Below, one piece after another: positions 1-64,000 of a stretch of 64,000 nt of DNA. The stretch lies in NCBI GenBank assembly GCA_020072565.1, contig JAIQGI010000007.1:62001-126000 (forward strand), in the 5' to 3' direction. Source of the DNA: Terriglobia bacterium. GTDB lineage: Bacteria > Acidobacteriota > UBA6911. A model generated the notes under the pieces. The model saw nothing but the letters and a program-made list of their open reading frames with translations, searched no databases and was not told where the DNA came from. How positions within the stretch are numbered: position 1 is the stretch's first letter; the number at the start of each line of letters is the position of its first letter. A program made the position numbers and the translations under genes.

Positions 1-1111
1 TGGCGAGGGTGTCCACCTTCAGGAACCACTGCATTGAGATCTTGGGTTCAACCACGGTAGAGCAGCGATCGCAATGTCCGACGTTATGCTCGTATTCGGC
101 GACTTTGACCAGAAAACCTTCCGCTGCCAGGCGCTGTATCAGTTTCTCACGGCACTCGAACCGGTCCATTCCAGCATAGGGGCCGGTCTCGGCGGTCATT
201 TTGCCGCCAGCATCGATCACGGTCACCCGCGGGAGGTCGTGCCGGCGTGCCATTTCGTAGTCGTTGGCATCGTGGGCGGGCGTCACCTTCACCGCGCCGG
301 TTCCGAATTCCCTGTCGACGATCTCGTCCGCAATGATAGGGATCTCGCGATTCATGACCGGCAGCAATACCCCGGCACCGATGAAGCCGCGATAGCGATC
401 ATCGTCCGGATGGACCGCCACTGCGGTGTCCCCGAGCATGGTTTCCGGACGCGTGGTTGCCACAATCACATGCCCTTTTCGTCCTATCAGGGGATAACGT
501 ATATACCAGAGCTTGCCATGCGTAGCGTGGTAGGCCACCTCGAGGTCTGAGATCGCGGTTTTGCAACGGGGGCACCAGTTCACCATGTATTCGCCGCGAT
601 AGATCAACCCTTCCTCGTAAAGGCGGATGAAGGCCTCCTGCACGGCGTGGGAAAGGGCGGGATCCATGGTGAACCGCTCCCGGCTCCAATCGCAGGAGAC
701 ACCCATGCGGCACATCTGGTTGAGAATTGTGCCCCCGCTGGATTCCTTCCATTTCCATGCAATCTCGAGGAAGCGCTCGCGTCCGAGATCAAAGCGGCTC
801 TTGTGCTCGGCTTCCAGCTGCTTGTCGAGCACATAGTGCACGGCGATGCTGGCGTGGTCCATTCCGGGAAGCCAGAGCGTGTTATAGCCGGACATGCGCT
901 TCCAGCGCACCAGGATGTCGTGCAGGGTATGTTGCAGGGCATGCCCCATGTGCAGCGTGCCCGTAACATTCGGTGGCGGAATTACGATGGAAAAACGCGG
1001 CCTGGTTGAAGGATTTTCCGCCTTGAAATAGCCACGCTCCTCCCAGACGGCGTACCAGCGTTGTTCAAATAGAGCAGGATCGTAAGATTTACCTAACATT
1101 TCCCGGGGCAT
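1..1111 (-). CDS. valS: Valyl-tRNA synthetase, N-terminal part (cut by window edge)
   Basis: Class I aminoacyl-tRNA synthetase that charges tRNA-Val in the cytoplasm. The reverse strand from 1111 is open to the window edge (about 370 codons seen; the family is usually about 900). The HIGH-type ATP site appears as [14 protein letters not shown] near residue 46. The editing domain follows with [20 protein letters not shown] and a CDRC zinc-like pair are visible. The start ATG at 1111 follows GAGG with good spacing. The usual GTDHAGIAT segment reads GMDHASIAV. The KMSKS loop lies outside the window. A promoter and a leader hairpin lie upstream. It follows the response-regulator gene on the same strand but after a 291-base gap, so it is probably transcribed separately. 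Confidence 0.95.
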
Positions 1112-1133
1112 CACTACCTCTTTTTCAATGCAA

Positions 1134-1159
1134 CCGCAAAGCCTCGCTGCGCTTTGCGG
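1134..1159 (-). other. Leader hairpin upstream of valS
   Basis: A perfect 9-bp stem (CCGCAAAGC at 1134-1142, GCTTTGCGG at 1151-1159) with an 8-base loop lies between the predicted valS promoter and the start codon. No T-run follows it on the minus strand, so it is not an obvious intrinsic terminator. A role in the valS leader is inference. Confidence 0.45.
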
Positions 1160-1176
1160 GCATATACAAAAGGGGC

Positions 1177-1205
1177 ATTGTATGCGAAATCCGGCGTCGA
1201 GTCTA
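1177..1205 (-). promoter_or_regulatory. Probable sigma-70 promoter of valS
   Basis: On the minus strand TAGACT (1205-1200) is followed after 17 bases by TACAAT (1182-1177). Transcription would begin near 1170 and give a leader of about 60 bases that includes the hairpin at 1134-1159. Confidence 0.45.
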
Positions 1206-1250
1206 GTTCGGGCAGGAGCGCTTCCGTGACTCAGACACGGCAGGCAAAAA

Positions 1251-1399
1251 GCAGCCACGAATGACGCGAATGAGACGAATTGGGCGTGAGCAGGCGCTAT
1301 CACCCCCGCTGCGGGGGCGCAGCAATACTCCGCAGTCTCAGCGATCGCTGTGTTGAGGTTTTTGGATGCGGCCAGCTGCCGCTCGTGACTTGTGGCTGC
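1251..1399. repeat. Long-form intergenic repeat, degenerate copy
   Basis: Bounded by an outer perfect inverted repeat GCAGCCAC (1251-1258) and GTGGCTGC (1392-1399). Inside, 1329-1363 resembles the right arm of the GCAGAGG repeat family (ends GTGTTGAGGTTTTT), and a GC-rich hairpin sits near 1301-1317. It fills most of the gap between the response regulator and valS. The inner left arm is not recognisable, so the copy is decayed. Confidence 0.4.
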
Positions 1400-1402
1400 G
1401 TC

Positions 1403-2248
1403 TTAAATCTTGCGGGAGGAGCGCAGCTCATCGAGATACTGCCGGATCATGATCTCGGATAGCGCCGGGACGACTTCCCAGGCGATTTCACGCACAACTT
1501 GCTGGGACATGCGCCTCACGACCTTCTCGACAATCTGATCCACCGCCTCTTCCGTGAGTACGCTCGGGGATGTTTCCAGCCCGCTGCCTCTGATGCCGGG
1601 AAAAGGGATCACCTGCCGGGGTGCGGCCGGCCGTTGCTCCGGGGGCGCTTTGTCCGTCGGATTTTCTGCTGGAGAGGCAATCCTGGCTGCAGACTCGAGT
1701 TCCAACGCAGGCGCATCAAACAGTTCGAGGATCCGGTGTTCGCCGAGAAACGATTCGCGCGTGCGCACGCTGATGAGCCCTGCGGCAAGCACATCGCGGG
1801 CGGCGCCGCAGGCGACTCTACCTGCAACCTGCGATTCCGAAACCGCTGCCGCAGACTCCACGCCGGCTTTCGCAGCTCCGCGTTGATCCACGAGATGCCG
1901 GACGATCTGGATGAGTTCCGAAGTATCAAAGGGCTTAGTGAGATAGGCGTCACATTTAACTCTGGTTGCCTCCTGCTCGTCGAATGGCTCAAATGTGCCG
2001 ACCAGCAGCACTACCGGCGTCCCGGCCAGCATGGGATCTGACTTGATCGCAGCACAGACCTCGTATCCGTTCCTGCCCGGCATGAAAACGTCGGCCAGCA
2101 CGATGTCCGGCCTGTCAGCATGTGCTTTTTCGATCGCCAGGTTCCCGTCGGTGACCGCATCGATAGTGACATCCTCGGCCGCAAATGTGAGGCTTACTAC
2201 CTTGTGAATAGTGACGCTGTCGTCGGCGAGGAGGAGTTTCGTAGCCAT
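1403..2248 (-). CDS. Response regulator with CheY-like receiver and C-terminal helical tail
   Basis: 281 residues. An N-terminal receiver domain (about residues 1-125) shows the acidic pair LLADDS, the phospho-acceptor Asp in VLADVFMPG near residue 53, and the conserved Lys in LTKPFD. A low-complexity, Ala/Pro-rich linker follows. The C-terminal 50 residues (EKVVRRMSQQVVREIAWEVV and beyond) form a conserved amphipathic segment with no DNA-binding motif. It therefore probably signals by protein contact rather than as a classical transcription factor. No partner histidine kinase is adjacent. It lies just downstream of bamD (8-base gap), likely in the same transcript. Confidence 0.85.
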   Translation of the reverse strand: MATKLLLADDSVTIHKVVSLTFAAEDVTIDAVTDGNLAIEKAHADRPDIVLADVFMPGRNGYEVCAAIKSDPMLAGTPVVLLVGTFEPFDEQEATRVKCDAYLTKPFDTSELIQIVRHLVDQRGAAKAGVESAAAVSESQVAGRVACGAARDVLAAGLISVRTRESFLGEHRILELFDAPALELESAARIASPAENPTDKAPPEQRPAAPRQVIPFPGIRGSGLETSPSVLTEEAVDQIVEKVVRRMSQQVVREIAWEVVPALSEIMIRQYLDELRSSRKI

Positions 2249-2256
2249 AAATCGTC

Positions 2257-3393
2257 TTAATACTGCTGTTCCGCCTTCTTCTTTTTCTTGGTTTTGTCGT
2301 CTACCTTCTTATCATCTTTCTTATCGGTCTTTGCCGGGGAGACGTTAGGCTTGACAACCTCCTTGCCGTTGGCGTCCTTTGCGATAGTTCCGGTAAGCAC
2401 GATCTCTCCCGGTTTCGCTCCGGTCTGGGTGGCTGTCGATGCGGCCGCAGCTGCCTTGGTTGCCGCGACGGTTTTTCTGGCCTCCTCATAGCGGTCGGGA
2501 GAGCTGATGAACCCCATGGCGGACGCGAGGTCGATGATTGGTTTCAGTGGTGAGAAAGGCACTGGCGGCTTCACGAGCGCCTGGTTCTGCGCTGCCAGGT
2601 CAGTGTCGACTGCGGGAACCGGTTTGCCCATCTTTTCCAACTGCGCCTTGGCTTCGGAAAAGTACTTGCTGAACGGGTAGCCCCTGACAATGCGCGCGAG
2701 GGCGGCGACGGCTTCATCGGTGTTTTCGGTCTTTTGATCAGCCTCGGCCTGTTTGAAAAGGGCCTCGTCCATTCGCGAAAAGCGGGGATACTTCTGCGTC
2801 AGCTCCCTATAGCGCGACACGGCACCAAGATAGTTGCCCGTGTGAGCGTACTGATCTCCCACCATCATGTCGCTCTCCGCCAGGCTTTCGCGCACTTCGT
2901 CCAGGAGCGTTTTGACGACGGGAACGTAGTCGTTGTTCGGGTACGCGGTCAGGAATTTCAAAATCTCGGCCTCGGCTCTCCTCGTTTCTTTCTGATCGCG
3001 ATCAGGCGCCCGCATCTGGCGCATGAGAATGGAGATGATTTCAAGCTGTGCATCGGGGGCTTTGGGATTCGTCGGGAAGAAGATGATGAAGTTCCTGAAC
3101 CTGTCCTCCGCCATGAGGAGGTTTTCGGTTCCGCCTTCGCGGAGAAATGAATTGGCCATCGCGAAGTAGGCTTCGGGCTCTAAATCGCTACCGGGATAGG
3201 TGTTGATCAGGGTCTGAAAAGCCAATCGCGCCTGTGTGAATTGGCTTTTGTCCAGGAACTCGTTGCCGGTCTGAAAGAGCGTCTTGTCAGGTGGAACCAC
3301 GCTCTTTTGGAGCTTGGCACCCTTCTGGCCGCCACACCCAGGCAAGCCTGCCAGGATAAATAAAAAGACCATCCACCTGAGATATCGTCGCAT
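2257..3393 (-). CDS. bamD: Outer-membrane assembly lipoprotein BamD-like, with long C-terminal extension
   Basis: The start ATG at 3393 is chosen because GGAGG lies about 8 bases upstream and because a lipoprotein signal follows directly (hydrophobic run, then LAGLPGC, Cys near residue 19). Residues about 40-270 carry TPR-like repeats of the YfiO/BamD type (FQTLINTYPGSDLEPEAYF; FIIFFPTNPKAPDAQLEII). At 378 residues it is well over the usual 240-280. The extra C-terminus is Ala-rich, then Lys-rich (ending KKKKKAEQQY). In the family, BamD is a periplasmic, lipid-anchored partner of BamA. It follows rpe by 40 bases, same strand. Confidence 0.85.
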   Translation of the reverse strand: MRRYLRWMVFLFILAGLPGCGGQKGAKLQKSVVPPDKTLFQTGNEFLDKSQFTQARLAFQTLINTYPGSDLEPEAYFAMANSFLREGGTENLLMAEDRFRNFIIFFPTNPKAPDAQLEIISILMRQMRAPDRDQKETRRAEAEILKFLTAYPNNDYVPVVKTLLDEVRESLAESDMMVGDQYAHTGNYLGAVSRYRELTQKYPRFSRMDEALFKQAEADQKTENTDEAVAALARIVRGYPFSKYFSEAKAQLEKMGKPVPAVDTDLAAQNQALVKPPVPFSPLKPIIDLASAMGFISSPDRYEEARKTVAATKAAAAASTATQTGAKPGEIVLTGTIAKDANGKEVVKPNVSPAKTDKKDDKKVDDKTKKKKKAEQQY

Positions 3394-3433
3394 CACCTGC
3401 CTCCAAAGCCAGGAAACCCGGAAACCAACGGGG

Positions 3434-4126
3434 TCAAATCCTCTCCTGCCTCCCCATGTGCCGATCCGCAATTCCCTTGAATTCGCGCACCGCATCGAAC
3501 GGAGTTGCCTTTGATTTGAAGATGGCGGAACCAATGACGATCACGTCGGCGCCGGCTGAAAGAACTTCAGGCAGATTGCCGGTCTCCATGCCGCCATCCA
3601 CTTCGATCCTGGCTCTATTGTTATTTAACGTAATCTTCTCTCTAAGTTTCCGAATTTTCTGGAGCGCAGATGGAATGAACTCCTGGCCACCAAATCCGGG
3701 GTTCACGCTCATCACGAGGATAAAATCCACATCAGGAATCACTTCTTCCAAAGCACTGATCGGAGTCGCAGGGTTGATCGCCACGCCAGCGCGAACTCCC
3801 TGACTCCGAATATGTTGTATCGTGCGGTTCAGGTGCACGTCTGCCTCGGCATGGACCGAGATCCAGTCCACGCCGGCGTGGATCATCTCATCTACATATC
3901 GCGCCGGCTCCTCAATCATGAGGTGCGCGTCCAAAGGAAGTTTGGTGATCTTTCGAATTGAGGCGACAACTGGGGGGCCGATCGTTATGTTGGGTACAAA
4001 ATGGCCGTCCATAATGTCGAGGTGAATCAGGTCCGCCCCCGCCTTCTCCACACTCTCAATTTCTCCGGCCAGATGGGCGAAATCTGCCGACAGAATCGAG
4101 GGTGCGATGATCACCGAATTCGCCAA
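3434..4126 (-). CDS. rpe: Ribulose-phosphate 3-epimerase
   Basis: Interconverts ribulose 5-phosphate and xylulose 5-phosphate (pentose phosphate pathway). It is a complete TIM-barrel protein of the family's usual size (about 230 residues). Motifs are APSILSADFAHL, the metal/active-site HLDIMDGHFVPN, DAHLMIEEP, SVNPGFGGQEFI and EVDGGM. A TTG start at 4126 is preferred over an in-frame ATG 14 codons upstream because AGAGGTG sits 9-10 bases before it and homologues begin at this point. It lies in a minus-strand run between rsmB and bamD. Confidence 0.93.
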   Translation of the reverse strand: MANSVIIAPSILSADFAHLAGEIESVEKAGADLIHLDIMDGHFVPNITIGPPVVASIRKITKLPLDAHLMIEEPARYVDEMIHAGVDWISVHAEADVHLNRTIQHIRSQGVRAGVAINPATPISALEEVIPDVDFILVMSVNPGFGGQEFIPSALQKIRKLREKITLNNNRARIEVDGGMETGNLPEVLSAGADVIVIGSAIFKSKATPFDAVREFKGIADRHMGRQERI

Positions 4127-4329
4127 TGTCTCTTCACCTCTCGACCATTTTTCGCTGAAGGGTAGCACAGCAATCCACGATATGCAAGGCGCCTAAGTCC
4201 ATGCTGCGCATTGAAAAAGCGGATCTTCCGGGAGTTTCTTCGCGCGCCGGGCCCAGCCCGTCTCCCCGGCTGCAAATATGCACAATCCCGACCTCGCTCG
4301 ATCCGTCAGACAAGCCTCCGGATTGCATT

Positions 4330-5619
4330 TCATTCGCGGGTGCGGGTCATCAATGCCGCAAAGAAACCGTCCCACAACCGGGCACTTGGAAAACTCCTAA
4401 AAAACCCTTCGTGGTCGAGCCACGTTTCGATGCCTGCAGGAAATGCAGGCTTCAGGATGCTGAACTCCGGATGGGAATGAAGGAACCCATGAACTACATC
4501 TTCGTTTTCCTCAGGTTCCGTGGAGCAGGTCGAATAAAGCAGGAGGCCTCCCTTTCGAACGGCACCTGCGATCGAATCCAGGAGGCGTCCCTGTTTTCGG
4601 CCCATCTCCGGCAGCCACTCCGGCTGGAAACGCCATTTGATTTCCGGATTTCTCCTCATTGTCCCGAGTCCCGAGCATGGAACATCTGCCAATGCGGCGT
4701 CGAAGTGGATCCGGAACGGCAGTTCTGCCCGAGCGTCGGCGACCAGGACACCGGAGGGAGCGCCTGTCCCTTTGGCTAGCGTCGCGAGCAGGCGCCGCGC
4801 GCGTTCCAGGTCCAGATCAGAGGAAACCACCCATCCAGACGGGCCGCATCTCTCCATCAGAATTGCTGACTTGCCACCCGGGGCGGCGCATGCGTCCCAC
4901 ACACGGGAGCCGTCGAGGGGGCCGAACAGGTGCGGTATCAGCTGGGAAGCCTCATCCTGGATGCGACGGCCTCCGGCACCATGTCGCTGCTTTGTGTCTT
5001 CGACGAGAAAGGCCCCGGGTACCAGGTCCGAAGGGCGCACGTCCGGCAAGTCCTGCCCCAAAATACTGCCGGACCAGCGGAAGGCGGTCTGGGGCGGGCG
5101 GTTGAGCGAGAGCGCATATTCACAGGTCCGATCGACGCCGAACCTCGCTTCCCAGCGGTCCCAGAGCCAGCGCGGCAGCGACACACGCATCCAGACGGGA
5201 CAATCACGGTGAAAGTCCGGTGCCGTCCAGGGACGCTGCCGTCCCAGGTTGCGCAACACTCCGTTGACGAAGCGAGCGGCGCCCGCCCTCAGATGATGCC
5301 TGGCCAGCTCAACCGCGTCGTTCGTGACCGCATGGTCCGGCACGCGGTCCATGCGCGACATCTGGTACAGGCTGAGCCGGAGCAGAATTCGAGCCTTTGG
5401 ATCCACGCTCTCCCAAGGCCGTGCGATCGCGCTTGCGAGGATATAATCAAGCCAGGCACGCCAGCGGAGCGTTCCATAGGTAATCTCCGTTGCCAGGTTC
5501 CGGTCCCGAGGCTCGAGACTGGACACGGTTTCCGAGCTGAGTACATCGTCGGCGTGTGCCGACTGCAATTCTATGCGGCATGACAAGTCGAATGCCGATT
5601 GTCGAGCCGGAGCAATCAA
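4330..5619 (-). CDS. rsmB: 16S rRNA m5C967 methyltransferase (RsmB/Sun)
   Basis: SAM-dependent enzyme that methylates cytosine 967 of 16S rRNA. An N-terminal NusB-like RNA-binding domain (about residues 5-140) is followed by a Rossmann methyltransferase with WDACAAPGGKSAILM, the catalytic motif DVPCSGLGTMRRNPEIKW and the second Cys in LYSTCSTEPEENE. The reading frame runs further upstream, to 5811 inside fmt, with no good start. The TTG at 5619 is chosen because homology begins with IAPARQSAFD, but its ribosome-binding site is weak, so the start is uncertain. The 203 bases down to rpe contain nothing I recognise. Confidence 0.9.
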   Translation of the reverse strand: MIAPARQSAFDLSCRIELQSAHADDVLSSETVSSLEPRDRNLATEITYGTLRWRAWLDYILASAIARPWESVDPKARILLRLSLYQMSRMDRVPDHAVTNDAVELARHHLRAGAARFVNGVLRNLGRQRPWTAPDFHRDCPVWMRVSLPRWLWDRWEARFGVDRTCEYALSLNRPPQTAFRWSGSILGQDLPDVRPSDLVPGAFLVEDTKQRHGAGGRRIQDEASQLIPHLFGPLDGSRVWDACAAPGGKSAILMERCGPSGWVVSSDLDLERARRLLATLAKGTGAPSGVLVADARAELPFRIHFDAALADVPCSGLGTMRRNPEIKWRFQPEWLPEMGRKQGRLLDSIAGAVRKGGLLLYSTCSTEPEENEDVVHGFLHSHPEFSILKPAFPAGIETWLDHEGFFRSFPSARLWDGFFAALMTRTRE

Positions 5620-5690
5620 GGTTTTGATCCGATCTGAAATACCAACGCAGAGAAATGAATTGCTTTCAAATATCCGCGCCGCGGTGATTT

Positions 5691-6632
5691 TTAGACGAAT
5701 AACCGCTGGCCGGGTTGGAGTCTCGCGCCGTTGGCGTATTCTCGCCCGGGCATCCTCCTTTTGCCGGCAGGCTGAACCTCGAGGATTTCCAGGATGCTCC
5801 CTCCCCCACACGCTATTCTCATACCGGAGCCGGACGCTCCCAGGAATATTCCGGCGTCGAGTTCCTGCGTTCGCGATTCATCCGGCGGCGTGCTTCGGAT
5901 AATCTGGAGCCTTTGGCCCCGGCACTCCGAATACGCCAGGGGCCATGGATTGAGCCCTCGAATCTGGTTGTGAATGCAGCGTGCGTCCCGGTTCCATGCG
6001 ATCAGGCCCATTTCTTTCGTGATGCGCGGAGCAAGACTCGCCAGGCTGTCGTCCTGCGGAATTGGCTTCAAGTCTCCGCTCGCCAGACCTGCAAGCGTCG
6101 GGATCAACAGTTCAGCCCCGACTATCGCCAGCCTGCCGGCAAGTTCCCCTGCAGTCATCGTGGCGGTAACCTCGACTTCTTTTTTCAGCAGCATGGGCCC
6201 GGTATCGAGATGCTCGTCCATCAACATGGTTGTCACACCAGAGACCATCTCGCCGTTAAGGATTGCCCAGGTGACGGGAGCCGCGCCCCGATAGTGAGGA
6301 AGAAGAGAGCCGTGCACGTTGACGCATCCCATCCGCGGCAACTGAAGCAGCCACAGAGGCAGGATCTGTCCATAAGCGACAACTACAACAAAATCCGGTT
6401 GGAGGGATGCGAGAAGGGGCTGGTTTTCCGGCCCCCTGATCTTCTCAGGCTGAAAAACAGGTATGCCGGCAACGCGAGCGAAGGTCTTGATAGCCGAAGC
6501 CTGAGCTTTTTGTCCGCGTCCGGCAGGGCGATCAGGCTGCGTAAAAACAGCACAAACCTCGTAATCGCTGCCCAGCAAGGCCTTCAGGGATGGGACGGCG
6601 AATTCAGGCGTGCCCAGAAAGATGACACGCAT
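5691..6632 (-). CDS. fmt: Methionyl-tRNA formyltransferase
   Basis: Formylates initiator Met-tRNA using 10-formyl-tetrahydrofolate. 313 residues, the normal length. N-terminal MRVIFLGTPEFAVPSLKAL and the catalytic signature HGSLLPHYRGAAPVTWAI are intact, followed by LDTGPMLL and the C-terminal OB-like domain. The start lies 3 bases after the def stop, so def and fmt are almost certainly translationally coupled, the usual pairing for formylation and deformylation. Confidence 0.96.
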   Translation of the reverse strand: MRVIFLGTPEFAVPSLKALLGSDYEVCAVFTQPDRPAGRGQKAQASAIKTFARVAGIPVFQPEKIRGPENQPLLASLQPDFVVVVAYGQILPLWLLQLPRMGCVNVHGSLLPHYRGAAPVTWAILNGEMVSGVTTMLMDEHLDTGPMLLKKEVEVTATMTAGELAGRLAIVGAELLIPTLAGLASGDLKPIPQDDSLASLAPRITKEMGLIAWNRDARCIHNQIRGLNPWPLAYSECRGQRLQIIRSTPPDESRTQELDAGIFLGASGSGMRIACGGGSILEILEVQPAGKRRMPGREYANGARLQPGQRLFV

Positions 6633-6635
6633 CGC

Positions 6636-7145
6636 TCACCACTCGCCCGCTTTGGCAAGCTTCTTGATCTTGTTGCGGATGAGCGTCTTCTTCAGGGAAC
6701 TCAAGCGATCGATGAACAGGATACCGTCCAGGTGGTCGATCTCGTGACTGAAGCACCGGGCCAGCAGTTCCGCGGTTTCAAAGTGCAATTCCTCGCCATG
6801 GATGCCCTGCCCGCGGACGATCAGCTTGCGCGGACGTACGACGGTGTCGCTAAACTCCGGGATGCTGAGACACCCCTCTTCGCTCCTCTGCTCCCCTTCG
6901 CTCACCACGATCTCAGGATTGCAAATTACGATCAGCTGCGAGGGATCCTCCCCGACCGAAAGATCGATGGTGGCCAGCCGAATGTTCAATCCAATCTGCG
7001 GAGCAGCGAGTCCGATGCCCGGGGCGCTGTACATGGTTTCGATCATGTTTTTGGCGATCTTCTCGAGTTCGCCATTGAAGACGGTGATCGGCTTGCTCAT
7101 CGTCTTCAACTCCGAAGCGCCGTACTTCAGGATGGGCAGTACCAT
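6636..7145 (-). CDS. def: Peptide deformylase
   Basis: Removes the N-formyl group from nascent proteins. All three metal and active-site motifs are present: GIGLAAPQIG, EEGCLSIP and the zinc/iron site CFSHEIDHLDG (HExxH form). 169 residues, typical. It directly precedes fmt. About 155 bases with no recognised feature separate it from aroC upstream. Confidence 0.96.
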   Translation of the reverse strand: MVLPILKYGASELKTMSKPITVFNGELEKIAKNMIETMYSAPGIGLAAPQIGLNIRLATIDLSVGEDPSQLIVICNPEIVVSEGEQRSEEGCLSIPEFSDTVVRPRKLIVRGQGIHGEELHFETAELLARCFSHEIDHLDGILFIDRLSSLKKTLIRNKIKKLAKAGEW

Positions 7146-7301
7146 AACCGATACATTTTAGATGAGATAACCGTGCATGTCTACATTCCCGGATGCCGGA
7201 AAAGCAAAAGCTCAACGCCGAGGCCAGCGCAAACACCCGACGCGTCGGGATGGAGGTTCCACCTGCTCCGTGTTTTCCACGGCCTTTGTACTGATATTTT
7301 T

Positions 7302-8474
7302 CTAAAACTCTCGCAGCAACCGAATGTAGTTTGTGAAGTTTGCCTCCAACTCGGCCATGGAGTCGCCGCCGAATTTCTCCAGGACGGCTTGCGCCAGAAT
7401 GATGCCGACCATCGCTTCCGAAACCACGCCGGCCGCCGGAACCACGCACGTGTCGCTACGTTCAAATAAGGCGGCGCGTGCTTCTTTGGTGACCAGATCC
7501 ACAGACATGAGCGGCTTCCGCAGCGTGGGAATTGGTTTGACGAAGATGCGTGCACGCAGATCAGCTCCGTTCGTTACTCCGGCCTCCAGCCCGCCGGCAT
7601 TGTTGGTTGTACGGAAAAAACGTCGCTGCTCCGCATCATAGAAAATCTCGTCGTGAACGTTCGAGCCATTCCTCTGCGCGGCCGCCACCCCGTTGCCTAT
7701 TTCCACCGCTTTGACAGCCGGAATGCTCATGAGCGCCTGTGCCAGCCGGCCATCCAGTTTTCGATCCCACTGCGTGTGCGATCCCAGCCCAGGCGGGACC
7801 GGCGCGGCCACGACCTCCGCAATCCCGCCAACAGTGTCCCCGTCTCCAGCGGCCTTGTCAATCAACGCTACCATTTCGTCTTGAATCCTGGCGTCGGCGC
7901 AGCGCAGGGGCGATTCCGGGTCGATTGCCAGGATGCCGTCGATTCCGATGTTCTCCAATTGCGCCGATATGTGGGCCGTTCCAATGGCGATCACGTGGCT
8001 CCCGATGCGGATGCCGATCTGAAGAAGGAGGAGTCTGCAAAAGGATCCGACGGCAACGCGTGCGGCGGTCTCGCGGGCACTGGCGCGTTCGAGCACATCT
8101 CTGACATCATGAGTTTGCTGCTTCAAGGCCCCGGCGAGGTCGACGTGCCCCGGCCTTGGGCGTGTGACCTGCCGGAGGGTGGCCCCTTCAGGCAAAGGAT
8201 CAGGCGACATCGCAATCTTCCAGTTGGCCCAATCTCTGTTTTCAACCACGAATGAAATGGGGCTGCCGAGCGTTCTTCCGTGCCGCACGCCCGAGGTGAT
8301 CTCGACATGATCCTTCTCGATCTGCATGCGCCGGCCGCGGCCGTAGCCCAGTTGCCGGCGATGGAGCTGGCTGTCGATGAAGTTCGTGTCGATAGCCAGC
8401 CCCGATGGCAGGCCTTCAAGGACGCCGGTCAAACACTTCCCGTGAGATTCGCCGGCTGTCACAAAGCGAAGCAT
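7302..8474 (-). CDS. aroC: Chorismate synthase
   Basis: Last step of the shikimate pathway (EPSP to chorismate, FMN-dependent). Start ATG at 8474 follows AAAGGAG and begins the conserved MLRFVTAGESHGKCLTGVLEG; 390 residues. Family signatures visible are RRQLGYGRGRRMQIEKD, RPGHVDLAGALKQ, DVLERASARETAARVAVG and MSVDLVTKEARA. It is first in a minus-strand run of housekeeping genes. Its leader (8475-8600) contains a perfect 7-bp hairpin at 8517-8534 (GCGGCAG/CTGCCGC, 4-base loop). Confidence 0.96.
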   Translation of the reverse strand: MLRFVTAGESHGKCLTGVLEGLPSGLAIDTNFIDSQLHRRQLGYGRGRRMQIEKDHVEITSGVRHGRTLGSPISFVVENRDWANWKIAMSPDPLPEGATLRQVTRPRPGHVDLAGALKQQTHDVRDVLERASARETAARVAVGSFCRLLLLQIGIRIGSHVIAIGTAHISAQLENIGIDGILAIDPESPLRCADARIQDEMVALIDKAAGDGDTVGGIAEVVAAPVPPGLGSHTQWDRKLDGRLAQALMSIPAVKAVEIGNGVAAAQRNGSNVHDEIFYDAEQRRFFRTTNNAGGLEAGVTNGADLRARIFVKPIPTLRKPLMSVDLVTKEARAALFERSDTCVVPAAGVVSEAMVGIILAQAVLEKFGGDSMAELEANFTNYIRLLREF

Positions 8475-8712
8475 AAGCGTTGTCGACTCCTTTATCGCGA
8501 GACATGTCCTAAGCGTGCGGCAGCAAGCTGCCGCCTGTGCACAAAGCAATTCCGGAAGGAGAAAAACCGAGCGTGAACATCCGCTTACGTCCGGCAGACC
8601 TCGCTCCGCGCTCGTTCCCGTGCTGAAAAGTTCGTTTATTTAGCATTTTCTTATTAATACAAAACTCCGCTCCTATCAAAAACTTAGAGCCTGCATCTTT
8701 TGCCCTTTGCTC

Positions 8713-8741
8713 TTGACTTACTGAAGTGCCGCCAAATAAAC
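8713..8741 (+). promoter_or_regulatory. Possible promoter of the mla operon
   Basis: TTGACT (8713-8718) is followed after 17 bases by ATAAAC (8736-8741) in an AT-rich stretch of the aroC/mlaE divergent gap. The -10 element is poor and transcription would begin only about 10 bases ahead of the mlaE start, so this is tentative. Confidence 0.25.
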
Positions 8742-8756
8742 TTTTGCGAGGCTTTC

Positions 8757-9563
8757 ATGATCAAAGCTCTTATAGCCGCACTGGAGGCACCCTTTCGCTT
8801 CATAACCAAAGCGATCTGGGAAATCCAATCCTACACTTTTCTGAGCAGCCGGGCTATTGCCAATCTGTTCACCAGGCCGATCTACATGCGAGAAATCATC
8901 ATGCAGATGGATCGCATCGGCGTCGGCTCGCTGACCATCATCCTGCTGACCGGGTTCTTCACCGGGGCGGTGTTGGGCATCCAATCGGAAAGCGCGCTGC
9001 GGCGCTACGGGGCGGTCAGCATCACCGGGCAACTGGTCGCCATCACGCTCGTCCGCGAGCTTGGACCGGTTCTATCCGCATTGATGCTTGCCGGCCGCAT
9101 CGGCTCCGGCGTTGCCTCAGAACTGGGTTCCATGGTCGTCTCAGAGCAGATCAACGCGATGCGCGCGCTGGGCACCGATCCGACGCGACGACTGGTTACC
9201 CCGCGGATGATCGCGACGATCATGATGCTCCCCTTGCTGACGATTCTCTGCAACGCCGTCGGCCTTGGGGGCGGGTGGATCATCGCTCGCTATAAACTGT
9301 TGATCAGCTCGAGCCAGTACTGGTCCGATGCCATCAATGCCCTCCAGCCTGCAGACGTCTTCGGCACGCTCGTGAAGCCGCTGGTTTTCGGCTTCATCAT
9401 TTCGATGACCGGCTGCTACGTGGGATTGCGTACTCACGGAGGCACGGAAGGCGTCGGGCGCTCCACAACCCAGGCGGTCGTGAGCAGTTCCATACTCGTA
9501 ATTACGGCGGATTTCTTCCTTAACAACTTGATCATCTACATTTCTCCTTTCCTCAACGTATGA
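8757..9563 (+). CDS. mlaE: MlaE-family ABC transporter permease
   Basis: Inner-membrane permease of a phospholipid (Mla/MCE-type) transporter. 268 residues from the ATG at 8757 (GCGAGG just upstream). About five membrane segments are visible. The family signature lies in the middle: LVRELGPVLSALMLAGRIGSG, then MVVSEQINAMRALGTDP. The C-terminal segment ends in the inner membrane. Its last codons overlap the mlaF start (ATGA at 9560), giving translational coupling. MlaC and MlaA homologues are not adjacent. Confidence 0.93.
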   Translation: MIKALIAALEAPFRFITKAIWEIQSYTFLSSRAIANLFTRPIYMREIIMQMDRIGVGSLTIILLTGFFTGAVLGIQSESALRRYGAVSITGQLVAITLVRELGPVLSALMLAGRIGSGVASELGSMVVSEQINAMRALGTDPTRRLVTPRMIATIMMLPLLTILCNAVGLGGGWIIARYKLLISSSQYWSDAINALQPADVFGTLVKPLVFGFIISMTGCYVGLRTHGGTEGVGRSTTQAVVSSSILVITADFFLNNLIIYISPFLNV

Positions 9564-10351
9564 TCGAGTTCCGGAAAGTCACCAAGATCTTCGGCGATGA
9601 TGTCGTACTAAAGGACATCAATTTCAGCATCTCGCGCGGCGAGACCAAGATCATTCTGGGAGCAAGCGGTTCCGGCAAATCGACGATCCTCAAGCTGATT
9701 CTCGGCCTGATCCGGCCCGATGATGGACAGATTCTGGTCGAAGGCCAGGACATCACCCAGATGAGCGAACGGGAGCTCGTCGGGGTGCGTCGAAGGATCG
9801 GCATGGTGTTTCAGGAGGGCGCACTCTTCGATTCCCTCTCCGTCAGAGAGAATGTCGGCTACCGGCTTTTCGAGGAATCGAAGATGAGTGATGAGGAGAT
9901 CGAAGTCGCAGTGCAGCGGCTGCTGGGCTTCGTCGGACTCGAGGAAGCAATCGACAAAATGCCCGCTGAACTCTCCGGGGGCATGAAGCGCAGGGTCGGC
10001 ATCGCGAGAGCCCTGGTCGGCACCCCCAAGGTGATTCTTTACGATGAGCCTACGTCCGGCCTGGATCCCATCACCAAGCGGACTATCGTGGAGCTGATGA
10101 TCAAGCTGCGCGACCTGGAAGGGGTCACATCCGTGTTCGTCACCCATGACCTGCAGGCAGCCGAGACGATGGCCACCGAGTATGCGGTGGCCGAGGGCAA
10201 TGGTCAGCTCCGCTTCGTGCCCGCGGGCGAGGACCTGTGCGTGGCCAACATCCACTTCATAATGCTTCAGGAAGGCGCCATATGCTTTCAGGGGAGTTAT
10301 TCGGAGCTGATTGAGTCCAATGACACTTATATCAGGACATTTGTGACATGA
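9560..10351 (+). CDS. mlaF: MlaF-family ABC transporter ATPase
   Basis: Cytoplasmic ATPase that pairs with the preceding permease. Walker A is GASGSGKST, the Q-loop VFQEGALFDSLSV, the ABC signature LSGGMKRRVGIARAL, Walker B VILYDEPTSGLDP and the switch His FVTHD. 263 residues, the usual size. Overlaps mlaE by 4 bases. A 127-base gap precedes mlaD. Confidence 0.94.
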   Translation: MIEFRKVTKIFGDDVVLKDINFSISRGETKIILGASGSGKSTILKLILGLIRPDDGQILVEGQDITQMSERELVGVRRRIGMVFQEGALFDSLSVRENVGYRLFEESKMSDEEIEVAVQRLLGFVGLEEAIDKMPAELSGGMKRRVGIARALVGTPKVILYDEPTSGLDPITKRTIVELMIKLRDLEGVTSVFVTHDLQAAETMATEYAVAEGNGQLRFVPAGEDLCVANIHFIMLQEGAICFQGSYSELIESNDTYIRTFVT

Positions 10352-10478
10352 GAAACCATGAAAATTGGTGTCGGGTCGGGGAACTCCGCTCTTATCCATG
10401 AGCCGATGAGTGGATCCTTCCTTCCATAACACTAAATCTTCCGGCCCTGATACCAGGTAGAGAGGTGGAGGTAAGAAA

Positions 10479-11702
10479 ATGGCACAAAGGCAAAAAACAT
10501 CCGTCACGGAAATGAAGGTGGGGATCCTGGTCACGATAGCCCTGTTTCTGCTGGCTGCAGTGATCCTGCAGCAGAGCTGGGGCATCAATTGGTTCGGGCG
10601 CACGGCCAAGGCCATTACCTACCTGCCTGACGTCGGGGGCTTGAAGCCGGGCGCACCGGTGTGGCTGGCCGGAATCGAGATCGGCAAGGTGACCAAGGTC
10701 GCCATCGTGCCGCCGGAAATCTTTGCCGGCAACAGGGGTACCCTGCGGAGAATCGAAGAGGTTCAGAAGCAGCTGGAGGGGCTGGATCGCAAGAATCCCA
10801 ACTATGACAAAATCAGCTCCGATCTGCAGGACAACCTGCGCGATTTGAAGCTTCAGCTCAGTTTTGTGGAGGTTCAATTGCAGATCCGTAGCCAATACAT
10901 CAACCGGATCAGTCAGGATTCCGAGGTGAGCATCGAATCCAAGGGACTGATCGGCGATTCCTTCATCGAGATTTCGCCCGGCACCTATGGCACCCCTCCA
11001 GTGAAGCGCGGCGAGTACTTCGTGATCGAAGGTGTGCGTGCGACCGGATTCCGCGAAATCATGACTGGAGCCAACGACGTCATCGCCAACTTCGGCGTCC
11101 TGTCCGACCAGTTCAAGAATATCGCTCTCAAGATCAATCCTGAAAAGGTCGGCAGCGGCATCGCTTCCACCGTGCAGGACATGCAGGACACGATGAAGCA
11201 AGCCCAGACAACCTTTGAGCACGCGACCCGTCTGGTAGATGCCCTGCACACGGGTGACGGCACCGTGGCCAAGCTGATTTCGGATCCGGCCGCCTATGCG
11301 CACCTGGTCGATTCCCTGGACAAGTTCAACAAGATCGCAGACCAGATTCAAAACGGCTCCGGGACGCTTTCCAAACTGATCCAGAATCCGCAGCTTTTCG
11401 ATAACGCAAACGAGGCCCTGAAGAAGGCTGATGTCATGATGGCGCGGATCGAGCAAGGCGAAGGGACTCTCGGCAGGCTGTCCAGGGACCCGGCTCTTTA
11501 TGACAGGACCAATGCAGCACTCGAAAAGTTTGCGAACTTCGTCGACCAGATCGAGAAGGGTCAGGGCACCCTGGGCAAGCTCTACAAGGATCCCTCCCTG
11601 TACGACAACCTGAATCAGACGACAGCCGAGATCACCAAGCTTATCTATGATTTAAGGCAAGACCCGAAGAAGTATCTGACAATCCGCTTCCGTTTGTTTT
11701 GA
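10479..11702 (+). CDS. mlaD: MlaD-like MCE-domain substrate-binding protein with C-terminal repeats
   Basis: A strong ribosome-binding site (GGTGGAGGTAAG) precedes the ATG. 407 residues: one N-terminal transmembrane anchor (about 12-30), then an MCE domain (YLPDVGGLKPGAPVWLAGIEIGKVTKV), a coiled-coil insert around residues 85-130, and a long helical tail. Residues about 255-390 contain three to four degenerate repeats of the form GxGTLxKLxxDPxLYDN spaced about 40 residues apart. It sits in the periplasm, anchored to the inner membrane, as the lipid-binding partner of MlaEF. E. coli MlaD is about 180 residues; the long tail resembles the larger MCE proteins of other phyla. Confidence 0.9.
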   Translation: MAQRQKTSVTEMKVGILVTIALFLLAAVILQQSWGINWFGRTAKAITYLPDVGGLKPGAPVWLAGIEIGKVTKVAIVPPEIFAGNRGTLRRIEEVQKQLEGLDRKNPNYDKISSDLQDNLRDLKLQLSFVEVQLQIRSQYINRISQDSEVSIESKGLIGDSFIEISPGTYGTPPVKRGEYFVIEGVRATGFREIMTGANDVIANFGVLSDQFKNIALKINPEKVGSGIASTVQDMQDTMKQAQTTFEHATRLVDALHTGDGTVAKLISDPAAYAHLVDSLDKFNKIADQIQNGSGTLSKLIQNPQLFDNANEALKKADVMMARIEQGEGTLGRLSRDPALYDRTNAALEKFANFVDQIEKGQGTLGKLYKDPSLYDNLNQTTAEITKLIYDLRQDPKKYLTIRFRLF

Positions 11703-11739
11703 CCTTGACAAGGTTTCGGATTCTGTCTAGCCTAGCGCC

Positions 11740-12351
11740 ATGATCAGCAACGCCATCGGCCGTGGAGGGAAATTTGTCCTCGGTCTGATCGTAAATGTTC
11801 TGTCCCGTTTCCAGGTCAATCCCAATATCCTGACTTTCACGGGCGTGGTGATCAGTTTCTGGGCGGCCTGGAATTTCGGCTACGGCGAATTCGTGCGCGG
11901 CGCGCTCATTATAATCCTCGCCGGCATGTTCGACATGCTCGACGGCGAGGTCGCGCGGGTCACGCGCTCGGTGACCCGGTTTGGCGCCTTCTATGATTCG
12001 GTGATTGACCGCTACTCGGACATCATCCTGCTGCAAGGGCTGATGGTGTGGTATGCGCGCCAACAAAGACTTGGCTACGTGGTCCTCGTAGGCGTCGTCT
12101 TCATGGGAGCAATCATGACCAGCTACGCCCGGGCGCGAGCCGAGTCGCTCATTCCGAGCTGCAAGATTGGGTTCATGGAGCGGCCCGAGCGGATCGTGCT
12201 CCTGATCATCGGCGGTTTGACCAATCGCATGGAAGCGGTCCTGTGGGTCCTGGCGGTGCTCGGCAACTGGACCGTAATCGACCGGATCTACTACACCTGG
12301 AAGGAACTACCGAAGCCGGAACGAAAACAGGCCAGCTCCGTCTCCCACTAA
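11740..12351 (+). CDS. CDP-alcohol phosphatidyltransferase family protein
   Basis: Integral-membrane enzyme of phospholipid synthesis. The family signature D-G-x2-A-R-x8-G-x3-D-x3-D is intact in MLDGEVARVTRSVTRFGAFY followed by DSVIDRYSD (about residues 68-96). 203 residues, with several hydrophobic segments. The alcohol acceptor (glycerol 3-phosphate, inositol phosphate or other) cannot be told from sequence. It follows mlaD by 37 bases on the same strand, so lipid synthesis and lipid transport may be co-expressed. Confidence 0.88.
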   Translation: MISNAIGRGGKFVLGLIVNVLSRFQVNPNILTFTGVVISFWAAWNFGYGEFVRGALIIILAGMFDMLDGEVARVTRSVTRFGAFYDSVIDRYSDIILLQGLMVWYARQQRLGYVVLVGVVFMGAIMTSYARARAESLIPSCKIGFMERPERIVLLIIGGLTNRMEAVLWVLAVLGNWTVIDRIYYTWKELPKPERKQASSVSH

Positions 12352-12380
12352 ACAAGCAAAACACGAAGCAGCCGCGTGTC

Positions 12381-13100
12381 CTATTTAATTTGTTGGATTT
12401 CGACGCCCTTGGGGAGCTTCTGTTCGAAATCCGCATCGGTCAGTTTGGGGTTGAGTTTCGGAGACGAGAATTTGTTCAGCAGATAGTTCCCGTTCGGCTC
12501 CTGGAGCTTTTGCTGGAGAGGCAAGCCGCTGGAATTGCTGATCCAGAGCGTTATTGAGGAGAAAAACGCCGCGGTGGCGCTGCTCTTGGGCTTGAGGAGC
12601 AGGACCGAGCAAAGCGCCTCATCGACCTTTTCCTCGCCCTGGAATTCGATGTTGAAGGTCTCGCGCATCCTGGCTGGCGATTGTCCGATCCCCAGAGCAA
12701 GAAACTCGGCTTTGTCTTTATTCTTGCCCAGGTTGATTCTGGTTGCCTGGTTAAGCGACGGTTGATAGACAAGTGCAGTTCCCGCTTTGATGGTGAGGAT
12801 CTTGTGGCCCGGAACCTTGAATTCCTGGCGCAGCAGCGCCGAGCCGTCCTGGGCACGCGCATATAGGAAAACCCCGCTTTCAGGATTCTCAAACTCCTTC
12901 AGTACCGCGATATATTGTCGCTGCGTGAAGTCCGCCTGGAAACTGCGGAAGTCCTTCCCGACCGCTCCCATGCGTTCCAGCACTTTATCCAGCGCAGCCT
13001 GCGCGCCCCTGGCCTGAGGGAAAGCGGCGTTACCGGCACTCCCCGCTGCCACGAGCAGCAACAAGCTCCAACCGCCAATCAGCCGTCCAGGTTTCGTCAT
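12381..13100 (-). CDS. lolA: LolA-like outer-membrane lipoprotein carrier
   Basis: Periplasmic carrier fold. The ATG at 13100 (30 codons inside the longest frame) is chosen because a clear cleavable signal peptide follows (GGWSLLLLVAAGSAGNAAF). The mature protein shows LolA features: LDKVLERM near the N-terminus, FRSFQADFTQRQYI, then alternating beta strands, with GVFLYARAQDGSALLRQEF where LolA has its conserved hydrophobic strand. 239 residues. It is the last gene of a minus-strand cluster with an ABC ATPase, an FtsX-like permease and a LolA-like lipoprotein, which favours a role in lipoprotein sorting. Confidence 0.8.
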   Translation of the reverse strand: MTKPGRLIGGWSLLLLVAAGSAGNAAFPQARGAQAALDKVLERMGAVGKDFRSFQADFTQRQYIAVLKEFENPESGVFLYARAQDGSALLRQEFKVPGHKILTIKAGTALVYQPSLNQATRINLGKNKDKAEFLALGIGQSPARMRETFNIEFQGEEKVDEALCSVLLLKPKSSATAAFFSSITLWISNSSGLPLQQKLQEPNGNYLLNKFSSPKLNPKLTDADFEQKLPKGVEIQQIK

Positions 13101-13256
13101 CGGATTCACTCTCAGAGGATGAGTCTTGAACAATTCCTTAAGCCCGTGTTCCACTGCGAGTGCGCAGCGATCTAGGTTCTGCAATGCCAAGATTAGCAGG
13201 TTATCCGAGCGGTCTGAAGCCCAAAGCAGCCAAAAAAACTGCTAGAATTATGAGTG

Positions 13257-13466
13257 TTAGCGGTGCTGCGAGTGTTGGGACGCGGCTTGCTGGTTCGTCT
13301 GGGTGTTCTCTACGCTGGAAGCATCGGCCCTTTTCGCGGTAAAGCAGGCCCTGGGAACCAGAAAGATGAAGGCGAGGATCAGAGCGCAAATGATGTCATA
13401 CTGGAGCGTGCCCCGCTCATAGGTCCAGATCAGTATGTTCCGGAACAAACCTCCGGGTTTGGCCAT
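13257..13466 (-). CDS. Small single-pass membrane protein
   Basis: 69 residues starting at the ATG at 13466 (MAKPGGLFRNILIWTYERG). One transmembrane helix (about residues 23-40, IICALILAFIFLVPRACF) is flanked by a charged N-terminal segment and a short polar, Gln-rich tail. It lies 23 bases downstream of the ABC ATPase and ahead of lolA, on the same strand. Not recognised as a named family. Position and topology suggest an accessory subunit of the neighbouring transporter. Confidence 0.6.
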   Translation of the reverse strand: MAKPGGLFRNILIWTYERGTLQYDIICALILAFIFLVPRACFTAKRADASSVENTQTNQQAASQHSQHR

Positions 13467-13489
13467 CTTGCGCGAATTCTCCCAGCAGC

Positions 13490-14236
13490 CTAGAGGAGCC
13501 CTTCCAACTCGGGTTCGTAGGCGAGATGACAATGATGATTGAAGATCTGCCCGTCTCTCATCTCCACGATGCGTCCGGCCACGGATGCCGCTTCGGAGTC
13601 ATGGGTTATCATCACGATGGTCTGGTTCAACTTTTCGTTCAGGCTCTGGAGAACGCGCAGCACCTGCTGTGCGTTGCGGGAGTCGAGACTTCCGGTCGGC
13701 TCATCGGCCAGGATAATTGCGGGATGATTGACCAGCGCGCGGGCGATCGCAACCCTTTGCTGCTCTCCACCGGACAGCTCGGCGGGCCGGAAATTGATCT
13801 TCTCCCTCAACCCGAGCATTTCGATGATCTCATCGGTTTTATAGGGATGAACGTGCCCGTTGCCGTGAATCTTCTTCGCCAGTTCGATGTTTCCCTTGGC
13901 ACTCAGTGTGGGGAGAAGATTGAAACGCTGGAAAATGTACCCCACCTTGCGGCGTCGCACGGCGGTGCGTTCCGGGTCTCTCAGTTGTGCGATGTCGGCG
14001 CCCTCGATCAGGATCTGTCCGCTGGTGGGCTGCATCAGACCGCCAAGCAGGTGAAGGAGCGTAGATTTCCCACAGCCCGACGGTCCCATGATCGCGACAA
14101 ACTCACCGGGTTTCACCGTGAGATCGACATCGCGGAGTGCGGGTACCTCGACTTTGCCCGACCGATAGATCATCGTAAGGTCGACGGTCCGTATGATGTA
14201 TTCCGCAGGGAAAACCGCTATTTCAGCCCTATTCAT
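13490..14236 (-). CDS. LolD/MacB-type ABC transporter ATPase
   Basis: 248 residues with Walker [11 protein letters not shown]-loop [13 protein letters not shown], signature [16 protein letters not shown], Walker [14 protein letters not shown] and switch VMITHDSE. The [14 protein letters not shown] segment after Walker A is typical of the LolD/MacB/FtsE branch. Its start overlaps the upstream permease gene by 8 bases, so the two form one transporter. LolD (lipoprotein release) is favoured over MacB (export) by the LolA-like neighbours, which is inference. Confidence 0.88.
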
Positions 14237-15323
14237 AAGTCAATGCCCTGACAGGATCCATCTTGGCCGCCTTGTAGGCAGGGTAAAGTGCTCCCAAAGT
14301 TCCCCCCAACAATCCCAACATGCAGGCCGTAAGCACCTGGACAAGGGTCATCGATACCTGCAAGGTCGGGACAGCGGTAGTGATCGCCTTGCGTGCAATC
14401 TCACTGGCGCCGCTTCCGAACAGCACGCCCAAACCAGAGATTATAGCAGTTTCCTTCAGGATCATGCCAACGATAAATCGACGCGATGCGCCCAGTGATT
14501 TGAGAATCCCGATTTCGCGTGTCCGTTCGAAGATGGTCGTGTACATCACCACGAGAATGACCATAAAGCCCAGGAGCATGGAAACTAGGACAACAACAAC
14601 CTGAAGCGCCTGCAAGCCGGGCATCTTGGTGCCGGCTAGCAGCATGCTCGCATCCTTGGTACTGCGGATTTCGTATCCCGGAAAGGCGCTTTTCAAGCCG
14701 GCTTCCACCGCGGCAAGGTCGGCGCCCGGAACCGCCTTGATAAAGAAAAATGTGACTTTATCGGGCGATTCATTCAATTGCTGAAGGGTCTTCAGAGGTA
14801 CAAAAACACGGACAACCCCATCGTCGCGGCAGATTCCGCTGACTGCATAAGTATGATTCAAAACGGATAAGGACATTCCCGGCTGCAGATTGTGCTGCTT
14901 GGCATAGTTTTCCGCCACAATGACCTCGTCGTCAGCCAGCGAGCTGCGCCCGGCGATGATCTGCAATCGTCCGGGGAATTCGTCGTAACTGGCCAGGTCG
15001 ATGCCGAAAACCAGATTGAAGCTCGCTGAGCTGAAGTTCGCCAGAATCGGGGTCACCATCGCTATGCCGGCCACCTCTTTGATCTTCGGCGCCAGCCTGA
15101 CGGGGAGGGTTGCGGGACTGAGAGCGAAGAAGGCGGAAGCGCCGCTCGGTTGCAGCATGAAATCGGAGCCCACTCCCATGATCCGGCTCAAGTATTCGTC
15201 GAGCGTACCGGACACGATGCCGCCGATGATGAGCATGAGAATGACTCCGATCGCTACGGCAAGAACGCTGATAACCGTCCGCGTCGGTCGAGAGCACATG
15301 TTTGCTGCAACTATGCTTTCCAT
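14229..15323 (-). CDS. FtsX/LolCE-type ABC transporter permease
   Basis: 364 residues with the MacB/LolC topology: one N-terminal membrane helix (about residues 18-38, [19 protein letters not shown]), a periplasmic domain of about 190 residues, then three C-terminal helices of the FtsX domain (about 235-360, with the motif [15 protein letters not shown]). The ATG at 15323 follows a GTG also usable as start. Only one permease gene is present, so a homodimer (as in MacB or LolF-like systems) would be needed. Overlaps the ATPase gene. Confidence 0.87.
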
Positions 15324-15342
15324 CACAAGTCTATTACGCTCC

Positions 15343-16281
15343 TTAGTAATCTCCGTTTCCCTTCTCCCTTAAAATCACCCGCTGCGCCTCCGGCGGCGGA
15401 TTCAGAGCGAAGGACGAATCTGCCAGGCTGGGATTGACACGCCATTGGTTGAAACGCAGATCAAGAGAATATCCATCGATAGGCCGATCGATCCGGATTG
15501 TCCGCGGCAGCAGCACGCCATCGAATCTGCCAGGATTCGAATAGTCCACGATGCTCGCAACCTGACCTGTTTCAGTGTAGGTTTCTTCCCTCACGACCAC
15601 CATCTCGGATCTCTCAACCCAGAGTCGCCGCAATACACGCATTACCGGCCCGCCGGTTTCCTGTAACAGTGTCAGGATATAGTACTTGGCTTGGGCATCC
15701 TGCCATTCGGTGAATGAAATCCTGCGATCGGGCTGTCCCAGTTCAATCAATTGAGGCAAAATTGCCTGAAAAATATGGATCGGCCTCGCGGTAAAGGCCA
15801 GTGGCTGACCGTTTTCCTCCAACTCGAATGCTTTGGCGCTGTTCCGTCCAATGTATACCTTGTTGTCACTCGGATTCCAGATCTCAAATTGATCGCCCCG
15901 GGAAACAAGCTCGAGGATAGTGGTGCTGGTGAGCGGAGCCTGAATGTTCATGAGAATATCATCCGGGCGCCGCAGCAGGATATATCCGGGGGCGGCATGG
16001 TACTTTTGCAATTTGCCGCTCTCGGCCTTTTCGGTTGTCAGGGTCACCCTTACCGAAGTCGACGAGAGCGAGGTGATCTTGTCGCTGTATTCCTTGAGCA
16101 TTGTAAGCACTTCCAGCAATGTCGCAGTCCTGGCGGCGGCTACTTTGGCTGAGACCGGCATTGTCACCTCGGTCTTTATCCCGCACCCCCAGAACGTCAG
16201 CACCAGCAGCACCGCCGCAGTGCATGTCTGCGCCCACCTCCGATGGAACCCGATACAATGCATAACTCTAAATTTTACCAT
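15343..16281 (-). CDS. LolA/LolB-fold outer-membrane lipoprotein (DUF4292-like)
   Basis: 312 residues. The N-terminus has a signal with lipobox-like LTFWGC (Cys near residue 33). The body resembles LolA-fold lipoproteins: repeated strands such as GYILLRRPDDILMNIQAP, TILELVSRGDQFEIW and the C-terminal half describing a beta-barrel-like sheet. It is the first gene of the minus-strand cluster, 19 bases ahead of the permease. In a Lol-type interpretation it would be the acceptor (LolB role). A general DUF4292 lipoprotein is the cautious call. Confidence 0.65.
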   Translation of the reverse strand: MVKFRVMHCIGFHRRWAQTCTAAVLLVLTFWGCGIKTEVTMPVSAKVAAARTATLLEVLTMLKEYSDKITSLSSTSVRVTLTTEKAESGKLQKYHAAPGYILLRRPDDILMNIQAPLTSTTILELVSRGDQFEIWNPSDNKVYIGRNSAKAFELEENGQPLAFTARPIHIFQAILPQLIELGQPDRRISFTEWQDAQAKYYILTLLQETGGPVMRVLRRLWVERSEMVVVREETYTETGQVASIVDYSNPGRFDGVLLPRTIRIDRPIDGYSLDLRFNQWRVNPSLADSSFALNPPPEAQRVILREKGNGDY

Positions 16282-16393
16282 CTTTTCGCCAGATTTGCGG
16301 GGCTAATCTACCAGCAGCACGTGAGCTTGTCAACGCCAACCCTCCTAATCCAAGCGGCCGCGGAAGGCATGAAGAGATAGAAGCCGAGTCCAT

Positions 16394-16490
16394 AAAATCT
16401 CAAATGCTACGCGGTCTCTGCGACCTCGGCACACTCTGCGTTGAGACTTTTTTGCGTGCGGCTATGACGCGCCGTGTCATAGGCGGCTGC
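16394..16490. repeat. Intergenic GCAGAGG-family repeat (copy b)
   Basis: Degenerate left arm (AAAATCTCAAATGC... at 16394) and clear right arm ending ACTCTGCGTTGAGACTTTTT near 16453. The sequence continues through a right flank shared with three other long copies (GTGCGGCTATGAC, ending GGCGGCTGCTTTTT near 16495). The 110 bases between the lipoprotein gene and this element hold no recognised feature. Confidence 0.55.
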
Positions 16491-16509
16491 TTTTTGGCGG
16501 CCGGTTAAA

Positions 16510-16538
16510 TTGACACTTTGCATATGACTGAGTACAAT
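16510..16538 (+). promoter_or_regulatory. Strong sigma-70 promoter of the rodZ-like gene
   Basis: TTGACA (16510-16515), a 17-base spacer, then TACAAT (16533-16538). Transcription should begin near 16545. This rules out the upstream ATG at 16537, which lies inside the -10 box, and places the translation start at 16579. Confidence 0.75.
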
Positions 16539-16578
16539 GCCGTTCGCCTTGGCAAAGAGTGAAAAACGATCCCGAATC

Positions 16579-17475
16579 ATGAAACCTGATCAGGCGGACG
16601 GCCACTATTCCGCGCAGGCCCCGTCTGCCATGTCGCAATCTGCTCCATCCAAAGCATTGCTGGGCGCCGATCTCAAGGCCGTACGGGTCGGGAAGGACAT
16701 CACGCTCAAGCAGGTTTCGTTGGACACCCGCATCAGCCTTAGGCACATCCAGAATCTGGAGGAGGGACGATACAACGACCTTCCGGGCGGAATGTATAAT
16801 CGCGCCTTTCTTCGCACCTACTGCGCTTACCTCGGACTCGAACCCGCCGAATTTCTCGATCGCTATGAGAAGGAATCCGCACCCCAGAGCGAAAAGATCA
16901 TCAAGGCCAAAGCCCGCAGCCAGACAATGCCGGCGCAGTCGTTCCGGGTTCCGCCAGTCATGATCTGGAGCGTAATGCTGCTGGCTTCGATCGTCGGGTT
17001 GTACTTCAGTCGCGGGTGGATTTCGGCTGTGTTCTCGCCCTATTTCTCCCACGCGCCGGCAACTCGACTGCCCGCTTCGCAACCCGCACCGCCGCCAAAC
17101 GCGCCCAAGCCTGCCGAGACGGCCTCACCCGTACCTCCCACCCCCACGGCCGCCACTCAGGCGGTGCCGACAGAACCTGTGCAGGCGCCCGGCGCGGCCG
17201 CACCGCCGCCCGGCATCATGCGTCTGAAGTTTGAGGTCGTACAGGAATGCTGGATGTCGCTCAGCAGCGACGGCACGCGCGTTCTGTCCAGGACTCTTCA
17301 GCCCGGGGAAACGCCGTTTTTTGATGCGAAGGAACGCATTGACCTGGTGGTGGGAAACGCCGGCGGCGTGAAACTCATGATCAACGGAAAGCCCGCCAAG
17401 CCTCTCGGCAAGCCAGGGGCGGTTGTCAGGCTCGTGATCACGCCCCAGACCATTCAGGAGATGCTGGAAAAATAG
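16579..17475 (+). CDS. RodZ-like cytoskeletal membrane protein (HTH_25 plus DUF4115)
   Basis: 298 residues. An N-terminal helix-turn-helix of the RodZ type (about 28-95: LGADLKAVRVGKDITLKQVS, RHIQNLEEGRYNDLPGGMY) is followed by a basic stretch, one membrane helix (about 133-150, VMIWSVMLLASIVGLYFSRG), a Pro/Ala-rich periplasmic linker (about 160-210) and a C-terminal beta domain of the DUF4115 type. RodZ links MreB to the cell-wall elongation complex. MreB genes are not adjacent. The start is set by the promoter at 16510-16538. Confidence 0.82.
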   Translation: MKPDQADGHYSAQAPSAMSQSAPSKALLGADLKAVRVGKDITLKQVSLDTRISLRHIQNLEEGRYNDLPGGMYNRAFLRTYCAYLGLEPAEFLDRYEKESAPQSEKIIKAKARSQTMPAQSFRVPPVMIWSVMLLASIVGLYFSRGWISAVFSPYFSHAPATRLPASQPAPPPNAPKPAETASPVPPTPTAATQAVPTEPVQAPGAAAPPPGIMRLKFEVVQECWMSLSSDGTRVLSRTLQPGETPFFDAKERIDLVVGNAGGVKLMINGKPAKPLGKPGAVVRLVITPQTIQEMLEK

Positions 17476-17502
17476 TTTTCATGCCAGGCATTCTTGGTAT
17501 TT

Positions 17503-18534
17503 ATGGCTGACAACGACCTGCTAAAGAGCTTCTTCGAAGGGAGTCCGCCCAAAAACATCCGCATGCTGGCGGCCGGTGGGCTCGTGCCCGTCCCTCAGGA
17601 GGATATGATCCGGCTGTTGGTCCACCTGGTAACCGATCCCGATCAGGAGGTGGCACAGAAGGCAACGGAGACGCTGAGTTCATGGGCAGAAAAAGAGATT
17701 GTCAGCCAACTGCAATCGCCGCAGTGCAGCCCGGAGGTGCTCGCTCATTTCGCCGCGTCCGCAAGCCTCCCGGTTCAGGAAGCCATTATCCTCAATCCAG
17801 AGGCGCCCGGTGCGGTGATCGCCAGACTTGCCTCATCCGTGGCCGCCCCACTTTTGGAAACAGTCCTTTACAACAGAATGCGGCTTCTGGCAACTCCCGA
17901 GATTCTTCAGAACATCAAGATAAATCCAGCCGCCACAGCTCAGATCCTCGGGCTGGTGCAGGAGATCGAAACCGAGTTCTTTGGCAGCAAGAAACTCGCC
18001 TACACGGCGGAAGGTCCGGATGCCGCCACTCCAGTAGCCGAGGAAGCACTGGAATTGGAGGCTGAGCTGGCGCCCGAAGATCTCTCCCTCGAGGGTCTTC
18101 CCGTCGATCCGCAGGCGCGCGAGGCCGCAATTCTCAGCAAAATCAACAGCATGACAGTGCAGCAAAAAATCCACCTAGCTCGCATGGGAACTCGTGAGGC
18201 ACGGGCCGTCCTTATCCATGATGTCAACAAGGAGGTTTCGCGCACCGTGCTGGAGAGCCCAAAGCTGACCATGGTCGAAGTCGAAGCCTTCGCCGCCATG
18301 CGCACTGTCACGGAGGACATCCTGCGTCAGATCGGTACCAGCAAGGCGTGGACGAGAAGCTATGCCGTGGTACACAATCTGGTGAAAAATCCCAAGACTC
18401 CGCCCTGGATCTCCCAGAGGATGCTGGCGCGGCTTCATGCCAAAGACCTGATGCTGATCGCAAGGGATCGGGGAATTTCCGACGCAGTCCGACGGCTCGC
18501 AGACAGGATGCTGAAGCAAAAAAATGCTCCCTAA
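17503..18534 (+). CDS. Uncharacterised helical-repeat (HEAT-like) protein
   Basis: 343 residues, from the ATG at 17503. No signal peptide or membrane segment, so cytoplasmic. The N-terminal half is built of paired helices resembling HEAT/Leu-rich-variant repeats (LLVHLVTDPDQEVAQKATET; VLAHFAASASLPVQEAIILN). An acidic linker (about 165-205) precedes a second helical half (KINSMTVQQKIHLARMGTRE). It follows the rodZ-like gene by 27 bases and precedes another unknown gene by 20, so the three probably form an operon. No function recognised. Confidence 0.7.
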   Translation: MADNDLLKSFFEGSPPKNIRMLAAGGLVPVPQEDMIRLLVHLVTDPDQEVAQKATETLSSWAEKEIVSQLQSPQCSPEVLAHFAASASLPVQEAIILNPEAPGAVIARLASSVAAPLLETVLYNRMRLLATPEILQNIKINPAATAQILGLVQEIETEFFGSKKLAYTAEGPDAATPVAEEALELEAELAPEDLSLEGLPVDPQAREAAILSKINSMTVQQKIHLARMGTREARAVLIHDVNKEVSRTVLESPKLTMVEVEAFAAMRTVTEDILRQIGTSKAWTRSYAVVHNLVKNPKTPPWISQRMLARLHAKDLMLIARDRGISDAVRRLADRMLKQKNAP

Positions 18535-18554
18535 TCAACGGGGTGAGGCCGACC

Positions 18555-19118
18555 ATGAGGAAGAATCCCCCTTCCAGTGAACAAATGGCGCTGCCGGGCA
18601 CGCCGGAACCGCGGCTGTCATCATCAAACAAACCAAGGGCGTGGCGAAGAATTCCCCACCTGGAGATACTCAAGGCTCTGCAGGATCCCGGCCTCGGTGT
18701 CGCCAACCTCGTGGATACCTACCGGCGCTGCGTGCTCCCGATCAAGACGCGCAGCATTCATCTCCTGGGACGCAAATCCCCGGCTCGGATCATCGAGACA
18801 CTGCTCGGATATGAGGTCAAGGCCTCCTACAAACGCATCCATTGTCCCGACATGGTCACGGCACGTTATCTGAAATTGTTTACTGAGCTGGGTTGCCGAA
18901 CCATCCGATTGCCCTACGATCCGACGGTGACGGCCAATCTGATTCCCCAGTTCGAACAATCGGTCGCAAGAATTGTCAGCGGCGTGCGCGACATTTATCC
19001 GAAGGACCGCAGGCTCCAGCTCTACGTGATTCAGAACATCTATCAGCGCCTGCGCGAACAGCTGAAAAAAAATATCACCTCAGAGGTTGCGGAGAATCCA
19101 GGCGGGACAGGCGCATAA
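18555..19118 (+). CDS. Conserved-looking hypothetical protein
   Basis: 187 residues from the ATG at 18555 (GGGGTGAGG upstream). A disordered N-terminus of about 30 residues is followed by a compact alpha/beta-looking domain (HLEILKALQDPGLGVANLVD; IIETLLGYEVKASYKRIHCP) rich in basic residues. No catalytic motif, signal peptide or membrane segment is seen. It is the third gene of the rodZ-like run. Codon use is like its neighbours. Function unknown. Confidence 0.6.
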   Translation: MRKNPPSSEQMALPGTPEPRLSSSNKPRAWRRIPHLEILKALQDPGLGVANLVDTYRRCVLPIKTRSIHLLGRKSPARIIETLLGYEVKASYKRIHCPDMVTARYLKLFTELGCRTIRLPYDPTVTANLIPQFEQSVARIVSGVRDIYPKDRRLQLYVIQNIYQRLREQLKKNITSEVAENPGGTGA

Positions 19119-19124
19119 GGAAGC

Positions 19125-19179
19125 GTCAACGCCCAGGTCGCAGAGTTCTGCGCTCTCAGAGCTCTGCGTTGAGATCTTC
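19125..19179. repeat. Intergenic GCAGAGG-family repeat (copy c)
   Basis: Left arm GCGTCAACGCCCAGGTCGCAG, right arm GAGCTCTGCGTTGAGATCTT, short loop. It fills the 69-base gap between two convergent genes, so it could act as a bidirectional hairpin terminator. Confidence 0.6.
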
Positions 19180-19187
19180 GTTGCCCA

Positions 19188-19898
19188 TTATTTCTCAGGA
19201 ACCAGGTCCTTGCGGACGACCTCGAGATCCTGTTCGCGCAGGATCAGCCGAACCAGCCGGCCGCTCATGTCGGTGGAGAAGTTTCCCGACCTCACACCTA
19301 CGAACTCCACCTTGAAGTTGCGCACCGGGATGGTTCCCTTCCCGTAATCGAGCTTCGAGTCCTCAAGCCAGGTAACCGCCAGAGGGATATCGTTGCCGAT
19401 AACGGGAATGAAATTGCTGAAGACCTGACGCCCTCGCTTCTTGAAATCGTACAGGCGGGCGAGTACGTCGTACTGATAAAAAACGTTGACATCGAGGATC
19501 ACCGTGCCGGGCTGCATTGGAGCGGTGGTTTCGCTTACGTTCCCACCTCGGCTCAGGACACGGGAGATCTGGCTCCCCTTGACGGTCACGTCGCAGTAAT
19601 CCTTGGTGTTCCCTGAGAGGTACTTGCAGGAGTAGCTTATGGGAACCGCAGTGTCTTTGGCAAAGACCATGGTCGTTTCAAAGGCCAGACGCTTGGTTTC
19701 CACGCCGTCCATGATCAGCAGCTCATGCTGCGAAGATACGACGCGGTTCCCATCGTTGTCTTTGCGCTCGCTGACGGTTTCGGTTCCGGCAAGCGATCCG
19801 TGGATGAAGACCGCGTAAGTCTGGGCATACAAAGGCGCCGGCTCCCCCTGAGGAAAGGAGCAGGCAAGGCTTAACAAAAACCAGTAAAGGACGGTCAT
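19188..19898 (-). CDS. Secreted hypothetical protein, DUF3108-like
   Basis: 236 residues. A short N-terminal signal peptide (VLYWFLLSLACSFPQGEPAP) is followed by a beta-rich domain beginning YAVFIHGSLAGTETVSERKD, which resembles periplasmic DUF3108-type proteins. It lies last in the heat-shock operon and its start overlaps hspR by 4 bases (ATGA), implying co-expression with chaperones. A periplasmic stress role would be inference. Confidence 0.65.
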   Translation of the reverse strand: MTVLYWFLLSLACSFPQGEPAPLYAQTYAVFIHGSLAGTETVSERKDNDGNRVVSSQHELLIMDGVETKRLAFETTMVFAKDTAVPISYSCKYLSGNTKDYCDVTVKGSQISRVLSRGGNVSETTAPMQPGTVILDVNVFYQYDVLARLYDFKKRGRQVFSNFIPVIGNDIPLAVTWLEDSKLDYGKGTIPVRNFKVEFVGVRSGNFSTDMSGRLVRLILREQDLEVVRKDLVPEK

Positions 19899-20278
19899 TT
19901 CTTTTCCCGCTTGCTTTGAATGATCATCGAGGCTGGCGCGCGCACCAGAGCGCTGCGCTTCGCAGCGGCTCCGCTGTACGCGATGTTTTCGCGCACGTAC
20001 AGGATCACCTCATCCATTTCCTTTTGCATGCTCTCCATCTTCTCGCGCATATTCAGAATGACTTCCACTCCCGCCAGATTGACGCCAAGGTCACGCGTAA
20101 GGTTGAGAATGATCTCCAGGCGGTGCAGATCCGCGTCGGTGAAAAGCCTGGTGTTGCCATCGCTCCGCGAAGGTTTGAGCAGGCCGAGTCTTTCATACAG
20201 ACGCAGCGTCTGGGGGTGGACACGATACGTTTCCGCCACCACGCTGATCATGTAGCCTGCCTTCTTACGCGCACTCAC
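19895..20278 (-). CDS. hspR: MerR-family heat-shock repressor HspR
   Basis: Winged-helix MerR-type DNA-binding domain (about residues 6-75: YMISVVAETYRVHPQTLRLY ERLGLL, then NTRLFTDADLHRLEIILNL) followed by a short coiled coil. The motif HPQTLRLYERLGL is characteristic of HspR, which represses dnaK operons with DnaK as co-repressor. GGGAG abuts the ATG at 20287 but lies 9 bases before a GTG at 20278, so the GTG is preferred. It sits downstream of dnaJ, but a repeat (20315-20387) separates them. No good HAIR operator is visible upstream of dnaK. Confidence 0.85.
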   Translation of the reverse strand: MSARKKAGYMISVVAETYRVHPQTLRLYERLGLLKPSRSDGNTRLFTDADLHRLEIILNLTRDLGVNLAGVEVILNMREKMESMQKEMDEVILYVRENIAYSGAAAKRSALVRAPASMIIQSKREKK

Positions 20279-20314
20279 GGCAATCATCTCCCATTGCGTT
20301 GAACAGGCGCTTCC

Positions 20315-20387
20315 AAAACATCTCAACGCAGACACCGCTGAGATCGCGAATCTCTGCGCCCTTGGCGCTCTCTGCGTTGAGACTTGC
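20315..20387. repeat. Intergenic GCAGAGG-family repeat (copy d)
   Basis: Left arm AAAACATCTCAACGCAGACA, right arm GCGCTCTCTGCGTTGAGACT. Lies between dnaJ and hspR inside an otherwise tight operon. Confidence 0.65.
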
Positions 20388-20406
20388 TATCACCTAGGCA
20401 TCCTCA

Positions 20407-21549
20407 TCAATGATTCGCCATGCGCGCCCGGGGATCCTCAGGATTGAGCCGGGCCAGTTCCCGCAGAATCTCCTTGGACCGTTCGTCTGCCACGCGCGGA
20501 ACCACGACGCGGACTTCCACAATCTGATTTCCGACGCCCTCCCCGCGCAGCGAGGGCACCCCTTTTCCGCGCAAGCGGAATTTTTGGCCGCTCTGGGTCC
20601 CGGGTGGAATACGCAACAACGTCACACCCGAGACTGTGGGTACTTCGATCTTGGTACCCAGCGCGGCCTCCGTTACGGTGATGGGTATGGTGATAAGGAT
20701 ATCATTGCCTTCGCGCCGGAAAAGCTCGTGAGGCCGGACGGTGATGATCAGATACAAGTCGCCCGGCGGGCCGCCTTTCCGGCCGGCCGAGCCCTTGCCC
20801 GGGACACGCATCCGATATCCGGTGTCGACACCCGGCGGAATCCGGACCGTGACGGTTTCCTGCGTCGAAACCCCTCCGGACCCGCCGCAGTTGGCACAGC
20901 GGCCGCCCACCTTGCCGGACCCTCCGCAAGTGCGGCAAGGCGACGAAAATTTCATGACCCCATGGGCCCGCACCTCCTGGCCGCTCCCTTTGCATGTGGG
21001 ACAAACCGCTTGAGGGCGGGACGAATCTATCCCGGAACCGCCACACACCGGGCACGAATCTTCGCGATTGATGGTCAGGCGCGTTTCCAGACCACGGATC
21101 GACTCGTCGAAGGAGATGTTCAGATGGTGCTCGAGATCCTCCCCTTTCTCGGCCCTGGGTCCACGCGCCGCTCTGGAGGCGGCGCCACCCCCAAAAATCT
21201 CCGAAAAGATGTCGCGGAAGCTGCTCTGCCCGCCGGCTCCGGCATCCATGCCGGAAAAATCGAATCCCCAGGCGGGGTCTTCGTTATAACCCCTGGCCCC
21301 TTCTCCGGCAGCCTGTTCCTTGATGTTCTCCGAGTAGAAGCCATATTTGTCATAGATGGCCCGCTTCTTGGAATCGCTCAGCACATCATAGGCTTCCTGG
21401 ATCTTCTTGAATCGCTCCTCTGCGGCTTTGTCGCCCGGATTTACGTCTGGATGCGTCTTGCGTGCAAGTCGTCGGTACGCTTTCTTGATTTCCGGTTCTT
21501 TCGCGTTGCGCGCAACACCCAGGGTTGCGTAGTAATCTGCGTTCGCCAT
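20407..21549 (-). CDS. dnaJ: Chaperone DnaJ
   Basis: About 380 residues. J-domain with HPD ([11 protein letters not shown]), Gly/Phe-rich linker, then a zinc-binding domain with four CxxCxGxG motifs ([32 protein letters not shown]) and the C-terminal substrate-binding domain ending near [10 protein letters not shown]. Full type I DnaJ, co-chaperone of DnaK. The ATG at 21549 is preferred over a GTG two codons earlier that abuts the hsp20 stop. Third gene of the dnaK operon. Confidence 0.95.
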
Positions 21550-21555
21550 AGACAC

Positions 21556-21984
21556 TCAGCGGCCGGTGCGCGAGGGTTGAACGGTGATTTTCCTGGACTT
21601 TGAGGACTTGACCAGCTCGACATGCAGGACACCGGCATTCAGGGTCGCATGGATTCTGGTGTCGTTGTCCATCGCTTCAGGCAGGGAAAAGGTCCGGTGA
21701 AACCGCCCGCGGATTCCCTCCAGGCGGTGATAACTCTCATCGGAACAGCACGCGTCCACCTTGCGTTCTCCCCAGATGGAAAGCTGAGATCCCCTGACTT
21801 CCACGTGAACATCTTCGCTTTCCAGTCCCGGCAACTCGGCACTCAAGACATAGCAATCCCTGGTTTCATACAAGTCGACCGGAGGGATCAGAGGAATCGA
21901 GCCGTCAGCCAGCTTGTCTCCATCGGTCAAAAATGAATCTCGAAGAATCACCAACCCCGGCGTACTCCTCTTTGCTTTAATCAT
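21556..21984 (-). CDS. Small heat-shock protein Hsp20
   Basis: 142 residues with an alpha-crystallin domain (about 35-130): [19 protein letters not shown], the loop [17 protein letters not shown], and [14 protein letters not shown]. An ATP-independent holdase. Its start overlaps the dnaK stop by 4 bases, so it is translationally coupled to dnaK. The C-terminal I-x-I motif appears as ITV. Confidence 0.92.
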
Positions 21985-23906
21985 TTTTTGGTGTCATCCA
22001 TGTCAACGTATTCCGCATCGATGACTTCGTCTTCTTTCTTCTTGCCGGGCTCGGTTTTCGGGCCGGCGTGACCGGGGCCGGAACCTGGAGGCGGCGTCTG
22101 AGTGCTCGTCTTTTGATACATTGCTTCCGCCAGTTTGTGCGATGCTTTTGTCAGGTCCTCAATGGCCGCGTTCAGATCGCTGGTTTCCTTTGACTGCTCC
22201 AACACCGATTTGGCACGCGTGAGCGCGGCCTCCAGCGAAGAGGCTTCGCTCTCGGAGACTTTGTCCCGATTTTCTTTCAGGATTTTCTCCGTACTGTAAA
22301 TGAGACCATCCAGTTTGTTCTTGGCCTCGATGGCTTCACGGTTTTTCTGATCTTCCTCCGCATGCGACTCGGCATCGCGCGTCATCTTCGAGATCTCATC
22401 TTTGTTGAGCCCGCTCGAGGCAGTGATGGTGATCTTCTGTTCTTTGTTCGTTCCCAGATCCTTAGCCGAGACACTCACAATTCCGTTGGCATCGATATCG
22501 AAGGTGACTTCGATCTGCGGCACGCCGCGCGGCGCCGGCGGAATTCCTATCAGATGAAATTTGCCCAGCGTGCGGTTGTCGCGAGCCATGGCGCGCTCGC
22601 CCTGCAGCACATGAATCTCAACCGACGTCTGGTTGTCGGCAGCAGTCGAGAAGATCTCGGACTTGCGCGTGGGAATCGTGGTGTTGCGCTCGATCAGCCT
22701 GGTGGAGACGCCGCCCAGGGTCTCAATACCCAGCGACAGCGGCGTAACATCGAGCAGCAGCAGGTCCTTGACCTCGCCGCCCAGCACGCCGGCCTGGATT
22801 GCGGCACCGACGGCGACCACTTCGTCCGGGTTCACCCCCTTGTGCGGCTCTTTGCCGAAGAAGTCGCGCACGATCTGCTGCACTCTGGGAATGCGCGTCG
22901 ACCCGCCGACAAGCACTACCTCATGGATGTTGTCGGGCTTGAGCCCCGCATCCGCAAGAGCCTGCTTCGTGGGCGCCACCGTTCGCTGCAGGATGTCCTC
23001 CACCATCTGCTCGAACTTCGCGCGCGTGAGCTTCATGTTCAGATGCTTGGGCCCGCCGGCGTCGGCCGTAATGAAGGGCAGATTGACTTCCGACTCCATC
23101 ACCGTCGACAGCTCCATCTTTGCTTTTTCGGCAGCCTCACGCAGCCGCTGCAGCGCCATCTTGTCCTTGGAGAGATCGATGCCCTGATCGCGCTTGAATT
23201 CGCCGATGATCCAATCCATCAGGCGTAAGTCAATGTTGTCGCCGCCCAGGTGCGTGTCGCCGTTGGTGGACTTGACTTCGACTACCCCTTCACCAACTTC
23301 CAGGATCGATATGTCGAAGGTGCCGCCTCCAAAATCGAACACGGCAATGGTTTCGTCTTTCTTTTTGTCGAGCCCGTATGCCAGAGCGGCCGCCGTCGGC
23401 TCGTTGACGATGCGCACTACATCCAGCCCCGCAATCTTGCCGGCATCCTTGGTCGCCTGCCGCTGGCTGTCGTTGAAATAAGCGGGAACCGTAATCACCG
23501 CCTTTTCCACCTTCTCACCCAGATATTCCTCCGCGGCCGAGCGCATCTTCTGCAGGATCATCGCCGAGATCTCGGGCGGGGCATAGGTTCGATCCCCCAT
23601 CTTCACCGTGGCGTCCCCATTCGACGCTTCGGTGACCTTGTACGGAACGAGCTTGATTTCCTCCTGAACCTCGCCGAACTTCCGCCCCATGAACCGTTTG
23701 ATCGAGAAGATCGTGTTCTCCGGATTGGTGATCGCCTGGCGCTTGGCAACCTGTCCCACAAAACGCTCCCCGCCTTTCCCGACTGCAACTACGGACGGCG
23801 TGAGCCTGCTCCCCTCCGGATTCGTGATAACCTTGGGCTCGCTCCCCTCCATGACCGCAACCACGGAGTTCGTCGTGCCGAGGTCAATTCCAATGATTTT
23901 GCTCAT
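21981..23906 (-). CDS. dnaK: Chaperone DnaK (Hsp70)
   Basis: 641 residues, full length. Nucleotide-binding domain with [30 protein letters not shown] and [13 protein letters not shown]; linker [19 protein letters not shown]; substrate-binding domain; acidic C-terminal tail ending [12 protein letters not shown]. First gene of dnaK-hsp20-dnaJ-hspR. A good AGGAGG lies about 8 bases before the ATG, and a near-consensus promoter lies at 23969-23997. grpE is not in the operon. Confidence 0.98.
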
Positions 23907-23968
23907 TTACCCTTTCCTCCTGAATGTCCTTTTCTCGTCCCGCTCCCCCATAACATTAGTGCTCTGTC

Positions 23969-23997
23969 TATATAGAATGTGAGTGAAGTATTGTCAA
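23969..23997 (-). promoter_or_regulatory. Promoter of the dnaK operon
   Basis: On the minus strand TTGACA (23997-23992), a 17-base spacer, then TATATA (23974-23969). It is a near-consensus housekeeping-type promoter, with transcription starting near 23962. No convincing HAIR (CTTGAGT-N7-ACTCAAG) or CIRCE element was found next to it. Confidence 0.7.
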
Positions 23998-24036
23998 TCT
24001 TCTTGAAGGCTAAAGCGGTCACAAATGGCAAGAATT

Positions 24037-24231
24037 CCACGAATACAGGCATGGATGACGTTTGCGCTACTCACCTACGGATACTTGCCATTTAGGCAAG
24101 CAAAGCAAAGGATCAACGCAGAAGTCGCAGAGGTTGCAGAGAAAGGTGATGCAGAAGCGAAAATCCTCTGATGCCTTTGCGTTGAGGCTTCGCGTTTCGG
24201 ATATACCGAGCCGTGCCATCCGCGGCTGCTC
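24037..24231. repeat. Long-form intergenic repeat (copy e)
   Basis: Core inverted repeat 24105-24190: left arm AAAGGATCAACGCAGAAGTC, right arm GCCTTTGCGTTGAGGCTT. The upstream flank holds a perfect hairpin CTTGCC-ATTTA-GGCAAG (24084-24100). The flanks and even the loop (GATGCAGAAGCGAAAATCC) match copy i at 31.9-32.1 kb. The outer ends resemble CCACGAATA (24038) and CGCGGCTGCT (24221). It fills the gap between the dnaK promoter and glnE. Confidence 0.65.
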
Positions 24232-27027
24232 TTAGGCCCCGGTATTGTAGAAATATTTGTCCATCAGGTTACGAACCTGGCCGGCGCTGCTATCCCATTC
24301 TGACACAAAGACTTTGCGGGCTTCGCCGGGGGCGGCGCCGCGGTATCCGAGGCTGCGCGCCAGCCGCTCCAGGTCCGGCGACTCCCGCGAAATCTCCTGC
24401 GAAGTCCATTCCTCGATCAGCTGATAATGATTCTCTACCCGGCGCTGAAACTGGTGTGTTTGCAGAAGATGCCCGCTTTCCTGCGCTGTGATGATCCCGC
24501 AGTCGCACAGTGCGGCCACGGCGTCGGCCAACGCGGGGGCTCGGACCGCAGGATTAGTCTTACCGTGCAATACCTGCAGGAGCTGAACCAGGAACTCAAG
24601 ATCGGAAATCCCGCCCGTCCCGAACTTGAAGTCGAGATAGATGCGGTTTTGCTTGTTGGTCTCGGATTCAATTCTCCTCTTTAAATGGCGGACGGCGTTG
24701 ATGGCCTCCAGGTCCCAAGGGAAGTGATAAACGACTTCCTCCATGGCAGCCGCCCAGCCTGCCTGGACTTCCGGCGATACGGCGAGGATGCGGGAGCGCA
24801 CGAGCGCCATACGCTCCCAGGGCTGCATGTAGCGGCGCGCGTGCTCGAGAAAGCTGGACCAGCTCCGCGCCAGGAGACCGGTAGTACCCTCGGGACGGAG
24901 CCTCAGGTCGACCTTGTAAGCGGTGCCTTCCGCCGTGACCCCTGCCAGCAGCCCCAGGAGCCGCTCCACGCGGGCATCCTGAAGGAGCTGCAGCCCGGTG
25001 CGTGAGTGAGGCGCCGAATCCTCTTGGGGGTCATCGTAGAGGAAAAGCAGATCGAGATCCGACGAGTAATGCATCTGCCGGCTTCCCAGTTTGCCCAATG
25101 CGACTATCCGCAATTGAGTCCTGTCCGGTCCGCTCACGGCCGGGTCGCAGGCGGCCATGTTCATAGCCGCGTGGAGGCAAGCCTCGGCCAGATCGCTCAA
25201 CTCGCGGCTGATTTCCAGCGGTCCGGCCAGCTCCGCCAGATCGCGATACGCAACTCGGATCATTTCCCGCTGGCGATATCTGCGTAAGACGATCTCAGGA
25301 TCTCCTGCGGGCGCTGCCCGCAGCCGGTTCTCGAGCTCCTCGAGCATCTCGTGGCAGCGACGCCCCTCGTGCAGGTAAAGACCTCGTGCCAGGCTATCGA
25401 AGTATTCCGGGTGTCGTGTCAGGATCTGATGGCCGAGGTTGCTGAGGGCGAGCAGGTTGGCGACCCGGGCCAGGTGCGGCCGTCTCGAGGCGAGCGCGCG
25501 CAGGAAGGAAACGCGGTTGCCGCTGGCGGCTGCGAAGCTCTCCAGGTGGTGCAACGCCTGGTCGGGATCATAGGAATCGCGCAGCACCTCCAGCATAGGG
25601 AAAACAACTTCCAGGAAAGCCCTCCGCTCCCCGGGAGGCAACAAGCTCCCTGCCGGGCCCAGCGCCATGAGCCTGATGTTCTGCCAAGCCCTGTCGACGT
25701 CACGGAAGCCGTAATTCGCCAACAGTTCCCGCACGCGCGCTCTGGGTGTCCGCTCGCTGAGCAGCTGGGCAAACTCCTCTTCCCTTTCGCGAGGCCGCAG
25801 GTGGCCGGGCGTGAGATAGATCCTCTCCAGAATGGATCGGACGCGCGCCCGATGATCGCGCAGAGTGGCAATGAAAGCATCGACATCGGCATGCCCCGCG
25901 GAGGCGAAACCCAGTCCGTGCGCCAGGACTTCCAGCTCGGAAGGATTGTCGGGGATGACAGCCTGAGGAGTCAGCATACGCAGCTGCAAACGGTGCTCTA
26001 CGATGCGAAAAAAGATATATGCCAGCGCCAGCTGTGATTCCTCGCCCTCGAGCAGCGCTTTCACGGCGCCGAGCGCGCGGAGTGCATCCAGGGTTGCCGG
26101 AACGCGGGCTTCAGGATGACGGCTCCCGGCGATCAGTTGCAGGTACTGGACATAAAATTCGATGTCCCGGATGCCGCCCGGCCCCTGCTTGATGTGAATC
26201 CTCTCTCCTGCCAGGGCATACTCCCTCTCCGAACGGTGCTTGACCTGTTTGATTTCCTCCAGGGAAGAGTCGTCCATCTGCCGCGCGAACACGAATTTCG
26301 CCGCGAAACGCTGGAAGCGACGATTGAGCTCATTATCACCGCAGACCGGGCGCGCCTTTATCAGCGCCTGCCGCTCCCACGCTTCCCCCCACGATTCGTA
26401 GTAGTTTTCCAGGCTGTCGATCGTGGGAACCAGTGGACCGGTTCCGCCATGAGGCCTCAGCCGCATGTCGACGCGATAGAGAACACCCTCCGGTTCAGGG
26501 TGTCCGAGCACATGGACAAGGCGTTCGCCGAGCCGAGTGAAAAAGCGCTTCTCCTGCTCATCGTCCGAGGAACGCCGGCAGAAAATCAGGTCCACGTCTG
26601 AGCTGTAGTTGAGCTCGCCGCCGCCCAGCTTCCCCAGGGCAATGACCGCCAATCCGCGGCGCTCTTTGACGGACGCGGGCATCTTCGCGGCAACCTCGTC
26701 CCAGGCCGCGTCCAGGGCGATGGAGATCGCCCAGTCGGCCAAGCTGCTCAAACGAGCTACGGTTTCCTCAAACGAAGCAATCCCGGCGATGTCGCGGAAA
26801 GCAATGTCGATATACTCGCGTTGCTTCAGGGTGCGGAGCGCCGCAGCGACGCCGGTGCTCGGACCCATCTCGGCGAGCCATTGGTTCCATTCGCCCACGT
26901 GATCCGGTGGAAGGTCTGCCTGGATCCGGTGCCGCAACCAATCCTGCCATGGCGGGTGGCTTCTAAGAGCATCGCGCATCACCGGTGAAATGGTCTCCAG
27001 ATTCTTCAGCGCATCGAAAAATTCCAT
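24232..27027 (-). CDS. glnE: Glutamine synthetase adenylyltransferase / adenylyl-removing enzyme
   Basis: 931 residues, the family's usual size. Two nucleotidyltransferase halves: the N-terminal adenylyl-removase with ALGKLGGGELNYSSDVDLIF (about 130-149) and the C-terminal adenylyltransferase with ALGKLGSRQMHYSSDLDLLF (about 640-660). Each is followed by a helical GlnE domain. Both Asp pairs are intact. It adds or removes AMP on the GlnA tyrosine in response to PII and glutamine. Last gene of glnB-glnA-glnD-glnE. No clear ribosome-binding site before the ATG. Confidence 0.95.
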   Translation of the reverse strand: MEFFDALKNLETISPVMRDALRSHPPWQDWLRHRIQADLPPDHVGEWNQWLAEMGPSTGVAAALRTLKQREYIDIAFRDIAGIASFEETVARLSSLADWAISIALDAAWDEVAAKMPASVKERRGLAVIALGKLGGGELNYSSDVDLIFCRRSSDDEQEKRFFTRLGERLVHVLGHPEPEGVLYRVDMRLRPHGGTGPLVPTIDSLENYYESWGEAWERQALIKARPVCGDNELNRRFQRFAAKFVFARQMDDSSLEEIKQVKHRSEREYALAGERIHIKQGPGGIRDIEFYVQYLQLIAGSRHPEARVPATLDALRALGAVKALLEGEESQLALAYIFFRIVEHRLQLRMLTPQAVIPDNPSELEVLAHGLGFASAGHADVDAFIATLRDHRARVRSILERIYLTPGHLRPREREEEFAQLLSERTPRARVRELLANYGFRDVDRAWQNIRLMALGPAGSLLPPGERRAFLEVVFPMLEVLRDSYDPDQALHHLESFAAASGNRVSFLRALASRRPHLARVANLLALSNLGHQILTRHPEYFDSLARGLYLHEGRRCHEMLEELENRLRAAPAGDPEIVLRRYRQREMIRVAYRDLAELAGPLEISRELSDLAEACLHAAMNMAACDPAVSGPDRTQLRIVALGKLGSRQMHYSSDLDLLFLYDDPQEDSAPHSRTGLQLLQDARVERLLGLLAGVTAEGTAYKVDLRLRPEGTTGLLARSWSSFLEHARRYMQPWERMALVRSRILAVSPEVQAGWAAAMEEVVYHFPWDLEAINAVRHLKRRIESETNKQNRIYLDFKFGTGGISDLEFLVQLLQVLHGKTNPAVRAPALADAVAALCDCGIITAQESGHLLQTHQFQRRVENHYQLIEEWTSQEISRESPDLERLARSLGYRGAAPGEARKVFVSEWDSSAGQVRNLMDKYFYNTGA

Positions 27028-27033
27028 GATTCT

Positions 27034-27101
27034 TAAGAGCTTAACGCAGAGGGCGCGTGGGGAAACTACGTTGTTTTCTGCGGCCTCGGTGCTGAGCTTT
27101 T
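27034..27101. repeat. Intergenic GCAGAGG-family repeat (copy f)
   Basis: Left arm AAGAGCTTAACGCAGAGGGC, right arm GCCTCGGTGCTGAGCTTTTA. It occupies the gap between glnD and glnE almost exactly and reaches the glnD stop codon (27100-27102). Confidence 0.65.
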
Positions 27102-29679
27102 ATCTCCCGTTTAACCCTTGCAAGGTGCGCTCGAGGCTTTGCTGCCAGCGCGGCAGCTCGGCGTCCGGAATCTGTTTGCCGGAGAGGGTGGTGACATAGA
27201 AGTTGTTTTCGGCGCGGGCGGCCCAGGTCGCCACCCGGGCAGAGTGGATGTGCAGGCCCGACCGCGACAGCGCTCGCGTCATCAGGTACAGGAGCCCCTG
27301 GAGATCACCGGCAATCACATGGACTACCGTGTGCTCCTCCGAGATGTCGTTGCGCAGATCCACGCTGTCGAGGGGTATTCCCGCGGGAGGGTGCTTTCCC
27401 GCGCCACGCAGAAAGTTGTCGACGGTACGGCCGCCGCTGAGGACTTCCTTGAGTATAGTCATGATGCGGCGCCCGCGCGTCTCCGAAACCTGCATCCCCG
27501 CCGAACGGATCCAGAGCGTATCGAGGACGACGGGCCGGGGCATATTCATCGTGAACACCTGGGCTTTCTGGATGTCGGCATCGCAGCCGTAGAGCACGCC
27601 GGTGATCTTCGCAAGCATGCCGGGTTGCGGGTCGTCGTAGGCGCAGACCGTAAGCTCCGAATAGTCGTCCCCAGGACGGTTGTAAAGGTCCAGAACTACG
27701 CTCTCCGCCTCCAGGCCGGCCAGCAGCTTGATGTGGAACGCGATCTCATCGAGCGGGGTATTCAGAATGTAGCTCGCCGGCATGGAATCGCAGTGGCGGC
27801 GCACGGCCTCGTCGGACTGCGGTTCTCCTGAGCGTGCGATTGTGTGGCGAATTTCGCCGATGCGCCCCTCGACGATGTCGGCATCGCTCTCTTCCTGCGA
27901 CCGGCCCATCAGCTGGCTTTGCACCTTGCGGAATAGTTCCTCCAGGTCACGATGATCCATGGAGGTCCAGTTCTTCTCAGCTACCGCGCGCGTGTCGACA
28001 TACGTGAACACATAGAGATGGCGAAGGGCGTCCATGCCTGGAATCTTCTCGGCGACGCTCTGGATGACGGCGAGCGACTTCAAGTCATGCAGCCTTCCGG
28101 TGCGCACGAGCAGAAGGTGCTGGCCGACGAGAAGATCGAGCAGTTCCCTTTTCTCGGGGGCAAGCTTGAGCCGGTCGGAAACCACGGCAGCGATTTTCAG
28201 CGACATATCACTGTGCTCACCGCCGGGAATCAATTTGCCGGCATCATGAATCAGAGCCGCCAGACAGAGCACATCAAAATGTGAGCACTGTGCCATCAGC
28301 TCGGCAAAGCGGCGCTCCGTTTCGTCATGGGCGGAACGCAGACCCTCGAGATACTCCACGATTTTCAGCGAGTGCTCGCCGACGGTATACCGATGCGCCG
28401 GGTCGGGCGGAACAAACCGCAACACCTCGGAGAAATTGTCGACGAAGCGGTTCATCAGCCCGTAGCGCACCAGCGCGCGCAGCGTTGCAGCCACCTGGCG
28501 CCCCTCCCGCAATATGCTGAGAAGGGCCTTGGCCTCATCCCCCGAGGGCTCATTTGCCTGTGCCGCAGCGCGGCGCGAACTTTCGAGATCCTGCAGATCG
28601 ATCAGGCTGACAGGAACATGGTAACGTTGGGAGAGATGAAGCAGCCTTACGGCGAGGCCCGGGTCGGGGCGCGCGTGGATCCGCCGCCGGTAAAGGTAGC
28701 CATTTTCCAGCTGCACGCCTCCGAGGTCGATGGGTCCCGCGAGCGCGTGGCGCACCGCGGCGTCCCTGAAGAGTGCCAGCGTCTCCGCATGAGCATAGTG
28801 TTGTGACAGCCACTCCTGCGCAGAAACCGAACCGAGTTCGCCGGCGATCCGGTCCTGGTAATTGTTGATCAGGACGTCGAAGCGCCTGCCGGCAGAGATA
28901 TGCAGCCAATTGCGCGCGCGCCAGAACCATTCAGCGGCCGTGCCGATCTCGGCGATCCGTGCCGAGGACATCAGGCCGCGATGCTCGAGCTCCGGCAGCA
29001 GATCGTCTTCGTCCACCCCAAGAAGCAGCTTGTAGATCCAGCGGGCTCGATGCAGGTCGCGCAGCGCGCCAGTCCCATCCTTGAGATTCGGCTCGACGGA
29101 GTACAGTTCCGCATCGCTCCCCCGATCCTGCCGCTCGCCGAGTTGCTGGATTTCAAGCATAATGTCCAATGGCGACAAGCTCCAGCGTAGTTGCTCCTGC
29201 AGTCGTCCCGACAGCCGGCGGTCGCCGCAGAGGTGCCGCGCATCCAGCAGCGACACCTTGACCGGCAGATCCCATGTGGGGATGTCCGAAATGGGGCGAT
29301 ACGAGTAGCCGACGTGCACTTCGCGGAAGGAGAGGAAGACGTCCATCACCAGCTTGAAGGCCGCATGAACCGCAGCCTCAACCCAGGGATCCTGCTCCTC
29401 GGCCGGGATGAAAGCTATGTCGACGTCCGAGAATGGACTCAGCTCTTTCCTACCGTATCCGCCCGTTGCAACGATCCCGAGGCCTGAACGGTTGCCACGT
29501 GGCGCCTGCTGATCGGCAAACTCACAGGAGACACGGTAGATGTCATCGACCAGGCCGTCGATCAGCACGGCGTGGCGCGCCATCAGCTCCCGGCATGGCG
29601 CCATGCGCGCATCCGCAGGGAACAGCTCTGCCCTCCCCTCGCGAAACTTATCCCGGAGCCGGGTGATTTCGAGCTGCAT
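27100..29679 (-). CDS. glnD: PII uridylyltransferase / uridylyl-removing enzyme
   Basis: 859 residues. Nucleotidyltransferase domain with ATGGYGRKELSPFSDVDIAF (about 71-90), a GlnD helical domain, an HD phosphohydrolase domain (LAALIHDAGKLIPGGEHSD, about residue 480), and two C-terminal ACT domains for glutamine sensing. It uridylylates or deuridylylates the PII protein encoded by glnB upstream. The start ATG at 29679 follows GAGG. The order NT-HD-ACT-ACT is complete, so both activities are expected. Confidence 0.95.
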   Translation of the reverse strand: MQLEITRLRDKFREGRAELFPADARMAPCRELMARHAVLIDGLVDDIYRVSCEFADQQAPRGNRSGLGIVATGGYGRKELSPFSDVDIAFIPAEEQDPWVEAAVHAAFKLVMDVFLSFREVHVGYSYRPISDIPTWDLPVKVSLLDARHLCGDRRLSGRLQEQLRWSLSPLDIMLEIQQLGERQDRGSDAELYSVEPNLKDGTGALRDLHRARWIYKLLLGVDEDDLLPELEHRGLMSSARIAEIGTAAEWFWRARNWLHISAGRRFDVLINNYQDRIAGELGSVSAQEWLSQHYAHAETLALFRDAAVRHALAGPIDLGGVQLENGYLYRRRIHARPDPGLAVRLLHLSQRYHVPVSLIDLQDLESSRRAAAQANEPSGDEAKALLSILREGRQVAATLRALVRYGLMNRFVDNFSEVLRFVPPDPAHRYTVGEHSLKIVEYLEGLRSAHDETERRFAELMAQCSHFDVLCLAALIHDAGKLIPGGEHSDMSLKIAAVVSDRLKLAPEKRELLDLLVGQHLLLVRTGRLHDLKSLAVIQSVAEKIPGMDALRHLYVFTYVDTRAVAEKNWTSMDHRDLEELFRKVQSQLMGRSQEESDADIVEGRIGEIRHTIARSGEPQSDEAVRRHCDSMPASYILNTPLDEIAFHIKLLAGLEAESVVLDLYNRPGDDYSELTVCAYDDPQPGMLAKITGVLYGCDADIQKAQVFTMNMPRPVVLDTLWIRSAGMQVSETRGRRIMTILKEVLSGGRTVDNFLRGAGKHPPAGIPLDSVDLRNDISEEHTVVHVIAGDLQGLLYLMTRALSRSGLHIHSARVATWAARAENNFYVTTLSGKQIPDAELPRWQQSLERTLQGLNGR

Positions 29680-29690
29680 ATGCGGCCTCT

Positions 29691-29963
29691 AAAAGCTCAA
29701 TGCAGAGGGCGCGGAGGACGCAGAGAAGATTCGAGGACTACCTATTGAGGATCAGACATTACGGTGACGCCATTCCAAGGAGAGATGTGTCGCCCCTTCG
29801 GGGCTCCTTCTTCTCCTGCTCTCAACCCCGGGCTCACGCCCGGGGCTACTCTCTGGCACCCCTTCGGGGCTGGGAATTTTGTTTCCGTCACGATATCTTT
29901 TGATTATCAATAAGTGAAGCCAACTGTCCTCCGCGTCCTCCGCGTCCTCTGCGTTGGGCTTTG
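29691..29963. repeat. Intergenic GCAGAGG-family repeat with enlarged loop (copy g)
   Basis: Left arm 29691-29727 (AAAAGCTCAATGCAGAGGGC, with 9-base periodicity) and right arm 29925-29963 (TCCTCCGCGTCCTCTGCGTT, ending GGGCTTTGCC). Their loop is about 200 bases instead of the usual 20-30 and holds a separate palindromic block at 29793-29871. It spans the whole glnA-glnD gap. Confidence 0.65.
29793..29871. repeat. REP-like palindromic block nested in copy g
   Basis: Two copies of CCCCTTCGGGGCT (29793-29805 and 29859-29871) flank a perfect 8-bp hairpin CCCCGGGC-TCAC-GCCCGGGG (29826-29845). The three stem-loops in a row resemble bacterial REP/BIME-type repeats. No transposase gene is present. Confidence 0.6.
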
Positions 29964-29966
29964 CCT

Positions 29967-31391
29967 TTAGATGTCGTAGTACAGATAAAACTCATATGGA
30001 TGCGGCCGCAGGCGCACCGGGTCGACTTCGTGCGCGATCTTGTAGCTGATCCACGTCTCAATCACATCCCGAGTGAAGACGTCCCCTTTCATCAGGAACT
30101 CATGATCTCTTTCCAGCTCCCCAAGCACGTCCTTGAGCGAACTGGGCGTCGATCTTACCAGTGCCTTCTCCTCGGGCGGCAGGTCATACAGGTTCTTGTC
30201 CACCGGTTCGCCCGGATCGATCTTGTTCTGGATGCCGTCAATCGCCGCCATCAGGATGGCTGAAAAGGTCAGATACGGGTTGCATGACGGATCGGGGCAT
30301 CGGAACTCGATGCGTTTGGCGCCCGCGCTCTTCGAATACATCGGAATCCGGACGGCCGCGCTGCGGTTGCGCTGCGAGTAGACCAGGTTCACCGGCGCCT
30401 CAAACCCCGGAACCAGCCGTCGGTAGCTGTTCGTGCTGGGCGCCGCAAATGCCAGCAGTGCCGGTGCGTGGTGCAGCAGCCCACCGACGGCATACCGCGC
30501 AGTCTGGCTCAAGCCGCCGTAACCGCGTTCGTCATAGAACTGGTTTATGCCGTTCTTCCATACCGACATGTGGACGTGCATGCCGGAGCCGTTGTCCTGG
30601 AAGATCGGTTTGGGCATGAAACTGGCAGAGAATCCCGCCTGCTTGCAGACGTTTTTAACGACGTACTTGAACAGCATGACTTTGTCCGCCATGCGCAGAA
30701 GCGCGTCGTATTTCATGTCGATTTCTGCCTGTCCGGCAGTGGCCACTTCGTGATGATGAACCTCCCCCTCGATGCCGACCTGCTCCATCACAAGCATGAT
30801 GTGGCTGCGCAAATCCTGGAAGCTGTCCATGGGAGGTACCGGGAAATATCCCTCCCTGTAACGCGGGCGATGGCCAAGGTTTGGCTTTTCGTCCTTTCCG
30901 GAGTTCCAGACTCCCTCCCTGGAATCGACAAAGTAGTAGCCGAAGTTCGTTCCCTGGTCGAAGCGGATGTCACTGAAAATGTAGAATTCGGCTTCCGGTC
31001 CCCAGTAGGAGACGTCGCCGATGCCGGTCGAAATGAGGTATTTCTCGGCTTTCTCGGCAATGTAACGAGGATCGCGGCTGAAGGGCTCGAGCGTGAGTGG
31101 ATCACGCACGGAGCAGGTCAGGTTCAGAGTCGGGATCTCGAGCAACGGATCCAGGAAGGCTGTGGCCGGATCCGGAAATACCAGCATGTCGCTCTCCTGG
31201 ATGCGCGCGAACCCGCGGATGCTCGATCCGTCAAAACCGATGCCATCTTCGAAAATCGCTTCGGTGAGCCGGTGAGCCGGGATCGAGTAGTGCTGCCAGA
31301 TTCCGGGCAGATCCACGAACTTGAAATCGATCATCTTCACTTGCTTGTCTTTGACAAACTTCACGACCTCTGCAGCCGTCGACATCCACAT
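29967..31391 (-). CDS. glnA: Glutamine synthetase type I
   Basis: 474 residues. Makes glutamine from glutamate, ammonia and ATP; dodecamer. Motifs: GFDGSSIRGFARIQESDM, the ATP region KPIFQDNGSGMHVHMSVW, and NRSAAVRIP. The adenylylation loop NLYDLPPEE is present with Tyr at about residue 402, matching its neighbour glnE. GGGAGGAG lies about 9 bases before the ATG. Second gene of the nitrogen cluster. Confidence 0.97.
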   Translation of the reverse strand: MWMSTAAEVVKFVKDKQVKMIDFKFVDLPGIWQHYSIPAHRLTEAIFEDGIGFDGSSIRGFARIQESDMLVFPDPATAFLDPLLEIPTLNLTCSVRDPLTLEPFSRDPRYIAEKAEKYLISTGIGDVSYWGPEAEFYIFSDIRFDQGTNFGYYFVDSREGVWNSGKDEKPNLGHRPRYREGYFPVPPMDSFQDLRSHIMLVMEQVGIEGEVHHHEVATAGQAEIDMKYDALLRMADKVMLFKYVVKNVCKQAGFSASFMPKPIFQDNGSGMHVHMSVWKNGINQFYDERGYGGLSQTARYAVGGLLHHAPALLAFAAPSTNSYRRLVPGFEAPVNLVYSQRNRSAAVRIPMYSKSAGAKRIEFRCPDPSCNPYLTFSAILMAAIDGIQNKIDPGEPVDKNLYDLPPEEKALVRSTPSSLKDVLGELERDHEFLMKGDVFTRDVIETWISYKIAHEVDPVRLRPHPYEFYLYYDI

Positions 31392-31417
31392 TTGGTTCTC
31401 CTCCCACGCGTTTTTTT

Positions 31418-31505
31418 AAAATCTCAACGCAGAGATCGCAGAGAACGCGGAGAAAAACGTCGTTCCTCTGTGTCCTCCGCGGCCTCTGCGTTGAGATCTT
31501 GCTTT
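31418..31505. repeat. Intergenic GCAGAGG-family repeat (copy h)
   Basis: A well-preserved copy. Left arm AAAATCTCAACGCAGAGATC and beyond, right arm CGGCCTCTGCGTTGAGATCT. It fills the glnB-glnA gap, ending at the glnB stop codon (31505-31507). Confidence 0.75.
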
Positions 31506-31843
31506 TAAAGTGAATCCTCGCCGCGCTCGCCGGTGCGCACGCGTATCGAATCCTCCAGCGATAAAATGAAGATCTTGCCGTCGCCGATCTCGCCCGTATA
31601 GGCAGCCTTGCGAATTGCCTGCACGACCTCTTCGCACTGCGTGTCCAGGACCGCCACCTCGATCTTGATCTTGGCAAGCAGATCGATGCTGTATTCGGAA
31701 CCGCGGTAGCGCTCCACCTGTCCTTTCTGGCGGCCCGCACCCCGAACGTCGGTCACCGTCATGCCGACCACTCCGACATCCGCCAGGGCCTCCTTGACAT
31801 CCTGAAGCCGATGCGGCCGAATCACCGCCAGGACCATTTTCAC
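31505..31843 (-). CDS. glnB: Nitrogen regulatory protein PII
   Basis: 112 residues, the family length. MKMVLAVIRPHRLQDVKEAL at the N-terminus, T-loop KGQVERYRGSEYSIDLLAK with the uridylylation Tyr51 in place, and the C-terminal DGKIFILSLEDSIRVRTGE (ATP/2-oxoglutarate site). Binds ATP/ADP and 2-oxoglutarate and controls GlnD/GlnE targets. First gene of the cluster. No amtB is next to it, so GlnB and GlnK cannot be separated by context. Confidence 0.95.
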   Translation of the reverse strand: MKMVLAVIRPHRLQDVKEALADVGVVGMTVTDVRGAGRQKGQVERYRGSEYSIDLLAKIKIEVAVLDTQCEEVVQAIRKAAYTGEIGDGKIFILSLEDSIRVRTGERGEDSL

Positions 31844-31898
31844 GTTGAGCCCTTCCCCGAGTCAAAGTTAGAGTCTACAAAACCTCCGCCCCGAAAAA

Positions 31899-32100
31899 CA
31901 CGAATAACACAAAATTTCTTCGCGTTCTTCGCATTGCGTACCTACATTTCCTTGCCATTTAGGTGAGAAAAGCAAAAGATCAACGCAGAGATCGCAGAAG
32001 TCGCGGAGAAAAGTCATGCGGAAGCGAAAATCCTCTGCGGCCTCTGCGCCCTCTGCGTTGAGCCTCTACGATGCGGATATTCTGCGCCGCGTTATTCGTG
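31899..32100. repeat. Long-form intergenic repeat with outer terminal inverted repeat (copy i)
   Basis: Outer perfect 10-bp inverted repeat: CACGAATAAC (31899-31908) and GTTATTCGTG (32091-32100). Nested inside is the GCAGAGG core at 31973-32064 (left arm AAAAGATCAACGCAGAGATC, right arm CGCCCTCTGCGTTGAGCCTC). The 202-base unit matches copy e in flanks and loop. It lies between the glnB promoter region and the end of the aldo/keto reductase gene. Confidence 0.7.
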
Positions 32101-32114
32101 GCAGCTTTGGCTTT

Positions 32115-33083
32115 TCACAGGTAGTAATTGTGAGGCCAGACGTGCGATCGCAGCGCAGCCAGATCATCCTTTGGCAGCCCGCGGCCGTCGGAGATCCTGC
32201 AATTGGCTTCGACGTGCTCGGGCGTACGCATGCCCGCGATCACCGTGGAGACCGTCTCGTGCGAGAGGCAGAAACGCAAGGCGGCATCGGCCAGAGTCTC
32301 GACGCCGTCGTGCAGCAGAAAGCGGAGATGCTCGACGTGCTCCATGACCTCCCGCCTGCGGTTTCCACGAAAATATTCGTTGCGGAAATCCCCTTTGGGA
32401 AACGTCGTCTTCGGTGTGATGTTGCCGGTAAGAGTTCCCTCATCGAGCGGCACGCGGACGATGACGCCAAGGTCGTGCTCGCGGCAGTATGGAAAAAGGC
32501 GATCCTCAGGAGCCTGCTCGAAAATATTGTATATGACCTGGAAGGCATCGATGAGACCGGTGTCGGCGGCACCGAGCCCGTTTTCGGGCTGATAGTCGTT
32601 GATGGAAATGCCGAAATGCCGGACCTTCCCTTCCTTCTTGAGTCGATTCACGGTTTCCTGCCATTCATGGCGGCCGGTCCAAGCGTCATTCCAGACGTGA
32701 AACTGCTGCAGATCCAGACACTCGACACCCAGGTTTTTCAAGCTTTTTTCCGTACAGGCGATGATGTAGTCGGAGGGAAAAACATCTGCCAGAGTCGACT
32801 CCGGCGGAGCGGGCCACAACTGGTTTTTGGGCGGAATCTTCGTGGCAACGTAGATGCGCTCGTTTCTCTCTTTCAGCAGCCTGGCGATCAGCTGTTCGCT
32901 GTGACCCGTTCCGTAGGCAAGGGCCGTATCGACGAAGTTGACCCCCAGATCAACAGCCTTGCGCAGGGCCTTCAAGGAAACGTCATCCTGGGCACCAATC
33001 CACATGGAGCGCCCGATGCCCCAGGCACCAAAACCGATCTCCGAGACCATGAATCCCGTCCGTCCGAGGCGGCGGTATCTCAT
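32115..33083 (-). CDS. Aldo/keto reductase
   Basis: 322 residues, a TIM-barrel NADPH-dependent oxidoreductase. RRLGRTGFMVSEIGFGAWGI at the N-terminus, the catalytic region DLGVNFVDTALAYGTGHSEQ (Asp and Tyr of the tetrad), Lys in IYVATKIPP, and His in LDLQQFHVWND. The ATG at 33083 follows AGGGA. Substrate unknown. It stands alone between repeats, possibly co-transcribed with the unknown gene upstream. Confidence 0.9.
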   Translation of the reverse strand: MRYRRLGRTGFMVSEIGFGAWGIGRSMWIGAQDDVSLKALRKAVDLGVNFVDTALAYGTGHSEQLIARLLKERNERIYVATKIPPKNQLWPAPPESTLADVFPSDYIIACTEKSLKNLGVECLDLQQFHVWNDAWTGRHEWQETVNRLKKEGKVRHFGISINDYQPENGLGAADTGLIDAFQVIYNIFEQAPEDRLFPYCREHDLGVIVRVPLDEGTLTGNITPKTTFPKGDFRNEYFRGNRRREVMEHVEHLRFLLHDGVETLADAALRFCLSHETVSTVIAGMRTPEHVEANCRISDGRGLPKDDLAALRSHVWPHNYYL

Positions 33084-33099
33084 CAATTATCCCTGTCAG

Positions 33100-33174
33100 A
33101 AAAGTTCAACGCGGAGGGCGCGGAGCAAGCAATGAAAAGCATCGTTTCTCTGCGCCTTCCGCGTTGAGATTTTA
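33100..33174. repeat. Intergenic GCAGAGG-family repeat (copy j)
   Basis: Left arm AAAAGTTCAACGCGGAGGGC, right arm GCGCCTTCCGCGTTGAGATT. It touches the stop codon of the unknown gene at 33172 and fills the gap to the aldo/keto reductase. Confidence 0.65.
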
Positions 33175-33783
33175 TTTCCTCTTATTGCTCCGGAAGACGT
33201 CCGCGTAGATCCGGCGCAGCGGCGCAACGCAGTACTGGTGGATGATCTCCATGAATGCCGGCGGATCGGAAGTCAGCTCTTCGAGGTGCTCCTCCTCGAT
33301 GCCGAAGGACAGGCGCACGATATCCGCCTTCCCCTCCCGCTGCTCCACCACGAGGCTGTTCTGCAAGTCCTCAGGCAAACTGAAAACATCGCAGTTGGGC
33401 ACCTTCTTGAGCTTCTTGAAGCCCTCGATCGGCTTAAGTTTGGCGGCTTCATAGTGGACCGACAGGCGGCGCACCAGTTCCGGGTAGTTGAAGTTCGGAA
33501 CCTTGTTGTTGATGCTTGCCTCCAGCAGGCATCGGTCGGCTGTGGTGTCCACTGCCAGGCCGTAGGTGAAGTCGAGATCACCTTTGTCGAACTTGATGCG
33601 ATGACCCGAGGCGTCGTGGAAGCGTTTGAGTTCCTCAGCGGCCTGGATCTCCGGATTTTCGGTCTTTTTTTCGGCTGTGATGTAATAATCGCTGACGCTG
33701 AGGTACCACTGATCGACGATTGCGGCCAGAGCCTCATCGATCAGCTTGAAGATCTTGGGCGTGATTTTTTTCTTAACAGGCAA
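33172..33783 (-). CDS. Hypothetical protein, unrecognised
   Basis: 203 residues, apparently starting with TTG (33783), since no ATG fits. No signal peptide or membrane segment. A mixed alpha/beta look with acidic stretches (HLEELTSDPPAFMEIIHQYC) and a basic C-terminus (RSNKRK). Its stop codon lies on the boundary of repeat copy j. I cannot assign a family. Neighbouring genes (aldo/keto reductase, VOC protein) do not suggest a role. Confidence 0.6.
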   Translation of the reverse strand: MPVKKKITPKIFKLIDEALAAIVDQWYLSVSDYYITAEKKTENPEIQAAEELKRFHDASGHRIKFDKGDLDFTYGLAVDTTADRCLLEASINNKVPNFNYPELVRRLSVHYEAAKLKPIEGFKKLKKVPNCDVFSLPEDLQNSLVVEQREGKADIVRLSFGIEEEHLEELTSDPPAFMEIIHQYCVAPLRRIYADVFRSNKRK

Positions 33784-33857
33784 CCGGGTATATCCTCAAT
33801 TGAAGGTTAGAGTAATCGATGCGGCCTCCGGTACAAACAAAATTTTAGTATAGCACG

Positions 33858-34229
33858 TCATCGACCAACTATGTGAGGATGGAACAGTATCTGAATGAGA
33901 TTCCCGTCCGGATCACAAAAGTACAGGGAGCGCGAGCCATCCCTGTGCGACCGGGGCATCTCGGCCAGTTCCACCCCCGACGCCGCCAGACGAAGCGCCC
34001 ACCCATCCACCTCCTCCGGCGTCGAAACCAGAAACCCGAAGTGGTCGAGCCTTCCACCCACGGGTACCGCGTCGCTCTGATGAAGCGCTAGGTTGTCCGA
34101 ACCGCTCGTGAGATAGACGTTCTTTTCATCCGGTTGCCAATCCACCCACATGCCCAGAGTTTTCATGTAAAATTCGACAGATCGGCGAACATCCAGAACC
34201 CTCAATGCCAGGTGGCGCAATCCGAGCAT
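33858..34229 (-). CDS. VOC (glyoxalase/dioxygenase fold) protein
   Basis: 123 residues, a single VOC domain with two beta-alpha-beta-beta-beta modules: LRHLALRVLDVRRSVEFYMK and RLDHFGFLVSTPEEVDGWAL. Candidate metal ligands are His6, the His of LDHFGF and the C-terminal CDPDGNLIQILF (the Glu often found here is Gln). Metal-dependent small-molecule enzyme or resistance protein; the substrate cannot be told. Confidence 0.85.
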   Translation of the reverse strand: MLGLRHLALRVLDVRRSVEFYMKTLGMWVDWQPDEKNVYLTSGSDNLALHQSDAVPVGGRLDHFGFLVSTPEEVDGWALRLAASGVELAEMPRSHRDGSRSLYFCDPDGNLIQILFHPHIVGR

Positions 34230-34247
34230 GTCACTTTCTCGTGCCGG

Positions 34248-34315
34248 AAAAGATCAAAAGCGGTCGCGGAGGACGCGTAGAATGGATCGTCTGCGCCCGC
34301 TGCGTTGAGCTTTTG
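34248..34315. repeat. Intergenic GCAGAGG-family repeat (copy k)
   Basis: Left arm AAAAGATCAAAAGCGGTCGC (degenerate), right arm CCGCTGCGTTGAGCTTTTGC. It lies in the divergent gap between the VOC gene and leuC, ending about 20 bases before the leuC start. Confidence 0.6.
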
Positions 34316-34336
34316 CTTTTGTGTTATTGTATTTGA

Positions 34337-35740
34337 ATGGAACCGAAGACCCTCTTCGACAAGATCTGGGACAGCCACATCGTCGTCGCCGAGCCGGATT
34401 GTCCTGGCGTGCTCTACATCGATCTTCATCTGATTCATGAAGTTACCAGCCCCCAGGCCTTCCAGGGACTGCGCGCTCGCGGCCTGCGCGTGCGCCGTCC
34501 GGACCGCACTTTCGCCACCATGGATCATATCATCCCGACCGTGGACCAGCGATCTCCAATCGCCGACCCGCTTGCGGCGCGCCTCGTAACCGAGCTCGAA
34601 GCCAACTGCAGAGATTTCGCGATCCGCCTCTTCGGCATCGGTGACCCGCACCAGGGTATCGTTCACGTCATCGGACCCGAGTTGGGCCTGACGCAGCCTG
34701 GAAAGACGATCGTCTGCGGCGACAGCCATACGTCCACCCATGGTGCTTTCGGAGCGCTTGCCTTTGGCATCGGAACGAGCGAAGTTGAGCACGTCCTCGC
34801 CACGCAGTGCCTGTTGCAGCGCCGGCCGAAAACTTTCGAGGTGCGCGTCGAAGGACGGTTGCAGCCCGGGATCACCGCCAAGGATGTGATACTGGCTTTG
34901 ATTGCCGGTCTCGGCGTCGCCGGCGGCACGGGCCATGTTTTCGAGTTCACGGGGAGCACGATCCGCGCCTCGGATATCGACGATCGCCTGACCATCTGCA
35001 ACATGTCGATCGAGGGGGGCGCGCGTGCGGGAATGGTCGCTCCCGACGACACCACGTTCCAGTATCTGGCCGGCAGACCCTTTGCACCGGCGGGAGCCGA
35101 GTGGGATGCCGCCCTGGCACGCTGGCGCGCGATGCGCACGGACGACGGCGCAGTCTTCGACAAGCAGTTAGAGTTGCAGGCGGCGTCCCTGGAACCGATG
35201 ATCTCTTACGGCACCAATCCCGGCATGACGGTATCAATATCAGCGCGCGTGCCTGACCCGGAAGCCATTCCCGACCTGTCGCAAAGAAGTGCGCTCACCA
35301 AAGCTCTTCATTACATGGGCCTCAATCCCGGCCGGCCGCTCCTGGGTCAGCCGGTGGACGTGGTTTTCATCGGCAGCTGCACAAACGCCCGGATATCGGA
35401 CCTGCGCGCCGCCGCGCGGATCCTGGAGGGACGGAAGGTGAATCCGAGAGTGAAAACCGTCGTAGTGTCCGGATCCCGCCAGGTCAAGGCCGCCGCCGAG
35501 AGCGAGGGTCTCGATAAGATCTTCCTTGCTGCCGGCGCCGAATGGCGCGAACCCGGATGCAGCATGTGCATCGCCATGAACGGCGACGAACTCGCCCCAG
35601 GCCAATACTGCGTCAGTACCAGCAATCGCAATTTCGAGGGCCGGCAAGGAAAGGGCGGGCGCACACTTTTAGCCAGCCCGCTGACTGCAGCGGCCAGCGC
35701 CGTCGCCGGTGCCATTGCGGATGTCAGGTTATTGATGTGA
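34337..35740 (+). CDS. leuC: 3-isopropylmalate dehydratase, large subunit
   Basis: 467 residues. Isomerises 2- to 3-isopropylmalate in leucine synthesis; 4Fe-4S aconitase family. [16 protein letters not shown] at the N-terminus, [31 protein letters not shown], and cluster Cys in [14 protein letters not shown] and [11 protein letters not shown]. Followed by leuD after 27 bases. No clear ribosome-binding site upstream, so it may have a very short leader. Confidence 0.96.
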
Positions 35741-35767
35741 GAACATTTGAATAATTGGAGTTCCCCG

Positions 35768-36340
35768 ATGAAGTTTACCAGTCGCGTAGTCCCCCTCCCC
35801 AACGAGAACGTTGACACCGATCAGATCACCCCCGCCCGCTTTCTGAAAACGACCGGCAAGGGAGGACTGGGAAAGATCCTGTTATACGACTGGCGCTATG
35901 ATGCCGCAGGCAATCCCCGCCCGGACTTCATCCTCAACCGTCCCGACATTAAGGGAGCGCAGGTCCTTCTGGCAGGCAACAACTTCGGCTGCGGCAGTTC
36001 ACGGGAGCACGCCCCCTGGGCCTTGGCCGACTTCGGCTTCCGGGCATTGATCAGCACTTCATTCGCCGACATCTTCCGCAGCAATTGTCTCAAAAACGGC
36101 ATCCTGCCCATCACGGTGGGCAAAGAGACCCACGAAAAACTGCTTCGCCTTGCGGCAGAGCAGCCGGCAGCGGAAGTGGGAGTTGATTTGCGAGCACAGA
36201 CCCTGACGCTCCAGGACGGCGTGGTGGTTCAATTCCCCGTGGATCCATTTTCGAAAAAGTGCCTCCTCGAGGGGATTGACGAGCTGGGTTATCTGCTGAA
36301 TCTCTCCGATGTAATCGCGCATTACGAGGAGACGCATTAG
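35768..36340 (+). CDS. leuD: 3-isopropylmalate dehydratase, small subunit
   Basis: 190 residues from the ATG at 35768 (TTGGAG upstream). MKFTSRVVPLPNENVDTDQI, ILLAGNNFGCGSSREHAPW-type motif (AGNNFGCGSSREHAPWAL), and FADIFRSNCLKNGILPI are diagnostic. Forms the swivelling domain that completes the LeuC active site. Other leu genes are not adjacent. Confidence 0.96.
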   Translation: MKFTSRVVPLPNENVDTDQITPARFLKTTGKGGLGKILLYDWRYDAAGNPRPDFILNRPDIKGAQVLLAGNNFGCGSSREHAPWALADFGFRALISTSFADIFRSNCLKNGILPITVGKETHEKLLRLAAEQPAAEVGVDLRAQTLTLQDGVVVQFPVDPFSKKCLLEGIDELGYLLNLSDVIAHYEETH

Positions 36341-36419
36341 AATCTCAACGCAGAGGGCGCAGAGAAGTTTTGGGTGCTTGAATTCTGCGTCCCCTGCGCG
36401 CTCTGCTTTGAGCTTTTGG
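36340..36419. repeat. Intergenic GCAGAGG-family repeat (copy l)
   Basis: Left arm GAATCTCAACGCAGAGGGCG and right arm CGCGCTCTGCTTTGAGCTTT, with a loop of about 25 bases. It begins at the leuD stop codon and ends at the ribosome-binding site (GGGAGGA) of the MFS gene. Confidence 0.7.
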
Positions 36420-37759
36420 GAGGACACGTTATCGCACGATCCCGCTCGTTCGCCCTGTGGCTCCTGTTCGGCATCAACCTCCTCAATTTCTTCGACCGCC
36501 AGATCCTGGCTGCCGTAACCGAACCGTTGCGCCTGGAATGGTCCCTTACCGACACGCAGCTGGGCTGGCTGGTGACCGCTTTCACGCTCCTTTACGCTGC
36601 GGTGGGACTGCCCCTGGGCCGTCTGGCAGACGTCTGGAGGCGCAACCTTATCCTGACGGCCGGACTTACGCTTTGGAGCGGGCTCACCTTCCTGTCGGGC
36701 TTTTGCCGAAGCTTCTGGCCCTTGTTTGCCGCCCGCCTTGGGGTTGGCGTAGGAGAGGCGTCCTGCGCGCCCGCGGCAAGTTCGCTGATCGGCGATCTGT
36801 TCCGGCCGCAGGAGCGGGCCCGTGCCATGTCGGTCTTTATGCTGGGGCTGCCCGTCGGCGTCGCACTCAGCTACCTCGTGGGCGGGGCGGTCGCGCAACA
36901 CTACGGCTGGCGTGCGGCTTTTTACCTTGCCGGCATTCCGGGTTTGCTGCTGGCAGCTGCCGCGTTGTTCCTGGCCGAGCCCCCGCGAGGCCGGTCCGAG
37001 GCCACCGAGGTAGGCTCTGAGCGTCGTCCCGGTTCCCCAATCAAGCTCGTCCTCGGCATTCCCACGATGCGCTGGATCATAGCCTCCGGCCTGCTGCACA
37101 ACTTCATCATGTACGCCTTGACGTTTTTTCTGCCCTCGTTCCTGGTGCGCTATCACCGGACGACGGTGCAAATGGCGGGACTGGTTTCGGCTCTCGTTGT
37201 GGGGACGGTGGGAGCGCTGGGGATGCTTGTGGGGGGATGGTTGGGGGATGCGGCGAAAAACAGGCGCCAGAACGGCCGCATGCTGGTCGCGGGAACGGCG
37301 GTCCTGCTGGCAGTTCCCGCTGGCTTCTTCGCACTGCTGGCGCCTGCAGGAGCCCTCCCTGCCTTTATCGTCCTTCAAGGCCTCGCTGCGTTTCTGATGT
37401 ACACCTACTACGCGACCGTCTACGCCACGATCCACGACATCGTCGAGCCGACGCTGCGCGGCCGCGCCATGGCGATTTATTTCTTCGCCATGTACATGCT
37501 CGGCGCCTCGATGGGCCCGGTAGCGACTGGCCGGCTGAGCGATTTTTTCGCCCGCCGCGTAGCCGGCGCAACGCCCGTCACCGAGCAGTTCCGAGCGCTG
37601 GGTCTGCACCAAGCCATGTACCTCGTCCCCTTGTTGACCCTGCTCCTCGCGGCCGTCCTGTTCCTGGGGGCCCGGACTGTCCGTAAGGATATGGACCGTT
37701 TACAGGGCTGGATGAAAAGGCTCAACGCAGAGGGCGCGGAGGGCGCGGAGAAGAACTGA
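36416..37759 (+). CDS. Major facilitator superfamily transporter
   Basis: About 445 residues with 12 predicted membrane helices. The A-motif is in GLPLGRLADVWRRNLIL after helix 2. N-terminal LLFGINLLNFFDRQILAAV resembles the Spns/hexuronate-type branch. Start is unclear: no ATG or GTG lies between the repeat and helix 1. GGGAGGA (36418-36424) is ideally placed for an ATC at 36431, while a TTG at 36416 is the nearest usual start codon. The C-terminus RLNAEGAEGAEKN is encoded by the left arm of the next repeat. Substrate unknown. Confidence 0.85.
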   Translation: MGGHVIARSRSFALWLLFGINLLNFFDRQILAAVTEPLRLEWSLTDTQLGWLVTAFTLLYAAVGLPLGRLADVWRRNLILTAGLTLWSGLTFLSGFCRSFWPLFAARLGVGVGEASCAPAASSLIGDLFRPQERARAMSVFMLGLPVGVALSYLVGGAVAQHYGWRAAFYLAGIPGLLLAAAALFLAEPPRGRSEATEVGSERRPGSPIKLVLGIPTMRWIIASGLLHNFIMYALTFFLPSFLVRYHRTTVQMAGLVSALVVGTVGALGMLVGGWLGDAAKNRRQNGRMLVAGTAVLLAVPAGFFALLAPAGALPAFIVLQGLAAFLMYTYYATVYATIHDIVEPTLRGRAMAIYFFAMYMLGASMGPVATGRLSDFFARRVAGATPVTEQFRALGLHQAMYLVPLLTLLLAAVLFLGARTVRKDMDRLQGWMKRLNAEGAEGAEKN

Positions 37760-38212
37760 AAGATATTGGGGAGCTTTGAAACATTAATAGCTGATGGAGT
37801 TGAATAGCATAACCGGCGATATTATTGGGGCCGCGATCGAGGTTCATCGAGCGCTCGGACCGGGCCTCCTTGAGTCGGCTTACGTAGCCTGTCTCGCATG
37901 CGCGCTTGCAGAGCGCCAATTGAAGGTGGAGCAGCAGAAGCCGTTGGCCTTGGTCTACCGCGATATCAAGATGGATTGTGGTTACCGCCTCGATTTGCTG
38001 GTTGAAAACCGGGTGATTGTGGAGGTCAAGTCGGTGGAGTACGTCCTCCCCGTCCACAAGGCTCAACTCTTATCCTATCTGCGGCTTGCCGACTGCAGAG
38101 TTGGTCTCCTGATCAACTTCAACGTGGAAGTTCTAAAGGACGGAATCTATCGTATCGTAAACAACTTCTAGACCCCTTCCGCGCCCTCGGCGCCCTCTGC
38201 GTTGAGCTTTTC
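37715..38212. repeat. GCAGAGG-family repeat carrying a gene in its loop (copy m)
   Basis: Left arm 37715-37753 (AAAAGGCTCAACGCAGAGGG and three 9-base units). Right arm 38173-38212 (CCTTCCGCGCCCTCGGCGCC, then CTCTGCGTTGAGCTTTTC). The arms match the empty copies elsewhere, but here the loop is about 420 bases and contains a complete GxxExxY gene. The left arm overlaps the end of the MFS gene and the right arm abuts the UDP-glucose dehydrogenase stop. Confidence 0.75.
37794..38171 (+). CDS. GxxExxY family protein (PD-(D/E)XK nuclease-like)
   Basis: 125 residues, the family length. The naming motif is Gly24-Leu-Leu-Glu27-Ser-Ala-Tyr30 in ALGPGLLESAYVACL. The later residues Asp67, Glu77-Val-Lys79 (RLDLLV, IVEVKS) and Gln91-xxx-Tyr95 give the layout of a PD-(D/E)XK nuclease. 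The family is conserved but has no established function. The gene lies exactly between the two arms of repeat copy m, which elsewhere lack it. Function is therefore likely tied to the repeat, by inference. Confidence 0.9.
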   Translation: MELNSITGDIIGAAIEVHRALGPGLLESAYVACLACALAERQLKVEQQKPLALVYRDIKMDCGYRLDLLVENRVIVEVKSVEYVLPVHKAQLLSYLRLADCRVGLLINFNVEVLKDGIYRIVNNF

Positions 38213-39584
38213 AAAAATGCCTCAGTGGCGGAGATCCCAGTGGGTATACGTTGAATCCTAATTCGTACAAGCGCTTATGATCCAGTATGTTACGCCCGTC
38301 AAATACGAACGCCGGCTTCTCCATCGACCGGTAAATCTTCTCCCAATCGAGTGACCGGTAAAGATCCCACTCGGTCATGATCGCGACCGCATGAGCGCCG
38401 CGTGCGGCCTCATAAGGCCCGTCCGCAAACTCGACTTTCTGCGGATTTACGGCCATATCCTGCCGTGCGTTATCGATCGCCTTCGGGTCCGTTATGACGA
38501 CATTGGCCTTCTCTTCGAGCAGCTTCCTCGCGACATAATAGGCGGGCGATTCCCGGGTGTCGCTCGTATTCGCCTTGAACGCGAATCCGAACAGGGCGAT
38601 GCGCTTGTCCACGATGGTGTTGAACATCGCGCGGATGATCGCGCGCACGAACCGCTGTTCCTGGTATTCGTTCATGGTCACGACCGATTCCCAGTATCGT
38701 GCCACCTCGTGGAGGCCGTAGGACTCGCAGATATAGACGAGGTTGAGGATGTCCTTCCTGAAGCACGAGCCGCCGAAGCCGACGCTCGCGTTGAGGAAAC
38801 GCGGTCCAACGCGCGCATCCATGCCGACGGCCCGCGCCACTTCCTTTACGTGGGCTTCAGTTCTCTCGCACAGGGCCGAGATGCTGTTGATGGACGAAAT
38901 GCGTTGGGCCAGGAACGCGTTGGCCACGAGCTTCGAGAGTTCAGCGCTCCAGACGTTGCTCGTGAGAATGCGTTCGGCCGGCACCCAATTCGCATAGATG
39001 TCGACCACCTCCTGCCGGGCCTTCAGGCCTTGCGGCGTCTCGCGTGATCCGATCAGCACCCGGTCGGGCTCGAGCAGATCCTGCACGGCGGTACCTTCGG
39101 CAAGGAATTCCGGGTTTGAGATTACTTCGAAATGGACTCCATTCCCATTGGCATTGAGAATGGTCTCCATCGTCTGCGCTGTTTTGACCGGCAGCGTGCT
39201 CTTTTCAATGACGATCTTGGGCGACCGTGACTGGCGCAGGATCTCACGGGCCACTTTTTCCCAGTACTGCAGATCCGCAGCCCTCCCGGCCCCTTCGCCA
39301 AATGTCTTTGTCGGCGTGTTGACGGAAACGAAGATGATCTCCGCCTCACGGATGGCCGCACCGATATCCGTGGTGAAAAATAAGTTGCGCCCGCGCGATG
39401 CTTGGACGACCTCGAGCAGCCCGGGTTCGTAGATGGGTAGGGTGTCGGTCTGCCACGCAGCAATACGGGCTTCACTGATGTCGGCGACCGTGACTCTGTG
39501 CTGGGGGCATTTCATGGCGATGACCGCCATGGTCGGCCCTCCGACATATCCCGCTCCGATACAGGCGATTCGTTTTGCGATCAT
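38211..39584 (-). CDS. UDP-glucose 6-dehydrogenase
   Basis: About 457 residues. Oxidises UDP-glucose to UDP-glucuronate for surface polysaccharides. N-terminal NAD site IACIGAGYVGGPTMAV, catalytic Cys in GFGGSCFRKDILNLVYICES (about residue 270), and C-terminal GFAFKANTSDTRESPA. The central sequence (NAFLAQRISSINSISALCE; LNLVYICE) resembles the eukaryote-type UGDH subgroup more than the short bacterial Ugd type. Start at the ATG at 39584 (GAGGA about 12 bases upstream); a GTG four codons earlier is possible. Confidence 0.93.
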   Translation of the reverse strand: MIAKRIACIGAGYVGGPTMAVIAMKCPQHRVTVADISEARIAAWQTDTLPIYEPGLLEVVQASRGRNLFFTTDIGAAIREAEIIFVSVNTPTKTFGEGAGRAADLQYWEKVAREILRQSRSPKIVIEKSTLPVKTAQTMETILNANGNGVHFEVISNPEFLAEGTAVQDLLEPDRVLIGSRETPQGLKARQEVVDIYANWVPAERILTSNVWSAELSKLVANAFLAQRISSINSISALCERTEAHVKEVARAVGMDARVGPRFLNASVGFGGSCFRKDILNLVYICESYGLHEVARYWESVVTMNEYQEQRFVRAIIRAMFNTIVDKRIALFGFAFKANTSDTRESPAYYVARKLLEEKANVVITDPKAIDNARQDMAVNPQKVEFADGPYEAARGAHAVAIMTEWDLYRSLDWEKIYRSMEKPAFVFDGRNILDHKRLYELGFNVYPLGSPPLRHF

Positions 39585-39770
39585 AAGTGCGTTCACTCCT
39601 CGGTGTTATATCGGCCAAAACGCCCGGCACATCACATCCCCAGTACATTTGCCCGAAGCCTGCTGCGAGGATGTCCAGTATATCCTATTCCCTGGATGCG
39701 ATGATTTGCATACTTTGCAGCCGAGCAATTTCCCTGCGTCTAAGACTGCCACTGCGATTATAGTTAGCAA

Positions 39771-40370
39771 GTGACAGATCATCTCTATCGTTTTCTGGAT
39801 GTTGGGGAGCCGCCGCGCAAATGCGATTGCATCTTTGTGCTCGCCGGCAGGCACGAGCGCAAGATCTACGGAATCGATCTCTGGCACCGCGGCTATGCTC
39901 CAGAGCTCATCCTGAGTGTCGGCCGCTTTGAATGGCGGAGCTATTATGAGCTTGGACTGCCGGCCGACGGCGGTCTCAAGCAGCTCGTGGATGCAACGCC
40001 TCCAAGGGAGCGCCACTTCTTCGTGCGCTTGCGCGCGTCCCATGCGGAATCGACCTTGATCGAGAAGGGCCGCCTCGGCACGATGACAGAAGGACGGGCC
40101 CTGGCTGCGGTGTTGCGCGGAGGATCGATTCGCTCGCTTATGGTTGTCTCGACATCCATCCATCTACGCCGAGTGGCGTTGGTGTTTCGCCAGGCTTTTC
40201 GCGGCGCCGGCATAGAATTGACTTTTGTAGCAGTTCCTGAAGATCTCTCTTCGCTCCGCCGATCCGATCTCCGCTCCATCAAGGAGGGGCGCGCCGCCGT
40301 ATGGCGGGAATTCAAGAAGTACTGCTACTACCGCCTCATATACAGCTTCAGCTCCGGTCGTCGCAACTGA
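39771..40370 (+). CDS. YdcF-like DUF218 protein
   Basis: 199 residues starting with GTG. Core DUF218 motifs: [20 protein letters not shown], the central [20 protein letters not shown], and [20 protein letters not shown] near the end. The typical N-terminal membrane anchor is lacking, so it is probably cytoplasmic. Members are linked to envelope metabolism but the reaction is unproven. Its 3' end overlaps cysA tail-to-tail by 23 bases. An antisense open frame (39606-40163) is rejected. Confidence 0.75.
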
Positions 40371-41403
40371 ACACTTTCATATCTCTGGGTCTGAGAAAGA
40401 CCTCATCCCCCTTCCTCAACTGAAGCTCTTGAAATCGTTCCTGCGAGATCTCAACATGAACGGGATCACCCCACTCTGCAATCGCTTCTACCTTGACGAG
40501 GGGACCCGCCGAGTTGATGTGTTTGATCGTCGCCCGATAGTGAAGCCCTGCTTGCGGCTCCCGGTCAATGTCAAGCGCGTGAGGACGCACGTAGACAATG
40601 CTGGGTTTTGAGTCACTCGAGAGACCGGACGCCGACTCGCCGACGCCCGGTCGCTCCCCCTCCATGCGGCCGCGGAACAAGTTGACGTTGCCGAGGAAAT
40701 CGTAAACGAAAGCGCTTGCCGGCTGGTGGTAGACCTCCTCAGGCGAGCCCACCTGCTCAATGCGGCCTTCGTTCATCACCACCACGCGGTCGGAAACCTC
40801 CAATGCTTCTTCCTGATCATGGGTCACAAACACGCTGGTAATGTGAATCTCATCATGCAGCCTGCGCAGCCAGCGCCGCAGTTCGATTCGTACCTTGGCG
40901 TCCAGGGAACCGAAGGGTTCATCCAGCAACATAATCTTTGGTTCCACAGCCAACGCACGCGCCAATGCGACCCGCTGGCGTTGGCCGCCCGAAAGCTGAG
41001 AAGGATAGCGTGTGGCATGGTTTTCAAGCTGCACCAGTCGAAGCAGTTCATGAATTCGGGCCTGGATCTTTTCGTCGGAAGGCCGCAGTCTGCGCGGCCT
41101 GACGCGCAGGCCGAAGGCGATGTTTTCGGAGACCGTCATGTGGCGGAAAAGCGCATAGTGCTGAAAAACGAAACCTACATTGCGCTCGCGAGCACTCCGA
41201 TCGCTGATGTCCTTACCGTCAAAAAGCACATACCCCGAGTCGGGAAACTCCAGGCCGGCAATGATCCGCAGCAGCGTGGTCTTTCCCGAGCCGGAGGGCC
41301 CCAGCAAGGCCACCAGTTCACCGGCCCGAACCTCGAGGTCGACATCTTTGAGAGCGGTGAATTCCCCAAATCGCTTAGAGATGTTGCGCGCTTCGATGCT
41401 CAT
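40348..41403 (-). CDS. cysA: Sulfate/thiosulfate ABC transporter ATPase
   Basis: 351 residues from the ATG at 41403, which overlaps the cysW stop (ATGA). Walker [11 protein letters not shown]-loop [13 protein letters not shown], signature [16 protein letters not shown], Walker [15 protein letters not shown], switch [15 protein letters not shown]-terminal TOBE-like regulatory domain ([13 protein letters not shown]) is present. Last gene of the sulfate uptake operon. Confidence 0.93.
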
Positions 41404-42305
41404 ATCTCCTGCACCTCCCCGTGGCTCAACCGCGCCTTGGCCAGGTGTTGTCTTGATTTCCACTCGACAAAACTCCTGGCGGCCAGCGTCACGAGCGCTA
41501 ATAGGGCCAGCAACGATGCCACCGCAAATGCAGCGACATACTGATATTCGTTGTAGAGGATTTCAATATGGAGTGGCATCGTGTTGGTCAGGCCACGAAT
41601 ATGGCCTGAAACTACCGACACGGCCCCAAATTCCCCCATGGCGCGCGCGTTGCATAGGATTACGCCATAGAGCAATCCCCACTTCACATTTGGCAGGGTG
41701 ACGCGCAGGAATGTTTGCCAACCACTGGCGCCCAGCGTTAAAGCGGCCTCCTCCTCATCGTTCCCTTGGGATTGCATCAGGGGAATGAGTTCCCTGGCAA
41801 CAAACGGAAAGGTCACAAAAATGGTCGCCAATACAATGCCCGGCACCGCGAAAATGATCCTGATATCGTGGTCAGCCAGCCAAGGACCGAAGAGACCCTG
41901 CAGGCCAAATATCAGCACAAAAATCAGCCCCGATACCACAGGGGAGACTGAAAAAGGCAGATCAATCAAGGTAATCAAAAGGCTCTTGCCGATAAACTGG
42001 AACTTGGCGATCGCCCAGGACGCAGCAATGCCAAAAACTATGTTCAAGGGAACGGCAATCGCCGCTGTCAGCAGTGTAAGACGGATGGCCGACAGCGCAT
42101 CCGGATCACGAAAGGCGTTGGCGTAGGATCTCACGCCCGACTTGAATGCCGAGGCGAAGACCATTCCCAGGGGCAGGAGGAGAAAAAGACCGAGAAATAT
42201 CAAGGCCACTGCGATCAGCAGCCAGCGAACCGGCACCGGCTCCAGCAGGGTGCGGGCGGCAGTCATGGTACCGTTTTGAGAACTCAAAGACGCAGTTCGG
42301 GCCAT
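41400..42305 (-). CDS. cysW: Sulfate ABC transporter permease CysW
   Basis: 301 residues from the ATG at 42305 (AAGGAG 9 bases upstream). Six membrane helices and the binding-protein-dependent transport loop [22 protein letters not shown]. Typical CysW features: [20 protein letters not shown] near the C-terminus and [19 protein letters not shown]. Pairs with CysT. A 127-base gap with no recognised feature lies between it and cysT. Confidence 0.93.
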
Positions 42306-42450
42306 CGACCGATTCTCCTTCACCTTCGACCTGCCGACTCATCCCTGTGGCCATCCTGGGGGCAGGATCGCCAAATCTCAACCGGAAACCCCGCGCCGGT
42401 TCTGGATCTGACCCCGACACTCTCCTGCCCTGCGCCAATCTTCATGAAGA

Positions 42451-43284
42451 TCAGCCTCCATATCTCTTGCCGCTCCACCGTTGCAGCAGGTTGATGATCA
42501 ACAGCATAAGAAACGATGCTACGAGCATGACCACCGCAATCGCCGTGGCGCCCGCGTAGTTGTACTGCTCCAATTTGGTCACGATGAGCAGCGGCGTGAT
42601 CTCGGTGCGCATCGGCATGTTTCCTGAGATGAATACCACGGATCCATACTCGCCGACCGCTCGCGAGAGCGCCATGGCAAAGCCGGTCAGAACTGCAGGC
42701 AGGATCGTAGGAAGAATGACTCGGGTGAAGATCTGCCGGCGATTCGCGCCGAGGCTGGCAGCAGCCTCCTCCATGTCCTTGTCCATCTCCTCGAGCACCG
42801 GCTGCACAGTCCGGACTACGAAAGGAAGCCCGATAAACGTGAGCGCAATGACGATTCCCAACCGGGAGTAGGCGGCCTTGATCCCAATAGCCTCCAGGGG
42901 CCGCCCGAGCCATCCATTACTGGAGTAAATGGCCGTCAATGAAATGCCGGCTACAGAAGTGGGCAATGCAAAGGGCAAATCCACCAGAGAATCCAAGATC
43001 CGCTTCCCAGGAAAGCGGTAACGGACCAGCACCCAGGCCACCAGAACACCGAACACCAGATTGAGCAGGGCGCCGGCAAACGATGCCCCAAAGCTGAGTT
43101 TGTAAGACGCAAGCGCACGCGGCTCGGTAGCCAGACTCCAGAACTCGTGCCAGCTCAGCGAAGCCGTTTTCAAAAAAACAGCGGAAAGCGGGATCAGCAC
43201 GATCAGGGCCAGGTAGAACAGCGTAACGCCCATCGATATGCCAAAACCGGGCAGAATGCTGCGCTGCTTTAGAGCAAGAGCCAT
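42451..43284 (-). CDS. cysT: Sulfate ABC transporter permease CysT/CysU
   Basis: 277 residues. The ATG at 43284 is preferred over one four codons upstream because GGAGGA lies just before it. Six helices. Family motifs: [40 protein letters not shown] and [18 protein letters not shown]. Forms the membrane channel with CysW. Confidence 0.93.
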
Positions 43285-43319
43285 CCGTTCCTCCATACCG
43301 GTCCGCAGCGGGGGAGTTC

Positions 43320-44342
43320 TTAACGGGCGGGCTGGTAGATCTGGTCGAAAACGCCGCCGTCAGAAAAATGTACCTTCTGGGCTTTCTGCCAGCCACCGAA
43401 GACCTCGTCTATGGTGAACAAGTTGACCTTGGGAAACTGGGCGGCATACTTAGCCAGCACTTGAGGGTCCCTGGGCCGGTAATAGTGTTTCCCGGCAATT
43501 TCCTGGCCCTCGACCGAATAGAGAAATTCCAGGTACGCCTGGGCCACGGCGCGAGTGCCGCGTTTGTCGACTACCTTGTCCACCAGGGCGACCGGCGGTT
43601 CCGCCAGGATGCTTAGAGATGGTACTACCAGCTCGAACCTGTCCTTTCCGAGCTCCTTGATGGCCAGCAGCACCTCGTTCTCCCAATTGACGAGGACATC
43701 GCCGATGCCGCGTTCCACGAAGGTGGTCGTGGCACCGCGCGCACCTGAGTCAAGTACAGGCACATTCCTGAAGAGGCCAGTCACAAAACCTCTTGCCTTT
43801 GCCTCGTCACCGTTGTTTTTCTTCAGTGCATAGCCCCAGGCTGCCAGATAGTTCCAGCGGGCAGCCCCGGATGTCTTCGGATTGGGCGTGATCACCGAGA
43901 TCCCGCTTCTCACCAGGTCGTCCCAATCCCTGATCTTCTTGGGGTTCCCCTTGCGGACCAGGAACACGAGCGTCGACGTGTAGGGGCAGCTGTTATGGGG
44001 GAGGCGTGATTGCCAATTCTTGGGCAGCAGCCTGGCGGTCTCGGCAATGGCATCAATATCATAGGCAAGAGCAAGGCTCACCACGCTTGCCTCCAGGCCA
44101 TCGATGACACCGCGCGCCTGCTTACCCGATCCCCCATGAGACATATTGATGACGACTGTCTGGCCGGTTTTTTCGAGCCAGTGTTTGGCAAAAGTGACGT
44201 TGATCTCCTGGTAGAACTCGCGAGTCGGATCATAGGAAACATTGAGAAAAGTGAGGAGACCCGCATGGGCAAATCCCGTCAGGGCCAGCGCCAATATGAA
44301 GCTCGACACGGCAAGTAACCGAACGAGTTTTCTGAGTGACAT
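43320..44342 (-). CDS. sbp: Periplasmic sulfate-binding protein
   Basis: 340 residues from the ATG at 44342, preceded by AGGAGGTGA, an excellent ribosome-binding site. Signal peptide ends near ALTGFAHA. Mature start [20 protein letters not shown] and the binding motif [20 protein letters not shown] are typical of the Sbp/CysP family, as is [20 protein letters not shown]. Delivers sulfate to CysTWA. Confidence 0.95.
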
Positions 44343-44383
44343 TTCACCTCCTGACACTGCGCGCAAGGACTCTTGGAAACAGC

Positions 44384-45928
44384 TCAGAACCCAATCTGGA
44401 ACCGGCTCAGGATCGCGTGTTCCGTCGGCCGGTTCCCCTGAAGGCTGCCCCCTTGGAAGCGCGTCTGTTCATAGTTCACCACAAACTTCACCATCTTGGC
44501 CATATACCAGTTCAAACCGAGCACAAAGGCGCTGGCTTGCTTTGCCGACTTGGTAATGTCGGCATACCCACTGCTGAAGGCTTCTTTGTCTACCCTGAGG
44601 TCGCTGTAGCGCGTTGTAAACTCAAGAGCCCCCAGCCCTCCCTCTTTGGGATTGAAGGACCTCTTGGGAGACACCGCACGGTAGGACGGTTTCCCTCCCA
44701 GCACGTAAGAGGCGGCCACTTGCCATCCGCGGTTCTGGACCGCTCCAAGACCTGCAGCTTTTCTCACCTCCTGGGAAGAGTAGGCATACTCAGTCAACAG
44801 TCCGAAGGAACCCAAATAGTAATATGCCTGGGGTGAAAAGCGATAACGCTCGCCGTCGGCCGTAACGCCTGAGTTATAGGTGAAGAAAACTGCCTGCCCG
44901 GACGTTTTAAATGAAGGGAGACTCCCCAGTTGCTTGCCGGTGCTTCCCCCGATTCCAGCGCCCAGTCCCTTCAAAACCTCAAAGGAGCTGTTTTTAAAGG
45001 GGTGGGCAAAAATGCGGCCAACGATTTCTTTGCCATCATTGGTGTCCATGTCGGAGCTTGTCCCGTCCGGGACGCCATTGAAAACGCCAAACGCATAGCT
45101 GAGGGCACCCGCCCTGAGGTCACCATAAACCTGCGCCCCAACGTCCCTGACGGGCAACAGAAGTGAGGGAAAGGCACGAGCCACAAAAGTAAGATCGGTG
45201 TCACCCTGCAGCACCTCGAGACCTAACGGCGATTTGGTCTTTCCAAAACGAAATTTTGCAGCCGGGAAATAGTTGAAATCCAAGTGGAGGTCCTGGAGTA
45301 CCGTTTGACCTCCGGCGAAATCCGGCATGATCTTAAAATCGAAATACTTGAAGATGGTTCCTTGAAATACGGGGCGGGCGCGTCCAATTTGAAACGTCTC
45401 CAGCGCCGGGGAAGGCTGACCCACGAACGACCGGTTGTCGGCTTGGAGGTAACCATCAAACTTCAACTGAAAGTTCTTGTCGGCAGAAGTCAGAGAGAAA
45501 CCATCCTTGCCGACAGTGACGGTGGCAGTCTCCTTCTGTTTCTCGGCGGCGGTTTCCTGTTCCAACTCACGGCGCCTTTCGATGACGCGGAGTTTCTGAT
45601 CCAGCGCTTCGAATTGCTCCTCGATCGTGGCCTTTTGAACGGCTGCAGCATTGGCGCCGGGCGTGGCCGCCGGGACGGATTGGGGGCCGGAGCTCTTTTC
45701 CGGTTTGTCTGCCCGATCACGCTGCATGTCGTCCAGACGGCTCTCCAATGACCGCAGTTTGGCTTCGATCGCCTCCAGTCGTTCCTGCAATCTGGCGATA
45801 CCGCCCTGAGAGGTCGCAGTCGTTTCGGGAATCTTTTCCTGGGCGTAAATGGATGCCGTGGGGACGAACGGCATCGCGGCCAAAAGCATTTCAAGCGTAA
45901 GAGAGATAAAAAAGCGGTGTGGCTTCAT
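44384..45928 (-). CDS. Outer-membrane porin, OprO/OprP (phosphate-selective porin) family
   Basis: 514 residues. Signal peptide (cleaved near SIYAQ), a coiled-coil segment (about 45-75, [19 protein letters not shown]) that may trimerise or bind the wall, a Pro/Ala linker, then a beta-barrel of the porin O/P family ending in a C-terminal Phe (SRFQIGF), as outer-membrane barrels do. First gene of the sulfate operon, so it probably admits sulfate. The name 'phosphate-selective' is only the family label. Confidence 0.85.
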
Positions 45929-46178
45929 GACTGCCTTCTCCTCGTTTAGGAATGTTCCACCCGTCTGGTCGGGTACTGAATCCAGATCTACTTCCTCTCC
46001 CTTCCCTCATCGGCATATGCGCGGAAATCGGACCCTTCTTTGCTCTCTATTCCCCCCCGCGCGTGCATCACGAAAGACGATCGCGACCGCAGCGAAGCAG
46101 GCCTGATGGCTTGCACCAGACATCTCCGGCATGATCCGCCGTTCTGGACCGGGCTTCGTGATTCTTATTATCTAGTAC

Positions 46179-46197
46179 GTCTATCATTCTAATAGAC
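46179..46197. promoter_or_regulatory. Putative Rrf2 operator upstream of the porin-sulfate operon
   Basis: GTCTATC-ATTCT-AATAGAC: 6-bp perfect arms (GTCTAT/ATAGAC). It matches the palindrome at the rrf2 promoter in both half-site (TCTATC...ATAGA) and 5-base spacing. It lies 250 bases ahead of the porin start, between rrf2 and the operon. The remaining 45929-46178 has no recognised gene. Confidence 0.55.
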
Positions 46198-46215
46198 TAG
46201 ACTCATAAAAAATTT

Positions 46216-46674
46216 TTATCCGGGACGGCGCCTTCCTGCTGCAGTCTTGGGTCTTGCTTCGACCTTACGGATGACATCGGCGAGCGTGGTTCCGTCCAGA
46301 ATCCTGCCCATGACGTCTCGGACCTCTTTCATGACGATTCGGATGCCGCAAGTTGCTTCGTCCAGGCAATCATCACACTTCATATAGGCCGTCTGACTCA
46401 CGCACGGCACAAGCGCTATCGGCCCATCCATAAAGCGTATGACCTGGCCCAGGGTGATGGATTCCGGATGCTTGGCCAGAAAATAACCGCCCCCTTTTCC
46501 CTTCCTGCTTTGCAGCAGGCCATGCTTCTTCAGTTCCAGCAGGATCAATTCGAGGAACTTTTTTGGAATGAACTGGCTGGTTGCGATATCCGCGATGAGG
46601 ATGGGGCCTTGGTCGTACTCGGCGGCGAGCATGAGCAGCGCTTTCAACCCGTATTTGGCCTTTTTTGAAATCAC
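46216..46674 (-). CDS. Rrf2-family transcriptional regulator
   Basis: 152 residues from the GTG at 46674, which gives the usual Rrf2 opening (ISKKAKYGLKALLMLAAEYD). Winged helix with the recognition region SQFIPKKFLELILLELKKHG and the wing RKGKGGGYFLAKHPESITL. Four Cys follow (near residues 91, 100, 103 and 109), compatible with an Fe-S cluster or redox sensing. It lies upstream of the porin-sulfate operon, separated by a palindrome, and carries another over its own promoter, so it likely controls sulfate uptake. A short AT palindrome follows its stop. Confidence 0.9.
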   Translation of the reverse strand: MISKKAKYGLKALLMLAAEYDQGPILIADIATSQFIPKKFLELILLELKKHGLLQSRKGKGGGYFLAKHPESITLGQVIRFMDGPIALVPCVSQTAYMKCDDCLDEATCGIRIVMKEVRDVMGRILDGTTLADVIRKVEARPKTAAGRRRPG

Positions 46675-46686
46675 GGCATTACCCAA

Positions 46687-46713
46687 TATAATCTATCGAT
46701 ATGATAGATTATA
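46687..46713. promoter_or_regulatory. Rrf2 operator over its own promoter
   Basis: A perfect 11-bp inverted repeat, TATAATCTATC (46687-46697) and GATAGATTATA (46703-46713), with spacer GATAT. It covers the -10 box and the transcription start of rrf2, the placement expected for autorepression. Confidence 0.8.
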
Positions 46714-46737
46714 GGTCGCGCTTACGCTCTTTGTCAA
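46708..46737 (-). promoter_or_regulatory. Consensus promoter of rrf2
   Basis: On the minus strand TTGACA (46737-46732), an 18-base spacer, then TATAAT (46713-46708). Both boxes are perfect consensus. The -10 box is one half of the operator palindrome. The rest of the gap (46738-46864) shows nothing recognised. Confidence 0.8.
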
Positions 46738-46864
46738 GTTTTTTCGCATAACAGCATTTTCGGACGGTCCTCGCCAGATTAGCCCCTCGCGCTTCCCGAT
46801 CGGCGCCGGCTTTAGTCCAATCTCTCGATCAGGAAAAGATGCCCAAGGACAGGCAGGCGCCCTG

Positions 46865-47695
46865 TCACACTTCGACTTTGAAAAGCCCTTTGAGGGCCAG
46901 TCCGATGATGATCGAGAAGGCAAAATAGACGATCAACCAGTGTAGGCGCCATCCGAAGAGATTCATGCGCAATCCCCGATAGCCGACTTCGATCCTTTTC
47001 ACGGCGGAGGAATCCGAGAGCACCGATTCTCCCGGATTGGCCAGTTGGTCAAACCAGTTAGGGGCCACCCTTGCCGGCGAAATTTTAGCAAAAGGCTCGC
47101 CCCCAACCATGATCTGTTTGGTAACGGTCTGGTCGTTCACCGTGACTGCGAGATCTCGAGCGCCCGGCTCCGTGGCCCGCACACGCCAGTCCACCTCCCC
47201 ATCCGAGTCGATCCTGAGCGGGGGCGTCTCGACGACAAGGCCCGTTGAAGATTTGATGCCAACCCGCTCGGCCGAGGGCCGGTATCCTTCCTTCAGCAGG
47301 ACCTTCACGATCGCGGAATCGCCTGGCTGCAGGGATGCGTACCCGAACCAAAGATCGAGTTGGAGAAGCATGAGCACGATCGGAACTATCATAACCAGCA
47401 TCGGCCTCAGGGAGTGGCCGAGATATTTCAGGTTATACCAGAGGATTTTGCCCTGGGCTCCGAAGGTTACCGGCATGCTGTTCTTATAGAGGCGGATTTC
47501 CAGCAAATGAGCCACAATCTTATCCTTGACGGAGCGGATCCCGATCTGGTCGGAGGTCAGGCGGTAGACGAAGAGCATCAGCAGAGCCGTCAGCAGCGAT
47601 ATCGTGATCATCGCAATCCAGGAGTTCAAGTCCCGGAACGGATAAAACACCGCATCAAAAAATCGTCCGAGCACCGAATTGAAAAAGTCGATCAT
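46865..47695 (-). CDS. Uncharacterised inner-membrane protein, possibly Oxa1/EMC3-like
   Basis: 276 residues, three clear membrane helices (about 28-46, 98-116, 255-273). The first two flank a basic cytoplasmic loop (KDKIVAHLLEIRLYKNSMPV) and are followed by a periplasmic beta-rich domain of about 130 residues. The N-terminal half (VYRLTSDQIGIRSVKDKIVA...YNLKYLGHSLRPMLVMIVP) recalls the Oxa1/YidC superfamily members EMC3/TMCO1 (DUF106), a weak resemblance. It ends a minus-strand run with three alkaline-phosphatase-type genes. Function unknown. Confidence 0.7.
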   Translation of the reverse strand: MIDFFNSVLGRFFDAVFYPFRDLNSWIAMITISLLTALLMLFVYRLTSDQIGIRSVKDKIVAHLLEIRLYKNSMPVTFGAQGKILWYNLKYLGHSLRPMLVMIVPIVLMLLQLDLWFGYASLQPGDSAIVKVLLKEGYRPSAERVGIKSSTGLVVETPPLRIDSDGEVDWRVRATEPGARDLAVTVNDQTVTKQIMVGGEPFAKISPARVAPNWFDQLANPGESVLSDSSAVKRIEVGYRGLRMNLFGWRLHWLIVYFAFSIIIGLALKGLFKVEV

Positions 47696-47741
47696 GCCGG
47701 CTTCCAGCGTCCAGTGTGCAGGTTTGAGACCTCAGCTCTGC

Positions 47742-47936
47742 TTAAGAGATATAACCCAGGCCTTTGAGCTTTTTCTGAATCTCTTCCTGTGAGTCGGCTT
47801 CATCCAGTTTGGCGATTTCTCTTTCCAGACAATGCGTGACGAACTCCTCGACTGACGAGTATCCGGCAAGCGCGGCGTGTTTCGTCACCTTCTCCATTAA
47901 TTGCTTGTCCAACTTTATCTTGCTTGTGCCCATTGA
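47742..47936 (-). CDS. Small ribbon-helix-helix-like protein
   Basis: 64 residues from the ATG at 47936 (GAGGTAGG upstream). The pattern KIKLDKQLMEKVTKHAALAG followed by SVEEFVTHCLEREIAKLDEA fits a ribbon-helix-helix DNA-binding fold (beta strand, two helices). No toxin gene is adjacent. It sits between the membrane protein and the phosphatase-type genes and may regulate them. Confidence 0.6.
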   Translation of the reverse strand, partial: SMGTSKIKLDKQLMEKVTKHAALAGYSSVEEFVTHCLEREIAKLDEADSQEEIQKKLKGLGYIS

Positions 47937-47949
47937 GCCTACCTCGTCT

Positions 47950-49935
47950 CTAGAGGATGTTTTGTCCGAGCAGCTCCGGCGGCTTCTCAATTCCGAAAGC
48001 ACTGAGGATGGTAGCCGTCAGATCATAGAGCGCGGGCTTCTCCGCCCGGATGTTTCTGTTCATCAGGAGAATCCCGGGAATGGTCTCCGGGTCCATGCAG
48101 TGATCCGCCCCCCACTTGGTCGTGTTGTTTTCGAATGTGTTCTTCGGCATTTTTCCCAGCGGGGTCGCCCAGGAGGCCCGATAGCCCCGCCGGTAACCGA
48201 CGATGATATCAGGTGCCTCGTCCAGCATGGGCCCATGGTATGACTGACTCGCCAGATACGCTTTGGATATGGCTTTTTCCCCCGTAACCGGGTCGACTAC
48301 ATTCTCGAGCTTGGCGGCAAGCTCACGGATCAGAGCTTCTTTCTCCTCTCCCGAATCGACGATCCCCATGCCCTCCCGTCCTCTCACGTTGATGTACAAT
48401 CCGTTGAGACCCAGGGCATAGGCTTTGGTTCCTTCCCAGTCGGTGTTGGAGAAAAACTCGGCGCTCTCCTGCTGTGCAGGATCGACAATCCTCAAATAAT
48501 CGTTCTGCAACAGCCAGGTGTTCAGGTTGAAAGAACGCCGGAAGGGCGCGAAGCCGTGGTCGGACAGAACCATGAGCAGGGTGTCGCGGTCCACCTTGGT
48601 CATAGCCCTTTCCAAGACCCGGTCCATTTGGCCATAGACGCGCTCCGTTACATCTCCGTACTTGGCGGCCAGTGCGCTGTTGTTGAACGGATCGGTCTTG
48701 TCCATGAAGCGCATGAACATGTGCTGCCGCTGGTCAGAGCTCGAAAAGTAGTGAAACCAGAGACCTGATTCGAACCTCTGCAACTCGTACTCGAACAGTT
48801 CCAGGCTTTCCTTCAGGATGCTCTCGTCCTGGGCGAGAAACTCCGCTTCGTCCAGCACGCCATGGTCAAGCGCTTTCGTGTCGGCCGGCAGGCCTTTCGT
48901 AAAGAAGGGGCCGATGTGGCTTTCCAGCTCCTGGGAATAGCTTGGGGGTGTGGAGATCGGGAGAGCCGGGGCCGCGGGATCCAAATTCACGGGCGAGACA
49001 TAAAGCTTGAATTCCGGACGAATCTGTTTGAGGTAGAACTGGCAGATCCCGCGCACACTTTGCGTCGGGATCATCGGGAAGCTGATGCGCTTCCACGCAC
49101 TCCACTCGCCCTCCCTCAGGATGAACTCGTGATCCTGGATTTGTATCTTCGCCACAGGATTCACGGGGTCCACAAAGACCTTGAAGTGGATCGTCGAGGC
49201 AACGCTTCCTTTCCGGAAACTGTTCGTGGGCCCTTCGAGGTCCGCCTCAACAAGATTGTTGATCACGCGGACGAGATTGATCTTGCCGCCCCCGATATCC
49301 GCCTCCATTTCCAAACTCTGAGTGGTATAGAAATTAAAAACTCCATAGGTCCCAAGAACGTCGGGCGTTCCCATCCCCGAAAGTGTCCTTTGAGAGGTCG
49401 CCGCCGGAGGAAAATTCGCTGGGATCTGGACAATGGTCGCGGGGACACCGTGTTCACCCAGAATCTGCCAGAAAGCTTTGCCCTTACGCAGCAATTCGAT
49501 CTTGCCACTCGAAATCGGCAGGACGTAACCACCCAGCTTCACCGTCCATTGGGCCGCCGACACTCGCGAAGTCGAGAGATAGGGGACGTAATCCTGCGGC
49601 GTGCGATGAATGAAGTCAAAGATGCCGTGCCCGCCGGGGTCCATCCCCGTGATGAAATTCGACCAGGCCACCGGACTTTGCGGCGGCAGGCTGGTCCGCA
49701 ACCTCCGAAACCCACCATCGTTGCGAAGCTTGCGGAAAGCGGGGAGCTTCCCTTGGTCCATCAGGGCCTCGAGGATGCCGGGATCCATGCCGTCAAAGCC
49801 GAGGATGATCATTTTCTGCCGGGTCTGTCGATTTCCGGAATTCCTCGCCACAGACGAGCAGCCCTGGTTGAGAGATGCCAGCGATCCCGTCGCCAGTCCT
49901 AATTTCAGAAAATCGCGACGGGTGAACCCGCTCAT
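47950..49935 (-). CDS. Alkaline-phosphatase-superfamily protein, Tat-exported
   Basis: 661 residues from the ATG at 49935 (GGGAGGGA upstream; its A overlaps the previous gene's TGA). Tat signal TRRDFLKLGLATGSLA, with a possible lipobox at LNQGC. Phosphodiesterase/nucleotide pyrophosphatase fold: IILGFDGMDPGILEALMDQG, nucleophile region QSPVAWSNFITGMDPGGHGI, then LSDHGFAPFRRSFNLNTWL and DHCMDPETIPGILL metal ligands. Substrate unknown. Third of three paralogues in tandem. Confidence 0.87.
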   Translation of the reverse strand: MSGFTRRDFLKLGLATGSLASLNQGCSSVARNSGNRQTRQKMIILGFDGMDPGILEALMDQGKLPAFRKLRNDGGFRRLRTSLPPQSPVAWSNFITGMDPGGHGIFDFIHRTPQDYVPYLSTSRVSAAQWTVKLGGYVLPISSGKIELLRKGKAFWQILGEHGVPATIVQIPANFPPAATSQRTLSGMGTPDVLGTYGVFNFYTTQSLEMEADIGGGKINLVRVINNLVEADLEGPTNSFRKGSVASTIHFKVFVDPVNPVAKIQIQDHEFILREGEWSAWKRISFPMIPTQSVRGICQFYLKQIRPEFKLYVSPVNLDPAAPALPISTPPSYSQELESHIGPFFTKGLPADTKALDHGVLDEAEFLAQDESILKESLELFEYELQRFESGLWFHYFSSSDQRQHMFMRFMDKTDPFNNSALAAKYGDVTERVYGQMDRVLERAMTKVDRDTLLMVLSDHGFAPFRRSFNLNTWLLQNDYLRIVDPAQQESAEFFSNTDWEGTKAYALGLNGLYINVRGREGMGIVDSGEEKEALIRELAAKLENVVDPVTGEKAISKAYLASQSYHGPMLDEAPDIIVGYRRGYRASWATPLGKMPKNTFENNTTKWGADHCMDPETIPGILLMNRNIRAEKPALYDLTATILSAFGIEKPPELLGQNIL

Positions 49936-52076
49936 GCTTTCCCTCCCTCCCGGACTGATGAAGGCTTTCCCGTGTCGATGAGTGCGCGGCCATCCATGTG
50001 CGCCGGCACGGGGACGCCGAACAGCTCGAGTGCGGTAGGCGCGATATCCCAGATCGAAGGATCCCTTCGATTCAACGCCTTGCTCGAGAAGATCACTCCC
50101 GGCACGGTCCCGGGATCGATACAGTGGTCTCCGCTCCATGCTTTGGTGTTGTCCTCGAAGATCGTCATGCCGACTATCCCCTTTACCGAATCCCAGGATG
50201 CCCGGTAACCTTCGCTGTAGCCGACGATGAGATCGGGAGAGTTTTCCTTGTAGGGTCCTTCAAAAATGCGATCCTTATCGAAAACCTCCTTGATCGCACA
50301 ATGCCCCTGCTCATCATCTGCAAGTCCTGTCAGCTTTTCGACGAGTTCCCTCTTCAGAGCCCTCGCTTCCTCGCCTGGCATGACAACCCCATCTGCCTCC
50401 CGGCCCTTCTGGTTGAGATAGATTCCGCCCAGGCCCAGGGCATATGCCTTAGTCTTTGTCCAGTCAACACCCTGGAACCATTCTCCGCTGTCCGATCTGC
50501 CGTCCTTCAGTGCGAGATAGCCGTTTTGAAACAACCACGTGTTCAGGTTAACTCCCCTCCGAAACGCCTTGAATCCATGGTCAGACATGACGATAAGGAC
50601 GCTCCCGTCATCAAGCTGTTCGCGAACCCGGCCTACGAGTTCATCCATTCGCCGATATAAGTCCTCGATGACTTGGGCGCTCATCCCGGCCTGCCCTGTC
50701 CTGAGGGCGGGATGGTCCTTATCAAGATAGCGGAAAAACATATGCTGAATGCTGTCTGTTGTTTCGAAAACGAAGGCCACGACCCCCCGCTTCGTCTTTG
50801 ACAGGGCGTTAAAAAAGATCTTTTCCCAATCCTGATGATTCGAGTACGCAAGTTCGAGGAAGGCTGCTTCGGTGAGAGCTCCCTCGTTCAGTGCCCAAGT
50901 GTCATTGGCAAGCCCGAGGGTGACAAACTTTCCTAGGAGCTTCGACAGATAAATGGAGTAATAGAACGGATAAGAGACCGGCAAAGCCGGTTTTTCAGGG
51001 TCGATGTTCAGAGGAGTGATGTACATCTCAAATTCGGGCCGGACGTCCAGGATCAGCATGCGGCAGATGCACCGTACTTTGATACCAAGGCCTGGCCGGA
51101 AGGTCAGGCGGATCCAGGGAGAAAGTTCTCCCTTCTTCAGACAAAATTCCTGACCATCCACATGTAAATTCACATTCTCCGCGTCCGGCAGGATCGTGAC
51201 TCTCAGCGGCAGGCGCATTTCCACGGCCTGCTTGCGCAGCGTGTTGTCCGGCCCTGAAATGTAAGTATGGATACAGTCTCCCGCCACGGTGACGGGGATG
51301 CGCACACCCCCTTCCATCACCTTTGCCCTATTTTGTGCGGAGGTATAGTAGGAAAAGGTCCCCTGGCTACCTTTCAGGTCAGGAGCGCACATTCCCGAGA
51401 GGATGTGGCCTTTGAACTTTTCGGGCGGGAAGGTGATCGGAACCCTCAATATGGAACAGAAGATTCCTTTGTCTCCCAGGATCTTCCAGAAAGGCACGCT
51501 CTTGCGCATCCCTCGAATCTCCGGCTTGGAAACCGGGATGCGGTATTTGCCCAGCGAAAGCACCCTCCTGGGTTTTCCAATGTATGCGGAAGAGAGGGTA
51601 GGAAGGTAAGTGCGCGGATCGCGACTGAGAAAGTCGAATATGTTGTGTTTGGAAGGGTTCGAACCGGTCATGAATGAGGACCAGGCAACGGGCGAGATGG
51701 AAGGCGTAGTCGTCCGGAGGCGCGCATAGTCCCCTTCCTCTCTAAGTCGGGAAAGGTGCGGCAGCTTTCCCTCTGCCATGAACTTTTCCGCAAGAATCGG
51801 ATCCAATCCGTCAAGGCCTACGATAACCATCCTGTCGATGCTGCTCCTGGCGTAAACCTTCCGTCCCCTGATTAACCAATAAAGGAACCGGAATGGCCAG
51901 GCGAGGATGGACAGCAGGGCCAGGAAAAAAACCCCGATTAGGACCAGGAACGAGGATAGCAAAGCAAAGCCTGCGCCTGGCCCCACGTAAGCCTGAAGGG
52001 GAACAGCGAACGACAGCAGTAGAACTGCAACCAGAAGCGTTACTCGGGTCCTGGAGCAATTTCGGCCCGAAATCAC
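49932..52076 (-). CDS. Alkaline-phosphatase-superfamily protein with two N-terminal membrane helices
   Basis: 714 residues from a GTG at 52076 that overlaps the preceding stop (GTGA), with GGAGGAA upstream. N-terminal helices at about 11-29 and 35-65, separated by AYVGPGAGFALL. A basic segment (RGRKVYARSSIDR) after helix 2 would place the catalytic domain in the cytoplasm by the positive-inside rule. Catalytic core: VIVGLDGLDPILAEKFMAEG, SPVAWSSFMTGSNPSKHNIF, MSDHGFKAFRRGVNLNTWLF and DHCIDPGTVPGVIF. Closely related to the next gene. Confidence 0.87.
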   Translation of the reverse strand: MISGRNCSRTRVTLLVAVLLLSFAVPLQAYVGPGAGFALLSSFLVLIGVFFLALLSILAWPFRFLYWLIRGRKVYARSSIDRMVIVGLDGLDPILAEKFMAEGKLPHLSRLREEGDYARLRTTTPSISPVAWSSFMTGSNPSKHNIFDFLSRDPRTYLPTLSSAYIGKPRRVLSLGKYRIPVSKPEIRGMRKSVPFWKILGDKGIFCSILRVPITFPPEKFKGHILSGMCAPDLKGSQGTFSYYTSAQNRAKVMEGGVRIPVTVAGDCIHTYISGPDNTLRKQAVEMRLPLRVTILPDAENVNLHVDGQEFCLKKGELSPWIRLTFRPGLGIKVRCICRMLILDVRPEFEMYITPLNIDPEKPALPVSYPFYYSIYLSKLLGKFVTLGLANDTWALNEGALTEAAFLELAYSNHQDWEKIFFNALSKTKRGVVAFVFETTDSIQHMFFRYLDKDHPALRTGQAGMSAQVIEDLYRRMDELVGRVREQLDDGSVLIVMSDHGFKAFRRGVNLNTWLFQNGYLALKDGRSDSGEWFQGVDWTKTKAYALGLGGIYLNQKGREADGVVMPGEEARALKRELVEKLTGLADDEQGHCAIKEVFDKDRIFEGPYKENSPDLIVGYSEGYRASWDSVKGIVGMTIFEDNTKAWSGDHCIDPGTVPGVIFSSKALNRRDPSIWDIAPTALELFGVPVPAHMDGRALIDTGKPSSVREGGKA

Positions 52077-53365
52077 TTAAATTCCTCCATGATCTGGGCC
52101 TTCACATCAGAAATCTGTGGATCTGCCCCGCAGTCATGCGACGCCCAAAGAAAGGCGTCGTCCCATGTGTGCATCCCCTGCAGGTCCGAGCGGCCGAAGA
52201 TTTCCTTCTTCCCGACAGATCCCTTCATGTCGAAGCCGTGTTCAGCCAGAACCACGAGATCGGGCCCTCTTGCCGCGTGCGGGCCCGAGTATATTTCCTC
52301 CGCGTCGAAAACCTCCCGGACTACCTTCCTGCCCTGGTACTCAAGCTCCTTCAGGGCGCCGGCGATCTCCGTCTTCAGCGATTTCTTATCGTCCTTGTCG
52401 ATAATTCCCCTGGGAAACCGGCTTTTGAGGTTAAGGTATATCCGGTTCGGGTCAAGGGCAAACGCCCGTGTTCCTGGAGCAATCTCAGCCAGACGCTGGG
52501 GAGTTGGATTGTCGAACGCCAGGTAGCCGGCATGCTCAAGCCAGGCGTTGAGATAGACCTCTTGTGCGATTCCCGTGAAGCCGTGATCGGACAACAAATA
52601 TAGCCCCTTGATATCGCCGGTCAATTCCTCGAACTCACGGGCAATCTGGCCAATCAGGCCATCCACTTTTCTGTAATACTCGATGAATCCGGCGTGGCCG
52701 GCATGGCCGGGATCGGCATGAGCATCCCAGAGATAGTGGTGCAGCCGGTCCGTGCCTGTGACGATGAACTCGAAGAGATTCCATTCCTGACGCCAGAAAT
52801 ATTGGAAAGCCCTCAGCCCCCCCTGCAGGGTAGAGTCGAGTTCTTGCCAGAGAAACTCGCGGTCACGCCGGGCTCGCTCTGTATCAATGTCGATTTGATA
52901 GCCCATCTTTTCAAGAGCTGCCAGGTGCGACAGAGGATAAACGGCTCGTGCCAGTTCGATGGCAACGAATCCGGCGACCAGCGCACCCTCGATTTTCCTC
53001 GCCGGGTAGGTCGAGGGCTGGTTAATGACAATGCTCTTCAAACCCATCTCTCCGAGCTGATCAAATAGAGTAGGGGCTTTCACGTCGAGGAAGTTCGGGA
53101 AGCGGATCTGGTAGGAGTGGTCTCGAAAATCGGTAAAGCCGAAGATTCCATGATGGCCCGGGTCGGTACCGGTCATGAAACTAGTCCAGCTGACGGAGGA
53201 CACTTCCGGCAAGCTGGCTTTCATTTTGTGCACATGCCCCTTCTCAGCCAGCTGCTGCATTGCAGGCATGACACCGTCACCCGCGAATTTGAGGAGCAGG
53301 TCGAACGGGACCCCATCCAGGCCGATCACGCAGGCACGCTTCTTCCGATTCTCAGACGATGTCAT
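52073..53365 (-). CDS. Alkaline-phosphatase-superfamily protein, soluble
   Basis: 430 residues, no signal or membrane segment. Core: ACVIGLDGVPFDLLLKFAGD, SSVSWTSFMTGTDPGHHGIF, LLSDHGFTGIAQEVYLNAWL and ASHDCGADPQISD at the C-terminus (shorter than in its paralogues). First of three tandem, overlapping genes. A 102-base gap with no recognised feature separates it from cysN. Cytoplasmic version of the same activity, substrate unknown. Confidence 0.85.
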   Translation of the reverse strand: MTSSENRKKRACVIGLDGVPFDLLLKFAGDGVMPAMQQLAEKGHVHKMKASLPEVSSVSWTSFMTGTDPGHHGIFGFTDFRDHSYQIRFPNFLDVKAPTLFDQLGEMGLKSIVINQPSTYPARKIEGALVAGFVAIELARAVYPLSHLAALEKMGYQIDIDTERARRDREFLWQELDSTLQGGLRAFQYFWRQEWNLFEFIVTGTDRLHHYLWDAHADPGHAGHAGFIEYYRKVDGLIGQIAREFEELTGDIKGLYLLSDHGFTGIAQEVYLNAWLEHAGYLAFDNPTPQRLAEIAPGTRAFALDPNRIYLNLKSRFPRGIIDKDDKKSLKTEIAGALKELEYQGRKVVREVFDAEEIYSGPHAARGPDLVVLAEHGFDMKGSVGKKEIFGRSDLQGMHTWDDAFLWASHDCGADPQISDVKAQIMEEFK

Positions 53366-53467
53366 GAATGCGAGTCCTCAAACCGCGAACCTCGAAGCAC
53401 GGAAAACAGTTACCCTTGGGCACATTTTGCGCCACGAAACGGCTACTCCGGGTGAGAGACTCCTTCC

Positions 53468-54703
53468 TCAGCCCAAGGCCGTGCGCGTGATGATCCCCCC
53501 CGCCACGACATCGAGGCCCCGGGTCAGAACGAATCGTCCCAATTCCTGAATGTAATTGAAGTTCTCTACGACGATGGGCTGGCGCGTGCTGATCTCGACC
53601 TCGGCGACCTCTGTTTCCAAGACACACTCCTGGTCCTGGCAGATTGGTTCCAAGGTCGACGAGTCGATTTTTCTCTCGATCCTGATGTCGACCGGAACCT
53701 CCTGGGTCGCGATGCGAAGCGACAGATCCTCACCAACGCGAAACGGGCGCTTGGACATCCAGAACACGTTCGCCTGAACCTTCGACGTCACTACGGGCCT
53801 GTTTCCGGTCGGGCAGGCGACTGCTCCGCGCTCGATAAACAGCGGTTCTGCGAGAGTAACGCCTATGCTTTCGCCGGCCTCCGCCTCGGTCTTTTCCTGC
53901 CACAAACTTTCGATCGAGCGTACAGTTGTCCTAGCCTCTTGCGGGAGGAAGGCGACCTCGTCACCCTGACAGATCTTCCCCGCCTCCACCCTCCCCACCA
54001 GGATCCTCTTGTCCTTCACCTTGTAGACATCCTGAATCGGAAACCGCAACGGCCGGTTGGACGCCGCCTCTCTTGGGAGGAAGGAGTCAAGTCCGTCGAG
54101 GACGGTCGGGCCATCATACCAGGGCATCTTATCTGAGGGAAACGCGACGTTGTCCCCGTCGCGGGCGGAAATCGGAATCGTGAAGGTCGGCGCGATTCCG
54201 AGCGACGACAGAAACGTCATTAGTTCGTGCTGGACTTCATGGAAGCGAGCCTGCGCATGACCGACCAAGTCCATCTTGTTGATGACCACGATCACCTGAT
54301 CGAGGCCCAGCATGCGCAGCAGGTAGGCATGCCGCTTGGTCTGTTCTTTCACCCCATCGTGCGCGTCCACAATCAGAATTGCGGCTTCCGCTTGCGAGGC
54401 GCCGGTGATCATGTTCTTGATGAACTCCTTGTGGCCAGGAGCATCGATGATGACATAACGCCTCTTGCCGGTCTTGAAGAAGGTCTGCGCGGTGTCGATG
54501 GTGATCCCCTGGGATCGTTCCTCCTCCAGGTGATCCATCACGAACCCGAACTCCATCTCCCGCCCCAATTCTTCGCAGGTCCGCCTTACCTCCTCGATCT
54601 TCTCCTCGGGAAGGCTGTCCGTGTCGTAGAGAAGGCGGCCGATCAGGGTCGATTTGCCGTGATCCACATGGCCGACAATCACGAATTTCAAATGTTCGAA
54701 CAT
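53468..54703 (-). CDS. cysN: Sulfate adenylyltransferase subunit 1 (GTPase)
   Basis: 411 residues. GTPase motifs [29 protein letters not shown] and [10 protein letters not shown], with [20 protein letters not shown] as the effector region, characteristic of CysN/NodQ. Shorter than E. coli CysN (475), and no APS-kinase (CysC) domain is fused. With CysD it activates sulfate to APS. Follows cysD by 8 bases. Confidence 0.95.
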
Positions 54704-54711
54704 CGTTTACC

Positions 54712-55512
54712 TCACATGTATCCCAGACTGCGCAGCTTCTGCATGACATAGGCCGATTCTTTGTCTTGAGCGCGGCCGGCCCGTTCTGCGGTTGTTGTGG
54801 TCCTGAGCTCTTCGATGATCTTGGGCAGCGTGTCGGCATCGGATTCAATGGGAGCACAACAGCTTTCGCAGCCGATCGATCGAAAACGCCGCCCGTTTTT
54901 GGCAAAATAGAGGCTGACGATCGGAATCCCTTCCCGGGCGACATACTCCCAGATATCCAGTTCCGTCCAGTGCAGCAGCGGATGGACGCGGATGTGGTCG
55001 TCATCCATCTGCTTGGATTTGTACTGATCCCACAGCTCCGGCGGCTGGTTCTTATAGTCCCATTTAAAATCCTGGTCGCGGGGAGAGAAGTAGCGTTCCT
55101 TGGCCCGGATCCCGTGCTCGTCCCTGCGGATGCCCAAAAGAAGGGCCTTGAACTTGTACTGATCGATCGCCATTTTGAGGGCATCGGTCTTGAGCACGTT
55201 GCAGCAGTTGAGTTTCCCTGTGCCGGGACTCATTCCGGCTGCCAGGGCCGCCTCGTTCCTGGCGACGAGCAGCCTGAGCCCCCACTCCTTAGCTTTACTG
55301 TCCCGGAAGTCATAGATCTCTTTGAACTTGTAGCTAGTATCGAGATGCAGGATCGGGAACGGGATCCGGTCAAAGAACGCCTTCCGCACCATCCACAAAA
55401 GCGTGGTGGAGTCTTTCCCGATCGACCACAGCATGCCGATGTTCCGGAACTGCTTGTAAGCTTCCCGGATGATGTAAATGCTCTTGCTTTCCAGTTCGTC
55501 CAGGTAATCCAT
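54712..55512 (-). CDS. cysD: Sulfate adenylyltransferase subunit 2
   Basis: 266 residues. ATP-PPase P-loop WSIGKDSTTLLWMVRKAF (SxGKDS form), then PILHLDTSYKFKEIYDFRD and the metal/cofactor-like RSIGCESCCAPIESDADTLP near the C-terminus, all typical of CysD. GAGGTG precedes the ATG. The 148-base leader has no Rrf2-type palindrome; TTGAC/GTCAA arms near 55630 are too short to call. Confidence 0.96.
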   Translation of the reverse strand: MDYLDELESKSIYIIREAYKQFRNIGMLWSIGKDSTTLLWMVRKAFFDRIPFPILHLDTSYKFKEIYDFRDSKAKEWGLRLLVARNEAALAAGMSPGTGKLNCCNVLKTDALKMAIDQYKFKALLLGIRRDEHGIRAKERYFSPRDQDFKWDYKNQPPELWDQYKSKQMDDDHIRVHPLLHWTELDIWEYVAREGIPIVSLYFAKNGRRFRSIGCESCCAPIESDADTLPKIIEELRTTTTAERAGRAQDKESAYVMQKLRSLGYM

Positions 55513-55661
55513 TTCAGCACCTCACTTAACGCGGAGCAACGACCAGAACCTAAATACCAGGAGATGTGCATTCCGATGAGACGTCCGCGGATTGCCTCAA
55601 CAGCGACACGGGGCTGTATCTTCACGCAGTTGACCAAGATCAGTCAAGAGCCAACGACCAA

Positions 55662-56456
55662 TTATCTTATTCTCTTGAGAAATCCCGAGTGTACGCAGCT
55701 CAGAAAGTATCGATCCCTGGAGCGATCGATCCGAAAGTCCGGATGCGTCGAGAGAAACTCCTTCACTGCCGCCAATGGCCCGGGCTGATTTCCAGAGAAT
55801 ACTGTATTGTCAATGTGCGTATCGTTGACGAGAATATACCCATTGACCTTCACCAGATTGGAATAGAGGTTCAGTTCCGAAACTACATGCGGCTTTGCAT
55901 GATTAGAGTCGAGGATCACCAGGACACTATGGCCCGCAACCAACTTTGCAATGGACGCATACACGGACGCTGCCGTACTGCTGCCATTAATAAACGTGAT
56001 TCGTCCGAGAATGCTTTCTTTGATTTTTGTCGCTTGCCGGGTCCGATCCCACATGCTTCCATCGATGTCAACAGAAATCACCGTTCCTGCACCATTTCTG
56101 CAATCAAGGAGCGTGGCTAGATAGAGAGTCATGCCACCGTAGTATGTTCCCGTCTCGACAATGAAGTCAGGTTCAGTGTCAAAGATGATGTTCTCATAAG
56201 CGACTAGGTCGCTGGGATACTGCAACATTCGCACACCCTGCCAGTGGTTATCGTATTCTACGGTCTCCCACTGGGCAAGTGACTGCACCCGCTTGATCGC
56301 AACCGCATCAAGACGCCTTATAAGCATTCCTCGTAACGGAGCACCGTATCCAGTGAAAAGGATGACCGATACTAGGATCAGCACAACGCAGGCCAAGATC
56401 AACCCGCGAAATCGCTTTATTCTAATGTAAAGATCTGAGGTAGCCGACGCTTTCAT
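55662..56456 (-). CDS. CmcI-like SAM-dependent protein, membrane-anchored
   Basis: 264 residues. One N-terminal membrane helix (about 17-36). A CmcI/RhmAB-type (cephalosporin hydroxylase/rhamnosyl O-methyltransferase) Rossmann domain follows: FIVETGTYYGGMTLYLATLL, VISVDIDGS, GHSVLVILDSNHAKPHVVSE. Members methylate sugars or small molecules; here the setting is a polysaccharide region, so a glycan O-methyltransferase is plausible. GGAGA precedes the ATG. Confidence 0.8.
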   Translation of the reverse strand: MKASATSDLYIRIKRFRGLILACVVLILVSVILFTGYGAPLRGMLIRRLDAVAIKRVQSLAQWETVEYDNHWQGVRMLQYPSDLVAYENIIFDTEPDFIVETGTYYGGMTLYLATLLDCRNGAGTVISVDIDGSMWDRTRQATKIKESILGRITFINGSSTAASVYASIAKLVAGHSVLVILDSNHAKPHVVSELNLYSNLVKVNGYILVNDTHIDNTVFSGNQPGPLAAVKEFLSTHPDFRIDRSRDRYFLSCVHSGFLKRIR

Positions 56457-56927
56457 GAGGTCTCCGTTTGGAAAATTATCAGGTTCATAGTAAAGCTATA
56501 TTCATACCATGACCGTGTTCTATAGCATCCAACCTGAACCATCCATTAAATTGGATGGCAAGCAGAAAAAAACCAAAGAATTGGCCGCCGCCGGACGCGA
56601 GCAGAAGCTTTTGTCCGCCGACAAGGGCAAAACTGTCCGCGTCCGTCTCCGTTTTACAGCGTACAAAGATCTATTCTTGCCATTCACCCAAGAATACTCC
56701 GGCCAAACGACATCATAGGCGGGAGTGGTCTAATGTGTAAAAATGGCTCATGGAAAAACTGTGCAAATCCTACGAGCCTGCACAGCCGTTGCGGATGCTC
56801 GATAGGAAGAAGGGATCGATTTCCGGGACGCACTCGAGGTGCGCACTTTTCCATAGGTATCAGGTATCGCCGGGAATTTATGTATCTGAGCGAAACCGAC
56901 GAAGACCAGTTCTAAGTTGTGAAGTGA
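56457..56927. other. Gap of 471 bases with no recognised gene
   Basis: Several short open frames exist (for example 56509-56718 on plus), but none has a recognisable domain, ribosome-binding site or conserved motif. The base composition is mixed. It may hold decayed coding sequence, as the nearby 58.8-59.3 kb stretch does. Confidence 0.4.
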
Positions 56928-57941
56928 TCATTCACGAATCAGGCCAATCTCTGCAAGATCACCCAGCCATGCATCCAGTAGCCCCAGTTCCCGCCGATCC
57001 ATCACACCTTCCTCAACCAGGGCTTCGTAGCACACCCTCAGGTTGTGTCCTATATCATCCCTAAGGTGCGACAACGAGAGTGAATCAAGACAACGGGCGA
57101 TCTTGCGGTTTAGCAAGTACCCGGGAACCTCATCAGCAAAATCCTTCATCAGGTCGTGCTCGTTTCGTAGTTGCTGCACAGTCGCTTCATGAAATAGCAC
57201 GGACCAGCCATACTCCCAGCCGATCCGCTGTGCCAACAGGCTTCGCCAGATGTCGGTCATCCGGAAAGAGCAATACGACGGCAAGTACATCAACGGGAAC
57301 GCATCTAGAAACCAGGTGGTATTTTGACTGTTGAAAGGGCACCATGCGCCCATGCCCAGCGCGACCTGGACTCCTCGCCGAAACTGAATGGGAAGAGCGC
57401 AGAGCAATCGGTAGATCGCGTCGACGTCGGGATTGTCATCGGCAAGGCCCTGCTGGATTGGGCAGTCAGCCGGCGAGGCTGACGGCAGTTTGGGAACATC
57501 TTCATGCACCGCATCCAACGGGAATCCTCGTGGCCAGATAGAAGCTTCCGAAAAATACCGGTATACATTGACCCAGCTTACTTCACTCAGCACCGGCGCA
57601 TAGGCCTCTCGCCGACGTGCAATGCCGAAGGCTTGCAGCGGAATGTTGTCGTCATCTGTCTCCACAATCACTTCGTGCCCCTCTCGGAATGCCAGAAGAT
57701 ATCCGATATTCTTCCTTGCGTAGTGCCTTGTGGGGCATTCGCGCGCAAATCGGAAGCCTGTGCCCCGCTGCAGAGACAACGGGAAAAAGTCGCAACCCGG
57801 CAAGTAAAATTCAGCAGGAGTTCGTTCGTCTCCGATTAGATAGAAGTGCCACGCCTGTTTCGAGGCTACATCGGCCAGCGCTTGAAGGATCGCATTGGGT
57901 GAAGCAATGGAAGTTAAAACCAACGCCGCGATCGAATTCAT
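56928..57941 (-). CDS. STELLO-type glycosyltransferase (DUF288-like)
   Basis: 337 residues. The metal-binding acidic motif appears in EVIVETDDDNIP (about residue 95), preceded by ARKNIGYLLAFREGHE. LGMGAWCPFNSQNTTWF and YCSFRMTDIWRS are as in STELLO/DUF288 proteins, a family best known in plants and also found in bacteria. No signal peptide. Its start overlaps the upstream glycosyltransferase (ATGA at 57938). Probably builds a surface glycan; the sugar is unknown. Confidence 0.75.
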   Translation of the reverse strand: MNSIAALVLTSIASPNAILQALADVASKQAWHFYLIGDERTPAEFYLPGCDFFPLSLQRGTGFRFARECPTRHYARKNIGYLLAFREGHEVIVETDDDNIPLQAFGIARRREAYAPVLSEVSWVNVYRYFSEASIWPRGFPLDAVHEDVPKLPSASPADCPIQQGLADDNPDVDAIYRLLCALPIQFRRGVQVALGMGAWCPFNSQNTTWFLDAFPLMYLPSYCSFRMTDIWRSLLAQRIGWEYGWSVLFHEATVQQLRNEHDLMKDFADEVPGYLLNRKIARCLDSLSLSHLRDDIGHNLRVCYEALVEEGVMDRRELGLLDAWLGDLAEIGLIRE

Positions 57942-58717
57942 GGTGCCAACTCCTGTTTATCCTGCTCCAGTCGGATGTGAAGATCGCGTTGCCATCGCAA
58001 CCGCGCCAACCTGGCAAGCTGGCGCAGGGCCTCAACAATCACGCGGCTGTTGACCTGCGAGCTGGGATTGCGATACATGATTGGGACTTCTCGAATTCGA
58101 ACGCCGTGACAATAGGCACGTATTTCTGTCTGGAAGAAATGCGCTTTGGATTGGATGCCTTTTTCTAATACAAGTCTCAGTGTCTCACATGAAAAAAGCT
58201 CAAAACCACTCGTCATATCTGACAGGCGAGTGCCAAGCATCAGGTTTGCAAGGCAAGTTCCGCCCCGGCTGACGAATCTACGTTTCCAGGAGGCGTCCGC
58301 ATATGCCCCTGACCTTGAAAACCGGCTCCCAAACACGCAGTCGAAACCTTCCGGTATACACGCAAGAAAACTAGGAATCTGCTCAGGCAGATGGCTAAGC
58401 CCCGCATCCATCTCCAGTATCCAACCGCATCCTGCCGCCAGCGCTTCCCGATATCCGCGCAAATAGGCATCGACCACGCACTTATTCTCGGGCGCCCAAA
58501 CAACCCGCAATCTCGGTTCCCGCTGAGAATATTTTTCTAGCACAGCACGTGTTCCATCCGTTGAGACCCTATCGACCACTACGAAGAGATCCGTGTGCGG
58601 GACGCTCCGGCAGTTGTCCAATACCCGTTGGACGAACTCCATAGCCGTGGAGGCCTCGTTGGCCATCGGCGTAATCACACCGAGGTGCAGTTTTTCCAGG
58701 TTGCGTTCAACGGGCAT
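57938..58717 (-). CDS. Glycosyltransferase family 2
   Basis: 259 residues, GT-A fold. HLGVITPMANEASTAMEFVQ at the N-terminus, the DxD-like WILEMDAGLSHLPEQIPSFL, then SDMTSGFELFSCETLRLVLE. Resembles dolichol-phosphate mannose synthase-like enzymes. GGAGGATC precedes the ATG. Coupled to the STELLO-type gene. Confidence 0.88.
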   Translation of the reverse strand: MPVERNLEKLHLGVITPMANEASTAMEFVQRVLDNCRSVPHTDLFVVVDRVSTDGTRAVLEKYSQREPRLRVVWAPENKCVVDAYLRGYREALAAGCGWILEMDAGLSHLPEQIPSFLACIPEGFDCVFGSRFSRSGAYADASWKRRFVSRGGTCLANLMLGTRLSDMTSGFELFSCETLRLVLEKGIQSKAHFFQTEIRAYCHGVRIREVPIMYRNPSSQVNSRVIVEALRQLARLARLRWQRDLHIRLEQDKQELAP

Positions 58718-58846
58718 GCGATCCTCCTCTTGTGCAGACCTCTTCGACCTTCCCTCAGATGTCTACTGGGAAACATATTCATCGTTGAAAGGATCCACCT
58801 TAGATATTTCGATATTCGGTCCTCAGGATGCGGAGTACCTCACTTG

Positions 58847-59000
58847 CCGAAAGCTCGCTGGAAAATAGAGCAGGACCACCGTCAATTAAAGGAAGAGCTT
58901 GGATTGGATCACTACAAATGCGGTCGTTTGGCGGGGTTACCTTATCATGTCACTCTGGTAATGTTTGCCCAGGGCTTCTCGAGGCTGGCAACTCTTCGCA
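58847..59000 (+). pseudogene. IS701/IS4-like transposase C-terminal remnant
   Basis: A fragment reads PKARWKIEQDHRQLKEELGL then DHYKCGRLAGLPYHVTLVMF, the C-terminal catalytic (Glu) region of IS701-type DDE transposases. The N-terminal part with the first Asp residues is missing. No inverted ends were found. Bases 58718-58846 upstream hold nothing recognised. Confidence 0.65.
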
Positions 59001-59144
59001 ATAAAAACAGCATCTCGCTGGTCCCTGCACGGGCTGGCCTTAGATTAAAAACCTGTTATTCACGTGGACAGAAGCGTCGCCGTTTTGCGCCTGCATCGTT
59101 GGATCCGCGTCATCAAGCCCTTAGTCACTTGGCCTACCAGTACG

Positions 59145-59334
59145 AAGCAACCGCATGTCTGGAAGGTGCTGAGGAACCTCGGATGGAGTTGCCAAAGGCC
59201 GACCGGACGAGCATTGGAACGCAATGAAGCCTTGATCCGCCGATGGGAAAAAGAGCAGAGGCCGGACCTCAAAAAAAGCTCGAAAGCATAGATAGACCAC
59301 AGTTGTCATCGACGAGAGTGAGCTGAGCAAGCGC
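59145..59334 (+). pseudogene. IS630-type transposase remnant, frameshifted
   Basis: Winged-helix part reads HVWKVLRNLGWSCQRPTGRA LERN (59154 on), followed by RRWEKEQRPDLKKSSK, then a stop. The start of the DDE domain (TVVIDESELSKR, 59299-59334) lies in another frame. Upstream helix-turn-helix and later catalytic residues are missing. 59335-59480 shows nothing further. Confidence 0.7.
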
Positions 59335-59480
59335 ATCGATTCCGGCGGCCTTGTCCTATGGCATAGGTGCCGAGACATCCCGGCCCTTTGCGATGATGAA
59401 TCTGGGCAGGCTCATTTCCTCACTCCTCTTCACGCTCACATTGCTACCGGCTTTTCCAAAACCTCGCTAATAAATGCAGA

Positions 59481-61106
59481 TTACCTGACCATTCCAGTGG
59501 TATTTTTAAAGATCTTGAGCAGTACCGCCTTCTGGCGGCGGATTTCAAACACCGGCTTCAAATTGGACTCGGCGTAACGAATCATGTCCTCGTAGCGAGA
59601 ACGGCGAGTGATGTACATCAAATACGACGGTTGGGAGGAATCTTCAAATTTTTCCAGCGAACCTGGTGAAGTTTTTTTTTCCAAGCTCATATTGGCGCAG
59701 GACGCAGCCATGGGAACGAAAATTTTCGCGCCATTTTCAGCGTGAGCGTTAAGCCACCGAGCGCCCTCCTGATACGCATGACCGAAATATTCCAAACTGA
59801 ACACTTCATCAGACGGCTCCCGAATAGCCGAGTTGGCAATACCATTTAAGAAAGCCCCCTCATAAGGATGTATCCGAATCATTTGGATCAAGCAAAAACT
59901 ATAAAAAGTGACGACGAGAGAAATGCCCACTTTTTTCCCCCAACTGGTCATCAAAATCTCAAATCCGGCGCCGACAAGAACGCTGAGCGCAGGAAGAAGA
60001 AAAAGGAAATGTCGCATCGCGTTGTATTTGAGACTGGATTGAAATGAGATCGCCAAGCCGGCCATGAGCCACATCCCAGCCAAACTCAGCAGCGGCCGCA
60101 ACTGAGGTTCATTTTCCTTTTTCAAGAGAAGCGAGCCGACACTGAGAAATAAACCCATCAACATTGGGAGCGGCACGGAGGAAAACAAATGAGCGGGGAC
60201 ATAATGCCAGGGAAGATCCGACACCAGATAAATCTTTCTCATGTAGACTTCATGGATATTAAAAGAGAACTTGAAAGGGAGCAACAGAACGGAATAAATT
60301 TTGGAAATGGGATCGTCCCATAACCAAGGCCAAAACAGGATAGCAACAAAAATTCCTCCAGCGATAAGGAAGAAATAGTTCTTCCAACGCCAGAGAAACC
60401 GCGTCGGACGAAAGATCGCCAGCCAAACTGTCATCAACACCACCGCCAGAAACGCAAACGGCGTCGTGGTCAGCGCCCATCCCAAGCCGGCCAGACCAAT
60501 CAGCACGCGATTGTTTGAGTCAGATTTGCAAAATTTGAGAACGCACCAAACCGCTAGTGCGACTCCAAACAACGCGATTAAATCCTTGGGATTATTCTGA
60601 GAATGCGCGATGAACTGAGGCATCAGAGCCAGGGAGAAAGCCGACATCAAAGCAACTCTTCTTTTTGAACAGACCAGAACGACGATCTCGTAGATGAGGA
60701 AAAGGCTCGCCGAGGAAAAAATCAAATTGGCCAAATGAAATCCGCGGTAATAATTGATGGAAGGAAGAGCTTTCGACACAACTGCTGCAGTAATCCCACG
60801 GATTAAATCCGTTGGGAAATAATAACCTCTCAATTCATGGAAAGGCCATGCGGGAAGCGATTGACCTGAAAAAAAGGATAACACGATCTTCAAATAGGCT
60901 TTTGACCCTTCAACCGACTCCGGCTCGTCGATCGTGACGCCATAATCGGATGAGATAATAAGCCCGACTATAAAAAACACCGCCGTCGGCAAAAGCCCGA
61001 GCCACACCCCTGGCCTGTCGATCAATCCCTTGAGATGAACCGCCTCTTTTGCACGAACGTCGCGCACGCATGCCCGGACCTTAGAGGCGAAAACACTTAC
61101 ATTCAT
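59481..61106 (-). CDS. Membrane glycosyltransferase of the GT39/ArnT-like superfamily
   Basis: 541 residues, with about 10-12 membrane helices. The first periplasmic loop has the acidic motif VTIDEPESVEGSKAY, as in PMT/ArnT-type enzymes that take polyprenyl-phosphate sugars. NNPKDLIALFG and SLKYNAMRHFLFLLPALSVL are further family-like features. C-terminal periplasmic part about residues 435-541. Noticeably more AT-rich than the upstream genes. No clear ribosome-binding site. Confidence 0.75.
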   Translation of the reverse strand: MNVSVFASKVRACVRDVRAKEAVHLKGLIDRPGVWLGLLPTAVFFIVGLIISSDYGVTIDEPESVEGSKAYLKIVLSFFSGQSLPAWPFHELRGYYFPTDLIRGITAAVVSKALPSINYYRGFHLANLIFSSASLFLIYEIVVLVCSKRRVALMSAFSLALMPQFIAHSQNNPKDLIALFGVALAVWCVLKFCKSDSNNRVLIGLAGLGWALTTTPFAFLAVVLMTVWLAIFRPTRFLWRWKNYFFLIAGGIFVAILFWPWLWDDPISKIYSVLLLPFKFSFNIHEVYMRKIYLVSDLPWHYVPAHLFSSVPLPMLMGLFLSVGSLLLKKENEPQLRPLLSLAGMWLMAGLAISFQSSLKYNAMRHFLFLLPALSVLVGAGFEILMTSWGKKVGISLVVTFYSFCLIQMIRIHPYEGAFLNGIANSAIREPSDEVFSLEYFGHAYQEGARWLNAHAENGAKIFVPMAASCANMSLEKKTSPGSLEKFEDSSQPSYLMYITRRSRYEDMIRYAESNLKPVFEIRRQKAVLLKIFKNTTGMVR

Positions 61107-61157
61107 GAGCGTGTTGGTTATTGTTGATTATGTAGATTTTGAGTTGGGGATCGAAAA

Positions 61158-62978
61158 TCATATATAAAGCCTCATGTGGTTCCCACCCTCCTCAGGCGAT
61201 TTTTTCCCGACTCTTCGACGCGCGCTCAGCAGATATCCCGAACACGCTGCATTTTGCAGCCCAAAGTGACCTGCGAGCCACCTGGGATTCTTTCTTTTGC
61301 CTTGAGCCCAACCAGACAATCCTGCGGTTGCCCCAAAATTCTCCCTTTTTGTCATCGGCATTAAACCTTCCTTAGAGGTACCCGTATCCCCATTTCTCAA
61401 CCATACGTTGCCGACATTATTCCAAACCCTCATACAAACAAGAGTGGATATCATGCTATATCCTCCTCCGAGGACAACTTGCGGAAAATACATCACACAT
61501 GGAAGTGCCTCGCCTGCAGAAATCGTACCAGTAAAGGTAGTGACACTTTCCTTTCTCAGCGCATAAACAAAAAGGGTTTTATTTACTAAGATCGAGCCTA
61601 AATTGACTGCGTCCTCATAAGAAGAAGTACGGATTACATCGAGCTTGGAAATTCCTCCCTGGTTTCTGATCGCAAAAGTCACCGTATGCTCGGCCTTACC
61701 TTTATTGATGGCTTCCACGGTAAACTGATGATTTGCTTCATGTTTAAAGGCAGTGACGTATAGGTCGTTAGTGCCAGCCACTGTTGCACTGATCCTTTTT
61801 GCCCCCGGGCGGATGTACCTGGTATATTGACTTAATGCCCGTCCGTATTTCAAAACATCAACCATTCCATCCGTAACACTGTCCGCGAATATTCCGTCTT
61901 CAGAGTGGGCCGTAGCACTCCAAACAAAATAGTTTGTAGCGTTTCCGTACACTTGCGCATTGTATATCATCTTGCTGTATTCCAATACTTTGTCAATTTG
62001 GGTAGTTCCAAATGCCCATTCCGTCATCCATAATGCTAACCCCCGATTCCTAACAAGATTGTCCTGAGCAAGATCAACGAAACCGCTGATAGCATTGTCT
62101 GCCTTGCCATTTGCAACTGTGGCATAACCGTGGAACGCACCTCGAAACAAACAGCTTCCTGCAACCGGATCCTGGAGTATCGTCTGCAAATAATTCTCTG
62201 ATCCCGATGCAGAAGCGTCTTCCGGTGCAAGAATCTTCGTATTAAAATCTTCCTGCTGCAATCGGGAAGCGACTGCTTTGATGCCGGCGGTTAATTCCGC
62301 AGGCGACCAGTACGTCATGATTCCATCAGGACCAGGTTCATTTTGAAGTGAAATATAATCAAAAGTAAGACCGTAGTTGTTTTGTGCATAATGAAGGAGT
62401 GCAGTCCAATATTCGGCAACTTCTTCATAAATCCTGGAATCAGAGGAACGGATGTGATTGTTGGGCAGATTATAAGCAGGTCCATCAGTTGCCCAATCCA
62501 TCACGTTATAATTATATTCCACCACAACCAATTTCAAGCCGGCGTCCTGGAGTGCCTTGGCTCGCTCGAAATATAAAAAATGTTTACCGAATTGTTTATT
62601 GTACGAAATCCAATTGTAATGAAAAGGATCGCGGTCGTCGTTGGAAACCTCTTCGGGAGGATGCAACACCATGGCATAGTCATAACCCAGACCTTTTATC
62701 TCCTTCGCAACATCCGGGAATGGAATAGGATAATTTGGTGGCCACGTTTTGGTCCAGGGCGCGTACACGTGCGCGGTAATACCCCATCCTTCGATTGTTT
62801 GATATCCAACAGCGCCGTCGACTATCACACTGGCAACTTGGCCATCAGCACCCTTGAACGCACCTTCATCAGCACGGGGAGGAGAACAATTTTCCCCTAA
62901 AAAAAGGCCGAGGGAGGAGAAGAGCACGAGAGTGATATAAATATATAAGGCGACGGTGAATCTGGTACGAGGTTTCAT
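61158..62978 (-). CDS. Secreted glycoside hydrolase, GH30-like
   Basis: 606 residues. Signal peptide (about 1-28). TIEGWGITAHVY marks the start of the (beta/alpha)8 barrel. Acid/base Glu in DYISLQNEPGPDGIMTYWSP and the nucleophile Glu in LALWMTEWAFGTT place it in GH30-type clan A enzymes. A beta-sandwich follows (about 400-500). The C-terminal ~90 residues after YFPQVVLGGGYSMISTLVC change character and may be shifted out of frame. AT-rich. Could trim or remodel a surface or plant polysaccharide. Confidence 0.75.
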   Translation of the reverse strand: MKPRTRFTVALYIYITLVLFSSLGLFLGENCSPPRADEGAFKGADGQVASVIVDGAVGYQTIEGWGITAHVYAPWTKTWPPNYPIPFPDVAKEIKGLGYDYAMVLHPPEEVSNDDRDPFHYNWISYNKQFGKHFLYFERAKALQDAGLKLVVVEYNYNVMDWATDGPAYNLPNNHIRSSDSRIYEEVAEYWTALLHYAQNNYGLTFDYISLQNEPGPDGIMTYWSPAELTAGIKAVASRLQQEDFNTKILAPEDASASGSENYLQTILQDPVAGSCLFRGAFHGYATVANGKADNAISGFVDLAQDNLVRNRGLALWMTEWAFGTTQIDKVLEYSKMIYNAQVYGNATNYFVWSATAHSEDGIFADSVTDGMVDVLKYGRALSQYTRYIRPGAKRISATVAGTNDLYVTAFKHEANHQFTVEAINKGKAEHTVTFAIRNQGGISKLDVIRTSSYEDAVNLGSILVNKTLFVYALRKESVTTFTGTISAGEALPCVMYFPQVVLGGGYSMISTLVCMRVWNNVGNVWLRNGDTGTSKEGLMPMTKRENFGATAGLSGWAQGKRKNPRWLAGHFGLQNAACSGYLLSARRRVGKKSPEEGGNHMRLYI

Positions 62979-63317
62979 GGCAAACCCAACTAAATTTAGA
63001 AGCCACCGACGTACCCATTACCGCATGCCCCGTGCGGGCAGGTCGCGAGATAGAACCTGCGGTCCGGAAATCATCGCCAAGAAGTCCGTGCCCGTTATAC
63101 TTTGGCTCAACCGGCGAGGATACCACTATTTCATTGCTATCGGGCCTGGCAGCGCGTCGGGCCGGATGCGCAGGAAGCACTCAATTCAGATATTGCACCG
63201 GCGGGGTGATGAGCATCGAGCTATTGTCACTGACGATCTACCGACAACCAGGTCACCCATTTCTGAATTCATCGCCACGGAACAACTGCCGCCCGTGCTG
63301 GAGTGCAGTGCCTTGAA
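62979..63317. other. Gap of 339 bases with no recognised gene
   Basis: Open frames here have no motif or ribosome-binding site. One short hairpin GCCCCG-T-GCGGGC lies near 63027-63039. GC-content is higher than in the GH30 gene next to it. Confidence 0.4.
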
Positions 63318-64000
63318 CTAACTCCCTGGCAAAACAGAGGCCGGTTGCCGTCCCGCCTGATTGAGCGCTCGAACATGACTCCATGCTGACCAGCGAAACC
63401 TGAGAAACTGCACCAAAGCCCGCATACAAAAGCGAAGCAGTTTAAAGTAACGAATACTGCAGGCGCCGGTCGTCCGCGGCAAATGTCGGATGTTTGTCTC
63501 AACAATCTTCTCCAGACTTCCCTTTGCTGCGATGCAGAGAAGCAAGGAAGGAGTCAAGCTGTCATCCGGTATCAACCTTCTGATTCTCTGGTAGAAATCC
63601 CATGTCATCAACTTGAAAGGTGCGTTCACGTCCCGGCACGCTACCCCAAAGACGGCAAGGATACCGTATCGGAGAAGGCGTGCGATGACGATGCGATGCG
63701 ACGGATCGTGACGTTTCTTCCGCACACCCGTAAGGAATTCGGATTCATGACGTCTTTGCCATAGAATCCAAAAGTCCGCAGGATCAGTTTGTCCATCGCT
63801 GTCCATAAGAAAAACATACTCGCACTCGGCTCGATCCGCACCATATAACAAAGCGTCGCCGTGGCCCCCGTTTGATTTGTGCAGCGGAATCACCTGGGGA
63901 TATTTCCTAGCGAGATCGTCGATCAATTTAGCCGTCCGGTCCGTACTTCCATCATCTACAGCAAGCAGCTTGGACCCTGGCAGTTTTGCGAGAATCGCCG
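63318..64000 (-). CDS. Glycosyltransferase family 2, cut by window edge
   Basis: About 227 codons seen; the N-terminus is beyond the window. GT-A fold: LLAVDDGSTDRTAKLIDDLA at the edge, SNGGHGDALLYGADRA, the DxD motif VFLMDSDGQTDPADFWIL, and VNAPFKLMTWDFYQRIRRLI. Resembles DPM1-type polyprenyl-phosphate sugar transferases, which could supply a donor for the GT39-like enzyme at 59.5-61.1 kb. Confidence 0.85.
   Translation of the reverse strand, partial: AILAKLPGSKLLAVDDGSTDRTAKLIDDLARKYPQVIPLHKSNGGHGDALLYGADRAECEYVFLMDSDGQTDPADFWILWQRRHESEFLTGVRKKRHDPSHRIVIARLLRYGILAVFGVACRDVNAPFKLMTWDFYQRIRRLIPDDSLTPSLLLCIAAKGSLEKIVETNIRHLPRTTGACSIRYFKLLRFCMRALVQFLRFRWSAWSHVRALNQAGRQPASVLPGS

Follow-up and report, generated by a model that had tools for sequence, protein, structure and literature searches.

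A putative Rrf2-family repressor with two matched operators at a sulfate-import locus of Acidobacteriota

Does an Rrf2-type regulator encoded beside a sulfate importer control that importer together with its own gene, and which signal would it read? The question is raised by a 64-kb stretch of DNA (the window) from a 7.46-Mb assembly, in which rrf2, a porin gene, sbp, cysT, cysW and cysA follow each other in this order, all on the minus strand. We have compared the locus with its relatives, and the comparison suggests an answer to the first part of the question that is firmer than the answer to the second.

The locus and its two operator sites

The product of rrf2 (46216-46674, minus strand) belongs to the Rrf2 superfamily, with both PF02082 (128.8 bits, gathering threshold 30) and TIGR00738 (116.6 bits, cut-off 73.3) above their cut-offs. 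Judged by alignment, translation starts at the GTG at 46674, whose residue is aligned with the first residue of the relatives, and is less likely to begin at the TTG at 46686. The porin (44384-45928, minus strand) is of the Porin_O_P family (PF07396, 71.1 bits, cut-off 20.9). The four genes that follow have the full composition of a SulT transporter, contiguous on the minus strand at 40348-44366: the sulfate-binding protein gene sbp (43320-44366; NF008022, 536.3 bits, cut-off 288; TIGR00971, 498.8, cut-off 155.5), the permease genes cysT (42451-43296; TIGR02139, 421.2, cut-off 246.1) and cysW (41400-42323; TIGR02140, 421.3, cut-off 329.1), and the ATPase gene cysA (40348-41463; TIGR00968, 396.5, cut-off 342.75). 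Classical SulT control in Escherichia coli is by CysB, whereas here a Porin_O_P-family porin gene and the gene of a local Rrf2 regulator precede the transporter genes.

The putative autoregulatory operator O1 (46687-46713) is a perfect palindrome, TATAATCTATC-ATATC-GATAGATTATA, with 11-bp arms and a spacer of 5 bp, and it is kept in the rrf2 promoters of relatives. It lies over a sigma-70 promoter that agrees with the consensus in 12/12 positions (minus strand, 18-bp spacer), the -35 box TTGACA being at 46732-46737 and the -10 box TATAAT at 46708-46713, inside O1, where it forms the outer part of the palindrome; the initial annotation had described just such a palindrome over a consensus rrf2 promoter. 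No 11-bp palindrome arose in 3000 first-order Markov simulations of the 191-bp region upstream of rrf2, and the matrix score of O1 (20.5) was reached in none of 20000.

That annotation had also placed a second site of the plan TCTATC-N5-(G/A)ATAGA ahead of the porin-sbp-cysTWA operon, and pattern, matrix and profile scans all locate it. This operator, O2 (46180-46196, within a 27-bp frame at 46175-46201), reads TCTATC-ATTCT-AATAGA, the right half departing once from the palindrome, and is found about 20 bp past the stop of rrf2 (46216) and about 250 bp before the start of the porin gene (45928). It is the weaker of the two sites: its score of 12.9 was reached in 13 of 20000 Markov simulations of the 287-bp gap between rrf2 and the porin gene, and a promoter search gave no sigma-70 consensus promoter at O2. 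Just before it lies an A-run/T-run (about AAAATTTTTT, 46203-46222), as is also seen after rrf2 in L051, L057 and L102; such runs before second sites may act as a terminator or as an upstream element of a promoter.

The genome search that had been proposed for the operator pattern returned the exact 12 bases at three places in the 7.46 Mb, two of which are O1 and O2, while the third (G000:C11:91580) is within a long coding ORF. When up to two mismatches are allowed, 4 matches stand against 4.45 expected, which is no rarer than chance, and the case for the sites therefore rests on comparison. A palindromic matrix built from 22 sites of other genomes only gave 20.5 for O1 and 12.9 for O2, with the next independent place in the 64-kb window at 5.8, and a sequence profile made without the window's sites returned O2 and O1 from the same 64 kb at E = 0.038 and 0.047, respectively, the next independent match being at 9.7. 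Over the whole genome, the profile including the window's sites found O1 and O2 as the only places at E <= 10, and the profile without them returned O2 alone (E = 4.5). Further members of the regulon in this genome were sought with the pattern and profile scans and rejected, as none appeared beyond rrf2 and the sulfate operon. The one-mismatch matches L004, L008 and L011 were read, and no obvious sulfur gene is near these three. CysN- and CysD-like genes, identified by ORF sequence and by what they match in relatives, are present at 53468-55512, some 7-9 kb upstream of rrf2, and the scan of the window found no operator there. Between rrf2 and these genes (47950-53365) are three consecutive genes of the type I phosphodiesterase / nucleotide pyrophosphatase family, also free of an operator.

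Operators in the relatives and the regulatory model

Relatives were collected by an ortholog search that covered 60 relatives, 396 genomes of the phylum (57 matching at E <= 1e-22) and one genome collection; phyla other than the window's own were sampled through a single scan of such a collection. The Rrf2 clade of the window has 21 members (support 100/98) from Acidobacteriota, KSB1, Omnitrophota and Bacteroidota. Its neighbouring genes are mostly sulfate transporters, cysDN-cysH, or sulfite-reductase and siroheme genes, and most of the rrf2 promoters carry the same operator. In about ten relatives of this clade the sbp-cysTWA genes come after rrf2 or, in one of these relatives (L056), stand beside it, and the rrf2 of L050 is divergent from cysD-cysN-cysH. 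In a Bacteroidota member (L053) rrf2 precedes a NirA/sulfite-reductase-type gene, a uroporphyrinogen methyltransferase gene and a siroheme-synthase domain; such a domain is also near rrf2 in L095, and a sulfhydrylase-family gene in L100. In L050 a near-perfect operator also precedes the genes for a TonB receptor, which includes a carboxypeptidase-regulatory domain, and for a TauE-type permease (L050:6700-10301); the two possibly take up organic or inorganic sulfur.

A palindromic motif found de novo in the rrf2 upstream regions of the window's clade, close to atA.tCTAtc.AaT.gaTAGa.Tat, had a log-likelihood of 229 against a maximum of 65 in shuffles, and the sister clade has a related motif, atAGTcgAttaA.TtaaTcgACTat, with 375 against 68. 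The core CTA-N9-TAG is invariant in 24 aligned sites. Second sites were sought with a matrix of the rrf2-upstream sites from which each locus was left out in turn, and were detected past rrf2 in eleven loci, namely the window, L050, L051, L053, L054, L057, L094, L096, L097, L098 and L112. With this matrix O1 (17.5) and O2 (13.0) rank first and second in 20 kb of the window, the next place having 8.6.

The distribution of the second sites follows the spacing of the genes. A second operator is present in 17/20 loci in which rrf2 and the start of the next gene are 20 bp or more apart, versus 0/11 in which the next gene overlaps rrf2 or starts within 10 bp (Fisher p = 4e-6, for loci that are phylogenetically non-independent); gene starts were called mechanically from ORFs for this count, by which a few gaps may be misjudged. 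The second site is missing mainly under tight coupling of rrf2 and the next gene, an arrangement in which a single promoter can serve both. Absence of the second site in relatives with the same operon had been named beforehand as an outcome that would speak against the proposed link, and the relatives with the order rrf2-porin-sbp are divided, as the site is present in L051, L096 and L097 and absent in L092 and L099. These observations also bear on the alternative in which autoregulation alone is real and O2 either arose as a palindrome by chance or is a feature of the 3' end of rrf2. The near-expected count at two mismatches and the imperfect right half of O2 are what such an origin would give, but second sites are found again directly after rrf2 in relatives that share 50-66% protein identity, and none is present where the genes touch, which makes this alternative very improbable. 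One further operator, with one mismatch, is placed ahead of a Porin_O_P gene far from rrf2 in a sister-clade genome (L157, G308:C13:9586), so that the site is not confined to rrf2 loci.

Each of the 32 loci with a site upstream of rrf2 (13/13 in the window's clade, 19/19 in the sister clade) has a TTGACA-like box ahead of the operator centre, at a distance of 18-49 bp overall and of 43-46 bp throughout the sister clade. With this spacing the operator of most loci covers the -10 box or lies immediately downstream of it, as expected for a repressor, and this position is the ground on which we infer both binding and repression rather than activation. We consider it likely that the locus encodes an autoregulated, sulfur-responsive repressor that acts through O1 and O2 on rrf2 and on porin-sbp-cysTWA. 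A dimer of the Rrf2 protein would bind O1 over its own -10 box, as well as O2 ahead of the sulfate operon, and under sulfur sufficiency it would repress rrf2 and sulfate import together. Matching sites recur in distant relatives from several phyla, and a real sulfur-uptake switch at this locus is therefore very probable. The initial annotation predicted an autoregulated switch for sulfate import. Comparison lends strong support to the autoregulation and to the control of the operon, because the same operator stands in the sulfate and sulfite loci of relatives and second sites occur in most loci with loose coupling; the sensing part is an extrapolation from the protein sequence.

The Rrf2 protein and its presumed signal

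The protein has four cysteines with the spacing C91-X8-C100-X2-C103-X5-C109 (codons within 46348-46404, minus strand), which form a putative Fe-S or metal site. Cys91, Cys103 and Cys109 are invariant in 20 aligned relatives, and Cys100 is kept in the window's clade and missing in the sister clade. Three cysteines in this loop mark the Fe-S regulators of the Rrf2 family (PMC5863699), and by its cysteines the window's protein falls in this class, while CymR holds no cluster (PMC9338935); a Fe-S sensor is favoured for these reasons. The earlier suggestion of Fe-S or cysteine sensing is plausible, with all four cysteines conserved in the clade and three of them shared with the sister clade and with the three-cysteine class of Fe-S Rrf2 proteins. 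A related Rrf2 group (L123-L125 and L127-L130) has none of the four.

None of the named regulators is identical with this protein by curated cut-offs, as the scores are 82.8 bits for CymR (NF047409, cut-off 195), 70.2 for IscR (TIGR02010, cut-off 207.55), 51.5 for RirA (NF008886, cut-off 193) and 45.9 for NsrR (NF008240, cut-off 182). It shares with IscR, NsrR and RirA the three cysteines in the C-terminal part of the domain, but differs in the fourth cysteine of the motif and in targets, which are sulfate and sulfite genes and not isc/suf, hmp or iron uptake. IscR has three cysteines and a His following the last one; compared with this ligand set and its spacing, the window's protein differs in cysteine spacing and has Arg112 in the place of the His, and its operon serves sulfate uptake instead of isc/suf. 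The operator resembles that of NsrR in being a palindrome of similar length, the NsrR consensus having 23 bp (PMC9338935).

In the mechanism that we favour, Cys91, Cys103 and Cys109 would hold a Fe-S cluster, with Cys100 as a possible fourth ligand. With enough sulfur and iron the cluster would be intact and repression favoured, whereas a protein that has lost it would allow sulfate to be taken up. That a Fe-S cluster is read in this way as a gauge of sulfur has, set against all alternatives together, roughly an even chance of being correct.

One alternative keeps the same repressor and targets and has the protein work like CymR of Bacillus subtilis and Staphylococcus aureus, repressing in complex with CysK and released by O-acetylserine, with the cysteines in a structural or zinc-binding role. 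CymR likewise controls sulfur acquisition, is the nearest named equivalog by score, and is the best match (2y75, TM 0.90 by target) of the predicted structure (pLDDT 88), followed by IscR and RsrR. As the closest solved fold thus belongs to a protein without a cluster, a protein-partner mechanism is possible, and B. subtilis CymR binds DNA complexed with O-acetylserine thiol-lyase (PMC9338935). However, the score is well under the CymR cut-off, CymR is known from Gram-positive bacteria and lacks the four cysteines conserved here, and a non-exhaustive annotation of the neighbours revealed no CysK gene at the loci that were read. We regard CymR-like sensing as unlikely. Membership of the three-cysteine class (PMC5863699) would equally suit a cluster that senses iron, redox state or NO in the manner of RirA, IscR or NsrR, sulfate uptake being then a supply line for Fe-S synthesis. 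Against this, the neighbours that could be identified in the clade serve sulfur assimilation or encode Pst-like transporters, and at these loci we recognised neither iron-uptake nor isc/suf genes. Such a signal appears rather improbable.

Pst-like transporters and the reach of the proposed switch

In the sister clade, and in L052, L057, L102 and L112, rrf2 leads PstSCAB-like operons; L052, L057 and L102 are members of the window's own Rrf2 clade. These Rrf2-linked systems share the fold and the operon layout of PstSCAB, with PstC over its cut-off, whereas the binding proteins, though of PstS fold, score below the PstS cut-offs in the four that were scanned. Altered signatures (SGAW and others) were noted in the binding proteins of L102-L122, L052 and L057. 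SGAW, GGAGKG and RSD-x-(C/S)GA are present in 22/22 Rrf2-linked binding proteins, and SGAW in 0/20 other Pst loci from 12 genomes of the same set, where the control loci with readable motifs have GSTS, GGGSxG or RxxGSGT. The contrast of 22/22 with 0/20 disfavours the view of the sister-clade systems as ordinary phosphate transporters, and every genome with a Rrf2-linked system has at least one further PstC.

No CysT/W permease exceeded its cut-off in any of the 21 genomes with Rrf2-linked Pst-like systems, and SulP was found in none of them except G052, apart from a marginal partial match in G139. PF01507 (CysD/CysH) is absent from most of these genomes, which at first spoke against sulfate use; this was reversed by the presence of Sat, found in 17 of the 18 sister-clade genomes, the eighteenth having CysD/CysH-type genes. 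Two points speak against a role of the Pst-like systems in sulfate import: neither Sat nor PF01507 was found in G052 and G096, and further families of sulfate carriers exist, namely CysP, CysZ and DASS (PMC5840216). Sulfate import is the simplest reading of the SGAW signatures, the presence of Sat and the general lack of SulT and SulP. It is conceivable, if somewhat doubtful, that the Rrf2 family governs a second kind of sulfate importer, PstSCAB-like without phosphate signatures, and reads sulfur via a cysteine-bound cluster.

Within the phylum, a SulT permease over the cut-off is encoded in 51 of the 396 genomes, and at 20 further SulT loci an adjacent Rrf2 gene was found once as a strong and once as a weak case. 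This rejects the idea that sulfate operons of the phylum are always paired with Rrf2; the pairing is recurrent, not universal.

By curated cut-offs, the predicted sulfur-uptake repressor is neither CymR nor IscR, and we found no paper on this regulator or its operator in the open-access literature. If the proposal is true, Acidobacteriota and scattered other Gram-negative phyla would possess a local counterpart of the Gram-positive CymR for sulfur uptake, one whose operator is defined and whose sensor probably differs. The operator would also serve as a genome marker that tags porins and an unassigned class of Pst-like transporters, and this tag would offer a direct route to test the cargo of the latter in genomes where neither a SulT nor a SulP importer is recognised.
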